IMG/VR virus record: IMGVR_UViG_3300017739_000127
Coordinates: 1 to 22,543 of that record
DNA length: 22,543 nucleotides
Strand: one strand, 5' to 3'
Origin: a virus
Shown: piece by piece, positions 1 through 22,543 of the stretch
Position numbering within the stretch: the stretch's first letter is position 1
Layout of the letters: each line of letters starts with the position of its first letter
The notes under the pieces: model-generated
Seen by the model: the letters and a program-made list of their open reading frames with translations, nothing else
What the model was told of the DNA's origin: nothing
The model's database searches: none
Made by a program: the position numbers and the translations under genes

Positions 1-971
1 AATTTATACCTACGTAGCATATCAATACCTAAATTGATTTCGCCTTTATACGTTGACTTGGTATTCCAACCTAACCTATGCAATTCTTCTATACTTTTTG
101 GTTCTGCACTATCGCACCAGATTTCGTCCCTTCTATCTATGTTAAGGTTTGCAAGTTCTTTAGCAATATCCTGATTTGTCATACCTCGCCTATACAACAA
201 TTCACGTACATACATATTGCCTTCTAGTGCATACGTTTCTACTAACGCTGTTGGATCATTCGTAAAACCGAAGTCCATACCTCTACCGATTAGCTTAGCA
301 TCTACTGGTATTGCAGGACACGTAAGAAACTTAAATACTAAACTTCTGTTTTGTCCACGTTCTCCTAATCCGTATACTTTCCAATACTGCTCGTCTGTAT
401 CTTTTAATCTTTCGATCTCGTCTATTATAACTTGACTTAAAAACGGATTATCTTTATACGTTGTTTTGTGAAATGCACAATCGTCACGTTCTAGCACTTT
501 ATCATAGATCCAATGAAATTCGTCTGAGGGATTGTAGTCAATTACTACTTTTTCACTTGTTCGAAATATAAGCTGTTGCCAGTCCTCAAAATTTAATTCA
601 TTACATTCGTTCACATACAACAGATCTCGTTTCCTACCTCTAATTTTTGTAGGCATATCTAAACTAATAAACTCAATCATATTGCCGTTGATCTTATACG
701 TACTTTCGCTTTTGCTGTGTAGATCCTCGCTATATAATCCGTGATCATTGAGTATCTGAAAGAAATCTCGCATAACTGTTCCACGTACGGCAGGAAACGA
801 TTTACGTACTATCGTGATTGTTTTGCCTTTATTCTTTTGACAATAAGCAAACAGGATCCATAACAGAATGTTATACGTCTTGCCTGAACGTGTACCTCCT
901 TGCTGTACGTGGATCTTAGCATTACATTTCTGTAACTTTCTAAATACTATGTTCGTCAGTATCGTTTTCAA
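1..971 (-). CDS. terL: Large terminase subunit, 3' end missing
   Basis: ATPase-nuclease motor that pumps phage DNA into the prohead and cuts it. The frame is open from about 971 to the window edge, so the C-terminus is lost. Seen: Walker A GGTRSGKT at residues 25-32 from the proposed start, a Walker B-like stretch DLLYVNECNEL, then a nuclease-domain start GRGMDFGFTNDPTALVE with the first acidic residue of the RNase H-like fold. An in-frame stop lies just upstream and no ATG precedes Walker A, so I chose TTG at 971-969. That start overlaps the small-subunit gene by 32 bases, which fits translational coupling. The family is clear; the exact start is less certain. Confidence 0.93.
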   Translation of the reverse strand, partial: MKTILTNIVFRKLQKCNAKIHVQQGGTRSGKTYNILLWILFAYCQKNKGKTITIVRKSFPAVRGTVMRDFFQILNDHGLYSEDLHSKSESTYKINGNMIEFISLDMPTKIRGRKRDLLYVNECNELNFEDWQQLIFRTSEKVVIDYNPSDEFHWIYDKVLERDDCAFHKTTYKDNPFLSQVIIDEIERLKDTDEQYWKVYGLGERGQNRSLVFKFLTCPAIPVDAKLIGRGMDFGFTNDPTALVETYALEGNMYVRELLYRRGMTNQDIAKELANLNIDRRDEIWCDSAEPKSIEELHRLGWNTKSTYKGEINLGIDMLRRYK

Positions 972-1302
972 GCGTATCTATGATTTTAACCTCGAACAAA
1001 TTTTGTCCGTCTATTCCTGTTAATTCAGATCTTTCTACATAGCCACGTCCTTTACCTTTTGTTTTCAGGTAGAAAATTATAGCTGTTATATTTCCGTCAT
1101 TAATAGCTGAGAGCAATTTACTTTCAACGTTATCTAATACTGCTTCTTGACTATGTTCTATTTCTAACTTTAGATCCTCGTCGTTTTTTAACCAGTTATA
1201 ATATGTTTGTCTACTGATGCCTAGAGCATTACACGTTGCTGATATATTGCAACCCTTTTTCCTAAACACCTCTATGATATCTTTTTGCTTAATCTTTTTC
1301 AT
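940..1302 (-). CDS. terS: Small terminase subunit (HTH)
   Basis: DNA-recognition subunit of the packaging motor. The 120-aa protein has an N-terminal helix-turn-helix at about residues 17-45 (NISATCNALGISRQTYYNWL), followed by a helical oligomerisation-like part and a polar tail, the usual layout of phage small terminases. It lies immediately before terL and overlaps it, and its start overlaps the end of the ParB-like gene by 14 bases, so terminase and the putative modification cassette appear to share a transcript. Identification rests on the HTH, size and position; a generic HTH regulator is less likely given its neighbour. Confidence 0.85.
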   Translation of the reverse strand: MKKIKQKDIIEVFRKKGCNISATCNALGISRQTYYNWLKNDEDLKLEIEHSQEAVLDNVESKLLSAINDGNITAIIFYLKTKGKGRGYVERSELTGIDGQNLFEVKIIDTLENDTDEHSI

Positions 1303-1966
1303 TTTCTATATTTATGTCTAACAATTTACTGAAAGCTATACTACTGCTTTTGATTTCAAACGTCTTTTTGATATCTGTCATTTTCTCAATAAAATAACTT
1401 TCGCTATCTCCGTCTGCTACAATTACAAGATCTGAAGTATTTACTTCGTCTTTTGTTATTTGCAACAATTCTTGTAACGCTTCGATATCCTTGCTGTATA
1501 AAATTAAACTAACACGATAGTGTTCTTGCACAGGTACTATGCTTCCAGTAAACAGATCTTCTATTTCCATATCGTCTACGCTAATACTAGCAAACTCTTT
1601 AAATTCTAAACTAGATATCTCGTTGAATAATCGCTTCAGTATGTTTTTATCATCGGATCCTGTAATACTATTGTGACTTAACTGCAATGCAATGATTTCG
1701 TCATTACTTAAATTTTCTTCCTCCGTCCATAATATATTTAATTTCGTATAACCTAATTCTACACACGCCCTGAACCTGTGATTGCCACTAATTAAAATAT
1801 ACTTGCCGTCTTGATTTTTATAACAAGCTATTGAACTAGACAAACCTGATTTTTTTATGTTAGATTTTAGCTGTTCAAATTTAGCTTTACTCATACTATT
1901 TGCGTTGACTTTTGTAGGCACTATCTCCTTAACGTCAACTTCCTTTACTTTCCACTTATCTTTCAT
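1289..1966 (-). CDS. ParB/sulfiredoxin-fold domain protein
   Basis: The 225-aa protein has a ParB-N-like domain in its first 90 or so residues: an N-terminal strand with VNANSMSKAKFEQLKSNIKK, then the signature ISGNHRFRACVELG with GNHR at 61-64. ParB-fold proteins bind or hydrolyse CTP, act as free-serine kinases, or bind DNA; the GNHR/GHHR motif alone does not say which. The C-terminal 120 residues are not recognised. Its ATG overlaps the stop of the amidoligase gene (ATGA) and its end overlaps terS. That placement, between a ligase/acyltransferase and the terminase, argues against plasmid-style partitioning and for a role in DNA modification or packaging (inference). Confidence 0.78.
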   Translation of the reverse strand: MKDKWKVKEVDVKEIVPTKVNANSMSKAKFEQLKSNIKKSGLSSSIACYKNQDGKYILISGNHRFRACVELGYTKLNILWTEEENLSNDEIIALQLSHNSITGSDDKNILKRLFNEISSLEFKEFASISVDDMEIEDLFTGSIVPVQEHYRVSLILYSKDIEALQELLQITKDEVNTSDLVIVADGDSESYFIEKMTDIKKTFEIKSSSIAFSKLLDINIENEKD

Positions 1967-3954
1967 TTCGTTCGTTTTATATATTCTTTTATCGCATCTT
2001 GGATTGTACCTATGGATCCAAACGTAACCTCATACATTAAACTACGTGGACTTTCGCTAGGTACTTTTTTAAATGCTCCCCTGTATTTCATTGATACTGG
2101 CATTGTCGTATACACGTGAGTAAATGCTTTTTCCATTAACTGCACACCTTTACGTGATACCAACTTTTGCATTTCCTTTGTCTTGATTAAAAACAAAATA
2201 AACTTAGACATTAAACGTATATTGTTATTCGTGCAGAAATCAGACAATATAAATAAATCATAATCTGGTTTCTTTGTCCAGTCAAAACCTACTGCACCTA
2301 ATATGATATCGTCACACGTCATTACGTATGCGAACGTTGGGGATCTAAACTTTGTTACTTTCTTTACGCAGTTTTGTTGTATAACTGAAAACATAGCAAC
2401 AGTTATCTCCTGTATTTTTATATTGCTATCTAGGGTTATCTTAAAATCGTCTGGGGGTGTTTTATATGTAATTGTATTGAGTGCTGTATCTTTTGTTCTT
2501 AAACCTGCGTATTTACCTTTATTACTATACAAATAGATACTGATGTCTTTAGCTATTGCCGTGTAAGGTTGAAATTCGTTTTTACTAACTACTAGCAAAT
2601 GGCTGTTTATTTTAAGATCGTGATAGCTAACATTTTTACGATTGTACTCCCTGTTGTAATTGCTATTCTTTTTTAGTGCTGTGATCGTAGAATTGTTTTT
2701 ACTATTATACTCTTGCTGATACACAGACGTTTCCTTGTTGTCCAACGCATCAATTAACGTGCCGTCTACATACTCAACGTTTTGAAACATATCTACCATA
2801 ACTTTTGCTGTTGGCATAATCTTATCTATACTATCGTCTACACGTTCTGCATAGCTTTGCCATTCTAGTTCTGCATAGTTATATTTCATATCAAACTTTT
2901 GCGTCCTGCTGAATATAAAAAATAAACATAGTTCCATTTCTGGAGATCCGTCTTTATAACTATTTAGGATTGCAAAATGATTGTCGTAAATAATATCTAG
3001 AGATCCTAACGCTAATTCACGTACTACATAATTATGCTCCGTGTTATTATAGATCTTAATATCTCGCCTACCATACAATGCTAGTTCGCTTACATAATTA
3101 TACGGATTAACTAACGAGATCTTACCTTCTGTGTTATTTAAAATAGCTGTTAAAATTTTACGAGTAGGTGCAAAACCTTTTGCTATATTACGCACTGCTA
3201 CCTCGTAGCTATCTGCAAATACTAATGGGTGCGTACGCTTAGGCATCTTATACTTTATACCAAATGCCTTATTGAATTTATCTAGCGTATCTATTTTTTT
3301 ATAATCTGCTTCCTGTTTTGTTAATGCAAATTCTAGAAAGCTGTACATAAAATTTATAGTTTCTAATGTCTGCCTGAAATTTGGAGTGCCGTTAAAAAAT
3401 CTAAATTCTAACGTCTTTGTTTTAAAGTACGGCATAATGTTTATAACAAACCTGAAATGTCCAACGTTACTGCTGTTTGCAAATATGTTTTTTAAGCTAT
3501 CTATACTTTTAGCACCCTGCACCCTTGACAAAAACTGATGCTTTATTTTAGGACACAGATGCTCGATATCGAACCAGTCAGGAAAATCAAATGCTTTTAA
3601 CATAACGCCCTGCACATAGTAACCTAACGTAAATACTTGTTTTAGTTGATCAAGATCTAAATCTCCTATATACAGATGTCCGTCAAAACCTGTATTCCAC
3701 ATATTCACACCTCCGTTAGCGTAGCATTGATCTATTACGTATTTAAGTTCCCTGTAATCGCCTAACGTTCTTTTTAGGGGTTTGGTATTAAGTTCGCCAC
3801 CGATATCGCCTGTGGGTGTGCTTTTAGTAGCGTTTGAATTTACAATACTACGTTCGTCCATACTCCACTTCCAACCACTAGGCAATTTGATCTTTCTACG
3901 ATCTACGTCGCCAAATTCTAATTCTAATCCATACGTTCTATTTAAGTAGTCCAT
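1963..3954 (-). CDS. Amidoligase fused to GNAT/Mom-like C-terminal domain
   Basis: A 663-aa two-part protein. The N-terminal third matches Amidoligase_2, a glutamate-cysteine-ligase-fold family that joins a carboxylate to an amine using ATP: metal-binding ExE in YGLELEF (E11, E13), SMDERS at 31-36, GGELNTKPL with E54, HLYIG with H93, and LEFRFFNGT (E183, R185). The middle is unassigned. Residues from about 540 contain ILGAVGFDW, LSDFCTNN, RLMSKFILFL and PVSMKYRGAFK, which resemble an acyltransferase (GNAT/Mom-like) core; this second call is weaker. It starts inside the racemase-like gene (17-bp overlap) and ends in ATGA overlap with the ParB-like gene. Substrates are unknown. Confidence 0.72.
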   Translation of the reverse strand: MDYLNRTYGLELEFGDVDRRKIKLPSGWKWSMDERSIVNSNATKSTPTGDIGGELNTKPLKRTLGDYRELKYVIDQCYANGGVNMWNTGFDGHLYIGDLDLDQLKQVFTLGYYVQGVMLKAFDFPDWFDIEHLCPKIKHQFLSRVQGAKSIDSLKNIFANSSNVGHFRFVINIMPYFKTKTLEFRFFNGTPNFRQTLETINFMYSFLEFALTKQEADYKKIDTLDKFNKAFGIKYKMPKRTHPLVFADSYEVAVRNIAKGFAPTRKILTAILNNTEGKISLVNPYNYVSELALYGRRDIKIYNNTEHNYVVRELALGSLDIIYDNHFAILNSYKDGSPEMELCLFFIFSRTQKFDMKYNYAELEWQSYAERVDDSIDKIMPTAKVMVDMFQNVEYVDGTLIDALDNKETSVYQQEYNSKNNSTITALKKNSNYNREYNRKNVSYHDLKINSHLLVVSKNEFQPYTAIAKDISIYLYSNKGKYAGLRTKDTALNTITYKTPPDDFKITLDSNIKIQEITVAMFSVIQQNCVKKVTKFRSPTFAYVMTCDDIILGAVGFDWTKKPDYDLFILSDFCTNNNIRLMSKFILFLIKTKEMQKLVSRKGVQLMEKAFTHVYTTMPVSMKYRGAFKKVPSESPRSLMYEVTFGSIGTIQDAIKEYIKRTK

Positions 3955-4648
3955 TAAATGCTAGTTTCATTAATGTATAATAATCAGGTTGCAACATTAT
4001 CTCCTTATGCGTTGCTATATCGTACCTTTTGCTTATGATCGTAAAGTCAGTGTTTACACATTCAGGTTCGCAGTTTGTAAAACCACCTAGATACTGAAAA
4101 CCAGTGTTTAAAATATAATGATCTTCGTTACTACCATACAGATTTAACGTGATTTCAAACGGATTACTGCAATCTAAATAATACTCGTTATATATAGTTG
4201 AGTAACCTGTGAGCAATGCTTCGCCTACACGTATCTCGTCTGCTTGTATATTATCGTACCATAATAATAAACTACCTCCCATACTTACTTTTTTCCAACC
4301 TTGCGTTTTTAAAATATCGTAGATCCTGTTGACGTCAGATGCTTTTGGTACTAATCCATTACAACAAGCAAAGTTTACTATTGCTGTTTGCTTATCTTTT
4401 ACTGCTTCTGCTTGTCTTATTGTAATTCCCTCACGTCTATCGAAGGCATCTACAATCGTACAGCAATCTGAATTATATATATTAACGTAATCTTTAGCAC
4501 CTGTGCTGTATACTACTTCGTTTTTTAATTCATTGCTGATGTCACTAAACAAAAGTTGCCGTTTAATTAAAAACGACACATTTTGATGTTTACTTTTTAT
4601 TTGATCTAAGTTATTCCTTAGCTTCTTTCGGCTGAATGTAACCTGCAT
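3938..4648 (-). CDS. Miniature PLP fold-type-III (racemase/YggS-like) protein
   Basis: The 236-aa protein resembles the alanine-racemase barrel family. An N-terminal helix FSRKKLRNNLDQIK corresponds to the family opening, FLIK places a candidate PLP lysine at K29, and VSMGGS (121-126) followed by DEIRVGEALLTG (137-148) matches the phosphate-binding SMGxS and VRIGxALFG motifs of YggS and amino-acid racemases. The distance from K29 to the SMGGS motif is only 93 residues, much shorter than in the full barrel, so several barrel units look missing. It could be a reduced racemase, a PLP carrier, or an inactive relative. It is coupled to the GNAT gene upstream (38-bp overlap) and the amidoligase gene downstream. 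Confidence 0.6.
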   Translation of the reverse strand: MQVTFSRKKLRNNLDQIKSKHQNVSFLIKRQLLFSDISNELKNEVVYSTGAKDYVNIYNSDCCTIVDAFDRREGITIRQAEAVKDKQTAIVNFACCNGLVPKASDVNRIYDILKTQGWKKVSMGGSLLLWYDNIQADEIRVGEALLTGYSTIYNEYYLDCSNPFEITLNLYGSNEDHYILNTGFQYLGGFTNCEPECVNTDFTIISKRYDIATHKEIMLQPDYYTLMKLAFNGLLK

Positions 4649-5015
4649 ACTTTGATCTTACGCCGTAGCTTAATACGATATCATTTTTGTGAGTAAAGCC
4701 GAATTTTTTAAACAGCTTAATACTTGCTTCGTTATCTGGGTGGATATACACATAATACTTTCCTACTGGTAGCTTCTGTAACATTTTTGATCCTACACCA
4801 GATTTTTCTGAAATGATCGTATCAATGGTATTGCCTGAACATACAAGTATACAACCAACAGGTTCTTTTTTTTCGTATGCTACAATACTAAGTCCTTCTT
4901 CAATGATCCTGTCAGTTTGCACTTCAGTATTTTTATAGAACATACTGCTGTCTACTCTGCTGATTAGATCGTAAACGTCTTGAACGTTTTTGGGTGTGGC
5001 TTTCCTAGTTGTCAT
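4611..5015 (-). CDS. GNAT-family N-acetyltransferase
   Basis: A compact 134-aa acetyltransferase. Seen: the V-I-A-Y-E strand and PVGCILV (52-58), a pyrophosphate-binding-loop-like GVGSKMLQKL (73-82), the strand KYYVYIHPDNE, and the family's closing motif ASIKLFKKFGF. GNAT enzymes transfer an acyl group from CoA to an amine. The gene starts in an ATGA overlap with the DUF488 gene and overlaps the racemase-like gene by 38 bases, so it belongs to the same operon. It may acetylate an amine made or exposed by the neighbouring amidoligase/PLP enzymes, or a host target such as a toxin; the sequence does not decide. Confidence 0.83.
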   Translation of the reverse strand: MTTRKATPKNVQDVYDLISRVDSSMFYKNTEVQTDRIIEEGLSIVAYEKKEPVGCILVCSGNTIDTIISEKSGVGSKMLQKLPVGKYYVYIHPDNEASIKLFKKFGFTHKNDIVLSYGVRSKYAGYIQPKEAKE

Positions 5016-5440
5016 AAATTTAAGTTTAATTGTTCGGACGGATCGGACGGCACAATACGCCCTGATAGACGTGTGACGTTACCGACACGATATTCCGAAA
5101 GTTTGACATTGAGTTTTGAATACAACCAGTCGGCAAAAATATGCCTGTGACAAAAATGCTCCGTAGAACAATGACAACACAAAATAGGCGTTGACGTAAA
5201 CGACAACAAGTCGTCGAGAACCTGCTGAGGATTTAGTTTGTCGAGCTGTGCAACATACTGCTGAACATATTGTTGTTCGGTAATTTTGTTGGCACGGAAC
5301 GAACGTAGCAAATTGTACGTAGGTTGTAAAGGTTGATAATTGTGTGCAACATACAACCACTTTGGATTGCTGATAGCTATACTAACAATGTTGCGTCTGT
5401 CGGAGTGTGATTTGATTTTAGCGAAATAACCTGTTTGCAT
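5012..5440 (-). CDS. DUF488-family protein
   Basis: The 142-aa protein has the DUF488 layout: an N-terminal TGYFAKIK strand followed by VSIAISNPKW, and a C-terminal PILCCHCSTEHFCHRHIFAD containing the conserved C-x5-CHR element typical of the family. The biochemical role of DUF488 is not established to my knowledge. The gene opens the modification-like cassette and ends in ATGA overlap with the GNAT gene. Its base use differs from its neighbours: more CGN arginine, GAC and CAA/CAG codons and a more even base composition, which suggests a different history from the surrounding genes. A 31-bp AT-rich gap precedes its ATG, unusual in this overlapping gene string. Confidence 0.75.
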   Translation of the reverse strand: MQTGYFAKIKSHSDRRNIVSIAISNPKWLYVAHNYQPLQPTYNLLRSFRANKITEQQYVQQYVAQLDKLNPQQVLDDLLSFTSTPILCCHCSTEHFCHRHIFADWLYSKLNVKLSEYRVGNVTRLSGRIVPSDPSEQLNLNL

Positions 5441-5471
5441 TTTGTTTATAATTTTGTTAAATATAATGATT

Positions 5472-5891
5472 TTATTTTAATTTAACATTACAGGCGTCGT
5501 CAAAATTTTGCTGTACCTCCTCGAATAAATTGTCTACTTGCTCTGCTTGTAAATAATCTACTTTGTTTTTTATGTAGTCGATTTTTGCGTCCAAGTTTGT
5601 AAGATCCTTGTCGCCTATTACGTCGATTATCAAGTGTTCGAGATCCTTGTTGTTTAGCAAATAAATGTCCCAGTTTTTAAGAGCATACAAAATTGTGCTG
5701 TGGTGCATATCTTTACCTTCGTGCTTATACACGTCACGTATTTTGCTACAACCTAATTTATAATACCTACTTAATATAAAACTATAAGCTGCCCTACCTT
5801 CTACGTGTTTACGTTCCCTAGTGTTTGAAAATATATCTACTTCTAGGATCCTATTGATCTTATTCGCTATATCTTTATATTTTGTTTTCAT
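5472..5891 (-). CDS. DnaA domain IV-like DNA-binding protein
   Basis: The 139-aa protein resembles the C-terminal DNA-binding domain of the initiator DnaA. Residues 25-44 (RERKHVEGRAAYSFILSRYY) match the arginine-containing helix, GCSKIRDVYKHEGKDMHHST gives the following helix and the DnaA-signature-like H-H-S-T, and ILYALKNW completes it. There is no AAA+ domain, so it cannot act like full DnaA; origin recognition or transcription control are possible roles. The remaining 65 residues are acidic and helical. It starts in a 4-base overlap with the exonuclease gene upstream. Confidence 0.72.
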   Translation of the reverse strand: MKTKYKDIANKINRILEVDIFSNTRERKHVEGRAAYSFILSRYYKLGCSKIRDVYKHEGKDMHHSTILYALKNWDIYLLNNKDLEHLIIDVIGDKDLTNLDAKIDYIKNKVDYLQAEQVDNLFEEVQQNFDDACNVKLK

Positions 5892-6685
5892 AAAATATCT
5901 CTGATTATATAATTATCTAATTCTTCTGCTATCTCAGTTGTTTCCCAATCTTTGCCTTTAAAAAATTCATTATAACGTTCAACAGCAAACTTGGTTTTTT
6001 CCATACCTTGATTATAAAATTCCTCACTGCAATCGAATATAGCTAAGTCACAACTACCTTTATCAATTACCAGAAACTTGAAATCGTAATACTGCTTATT
6101 AAATAACTGACAATATAAGTAGCATTGTACGTCGTAGCCGTATTTAACTGCGCTGTATTTGAATGAATTAATATCTGTGGTAGTTTTTATATCTACAATT
6201 CCGTTACGCCCTAAGATGTCAGCTTTTCCCCTAAAGGCGTGTCCGTGTAATAGATCTATTGCAGGAACTTCAAACTCGCTGTTACTTATTAATTGCATAG
6301 CTGCTTCGTTACGTAAAAATTGATCTGCAAGTTTTTCAGCGTTTTCCTTTTCTGCACGTGTATATACTACGCCGTGTTTTTCTTTTGCTTCCCTATATGC
6401 TTTTGTGTTTTTACTTTGTACGTCTACAAATATAAATTTGTCCCACTTTTGAGGTTCTAGGATTAACGTATGCAAAAGTCGTCCGTCCCTAATTCCTTGC
6501 GTGTTTAATTCCTCGCCGTACTTTGTTACGAAGTAGTATTTTTTTGGACTAGTCAACAGCAATTTAATAGCTGAGGACGATAGTGCTTTTTTACCTAATA
6601 CTCCATAATAAAAGCTGTCGTATTGCATATTATCTAGCAATAGATCCTTTTCGTGCGTTTCTCCGTTTAATAATTTTATCTTCAT
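5888..6685 (-). CDS. RecE/lambda-exonuclease-type PD-(D/E)XK nuclease
   Basis: Likely 5'-3' exonuclease for phage recombination. The 265-aa protein shows SSSAIKLLLTSPKKYYF (residues 36-52) and GRLLHTLILEP (68-78), typical of the PDDEXK family related to RecE/exonuclease VIII, then the catalytic core FRGKADIL (D156) and GIVDIKTTTD with D165-x-K167, and the helix YDVQCYLYCQLF that follows it. It sits between a second nuclease-like gene and the DnaA-like gene, each linked by a 4-base overlap. A partner single-strand annealing protein is not obvious in the window. Confidence 0.85.
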   Translation of the reverse strand: MKIKLLNGETHEKDLLLDNMQYDSFYYGVLGKKALSSSAIKLLLTSPKKYYFVTKYGEELNTQGIRDGRLLHTLILEPQKWDKFIFVDVQSKNTKAYREAKEKHGVVYTRAEKENAEKLADQFLRNEAAMQLISNSEFEVPAIDLLHGHAFRGKADILGRNGIVDIKTTTDINSFKYSAVKYGYDVQCYLYCQLFNKQYYDFKFLVIDKGSCDLAIFDCSEEFYNQGMEKTKFAVERYNEFFKGKDWETTEIAEELDNYIIRDIL

Positions 6686-7182
6686 AATTTTAAATCGTCT
6701 AAGTTTAATAAATCTACTTTGTGTACTACATAAGACATAACCCTAGTCATTCGTAAGTTACTTTCCTGAAATACTTGTTCGTTAGTTGCAAAACCTTCAA
6801 ACGTATAATACGGATATCTGCAAGAGAATAATGCAAATAGATCCACACTGCTTTTGCTGTATTCAGGAACCATTAACGGATGATGATCTTTTCTATTAAC
6901 CTTTACGTCAATCGTCTTGCCTTTATATACACAATCGTAAATATCTGTGCCTTGTTTTTTGCTAGTGTTACCTATACTAAAATCAGGCATTAAGTTTAAT
7001 TCACGGCACAAAATAAATTCGCCACCAAACCCTGTTCTATTAAGATCTACGTTGCTGTTTTCGTTTACTGTGCCTTTACCATTCCAACCAGATTTAATTT
7101 TATTCTGGTGTCTTGCCGTACCTATAAAGTTAACAAGATGCGTTTCTACGTAATTAAGTTTATATTCTGAACCTTTGATCAT
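6682..7182 (-). CDS. Putative PD-(D/E)XK endonuclease-like protein
   Basis: The 166-aa protein carries a candidate restriction-endonuclease-like core: GFGGEFILCRELNL (glutamate in a first helix), KQGTDIYDCVYKGKTIDVKV with an acidic residue followed by the D-x-K pair DVK. A hydrophobic strand (VDLFALFSC) and a basic-polar C-terminus follow. This pattern is seen in Holliday-junction resolvases and in phage nucleases of unknown role. It overlaps both neighbours by 4 bases. The fold assignment is reasonable but the substrate is unknown. Confidence 0.6.
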   Translation of the reverse strand: MIKGSEYKLNYVETHLVNFIGTARHQNKIKSGWNGKGTVNENSNVDLNRTGFGGEFILCRELNLMPDFSIGNTSKKQGTDIYDCVYKGKTIDVKVNRKDHHPLMVPEYSKSSVDLFALFSCRYPYYTFEGFATNEQVFQESNLRMTRVMSYVVHKVDLLNLDDLKL

Positions 7183-7322
7183 AGCATATCTGCTTCAAAA
7201 CAGGTACTTGAACAATAGCTACCTGAACGTTCAACAGGTTCGTCACACATAGGACATAAATGTTCTGCGTCCCAACCACGATATTTGTGTTCCATATATA
7301 CTAACCAATCATCGTAATTCAT
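7179..7322 (-). CDS. 47-aa zinc-ribbon-like protein
   Basis: A small reading frame joined by 4-base overlaps at both ends: its ATG sits in the stop of the upstream membrane peptide and its TGA in the ATG of the nuclease-like gene. Seen: LCPMC (CxxC), a short turn, then SYCSSTC (CxxxC) and FEADML at the end, a layout expected of a small zinc finger. The N-terminus (NYDDWLVYMEHK) is helical and polar. The double coupling and the paired cysteines make it a convincing gene although its function is unknown. Confidence 0.78.
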   Translation of the reverse strand: MNYDDWLVYMEHKYRGWDAEHLCPMCDEPVERSGSYCSSTCFEADML

Positions 7323-7441
7323 ACCCTGCGTTTTTTATATTGGACATACGCTATACTAATACATACAGCTACTATAAATAAGTGATACAGGTTTATATGT
7401 GATTCGCCACACATACCTAGCAAGTGTTCTAATTGTTTCAT
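7319..7441 (-). CDS. 40-aa single-pass membrane peptide
   Basis: The ATG overlaps the preceding stop (ATGA) and the TGA overlaps the next ATG. The peptide starts MKQLEHLLGMCGESHINL, continues with a hydrophobic segment LFIVAVCISIAYV and ends in a basic YKKRRV tail, so an N-out/C-in single-pass topology is expected from the positive-inside rule. Similar small membrane proteins are frequent in the early regions of Bacteroidota phages. Function unknown. Confidence 0.65.
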   Translation of the reverse strand: MKQLEHLLGMCGESHINLYHLFIVAVCISIAYVQYKKRRV

Positions 7442-7725
7442 AATTCTTGTAGTTTTTTAAGTTTAACATTTTCTTCTGCAATTTCCCTTAACTTGAGTAT
7501 TGCTTTATTGCGTTCGTTACGTGCTTCGGATATTAGTTGAGTATAACTATATCTATCTAACGTTAACGAGTTTACATAAAATGAAATGCTGCACAATGCC
7601 TTAGCAAGTTCCTGTAAATCTTTGTTATCAGGTTTTGCGTCTAGCCATTTTTTTACCAGTGCAACAGCTAAACCTATGTCATTATAGTACAGCAAATCAT
7701 TTTGATTTTCGATATACTTATTCAT
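7438..7725 (-). CDS. Hypothetical helical protein, 95 aa
   Basis: The open frame reaches upstream to 7821, but I start it at the Met of MNKYIENQNDLL (7725), because that ATG overlaps the stop of the 45-aa gene upstream and the extra 32 residues (rich in aromatic and basic residues) are merely that gene read in another frame. The protein is helical: a short N-terminus, a helix with LAVALVKKWLDAK, then a long charged helix ending EENVKLKKLQEL that may form a coiled coil. No enzymatic motif. It ends in an ATGA overlap with the membrane peptide. Confidence 0.72.
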   Translation of the reverse strand: MNKYIENQNDLLYYNDIGLAVALVKKWLDAKPDNKDLQELAKALCSISFYVNSLTLDRYSYTQLISEARNERNKAILKLREIAEENVKLKKLQEL

Positions 7726-7855
7726 TGTTAAGTGCATCGAGTTCGCCAGAATACAATAAAAATTTATACCTAGCTTCCTGTAATTTGTTTTCGTAAAATT
7801 CAATATCGCCTTTTGCGTCATTGATTAATTTTTGGATCATTTCTGCTTTATACAT
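7718..7855 (-). CDS. 45-aa helical peptide
   Basis: First gene after the 64-bp gap that holds a promoter candidate. It begins MYKAEMIQKLINDAK, continues as an amphipathic charged helix and ends GELDALNNE; the TAA overlaps the next gene's ATG region by 8 bases. The composition is protein-like (balanced E/K/L/Y) and the placement matches the coupled small genes around it. Function unknown. Confidence 0.68.
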   Translation of the reverse strand: MYKAEMIQKLINDAKGDIEFYENKLQEARYKFLLYSGELDALNNE

Positions 7856-7877
7856 ACTTGTTAATTTTAGTGAATTG

Positions 7878-7908
7878 TAAAACTAAGTAAATGATTTTAA
7901 TTAACAAA
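7878..7908 (-). promoter_or_regulatory. Candidate Bacteroidota-type promoter
   Basis: On the minus strand TTTG (7908-7905) is separated by 19 bases from TAGTTTTA (7885-7878), which differs from the Bacteroidota -7 consensus TAnnTTTG only in the last base; the -33 consensus is TTG/TTTG at this spacing. It lies in one of the few real gaps of the early region, 23 bases before the ATG of the 45-aa gene. AT-rich sequence makes chance matches possible. Confidence 0.4.
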
Positions 7909-7919
7909 ATAATTAACAG

Positions 7920-8336
7920 CTAATCCTTGTAATTTATATACGACGCTAAACTTTCTTCTAACAAATAAACTTCCTTGCTTTTTTTTTGACTATTCCAGAG
8001 CGTTGTTTTTGGACAATACTTTTTTACTGATTTTAGCTTGTCTATTCCGTCTAACCAAAAAAAATACGTACCCTTAGGATCCGACACAAAATAGATCTTT
8101 ACAATGTCCTCTGATAAACCCATTAAACATCTGTATTTGTCTAACTCTAGCATTTTGGTAGGATAGTAGGTTTTGCGAAACTTCATTTCTATAACGCACT
8201 TAAAACCCTTTGGAGTGGTGCCTTCTGCGTCCCAACAATCCATACTTCCCCCTGTATGCGTTAAATTCCACCCTTCAAACCCATTTAAAAATAATACAAC
8301 AGCTTGTTCTAGTTTATGTATCTTTTCTATCTTCAT
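7920..8336 (-). CDS. PD-(D/E)XK nuclease-like protein
   Basis: The 138-aa protein has a plausible restriction-endonuclease-like core: a helix with KLEQAVVLFLNGFEGW, a turn THTGGSMDCWDAEGTTPKGF containing the candidate aspartate, and CVIEMKFRKTYYPTKML with the E-x-K pair. The next helix begins ELDKYRCLMGL and a strand IVKIYFVSD follows, as expected of this fold. It is a candidate phage endonuclease or junction resolvase, the third nuclease-like gene in the module. It overlaps the upstream 68-aa gene by 23 bases. No neighbour overlaps its 3' end, where a candidate promoter lies. Confidence 0.6.
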   Translation of the reverse strand: MKIEKIHKLEQAVVLFLNGFEGWNLTHTGGSMDCWDAEGTTPKGFKCVIEMKFRKTYYPTKMLELDKYRCLMGLSEDIVKIYFVSDPKGTYFFWLDGIDKLKSVKKYCPKTTLWNSQKKSKEVYLLEESLASYINYKD

Positions 8337-8520
8337 AGATCTTATTTAAATCGTTGATCCACGTTTGTATTCGCTTCGGAGAACAGGAACAAGGCACCTT
8401 CATTTTGTGATTGAAATACTTTGCGTGTAGTTCTGCTATCAAAACTACTTCGTCCCTGTCGATACGTGATGAGGTTTTTTCCCTAAACTTCTCCCAATCT
8501 TTGACATCAAGTTTTTCCAT
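8314..8520 (-). CDS. Hypothetical 68-aa CxC protein
   Basis: A small charged protein with an N-terminal acidic-basic helix (EKLDVKDWEKFREK), a hydrophobic helix VVLIAELHAKYFNH, then VPCSCSPKRIQTWINDL. The C-x-C followed by a basic helix with a W suggests a DNA- or metal-binding element, but I do not recognise a named domain. It overlaps the 51-aa gene upstream by 14 bases and the nuclease-like gene downstream by 23 bases. Confidence 0.72.
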   Translation of the reverse strand: MEKLDVKDWEKFREKTSSRIDRDEVVLIAELHAKYFNHKMKVPCSCSPKRIQTWINDLNKIYEDRKDT

Positions 8521-8662
8521 TGCGTTTAAAATTTATATTGTTCCACTTTTCTCTACGTTCGTCACAACCACAATCGAAACCTAGATAGTAGCTAACTAAT
8601 TTAACTAACCACCTGATACCTGAATACTTTGTAACGTAATAAACTAAATCTCCTAATTTCAT
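8507..8662 (-). CDS. 51-aa protein with CGCDERRE motif
   Basis: Starts MKLGDLVYYVTKYSGIRWLV, a hydrophobic and aromatic N-terminus, and ends with DCGCDERREKWNNI, a C-x-C followed by an invariant-looking charged stretch. I associate this combination with a small protein common in flavobacterial phages; no function is known to me. Its ATG overlaps the stop of the preceding 39-aa frame (ATGA) and it overlaps the 68-aa gene by 14 bases, which supports it as real. Confidence 0.75.
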   Translation of the reverse strand: MKLGDLVYYVTKYSGIRWLVKLVSYYLGFDCGCDERREKWNNINFKRNGKT

Positions 8663-8778
8663 TTTGCATCTTTTTTTTCGTACACATTATAATCATTGCT
8701 TTTTAACAAAGCGATAGCTTTTAAAATTTTTTTTTTGTTGCTGTCTGTAATGTTCAAAAATTTCGTTTTCGAACGCAT
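8659..8778 (-). CDS. Possible 39-aa basic peptide
   Basis: The stop overlaps the ATG of the 51-aa gene (ATGA). It begins MRSKTKFLNITDSNKKK, followed by a helix ILKAIALLK and NDYNVYEKKDAK. A competing frame at 8693-8791 (32 aa, starting MKKHNAFENEIF) has an ATG overlapping the sigma-like gene's stop. Both cannot easily be distinguished; I prefer this one for its helix and its coupling to the downstream gene. The stretch includes A-runs, so slippage or error is also possible. Confidence 0.45.
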   Translation of the reverse strand: MRSKTKFLNITDSNKKKILKAIALLKSNDYNVYEKKDAK

Positions 8779-8787
8779 TATGTTTTT

Positions 8788-9261
8788 TCATTTGAGTAAT
8801 TTTTTAACTTTTTTAATTGTTCTTTTTATACTGCAATAATCTATACCAGTTTTATTGCTGATTTGTAGCATACTTATGCCGTCTTTGTAAACTAATTCGA
8901 AGATCTTACGATCATACCAATATAGCGTACTAAGTTTTTCCTCTATACTTTCCTGTATTTCTTTAGCAGAATTGCTGTTGCATTGGATCTGAAAATCTTG
9001 AACTTCCTTGTCTACGATTTTGTTTTGATCCTTTACGTGATTTAGCCAAATGGTGCGAAGTGCTTTAAAGACAAAATAATAATTGATCTCTGTCTTATTA
9101 TACAAGATACTCCTGTCGTGTTTCTCACAATAGTAATGGATCTTGATATACATATCTTGAACCAAATCTTCACTTGTCATTCTATCGCAACCGAAACTTT
9201 GGACTATCTTAATCCAGTCATTGTGTTTCTTAGCTAATTTTTCTAACAAGTTTACCACCAT
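8788..9261 (-). CDS. Sigma-70-like (ECF-type) transcription regulator
   Basis: The 157-aa protein has the two-domain layout of a small sigma factor: a region-2-like helix pair with SEDLVQDMYIKIHYY (about residues 30-44), an F-x-x-K-A-L-R-T-I-W stretch, a polar linker, and a C-terminal HTH resembling region 4 (KIFELVYKDGISMLQIS, then IDYCSIKRTIKKVKKLL). Phage sigma-like proteins redirect host RNA polymerase to late promoters. It is embedded in the replication genes and overlaps the small membrane protein upstream by 10 bases, so it is likely an early or middle product controlling later transcription (inference). It could instead be a sigma-derived regulator without core binding. Confidence 0.78.
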   Translation of the reverse strand: MVVNLLEKLAKKHNDWIKIVQSFGCDRMTSEDLVQDMYIKIHYYCEKHDRSILYNKTEINYYFVFKALRTIWLNHVKDQNKIVDKEVQDFQIQCNSNSAKEIQESIEEKLSTLYWYDRKIFELVYKDGISMLQISNKTGIDYCSIKRTIKKVKKLLK

Positions 9262-9389
9262 TCGATTTTAATACCGAAGAACAACAAACAGAGTATTACT
9301 ACCTGAGTGTCGCTTTCTTCGTCTATGTCGTAGATAACGCCTAACAGCAAACCACCAATTAATACGCTACTGATATGTATGCCGTTCAC
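9252..9389 (-). CDS. 45-aa membrane peptide, GTG start
   Basis: GTG at 9389 is the only reasonable start: a stop lies three codons upstream and no ATG is in frame. The peptide has a hydrophobic first segment (SSVLIGGLLLGVIY), an acidic turn DIDEESDTQ and a second hydrophobic segment VVILCLLFFGIKIEWW, i.e. two short membrane stretches. It ends inside the start of the sigma-like gene. The same architecture is common among tiny proteins of flavobacterial phages. Function unknown. Confidence 0.7.
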   Translation of the reverse strand: MNGIHISSVLIGGLLLGVIYDIDEESDTQVVILCLLFFGIKIEWW

Positions 9390-9399
9390 TTTACTTCAT

Positions 9400-10314
9400 T
9401 TAAAATGGTACGTTATTTTTATCTGTCAAATCATTAGTTAGTAACTTGGATCCTTGACACGTAAAACCTACATTATTAATTATTGACTTTAATCGTATCG
9501 GATCATCTATTGGAGTTGGACGTCCCCCTGTTTCCACTTCTTTAACTTTACGCACGTGGATATGCGTATAAAACCATTCCGTAGGGTGTTGCACGTATCT
9601 ATGCACAACTATAAAATCATCTGCCCTATTTACAAATTTTCCACCACCTTCAACATCACTCGCTAATGGTGGTATAGGGTGTCCTACATATTCGTGTCCT
9701 ACTGGGTGCTTGAATCTTAGTGCCTGAGTATTGGCGTGAGTGTTTAGCCATATCGTAACGTTTTCTTTTTTGCAGAACATACGCATTTCCGTAGTAGCTA
9801 AGTAATCATATTCGTGTCCTCCTAAGTTGTTCATCATTTCGTTGTCCTTTGTCAAGCTGTTATATGGATCAATCAATAGTCCTTGATAGTTAAACGTCTT
9901 TTTAAATGATCTAGCAAACTCCAAAAGAGTACGATAGGTATGAAGGGTATCATTACTAACCACCTTAAAATGTTCAACAACAAAATCAAAATGTTTTTTA
10001 AATGTTTCATCATCTATTTTATTAATTGGCTTTTCTTCTAGAAATTCTACTAGCTTCCTAATTATACTATGAGGTTCGTTTTCGCTAGAAAAAATTAACC
10101 ATTTTAGTTTATGCTTTTTCGTATAACACAGCATCAGATACAAAATAACTGTTGTCTTACCAACGTTAGCGTGTCCTAACACTACATTAAAATTACTAGG
10201 TTTGAATCTTATGTATTGATCAAAACATTCATTACCTAATTTAATACCTTCCCTTATCGTTCCAGATCTTACATCTTTGAGATACTGAAACGTTTCCTCA
10301 GTGTTTATTATCAT
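9400..10314 (-). CDS. Replicative DnaB/RecA-type helicase
   Basis: SF4-type helicase candidate that would unwind DNA at the phage fork. Seen in 304 aa: Walker A GHANVGKTT at residues 47-55, LKWLIFSSENE (the strand and acidic residue after the first helix), Walker B-like GLLIDPYNSL, VTIWLNTHAN (the sensor strand), and R-E/K-rich motifs near HIHVRKVKEVETGG. It lacks a primase or DnaB N-terminal domain and is shorter than DnaB, so it is a core-only ATPase of the gp4/twinkle-like kind; a RecA/Sak4-like recombinase is a less likely alternative. It ends in NNVPF, resembling the SSB tip. A hairpin terminator separates it from the gene upstream. Confidence 0.82.
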   Translation of the reverse strand: MIINTEETFQYLKDVRSGTIREGIKLGNECFDQYIRFKPSNFNVVLGHANVGKTTVILYLMLCYTKKHKLKWLIFSSENEPHSIIRKLVEFLEEKPINKIDDETFKKHFDFVVEHFKVVSNDTLHTYRTLLEFARSFKKTFNYQGLLIDPYNSLTKDNEMMNNLGGHEYDYLATTEMRMFCKKENVTIWLNTHANTQALRFKHPVGHEYVGHPIPPLASDVEGGGKFVNRADDFIVVHRYVQHPTEWFYTHIHVRKVKEVETGGRPTPIDDPIRLKSIINNVGFTCQGSKLLTNDLTDKNNVPF

Positions 10315-10341
10315 TAAATTGTTTTTTGTTTATAAAGTTAT

Positions 10342-10366
10342 AAAAAAAAGGGGTAGCTAACCCCTT
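10342..10366 (-). terminator. Bidirectional-looking hairpin terminator
   Basis: A 7-bp stem (AAGGGGT pairing with ACCCCTT) with a 5-nt loop, followed on the minus strand by a run of U; a U-run also flanks the other side, so it could act in both directions. It comes right after the stop of the 92-aa gene and before the helicase. Confidence 0.8.
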
Positions 10367-10374
10367 GATTTTTT

Positions 10375-10653
10375 TTAAAATGGTAGATCTGCTTCCTCTC
10401 TATCTGGCATATGATCCTCCGACTTTACCTGTGCCGTTGGCTTCCAATTAGAAAATTTGCAGTACATTTTATTACGATCATTCTTAGCACGTAGTATATC
10501 TATTGTAATAAAACCATTGTTGTCTTTTGCCCAACCTTCTTTAGTTTTTAAATACTCCTGAAGATCCTTGACTTTGATATTTAGTTTTGCTACGCAGAAA
10601 TCTACATTGCTACCTTTAACGTTTATTGAGTTTACAAATTCTTGCTGTTTCAT
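10375..10653 (-). CDS. 92-aa protein with SSB-like acidic tail
   Basis: A short basic-polar body (KLNIKVKDLQEYLKTKEGW, then ITIDILRAK) followed by an acidic tail ending REEADLPF. The terminal D-x-P-F tip is the protein-interaction hook of bacterial SSBs, used to recruit replication and repair partners. No clear OB-fold is visible, so it may be a tail-bearing accessory protein, or it may work with the OB-like protein directly upstream (1-base gap). A terminator follows directly. Confidence 0.7.
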   Translation of the reverse strand: MKQQEFVNSINVKGSNVDFCVAKLNIKVKDLQEYLKTKEGWAKDNNGFITIDILRAKNDRNKMYCKFSNWKPTAQVKSEDHMPDREEADLPF

Positions 10654-10654
10654 T

Positions 10655-10999
10655 TTATTTATTTAGTATTATGTGAAAATCGTTTGTGTATTGTTCTATC
10701 TCCGATACGTTTATATTGCCGTTAGCCACGAGTTCTATTGCACCCTTAAATGCGACTTGACGCAATATAGATTGTGCCGTATCGTATTTTGATTTCATAG
10801 GTTCGTTACCTACTACACCTACTAACTTTGCCGTTTTGTATTTTGGATTGCCGATAGTAAAATTTATTTGATCTCCTACCTTTGCATCGAATTGAGTAAA
10901 AAAAGTGTACTCCCCACTATCTTGAAGTTTTACCTTCCATTTTGGACGTCCATTGTACTCGCCGTCCTCCTTGATGTTAATTACCTTGTCTTTGATCAT
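10655..10999 (-). CDS. OB-fold-like replication protein
   Basis: The 114-aa protein starts with a beta-rich half: VINIKEDGEYNGRPKWKV, EYTFFTQ, VGDQINFTIG and TAKLVGV, an alternating pattern consistent with an OB-fold for single-stranded DNA. The C-terminal half is helical (AQSILRQVAFKGAIELV, IEQYTNDFHIIL), as in several phage ssDNA-binding or accessory proteins. It could be the phage ssDNA-binding protein, with the downstream 92-aa gene supplying the acidic tail (inference). Its ATG overlaps the stop of the coiled-coil peptide. Confidence 0.6.
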   Translation of the reverse strand: MIKDKVINIKEDGEYNGRPKWKVKLQDSGEYTFFTQFDAKVGDQINFTIGNPKYKTAKLVGVVGNEPMKSKYDTAQSILRQVAFKGAIELVANGNINVSEIEQYTNDFHIILNK

Positions 11000-11133
11000 A
11001 ACTCTTGATATTTTTTGTTAAACATTGCTTCTTTCGCCACTTCTATTTGTGCTTCCAGAAATTCTACTCGTTGTTCTAGACGTTTTACTTCGTGTTGCAA
11101 GGCGTCTACCCTTGCCCTTAAATAATCACTCAT
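10996..11133 (-). CDS. 45-aa coiled-coil peptide
   Basis: The peptide is one long charged helix with heptad leucines and valines (LRARVDALQHEVKRLEQRVE, then FLEAQIEVAKEAM), a convincing parallel coiled coil. The TGA overlaps the ATG of the OB-like gene (ATGA). It is the first gene after the NinG terminator, so its upstream 48 bp should hold a promoter, though no consensus match is clear. It may serve as an oligomerisation partner; function unknown. Confidence 0.75.
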   Translation of the reverse strand: MSDYLRARVDALQHEVKRLEQRVEFLEAQIEVAKEAMFNKKYQEL

Positions 11134-11181
11134 AACTTTAATTTTATTGTTCAGGGTGTAAGTTAGTAAAAAAATGTTAAT

Positions 11182-11212
11182 AAAAAAAAAGAGAGCAGTA
11201 AAAACTGCCCTC
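11182..11212 (-). terminator. Rho-independent terminator after ninG-like gene
   Basis: On the minus strand a 9-bp stem (GAGGGCAGT with ACTGCTCTC, one G-U pair), a 4-nt loop and nine U residues. It lies 50 bases past the stop of the NinG-like gene and separates it from the coiled-coil/OB-like transcript. Confidence 0.88.
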
Positions 11213-11261
11213 CCTTATAAACAAAAAAAACAAGTTGCGAATGATCACACAACGAGGTACG

Positions 11262-11657
11262 CTAAATTAATGCTTTTTTTTGATCTGCAACAATACTTTT
11301 ATACTTTTCTATTAATTCTATGAGATCCTGATCCATAAACTTAGCTGTTTGTTTGCTAAGCTGATACAATTCTTCTGATTTTGATGCACCTAGATGTAAA
11401 CTGAATTTGTATTGTTCTCCGTATCTAAAGACGTTACAGCTTTTACACTGCACTGCACAATTATCTTCGTGCCACCTTGTAGCATAATGTTTCCTGCTAA
11501 CAAAGTGTCCACAATCCATAGCTTTCCAGTGATCTTTTTTACCACACGTTACACAGCTTACAATACCATTCTTGTCGGCTGTTCGTGTGCGTATAAATTC
11601 GCTGAACACCTGATCCAGTTTTTTAATAAGTCCTTTGCGTGTTAATTTTCTTGCCAA
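11262..11657 (-). CDS. NinG/Rap-like recombination nuclease
   Basis: The 131-aa protein matches the lambda NinG (Rap) family, which acts on branched DNA in phage recombination. Seen: basic N-terminal helices with FSEFIRTRTADKNG, a zinc-binding pair CVTC (C35, C38), MDCGHFVSRKH (H51), and CAVQCKSCN (C70, C73), an HNH-like arrangement. Lambda NinG is longer, so this is a compact core. It ends at a strong terminator and is 1 base from the 79-aa gene upstream. Confidence 0.85.
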   Translation of the reverse strand: MARKLTRKGLIKKLDQVFSEFIRTRTADKNGIVSCVTCGKKDHWKAMDCGHFVSRKHYATRWHEDNCAVQCKSCNVFRYGEQYKFSLHLGASKSEELYQLSKQTAKFMDQDLIELIEKYKSIVADQKKALI

Positions 11658-11658
11658 A

Positions 11659-11898
11659 CTATCCCTCTAAGCTATCACGTAGCAAAAGAGATCCTAAGCG
11701 TTGATCGTAGTTCTTGATCAATCTAAATATATATCTTGAAGTTAATTCTGCGTTACTCCATTCTGTCTTGCTACTTTCTGTTCCTAAATTACAATACTGC
11801 TCAGCGTTGAGTTCAAGCAAAGTATCTATCTTACGTTTTTCTGTGTACGTTTTGTAAGAAACTATTTTATCTGCTTTTTCCCTGTACATTTCGTTCAT
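11659..11898 (-). CDS. Hypothetical 79-aa early protein
   Basis: First gene after the 173-bp regulatory spacer. The protein is hydrophilic and helical, with KIDTLLELNAEQYCNLGTES in the middle and a basic-acidic C-terminus ending LLLRDSLEG. No known domain is apparent, but I associate the YCNLGT motif with small phage proteins next to recombination genes. The spacing to the NinG-like gene is 1 base. Confidence 0.72.
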   Translation of the reverse strand: MNEMYREKADKIVSYKTYTEKRKIDTLLELNAEQYCNLGTESSKTEWSNAELTSRYIFRLIKNYDQRLGSLLLRDSLEG

Positions 11899-11922
11899 AT
11901 TGATGTGATTATATACGAATTT

Positions 11923-11946
11923 AAAAAAAATAGCTTAGAACAGCTA
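11923..11946 (-). terminator. Weak hairpin with U-tract
   Basis: Minus strand TAGCT-GTTCTA-AGCTA gives a 5-bp stem and 6-nt loop followed by eight U. It lies about 125 bases past the holin gene and could end the lysis transcript, though the stem is short and some read-through is expected. Confidence 0.45.
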
Positions 11947-11967
11947 AAAATGGTGTTATTTTATGCT

Positions 11968-12030
11968 ATACGTATAATTATATAGTACAATAGTCATACG
12001 TACTATAATACTACGTACTATTATACGTAT
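11968..12030 (-). repeat. ACGT-centred inverted and direct repeats
   Basis: Inside the otherwise gene-free 11899-12071 spacer. ATACGTATAAT at 11968-11978 is the exact inverted repeat of 12020-12030, and between them ACGTACTAT occurs twice (11998-12006 and 12013-12021), each copy ending in GTACTAT, the inverse of ATAGTAC at 11982-11988. Four ACGT-centred elements lie within 63 bp. This looks like a cluster of operator, promoter or origin sites; no clear host promoter consensus is visible. The rest of the spacer is an A/T-run and the weak terminator. Confidence 0.7.
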
Positions 12031-12071
12031 TTTAGAATATAAATTTTTTTTTCAAATTTCCTAATATCACG

Positions 12072-12467
12072 TTATTTATTTTTATCTACATATGTCTTAA
12101 TCATCTTTTCGCCTGTACGTCCAATAACGTAACCACCTATACCTAACTGGAGGAGGTTCCAAAATTCGTTTTCTAATTCAGGTATTCGCAAGTCAAATAG
12201 AGGAGCAATAAACTTTACATATATTACTATAAAACCAAACGAGAGCATAAGGATCGGACGCCAAGATCTTTGCAACCAGTTACCTTTAGCTTCTGCTATA
12301 ATAATATCGGTTTGCATTTTTTGTAATTGCAGTTCATTTTCCTTTAGCACTTTAAAGATTTCGTTCTTTGCTTTGATACGTTCTTCATCGCTAGTAAATA
12401 AATTGTCGATTACTTTACCTACTTCCTTTACTACGTTACCACCTAGAAATTCTAAAATCTTTTTCAT
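12072..12467 (-). CDS. 3TM-type holin
   Basis: A probable holin that opens the inner membrane at lysis. In 131 aa: an N-terminal amphipathic helix (FLGGNVVKEVGKVIDNLF), a charged helical linker, the family-typical NWLQRSWRPILML start of a membrane segment (about 68-90), PLFDLRIPE, and a second hydrophobic segment WNLLQLGIGGYVIGRTGE, then a basic tail. This NW-x-x-R-x-W-R-P motif belongs to the phage 3TM holin family. It is the last gene of the lysis set and overlaps the 41-aa basic gene (ATGA). Confidence 0.8.
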   Translation of the reverse strand: MKKILEFLGGNVVKEVGKVIDNLFTSDEERIKAKNEIFKVLKENELQLQKMQTDIIIAEAKGNWLQRSWRPILMLSFGFIVIYVKFIAPLFDLRIPELENEFWNLLQLGIGGYVIGRTGEKMIKTYVDKNK

Positions 12468-12589
12468 CTGCCTTGTCCTCTATATTTTTTTTTAAACTTT
12501 ACCTGTCCTCGACTTGCGTTTTTGCTGTGTACATTTGGGCGTTTTTTACGTGACTTGGGTAAATAGCTTGATATTATTTTACGTGCCAT
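12464..12589 (-). CDS. 41-aa strongly basic peptide
   Basis: The ATG overlaps the amidase stop (TAATG) and the TGA overlaps the holin ATG (ATGA). It starts MARKIISSYLPKSRKKRPNV and ends KKKYRGQGR: about a third of the residues are Lys or Arg. I associate RPxVHSK and the YRGQGR terminus with a small conserved protein in flavobacterial phages. It may bind nucleic acid or sit in the virion; no function can be read from the sequence. Confidence 0.78.
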   Translation of the reverse strand: MARKIISSYLPKSRKKRPNVHSKNASRGQVKFKKKYRGQGR

Positions 12590-13026
12590 TAGAACTGATT
12601 ACTAATCCATTCGTATTCTTCCTTTGCATTAAAGCACGGACACGCTTTTGTGCTGAAGTCATTATGTCCATACACAACAGCTTGACTATACAAACCTTTT
12701 AACCTACATAGCAAATCTTCTAACGCTTCCTTTTGTGCAGGTGTTCTTGTATCTTTTGCTATCCAGTCGCCGTCTGCACCTCTTTCTGCTTCTACTCCTC
12801 CTACGTATGCTATACCTATACTGCTGTAATTTTCTCCCTTAGTGTGAGCACCAGTTTGTTCTACTGGACGTCCCTCCTCAACACAACCTTCGAGATCAAT
12901 AACAAAATGATAACCTATATCACGCCAACCACGTTTTAGATGCCACTTCCTAATCGTATCTACACTAATCGGTTTGCCTTCCTGTGTAGCTGTGCAGTGT
13001 ACTATGATCTTATCTATTTTTCGCAT
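12589..13026 (-). CDS. N-acetylmuramoyl-L-alanine amidase endolysin
   Basis: A T7-lysozyme-like Amidase_2 enzyme that cleaves the amide between N-acetylmuramic acid and L-alanine. Seen in 145 aa: IIVHCTAT with zinc ligand H10, RDIGYHFVI (Y39), GAHTKGENYSSIGIAYVGG, and GHNDFSTKACPCF with ligand H121, catalytic-type K127 and ligand C129. The length matches T7 lysozyme (about 150 aa), with no cell-wall-binding domain and no signal peptide, so release depends on a holin. It overlaps the 127-aa membrane protein gene by 13 bases and the basic peptide gene by TAATG. Confidence 0.95.
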   Translation of the reverse strand: MRKIDKIIVHCTATQEGKPISVDTIRKWHLKRGWRDIGYHFVIDLEGCVEEGRPVEQTGAHTKGENYSSIGIAYVGGVEAERGADGDWIAKDTRTPAQKEALEDLLCRLKGLYSQAVVYGHNDFSTKACPCFNAKEEYEWISNQF

Positions 13027-13397
13027 TGTTCAATATCACATTTATCGCCAAATCTAAAGTTCTCCCCTGTAATTGATAGCTTCTCAATAGTTTCACTTTG
13101 TAAGTCACGTAACATTCTTTCTATTTTGTCTTTTTCTACAATTGCCTGTTCTACTTGTGCTTCTAAACTTTCGTTCTTAGATTTTAACGTTGCTACTTCC
13201 TCTGGGTTCTTACCTATAAACGTATAGATCACTACACTAAGTGAACCTACAAGCATACCAACTATTACTTTAAAAATATCGTTATTCTTATCTGGTATTT
13301 CTACAAATGCTAAAAACAATAGCAATCCCATTACTAGAAAAAATACTATACCTGCACCTACGTAACCACGTAATTCCTTGTTGTTTAATATATCCAT
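13014..13397 (-). CDS. Two-TM coiled-coil membrane protein (lysis-associated)
   Basis: The 127-aa protein has two hydrophobic segments near its start (YVGAGIVFFLVMGLLLFLAF and VIVGMLVGSLSVVIYTFIG) followed by a long charged coiled coil (ATLKSKNESLEAQVEQAIVE and onwards) and a Cys-containing tail CDIEQCEK. This layout suits a spanin-like, holin-like or antiholin protein next to the endolysin, but no conserved motif settles it. It overlaps the amidase by 13 bases. Confidence 0.7.
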   Translation of the reverse strand: MDILNNKELRGYVGAGIVFFLVMGLLLFLAFVEIPDKNNDIFKVIVGMLVGSLSVVIYTFIGKNPEEVATLKSKNESLEAQVEQAIVEKDKIERMLRDLQSETIEKLSITGENFRFGDKCDIEQCEK

Positions 13398-13409
13398 ATT
13401 GATTTTTTT

Positions 13410-14342
13410 TTAAATTATATTACTTACTATTTGTGACGCTGTGAAATCATTATCTCCAACAGCCATTGCTCCAGAACCTCCACTTGCATTTGGGAATTGG
13501 AATTGACTACCAACTAACTGATAATTGTCGCCAAATCTGTACCAACCTCTTATGTATTGTGATAAAGCTAATTGCGTAACGTCAAGCTGAGGACTACCAT
13601 TTAAACCTTGAAAATACTCATCGCTTAATTGTCTGTAATCTTCTCCTATGGATCCATTACCACCTCTATATATTACAACTTCATCAATGTTACCTGCAAA
13701 CTCAGATCCAACTGTACCTGCATTACTAGTGTTACCAAAACATACGTCTTGCGCACCAGGGAATGTACTACCTACCTGCGTTCTAGTTTTTGTACCTCCG
13801 TCTACGTAATTATTTGCATTAACACCTTGTTGCCATATTCTAAAATCTTGTTGCGTACTAGCTACACCATTAACATTATCTGGGTACAAACTAGCAACCA
13901 ATAGCATAGGCAATGACAAGTTAAATTGATTTAGATCTATTTCTATATTACAAGCTGCTCTAGTTTCTCCTACCCTTTTATAAAACCAGTTAATAACAAA
14001 TTTTGTAGATGTTCTTCTTACGTATATTGCATAACCTTTACCATTTGCTGTACTACCAATATCTGACGAATAATCTACTATACATTTTTGTGTATAAACA
14101 CCTGCATCTAAACTTGAATCTAATTTAACCCAAGCCATAATAACCATACCTTCTGATTCTAAAAACTGATATCCTATATCTGATGTAGATATACTTTCTG
14201 CAGGAGAAATGCCGTCAAACAAAACTGACTTAGTATTACTAAAACCTCCTCCACCTCCACAGGTAGCAAAATCAAAGTTAACTGTTTGCTTATTACTATC
14301 GTCACCCCAGTTTGTCGTGCAGTATATTTGTCCGTAACTCAT
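13410..14342 (-). CDS. LamG-like virion/fibre protein A
   Basis: The 310-aa protein starts YGQIYCTTNWG, then has a glycine hinge (CGGGGGF) and a concanavalin/LamG-like jelly roll: SNTKSVLFDGIS, VIMAWVKLDSS, GKGYAIYVRRTSTKFVINWF, and FAGNIDEVVIYRG, the usual closing strand. The C-terminus (YIRGWYRFGDNY, then VGDNDFTASQIVSNII) is common to such structural proteins. LamG folds bind carbohydrate, so a receptor-binding or head-fibre role is likely. It overlaps the 54-aa gene by ATGA. Confidence 0.78.
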   Translation of the reverse strand: MSYGQIYCTTNWGDDSNKQTVNFDFATCGGGGGFSNTKSVLFDGISPAESISTSDIGYQFLESEGMVIMAWVKLDSSLDAGVYTQKCIVDYSSDIGSTANGKGYAIYVRRTSTKFVINWFYKRVGETRAACNIEIDLNQFNLSLPMLLVASLYPDNVNGVASTQQDFRIWQQGVNANNYVDGGTKTRTQVGSTFPGAQDVCFGNTSNAGTVGSEFAGNIDEVVIYRGGNGSIGEDYRQLSDEYFQGLNGSPQLDVTQLALSQYIRGWYRFGDNYQLVGSQFQFPNASGGSGAMAVGDNDFTASQIVSNII

Positions 14343-14503
14343 TTCTTATTATTTTTATTTTCGTTCATTAGATACCACTTATGCAACGTATATCCTATTG
14401 TCGACATAAGCACTAATATCTTTAACACTAATTCAACTTCAGTTAGCGAGAACGCTAACGCACTAAAATTTAATCCGTAAATCTTCAAATCTGTAAAATT
14501 CAT
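14339..14503 (-). CDS. 54-aa membrane protein (holin-like)
   Basis: A small reading frame linked by TAATG to the 89-aa gene and by ATGA to the LamG gene. It carries LNFSALAFSLTEVELVLKIL (amphipathic) and VLMSTIGYTLHKWYLM, a single hydrophobic stretch followed by a polar basic tail NENKNNKK. This resembles tiny membrane proteins found beside fibre genes in flavobacterial phages, sometimes considered holin-like. Function not shown. Confidence 0.72.
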   Translation of the reverse strand: MNFTDLKIYGLNFSALAFSLTEVELVLKILVLMSTIGYTLHKWYLMNENKNNKK

Positions 14504-14772
14504 TATTCGTTATAATCAATGCCAAGTATTTTATTTTCTGGAACACTAGGATCCACCTCATACTCAGTCCAATCTGGTGGCGTCGTATACCACACTACAT
14601 CTACTTTCTTTCCTTCATCTACGACACCTTCTGCGTCTATTACATTAGGCAAATGAAATTGCTCAAAATCAACACTACGATCCTCTGCACGTTCGCTAAC
14701 TATCCATTCGTTAGCTAATTCTACAAATTGCTCGTCTGTTTCAAATACATATTTTTTTACTATTAATTCCAT
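14503..14772 (-). CDS. Hypothetical 89-aa acidic protein
   Basis: An acidic protein with an N-terminal strand ELIVKKYVFETDEQFVELAN, a helix, and the C-terminal motif VVWYTTPPDWTEYEVDPS, ending LGIDYNE. It sits directly after the large fibre-like gene (1-base gap), where phages often keep a fibre chaperone or a small assembly protein; nothing in the sequence proves that role. I recognise no domain. Confidence 0.7.
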   Translation of the reverse strand: MELIVKKYVFETDEQFVELANEWIVSERAEDRSVDFEQFHLPNVIDAEGVVDEGKKVDVVWYTTPPDWTEYEVDPSVPENKILGIDYNE

Positions 14773-14773
14773 A

Positions 14774-16330
14774 CTATTCTTCCTGAAATAATTGTTTAGC
14801 TTCTTGATCTGTCAATACTCGATCAAACATTAATATCTCTTTAAACCAGTGTCTAGTTTCTGGCTTATATTCTTTATAATAATTTCCTTGATACGTGAAA
14901 TCGTGCCACGCCCAACTAGTAGGTGGCTTATTTGGTGTTAGATCACTGGTATACTTTACACCATTAACCCAAATAGATCCTGACTGAAATAATATCTTAT
15001 TTCTACCTGATTTTAATTGTACACCTTTAGGCAACGAATTACCTGTTGAGGAATTAAAACCCACTACACTATTATGCACTACCCTATTATATCCTTGTAC
15101 TTTATCTATTGCATAACCACTATACTCCTGTTCTGACACTTCGGTTATACGATTGCTTTGCCAAAAACTTGCGTTGCCTGTCATTGATCTTGCACCTGCA
15201 TCTTTACCAAAATACACATCGAAGAACCAAGCAGGTTGCTGTCCTTTATTGTACGGCCAACTAATCCTAAACCCTGTTTGTAAACGTGATACTATTGACG
15301 TCCCTGTGTTTTCTAAATACGATGCCGTCGTTGCCGTGTGATATCCACCATTATTAAAATATCCTGAAACTTGAAACGCAGGTTTGCTTAATAATACTCG
15401 ACTATTTGGAGAGTGTGGACGCAGTGCGTAAAATGTATTTATCTTAGCGTATTTTAAAAACGTTTCTGGTGTTACTGCAAACTCCTGTTTACCTGAATTT
15501 GTGACGCCACCTAACCTTGCTCTGAATATATGAAATTGTGCTTTGAGCGTTACATCTTGATTCCAACCTGCATTTATAAATAATCTATAAAAACCATTTG
15601 GGTATTTTTCTACGTGTCCCCAACACTGAAATTTATCTGTGCCGTCAATTACTCGCAACCTTTCTGTTGTGTAATCGAACGTAGCAAATACGTCATACGA
15701 ATAATCTGTTTGATCAGAAGGAAAAATTACTCGCAATCTTAATCCTAAACATACATCATTATCATAATCTAGATGCTTTCTAGTGAACACGCTTAGCGTA
15801 CCTGCCTGTATCAAATATGCACCTAACTGAGATCCTAAACTTTGACTAACTGAATACGCTTCTTGTCCTTGTACTACGTTACTACTAGTGTATCTATAAA
15901 ACGTAGCTTGATCTCCATACGGATCCTCTGTTGTAGTTGTGAATGCTGTAAGTCCATTTACACTAAAATTAGAGCTTGTTCGTATATCACTTGTTTCACG
16001 CATTAATTGTTGCGTTTGAGGTTGCATAGATATGTAAGGGTTATCTGGATCATCAAAGTTGCTGTAATCTATCTGTGGACGTCTGTTACGTTGTGCGTAC
16101 GTTGACGTATTTAGATTTACCCATTGTGTTCCGTTATACTGCCAATGAGGTGATGACGTCTGAAATCTAGGGTGCATAATTCCGTCTGTCGTATTACTTG
16201 GATCATACGTAACATCTTCTGGCTTAATACCTATTGCTGCACCATAGTATTGTTCCTGATTAGGATCTCCACTTGGTGGTATCTCGCCGTCTGGCTTTAC
16301 CCATAACATACTGGTTTGCTTAATACTCAT
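14774..16330 (-). CDS. Large LamG-like fibre/receptor-binding protein
   Basis: The 518-aa protein has an N-terminal segment MSIKQTSMLWVKPDGEIPPS with PHWQYNGTQWVNL, typical of phage structural proteins, a beta-rich middle (YLIQAGTLSVFTRKHLDYDN, FQCWGHVEKYPNGFYRLFI) resembling carbohydrate-binding jelly rolls, and a C-terminal RHWFKEILMFDRVLTDQEAK, the concanavalin/LamG closing signature. It is likely a fibre or adhesin recognising the cell surface. Its start lies in the stop of the 38-aa frame. The attachment site on the virion is unknown. Confidence 0.75.
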   Translation of the reverse strand: MSIKQTSMLWVKPDGEIPPSGDPNQEQYYGAAIGIKPEDVTYDPSNTTDGIMHPRFQTSSPHWQYNGTQWVNLNTSTYAQRNRRPQIDYSNFDDPDNPYISMQPQTQQLMRETSDIRTSSNFSVNGLTAFTTTTEDPYGDQATFYRYTSSNVVQGQEAYSVSQSLGSQLGAYLIQAGTLSVFTRKHLDYDNDVCLGLRLRVIFPSDQTDYSYDVFATFDYTTERLRVIDGTDKFQCWGHVEKYPNGFYRLFINAGWNQDVTLKAQFHIFRARLGGVTNSGKQEFAVTPETFLKYAKINTFYALRPHSPNSRVLLSKPAFQVSGYFNNGGYHTATTASYLENTGTSIVSRLQTGFRISWPYNKGQQPAWFFDVYFGKDAGARSMTGNASFWQSNRITEVSEQEYSGYAIDKVQGYNRVVHNSVVGFNSSTGNSLPKGVQLKSGRNKILFQSGSIWVNGVKYTSDLTPNKPPTSWAWHDFTYQGNYYKEYKPETRHWFKEILMFDRVLTDQEAKQLFQEE

Positions 16331-16443
16331 AATTTATCTCCACTTCTAGCGTTGCTGTTGTGTACCAAATCATTTTTTATTTTTTTTAAAAATTCCTTTA
16401 ACAGAATTACGTTTTTCTGTTTTGGTTTGCTTTTTCTTATCAT
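16327..16443 (-). CDS. Possible 38-aa basic peptide
   Basis: The frame begins in the stop of the connector gene (ATGA at 16443-16440) and ends in the ATG of the fibre gene (ATGA at 16330-16327), a perfect double coupling. It reads MIRKSKPKQKNVILLKEFLK and onwards, ending NARSGDKL: lysine-rich. Two other frames in the same stretch also look protein-like: a GTG-started one containing EKRNSVKGIFKKNKK, and a 17-residue one starting MIWYTTATLEVEI. Which is translated cannot be told from the sequence. Confidence 0.45.
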   Translation of the reverse strand: MIRKSKPKQKNVILLKEFLKKIKNDLVHNSNARSGDKL

Positions 16444-16952
16444 AACACCCAACCTGTAAAATCTGCACTTTGATCTGGGTACATATCTTCTTGATCTTGA
16501 CTAAAATACTCAGGGTACTTGCTACTATTGTTACACATATAATCTAAAAATCTACGTGTAAAAAATTGAGCAAAGTTTCTATGTCTTTCAATCAAATAAT
16601 CTATTTCTGCTTTTTCTGGTATTTCTCCGTTTTCTGATGTTGCTTTGAACACACCTTTGTTCTGAATTTGATACGATGCGAATGGAATGTAATCTACCAT
16701 TGCATAATGTATCAACATATCTTTTACGTATTCTTCTACTAAAAAATGATAATCAGGATTGTCGTTTTCGTTTAACGTACCTGATATGATCATTCCTTGT
16801 ATTGCTTCTAGTAACGACGTGCCTAAATAATTTTGAATATGAATTTCCTGAGCAATACGTATAAACTGCACAAATTTATTTGTGTCTACGTTGCCGTCTA
16901 TTATAGTATTCTTTACTAGATCTGTTCTGCTAATTAATAATGCTGTTGCCAT
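16440..16952 (-). CDS. Head-tail connector/adaptor candidate
   Basis: The 170-aa helical protein has ALLISRTDLVKNTIIDGNVD, FIQ-type IRIAQEIHIQNYLGTSLLEA and a long middle helix LVEEYVKDMLIHYAMVDYIP, then an acidic aromatic C-terminus. It follows the portal gene by 3 bases, where phages usually place the head completion or adaptor protein, and its helical bundle pattern resembles gp6-type connectors. The call rests on position and fold pattern, not on a catalytic motif. Confidence 0.68.
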   Translation of the reverse strand: MATALLISRTDLVKNTIIDGNVDTNKFVQFIRIAQEIHIQNYLGTSLLEAIQGMIISGTLNENDNPDYHFLVEEYVKDMLIHYAMVDYIPFASYQIQNKGVFKATSENGEIPEKAEIDYLIERHRNFAQFFTRRFLDYMCNNSSKYPEYFSQDQEDMYPDQSADFTGWVL

Positions 16953-16955
16953 ATC

Positions 16956-18776
16956 TTAACTTGGGTATGCTCCTCTATCTGCTCGATCTCGTTCTACACT
17001 ACCTGCTCTTTGAGATCCACGTGGCTTAGCAACATAAGATCGAGGTATGTTGTTCGTTTCCACGTAATCTTTAATATCTTCGGACTTTTCTTTAAACTTT
17101 CCGTTTGTATCTTTCTTTAATCTATACAATACCTGCTCCCAGTAGTGTCCACAATTTACACCACCTTTAAATTTGAAAAGATCATACGGCTTTTGCTTAT
17201 GTCCAAATTTTCTGTTTACACCTTTTGCTGATGCTTGATCAATATCTTCTATACGATACACTTGATTTCTCGCCATCATCGCTTTGCAGAATTTACGTGT
17301 ATTACTACTTCTATATTTTTCTGCATATCTGTAACGTATTTTGTAATACGATTTATCTAAGTAACTAAAGCCACTTGACTTAGCTGATATTACGTCTGCA
17401 AATTTTTGTAGCAAACTTGTCTTTAATTCTATATTCTCGGTTGCCCATTCTTCGTCGCTAGTATTACCTTCGCTGTATTCTCTTGCCGTTACTTCTTCCC
17501 ATTCGTCCGTAACTATGTCTGGCGTTAGTTCAGTAAGTATACCTAAATACTCGTCGTCGCTTAGATCCACATCGCCTTTATCTTCTTTTGATAATTGTTC
17601 TAGCTTTGCTTGTACTCTTACCTCAACTTCTTCCTCAACTTTTTCTCCAGTTTCTTCCTCACGTTGCTCGTCTGTTACTACGTTTTCTAAGTCAATAAAT
17701 TCTAGTGGCTGTAACGTTTTAAAATATAGATTTAAGCTGATATTATTAAAAGCTAGTATCTTATTAAGAGCGTCTATCATTAAATGCTGTAACGGCTGTA
17801 TTACAACGTTGTCCATTAACGTACTTGCAGTTTTTAATTCTTCTGCATTGTTTCCTAAACCTGTTTGATCTTTAATACCTAACAGCATCGGACTTACAAC
17901 TCTGTGTGCCACCATTATTTTTCGCATACTTTCGTCACTTAGAAACTGATACTGATTGTGTGCATCACTAAGCTGTACTGGTACTATCTCGGCTGCACTT
18001 TCTTGATTTTCGTTGAACGATAAAATGAACTTACCTGCATTACTTGATCCTGAGAACTTTTGTATAATTCTTTGTTCTATGTTAGCACGTTCTTCTTCGT
18101 TCGGTACACCATTGTTAAAATTAACTAACATACTAGGTGCTAACCCTTGCATTATATTGTTCAAGTGATAGTTGCTTATCTCCTCCTCTAATTCTGCATA
18201 TTGCAAACCTCCTTGATAATCTACTGGACTATAATAATAGTGTCCTGCTACATACGGACGTACATAAAGAATTTCTATGTTTTCCTGTGACGTACCAAAC
18301 GCAGGTATTCGTTTTAATTGTTGATTCGGTTTGATCTTTGTCCAATCACTACAATAATAAAACCCTTCTACCTCTCCTTTATCGTTACACTTTTCCATAG
18401 CCAACGTTTCTACTGGCATATGTTCTATTTGTGCAACTTTCGTTCTGTCTTTGCTGTATATTACCTGAATTGCACATTGTCCCATTAACTTTAGATCGTA
18501 TACTAGTTTTCTAATACAATCTTTATGAAACAACGTTACTGCTTGTGCATATTCGTCTGGTTTTTTATTGCTATCTGTTGCATCTAAACCTTTACCGAAT
18601 ACCATTTGACTAACACCATTGATAACAGCGTTATTTGTCGGACTTCCTGTGTATCTGTCAATCAGATATTGAAAGTAACTATTTTTACTACCATACGTTA
18701 CATAGTTATCACGTTTAGAAACTTTTATTTCTGGTGCTGTATACGATTGTAGCTGTACTATTTTAATCTCGCTCAT
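16956..18776 (-). CDS. Portal protein with extended C-terminus
   Basis: The dodecameric DNA gate at the phage vertex. In 606 aa: an N-terminal arm, TGSPTNNAVINGVSQMVFGK, DLKLMGQCAIQVIYSKD, EHMPVETLAME, EILYVRPYV, YQGGLQYAELEEEIS with LNNIMQGLAPSMLVNFNNG, and MRKIMVAHRVVSPMLLGI, the stem/clip signature of HK97-like portals. An acidic linker (373-410) leads to an unusual C-terminal part with KFCKAMMARNQVYRIEDIDQ and FKGGVNCGHYWEQVLYRLK, resembling a small Cys/His domain attached to phage head proteins. It lies downstream of the capsid gene, an uncommon order. Confidence 0.92.
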   Translation of the reverse strand: MSEIKIVQLQSYTAPEIKVSKRDNYVTYGSKNSYFQYLIDRYTGSPTNNAVINGVSQMVFGKGLDATDSNKKPDEYAQAVTLFHKDCIRKLVYDLKLMGQCAIQVIYSKDRTKVAQIEHMPVETLAMEKCNDKGEVEGFYYCSDWTKIKPNQQLKRIPAFGTSQENIEILYVRPYVAGHYYYSPVDYQGGLQYAELEEEISNYHLNNIMQGLAPSMLVNFNNGVPNEEERANIEQRIIQKFSGSSNAGKFILSFNENQESAAEIVPVQLSDAHNQYQFLSDESMRKIMVAHRVVSPMLLGIKDQTGLGNNAEELKTASTLMDNVVIQPLQHLMIDALNKILAFNNISLNLYFKTLQPLEFIDLENVVTDEQREEETGEKVEEEVEVRVQAKLEQLSKEDKGDVDLSDDEYLGILTELTPDIVTDEWEEVTAREYSEGNTSDEEWATENIELKTSLLQKFADVISAKSSGFSYLDKSYYKIRYRYAEKYRSSNTRKFCKAMMARNQVYRIEDIDQASAKGVNRKFGHKQKPYDLFKFKGGVNCGHYWEQVLYRLKKDTNGKFKEKSEDIKDYVETNNIPRSYVAKPRGSQRAGSVERDRADRGAYPS

Positions 18777-18779
18777 TGC

Positions 18780-19163
18780 TTAGTATATAATATATTCGTT
18801 GTCACTTTGTTGCTCTGTGTAATCGCCTTGATTCAAGTCGTACACCTGTCCTGATGTTTGCGATATTGATTGATCTGTAATAAACATACGTCCTCTGTAT
18901 AATAAATTGTTTGCAGGATTTTCTTCTTCTGTGGATCCATATATTTCGAAATGCACAAACTGACCTTCTGTTATTTTAAGAGTAGTTTTATCGACGTCTA
19001 AAAATACAAACACTAAACTATTGTCTGTATACACACCTGCCGTGTTATTCGTGATCAAAGTTTTGTCCGTACTTACGTTTCTGTAATGCACAGATATATA
19101 AGCATAGTCGTTTCTTGGTATAATCGTAATCGTACTATCCCCTGATGTCGTAACTATCTCCAT
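18780..19163 (-). CDS. Hypothetical beta-rich structural protein, 127 aa
   Basis: The protein alternates strands and turns (TITIIPRNDYAYISVHYRN, NSLVFVFLDVD, GQFVHFEIYG, NLLYRGRMFITDQ) and ends DNEYIIY. It resembles small baseplate-upper-protein/Ig-like virion proteins that sit next to portal or fibre genes in phages of Bacteroidota. It follows a terminator and precedes the portal by 3 bases. No enzyme motif; structural role inferred. Confidence 0.65.
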   Translation of the reverse strand: MEIVTTSGDSTITIIPRNDYAYISVHYRNVSTDKTLITNNTAGVYTDNSLVFVFLDVDKTTLKITEGQFVHFEIYGSTEEENPANNLLYRGRMFITDQSISQTSGQVYDLNQGDYTEQQSDNEYIIY

Positions 19164-19203
19164 ATCTATATAACAATAAATATATTACAACTGGTGCATA
19201 CAT

Positions 19204-19233
19204 AAAAAAAAAGAGGTGCATATAGCACCCCTT
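19204..19233 (-). terminator. Strong Rho-independent terminator
   Basis: Minus strand AAGGGGUGC-UAUAU-GCACCUCUU makes a 9-bp stem with one G-U pair and a 5-nt loop, followed by a U-run. It comes 23 bases after the tail-tube-like gene and separates it from the portal group. Confidence 0.88.
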
Positions 19234-19256
19234 CTACTCTCCTTCATTAATCTATC

Positions 19257-19802
19257 TTACGGATTGATCTGCGTTGCTGATACAGTGATACCTGTACTAG
19301 TTAAATCTTGTGATAAGAAGTTTGCAGGTTTCTTTTCCATTCCTTGAAGTGTAAGCGTATATCCTGATAGATCTCCCATTGCTGCACCTGTTACGATAGT
19401 ACCACCATTCACGTCCATACCAAACTCTAGTCCTGCTGCGAAGATGTTACCATTGTTGTCCTCCACGAATACGTGTGGACGTGCTGTTGAAATAAGTGCA
19501 ATTTCGTCGTGCGTTGCTGCGTCTAGTTTTTTAAATGTCAAGTTTAATGCTTGATCATAAAACGTTGTGCCGTTATCTCTACTAGACGTAATTGTTTGCT
19601 CAAACGAACTTGTACCCTTTAAGTCGTATTGATATGCTGTTATCGTTCCACCAGAACTAATATCATCAATACTATCTGAGGTAGCTGCGAAATTTACGTC
19701 CCCATAAGCAAAGTCCTCGAAGTCAACGAAATAAACTTTCGTTAATCCACCAACACTATCCTTACAAGGTTCCGTTCTACCTGAAGTTAAATTACAAGCC
19801 AT
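19257..19802 (-). CDS. Virion protein, tail-tube-like candidate
   Basis: The 181-aa protein begins MACNLTSGRTEPCKDSVGGL, then KVYFVDFEDFAY, YQYDLKGTSSFEQTITSSRD, RPHVFVEDNNGNIFAAGLEF and GDLSGYTLTLQGMEKKPANF. The last stretch (GY-x-L-T-L-x-G) is like the closing strand of tail-tube or tube-like proteins. It is bounded by strong terminators on both sides, implying high separate expression, as for a major virion component. A head decoration protein is an equally possible reading. Confidence 0.6.
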   Translation of the reverse strand: MACNLTSGRTEPCKDSVGGLTKVYFVDFEDFAYGDVNFAATSDSIDDISSGGTITAYQYDLKGTSSFEQTITSSRDNGTTFYDQALNLTFKKLDAATHDEIALISTARPHVFVEDNNGNIFAAGLEFGMDVNGGTIVTGAAMGDLSGYTLTLQGMEKKPANFLSQDLTSTGITVSATQINP

Positions 19803-19816
19803 ATTATTTTTTTAAG

Positions 19817-19851
19817 AAAAAAGGGTAGGCAGGAAATTACCTAACCTACCC
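19817..19851 (-). terminator. Terminator after the capsid gene
   Basis: Minus strand GGGTAGG pairs with CCTACCC (7 bp), with a smaller inner 3-bp stem AGG/CCT, then six U residues. It lies 25 bases past the capsid stop. It would cap the abundant capsid message or partly block read-through into the next gene. Confidence 0.85.
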
Positions 19852-19876
19852 CTTTCGGTTACTAAACTAAATCAAA

Positions 19877-20824
19877 TTATGAGTACAATACGATGTCGCT
19901 ACCGATACCAGTTTGAACACCTGCTGAAAATCTCATTACTACTCTTACTTGTTGACTTCCGTCGATATCTGCCATATCAATAACCTTTACAAGATTTTGA
20001 TCTGACATCAAACCTGTACCGAAGTATAAGTTGGACTTCTGAGCTGCCATAGCCGTATTGTCTGCAAGTCCGTTAGCAACAGCTAACTTTACTCCGTCAA
20101 ACGCTAGATCTTGTCCCATACCATACCATAGTGTACCTCTGTTGTCAACACCTGCATTGTTCTCGCCGTTCACTACTGAACCGAAGCCACCTAATGCTCT
20201 TACGTATGCTCTTGCAATGTTTTGAGAAACGTAGATTGTCAAGTCGTCTTTTCCGTAGATCGTATTAGGAATTTCGTCAATGATTTTTCCTAACTCAGTG
20301 ATTACGTTTGCTGATGTTACTGTACCTGCTGTGATCTTTTGATTACCAGGTACCGAAGCGTCACCATTTACTAATGATACTAATCCTTCAAATTGGTTTG
20401 TTGCTGATGCACCTCCCCAGATGTTATTTTCTACGAATTGAGCAACCTGTCCTGAAGCGTGAGCAATTAAGAAATCACTAAACTTAGGAGGCAAGTTATC
20501 AAATGCTGAGAAACCCATAGCTTCAGCTTCCCAATCGTCTTGGAACTGATCCTTACATAGAATCATATTTTGCTGAAACTCTTTTGGTTCGATGATCTTC
20601 TCGTCTAATGAGATATCTGCTGTATCTTGAAAATCACACGTTGCATCTACGATACTTGATGTATCTGTTGCAAATGTTTTTAATACAGATCTATACTTTA
20701 CGTTTGGCTTAACAGTTATCAGTCCGTTAGCTAACGTATTACCTGACAAGAGTGCTGCTGAGATATATTCTCCTGCAAATTCTCCTGCGTAGGTAGTGTT
20801 AATTGATGGTTGTGGTTGTGCCAT
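19877..20824 (-). CDS. Major capsid protein (HK97-fold type)
   Basis: The 315-aa protein forms the head shell. It begins MAQPQPSINTTYAGEFAGEY, with ISAALLSGNTLANGLITV and the P-N-V-K-Y-R-S-V-L strand, ATCDFQDTADISLDEKII, then DQFQDDWEAEAM and a spine-helix region, DDLTIYVSQNIARAYVRALG, a loop GTLWYGMGQDLAFDG, and the C-terminal VVMRFSAGVQTGIGSDIVLY strand. Size, position after the scaffold and this order fit HK97-fold capsid proteins of Bacteroidota phages. Codons and terminators suggest high expression. No N-terminal delta domain is seen; the scaffold is a separate gene. Confidence 0.9.
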   Translation of the reverse strand: MAQPQPSINTTYAGEFAGEYISAALLSGNTLANGLITVKPNVKYRSVLKTFATDTSSIVDATCDFQDTADISLDEKIIEPKEFQQNMILCKDQFQDDWEAEAMGFSAFDNLPPKFSDFLIAHASGQVAQFVENNIWGGASATNQFEGLVSLVNGDASVPGNQKITAGTVTSANVITELGKIIDEIPNTIYGKDDLTIYVSQNIARAYVRALGGFGSVVNGENNAGVDNRGTLWYGMGQDLAFDGVKLAVANGLADNTAMAAQKSNLYFGTGLMSDQNLVKVIDMADIDGSQQVRVVMRFSAGVQTGIGSDIVLYS

Positions 20825-20835
20825 TTTCTAAAATT

Positions 20836-21441
20836 TTAATTTTCGATGTTACTAATTCTTTCCATAATTCTATCCATAACTGAATTACCACGTCTATTAA
20901 CGCCGATCTTTTTAAGCGTTACTGGTTTTTTAGCTTCTGGATTGTGTCGTAAAGGTTCTGCACTTGGCTCTGCAAGATGCTTAGATAGTTCTGCCTTTTC
21001 TTCTTTTTCTTCTTCGGCTTCTACCTCTTTTTCCTTTGCTTCTTCGAGTGCAGCTTTCACTTCCTCGATCATTTCTTTTAGTTCGTCTTTTGCTTCTTCT
21101 AATTCTTCTTTAGAAACATAAGACATTTCGGCTTTTTTTTCTTCTTCGCCGTGACCTAAGTTTACGTCTTTTTCCATTTGTACTTCTTCTTTTACTTCCT
21201 CCACTTCTTCGCCTATGCTACCTATTACTCCCTCGTCCACAACGATTAACTTATCGCCGTTTTCCATTTCGTAATCTCCGACTGGTAGTGGTACTCGTTC
21301 ATCTTCGGTAACTATAAAAACAGGTTCTTCTTGTTCAAATTTTTCTGCTTCTAATAACGTACCATTCTCCAACTTTTGTTGTTCAAATTCGTACCTAGAC
21401 AAAAACGCTTCGAAACGTTTTAAAATATCGGTTGCTTTCAT
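20836..21441 (-). CDS. Acidic scaffold-like protein
   Basis: A 201-aa protein in the scaffold position, immediately before the capsid gene (11-bp gap). The first 80 residues form a compact part with LENGTLLEAEKFEQEEPVFI and RVPLPVGDYEMENGDKLIVV; the rest is a long, highly charged Glu/Lys coiled coil (residues about 85-160) and a basic C-terminus with VTLKKIGVNRRG and MDRIMERISNIEN. Long acidic coiled coils with a basic capsid-binding tail are typical of phage scaffolds, which are cleaved by the prohead protease. Low-complexity GAA/GAG runs produce spurious open frames on the other strand. Confidence 0.8.
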   Translation of the reverse strand: MKATDILKRFEAFLSRYEFEQQKLENGTLLEAEKFEQEEPVFIVTEDERVPLPVGDYEMENGDKLIVVDEGVIGSIGEEVEEVKEEVQMEKDVNLGHGEEEKKAEMSYVSKEELEEAKDELKEMIEEVKAALEEAKEKEVEAEEEKEEKAELSKHLAEPSAEPLRHNPEAKKPVTLKKIGVNRRGNSVMDRIMERISNIEN

Positions 21442-21477
21442 TACTCTTATAACATTTAAAATTAGTATACTGGGCGT

Positions 21478-21630
21478 TTAGGAATTTCTATTAATGTTTC
21501 CTATCCCTTGATTTATTATATATCCCTTACAACATTCTATGCTGTACGTATCTTCGTCCTCACAAAGACAAGCACGATTACCTCGAACTGGACTTGTCTT
21601 ACTTGGTGTTTTCCAATCTTCGTTCCTCAT
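21478..21630 (-). CDS. 50-aa cysteine-rich protein
   Basis: The ATG lies one base after the protease stop. The peptide begins MRNEDWKTPSKTSPVRGNRA, then CLCEDEDTYSIECCKGYIIN and a short Q-G-I-G-N-I tail. The motif C-x-C ... YSIECC-x-G is familiar to me from small proteins between protease and scaffold/capsid genes of flavobacterial phages. The two cysteine pairs suggest metal binding or disulfides. Function unknown. Confidence 0.78.
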   Translation of the reverse strand: MRNEDWKTPSKTSPVRGNRACLCEDEDTYSIECCKGYIINQGIGNINRNS

Positions 21631-21631
21631 A

Positions 21632-22543
21632 CTACTTTCTGTTTATTGGTACACAATTAGGAACTTTCTTGCCGTCTTTTGTTTTGGTGCCAAATGGTTC
21701 GTAGCCGTCCCAACAAGGTTTTTTTAAGATCTCCATTGCAGATAAACCTAATTCGTTTAATTTTTTTTCTGCCCAACGTAATCCTGACTTACCTCCCCAC
21801 GCATCGTACATTAATGATCCACAGCCGTCGTCGTAGGAATTTTTACCTTTGTAGTTTCCACGATGTCTATTAAGAAAACCTGCCATACGTTTTATTGTTT
21901 CTACACTGATAGCTTGTCCCTTTGCTAGTTGGTTTGCTCGTTTCTTACCTACTCCTGTACCACAAGAACCCCAACCATTTTTATCTGCCCATTCTAACGC
22001 CCTTTTTGCGTTGTTCTTTACACCTGAAGGGTAGTCGCTATAACTTTCCATTTCTACTTTACCAGTTTCCTGAAACGTTAATATCATTTCGTGCAGTTGA
22101 TCCAATACGTCCTGTGCTTCTGTTTCTTCTGATAGCTGTTCTTCTACTGGTTCCTTTGGACGTTCTGCCTTGTCTGCAAAGTAACCTTCAATACTAAAAC
22201 CTTTGACTTTACCTGTCTTTACGTAATTGTCCCAGATATCTTTGTTGTCTACTTTGATCGTACCTGCCCACGTGCCTTTAGGTAAGTCCATACCATACAG
22301 CTTTGTCTTGTCCATTTCTGGATCTTCGACTATCCAACTTTCTACTAACGTTAATCCTTGTAGCTTTTCGTCGTGTTCTAGTGTAGATTTGTCCTGATAT
22401 CCGTTTTTTAAGAACATTTGCGATGCCTGTAACACTGTATCTCTGCTAAAGTATATATAATATGGTTCTTCGTCGCCGTCCTTTCTAAAAATCGGTTTAT
22501 TTGGAACGAGCAATGCTCCTACTAATATCTGTTTGTCCTTGCT
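21632..22543 (-). CDS. XkdF-like prohead protease with C-terminal domain (5' end missing)
   Basis: Head-maturation serine protease. The frame is open to the window edge (reading SKDKQILVGALLVPNKPIFR from 22543), so the N-terminus lies outside. XkdF-family signs: LVPNKPIFR, TLEHDEKLQGLTLVESWIV with candidate histidine (H47 counting from the TTG at 22513), TWAGTIKV and KVKGFSIEGYF with candidate serine S107. A linker rich in Glu follows, then a C-terminal domain: NAKRALEWADKNGWGSCGT, VGKKRANQLAKGQAIS, TIKRMAGFLNRHRG, DDGCGSLMYDAWGG and LRWAEKKLNEL. This second domain is often attached to phage head proteins and nucleases and may bind DNA or scaffold. The stop is one base before the 50-aa gene. 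Confidence 0.9.
   Translation of the reverse strand, partial: SKDKQILVGALLVPNKPIFRKDGDEEPYYIYFSRDTVLQASQMFLKNGYQDKSTLEHDEKLQGLTLVESWIVEDPEMDKTKLYGMDLPKGTWAGTIKVDNKDIWDNYVKTGKVKGFSIEGYFADKAERPKEPVEEQLSEETEAQDVLDQLHEMILTFQETGKVEMESYSDYPSGVKNNAKRALEWADKNGWGSCGTGVGKKRANQLAKGQAISVETIKRMAGFLNRHRGNYKGKNSYDDGCGSLMYDAWGGKSGLRWAEKKLNELGLSAMEILKKPCWDGYEPFGTKTKDGKKVPNCVPINRK

Follow-up and report, generated by a model that had tools for sequence, protein, structure and literature searches.

The spacer between the lysis genes and the first early gene of an uncultured marine virus carries a row of short inverted and direct repeats, and comparable rows stand at the same place in its relatives. We regard it as an array, conserved and specific to the lineage, of sites that probably bind protein; it heads the replication operon and belongs to known kinds, the iteron and operator arrays, and as to its use we favour origin iterons over a transcription operator. 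In the open-access literature searched, neither an origin nor an early regulatory site of these uncultured marine phages was found.

Gene order and likely host

The record, IMGVR_UViG_3300017739_000127, is a 22.5-kb virus contig, the whole of which (22543 nucleotides) was analysed and is called the window here. All of its sizeable genes lie on the minus strand, in the order portal, structural genes, amidase, holin, spacer, small ORF, NinG, DnaB-like helicase, sigma-like protein, exonuclease VIII-like protein, DnaA-like protein and terminase. The spacer is 173 bp long, with a GC content of 0.22, and the borders given for it in the first-pass annotation are right. Upstream lies the holin gene (12072–12467, minus strand), of the 3-TM type and the last of the lysis group (phrog_3427, 2e-33; GTA_holin_3TM, 5.1e-12); downstream lies a small ORF, the first past the array (11659–11898, minus strand; phrog_31361, 8e-4), the true start of which may be at 11889, ATGTACAGGG, a start conserved in the alignment of relatives. 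It is followed by a NinG/Rap-like nuclease (11262–11657, minus strand; phrog_5034, 1.1e-26; NinG, 6.6e-13) and by the DnaB-like helicase (9400–10314, minus strand; phrog_18375, 1.1e-38), whose presence goes with that of the array among relatives. The description of the spacer as the longest gene-free stretch also stands, because each of the three longer ORF gaps (11000–11261, 7183–7437 and 21442–21631) has a small ORF that is conserved among relatives.

The window portal matches that of Nonlabens phage P12024S, its nearest cultured kin by portal, at 36% and, since marine flavobacteria are the hosts of the cultured phages closest to it in portal and helicase, the host is probably a flavobacterium. 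The helicase query found no relative among genome contigs, and hence no host genome; a nucleotide search of phage records with the window gave no match.

Repeats in the spacer

The repeats that had been pointed out in the spacer are all present: an exact 11-bp inverted repeat with arms at 11968–11978 and 12020–12030, a direct repeat at 15-bp spacing (TACGTACTAT at 11997 and 12012) and four copies of ACGT (11970, 11998, 12013 and 12025). They lie in a strand-neutral array at 11966–12036, with TACGTA centres at 11969, 11997, 12012 and 12024. When compared with 1000 dinucleotide shuffles of the spacer, the 11-bp repeat, which is its longest inverted repeat, was equalled in 290, and we therefore rejected this single repeat as evidence. 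Taken together, the short inverted and direct repeats do exceed chance, with 50 inverted 6-mer pairs against a shuffle mean of 18.3 (2/1000), 14 inverted 8-mer pairs against 3.7 (19/1000), five direct 8-mer pairs against 0.8 (18/1000) and four ACGT against 1.6 (30/1000).

No 160-bp segment of the record other than the spacer reaches a repeat score of 12; the spacer's own score of 12 is weak compared with the 23–69 of seven relatives, and a simple motif classifier labelled the window array ‘none’. An exact 28-base query from the array had no matches among viral contigs. Two candidate marks of the spacer were rejected: the window has 15 copies of the unit TACTATTGTA (at most one mismatch), only two of which lie in the spacer and 13 outside it, and an EM-trained motif from five relatives degenerated into a generic AT motif that did not single out the window spacer.

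The weak terminator proposed in the annotation was not recovered: a scan of 11400–12600 for a G+C-rich hairpin followed by a T-run gave no intrinsic terminator, and only a very weak A/T hairpin can be read at 12034–12066 (minus strand), the putative place of a post-holin terminator in relatives that finds no support in the window. No good promoter was found in the spacer; a weak candidate at 11916–11951 (minus strand) has five of the six positions of TAnnTTTG, the flavobacterial -7 box consensus according to excerpts of PMC9723704, and an upstream T-run, and the equivalent block is partly conserved in aligned relatives.

The same junction in related phages

Searches with NinG (80 loci), the helicase (5), the holin (80) and the small ORF (2) gave overlapping sets of related IMG/VR phages, in which spacers were compared directly where the holin stands before NinG. 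The repeat test covered the 46 holin–NinG spacers below 350 bp, longer spacers (L141) being left out, and direct 8-mer repeats reached p ≤ 0.01 in 19 of them, with inverted repeats also in excess in many of these. The check on conservation that had been suggested thus came out positive: the array recurs at the holin-to-NinG junction in many related phages, in which it is denser than that of the window and has lineage-specific repeat letters. The kin of the window have a TACTATTGTA-like unit with TACGTA (L088 and L093) or related units (L085 and L087); the type B unit is CTAGTATATAG (L125, L140, L145, L149, L151, L154 and L165), the type C unit is TATAATATCATA (L071, L159 and L163), and further units are found in L018/L006/L037 and in the L033 group. 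Among 60 offsets tested in 22 spacers, some offset of 13–18 bp reached z ≥ 3.1 in all 22 and was the top offset in 11, and offsets of 15–16 bp ranked with the strongest in most of the nearest kin of the window. The array types cluster on the holin tree, few branches of which are well supported.

Some relatives have pure A/T spacers, such as that of L152, with a GC content of 0.0 over 63 bp; the k-mer filter skips two-letter words, so that pure A/T arrays (L090, L095/G011 and L152) count as array-less. Relatives without an array include G008 (= L112), L138 and phage P12024S. Repeats of another kind lie in coding sequence (L140:1200–2120, L125:1360–1760, L161:7320–7560 and L166:6950–7170), as rows of units like GCTACTAACGCTACTAATATA, probably of a tail fibre, and as collagen-like repeats.

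The place of the spacer within whole genomes was compared in 11 records, the window and 10 near-complete relatives. Repeats are densest in this spacer in nine of the 11, only narrowly so in G007, the exceptions being G008 and G011, of which the latter has pure A/T repeats invisible to the filter. The AT-richest 120 bp likewise falls in this spacer in 10 of the 11 records (as a joint lowest in the window), and in G008 it is an ordinary T-rich stretch after the terminase gene. Non-coding DNA is AT-rich anyway. In P12024S, the spacer is neither the densest repeat spot nor the AT-richest place; its AT-richest 120 bp lies after the primase gene (L168:16022–16312), in a gap with TATTATTACATT repeats, and is a possible counterpart origin.

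Signs of selection on the DNA

In 10 pairs of type-B phages, the array was more alike than the holin gene in eight (0.92–0.99 versus 0.78–0.91), tied in one and lower in one; repeats make the placement of gaps easier, but the L125/L165 pair needs only one gap and L140/L165 none. The L145 array is the L140 array with one 17-bp unit added, and two substitutions besides. Because the array is better kept than the adjoining holin gene in this sub-group and has one unit of 17 bp more in one relative, the spacer is a DNA element that acts in cis, probably as a row of protein-binding sites. The window spacer, for its part, shares twenty 9-mers with the spacers of five relatives, against 7.0 in shuffles (2/1000), and its 8–10-mers in common with these spacers exceed those of its own shuffles throughout (2 to 4/1000). 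We hold with good confidence that the array is functional at the DNA level as a set of putative protein-binding sites, whatever its use.

The array as a possible replication origin

Our leading reading, a tentative one that falls somewhat short of an even chance, is that the array comprises the iteron-like sites of the phage replication origin. A row of binding sites of ~13–18 bp, partly dyad-symmetric, would then lie in the part of the genome that is richest in AT and easiest to melt, after the last lysis gene and before the first early or replication gene; a phage DNA-binding protein, for which the DnaA domain IV protein encoded at 5472–5891 is the leading candidate, would load along the array, the AT-rich duplex would open and the phage DnaB-like helicase would then be recruited. 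The observations themselves comprise the array, its position, its conservation as DNA among relatives, the AT extreme and the protein families; we infer the binding of protein to the array, the identity of the binder and the start of replication there.

As expected of iterons, multiple tandem or inverted repeats of one unit, weak in the window and strong in relatives, adjoin an AT-rich region suited to melting. According to excerpts of PMC7466680 and PMC5043065, the iterons of lambda-type origins are inverted repeats that adjoin an A+T-rich tract, and their number differs between phages. Our array resembles the lambdoid origin (ori-lambda, with its O protein) as a row of near-identical inverted-repeat sites by an A+T-rich tract in the replication region; it differs in its pitch of 13–18 bp and in being intergenic, before the operon, whereas the ori-lambda iterons lie inside the initiator gene, and family searches of the window phage gave no O-type initiator. 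The iterons of plasmids, as described in excerpts of PMC5043065, are tandem direct repeats with an AT-rich region and are helically phased. Tandem direct repeats and an AT-rich region are shared with the present array, but its pitch is ~1.5 helical turns, out of helical phase, no DnaA boxes were seen and the family searches gave no Rep protein. The likeness to bacterial oriC is that the phage encodes a DnaA domain IV protein; however, TTATNCACA boxes are not in excess (31 matches at up to one mismatch, against 37.7 expected, and none in the array), so that a DnaA box cluster of the oriC type was rejected, and the phage protein has no room for an AAA+ part. Cumulative GC skew, which the annotation had proposed as a check, runs in one direction through the window and the pieces of ten relatives, and a skew-marked origin was rejected on the lack of a switch, which is weak evidence because all sizeable genes lie on one strand. 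The original suggestion of a regulator-binding region or origin was accordingly a fair one as regards the recurrence at the same junction, the conserved DNA and the AT extreme in most genomes, and failed as regards DnaA boxes and a skew switch.

The array goes with the replication genes incompletely, being present in 20 of the 31 loci that have a helicase of the 9400 type and in three of the 39 that lack it. These 70 loci have distinct upstream DNA and a NinG match that begins no earlier than base 500 and is followed by 3600 bases; they still include near-copies (e.g. L033, L050, L054, L055 and L064), and pure A/T arrays are invisible to the repeat test used. The three helicase-less loci with an array (L068, L070 and L082) have low scores of 13–14, and the repeats of L082, at least, appear to be coding. 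The association is inseparable from kinship, as supported branches provide only six independent pairs, which are too few, and kinship explains much of it; the L033 group, with array and helicase, differs in the expected direction from its sister L004/L010/L014, with neither. Other relatives speak against an origin: G008 (L112) shares the helicase, DnaA-like and sigma-like genes yet has no array, L138 retains the helicase and the small ORF without an array, and P12024S has a weak homologue of the DnaA domain IV protein and no array. These array-less relatives count against a simple origin story, as does the fact that array phages have lost the host-type -7 box (see below); origin and transcription-control uses can share one spacer.

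If the array is the origin, it would offer a target of 70–180 bp by which origins could be located throughout a large phage group, its position and pitch and not its letters being the means of recognition; it would also test whether a lone DnaA domain IV can serve as a phage initiator. The array is of interest mainly for this testability and for the lone DnaA domain IV as its possible reader.

Candidate binding proteins

The DnaA-like protein of the first-pass annotation proved to be a stand-alone DnaA domain IV-like DNA-binding protein of 139 aa (5472–5891, minus strand), both by profile and by predicted fold. A five-row profile of the protein matches Aquifex DnaA domain IV at 4.3e-5 and, in a Foldseek search with its predicted model (mean pLDDT 75.6), all ten of the best matches are DnaA, the first being DnaA domain IV bound to its box (E 0.025; TM 0.53 by query); Pfam gave Bac_DnaA_C at 0.019, below the cut-off. 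The gene is present in all 11 records and is a core gene of this phage group. A tblastn search of phage records with the protein at E 0.01 found none, whereas the profile finds the P12024S homologue. Because a homologue is present in that array-less phage, the protein may bind the array or may act elsewhere, for example at the host origin.

The sigma-like protein (8788–9261, minus strand) keeps its label by a match to phrog_1740 (1.5e-7), which is weak, and Sigma70_r4_2 (0.008) is below the cut-off. Two other candidates were rejected: the family of the ParB-like protein (1289–1966), as a universal binder, is found in only seven of the 11 records and is missing from the array-bearing G003, G004, G007 and G010, and that of the small ORF product is missing from the array-bearing G009 and present in the array-less L138. 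A bolder proposal, which we think improbable though worth stating, is that this flavobacterial phage group starts replication from fast-changing iterons opened by an AAA+-less DnaA domain IV, with a constant pitch and place but a site sequence and a reader protein that change in step from one lineage to the next.

Alternative explanations

The strongest competitor, to which we give about one chance in three, takes the array for operator or activator sites of the early promoter, through which a phage or host regulator switches the NinG–helicase operon, with no origin function. The -7 box TAnnTTTG occurs in 16 of 22 array-less spacers (shuffle mean 3.1; 0/200 as high) and in only four of 18 array spacers (shuffle mean 1.7; 15/200 as high), as if the array had replaced a plain promoter, although both lists were sorted partly by eye and contain related rows. 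They were picked from 47 spacers and that of the window, which is among the 18; L090, L095 and L152 (A/T only), L100, L159 and L167 (near-copies), L148 and L141 were left out, and L098 was counted as an array despite its non-significant result in the repeat test. P12024S has the box at the same place, after the holin, in the same endolysin–holin–early gene order, but without a repeat array. Moreover, the early operon lies behind the late genes, which share its strand, and therefore probably needs its own promoter, and several arrays are dyad-symmetric. Against such a switch, no gene family tracks the array across the 11 near-complete records, and an operator has no requirement for the AT-richest place in the genome. 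An operator of lysogeny in particular is unlikely, because no integrase was found; with PF00589 in none of 21 records, some of them fragments, a lysogeny operator or attachment site was rejected.

That the array is a neutral AT-rich spacer, growing and shrinking by slippage and without function, is in our view quite unlikely. The weakness of the window array, the chance length of its longest single repeat and the pure A/T spacers of relatives such as L152 would all suit it, but such a spacer would hardly outdo the adjoining coding gene in conservation in eight of 10 type-B pairs, stand at the same location in many lineages or have words in common with relatives.

Least probable of all is an RNA-level element, in which hairpins would act as a terminator or attenuator between the lysis and early genes: RNA structure was rejected as the basis of the array because it is not consistent among ten array RNAs, two folding unusually well (L018, z -4.75; L154, z -4.17) and the other eight having z between -0.63 and -1.96, and an Rfam search of the window gave no matches. 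A post-holin hairpin of type-B phages does show compensatory changes among eight distinct sequences (paired cells, 62.5%; covariation 0.345, with 0.136 for shuffles, 0/500), but it sits outside the array, and its exact register is unsure, as more cells pair (72.9%) when the partner is shifted by +2 than in the helix as drawn.

Other features of the record

Minus-strand hairpins followed by T-runs, likely operon terminators, lie at 10315–10374 (AGGGGTTAGCTACCCCT) and 19164–19256 (AGGGGTGC..GCACCTCT). The gap at 11000–11261 contains an unlisted small coiled-coil-like ORF (MSDYLRARVDALQHEVKRLEQ...), conserved in L088, L093, L085 and L087, and that at 7183–7437 an unlisted small Cys-rich ORF (CPMCDEP...CSSTC) kept in relatives. 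Between amidase and holin (12468–12588) lies an 80-bp block that L088 and L171 match at 85–88% identity and that can be read as a conserved small ORF, 39 aa or more in length. Between NinG and the spacer, the slot holds one of two dissimilar small ORF families, the MKFD...FERSEIRH type (L018:5844–6008, L035, L056, L112 and L122) or that of the window (11659–11898), which have apparently been swapped among relatives.
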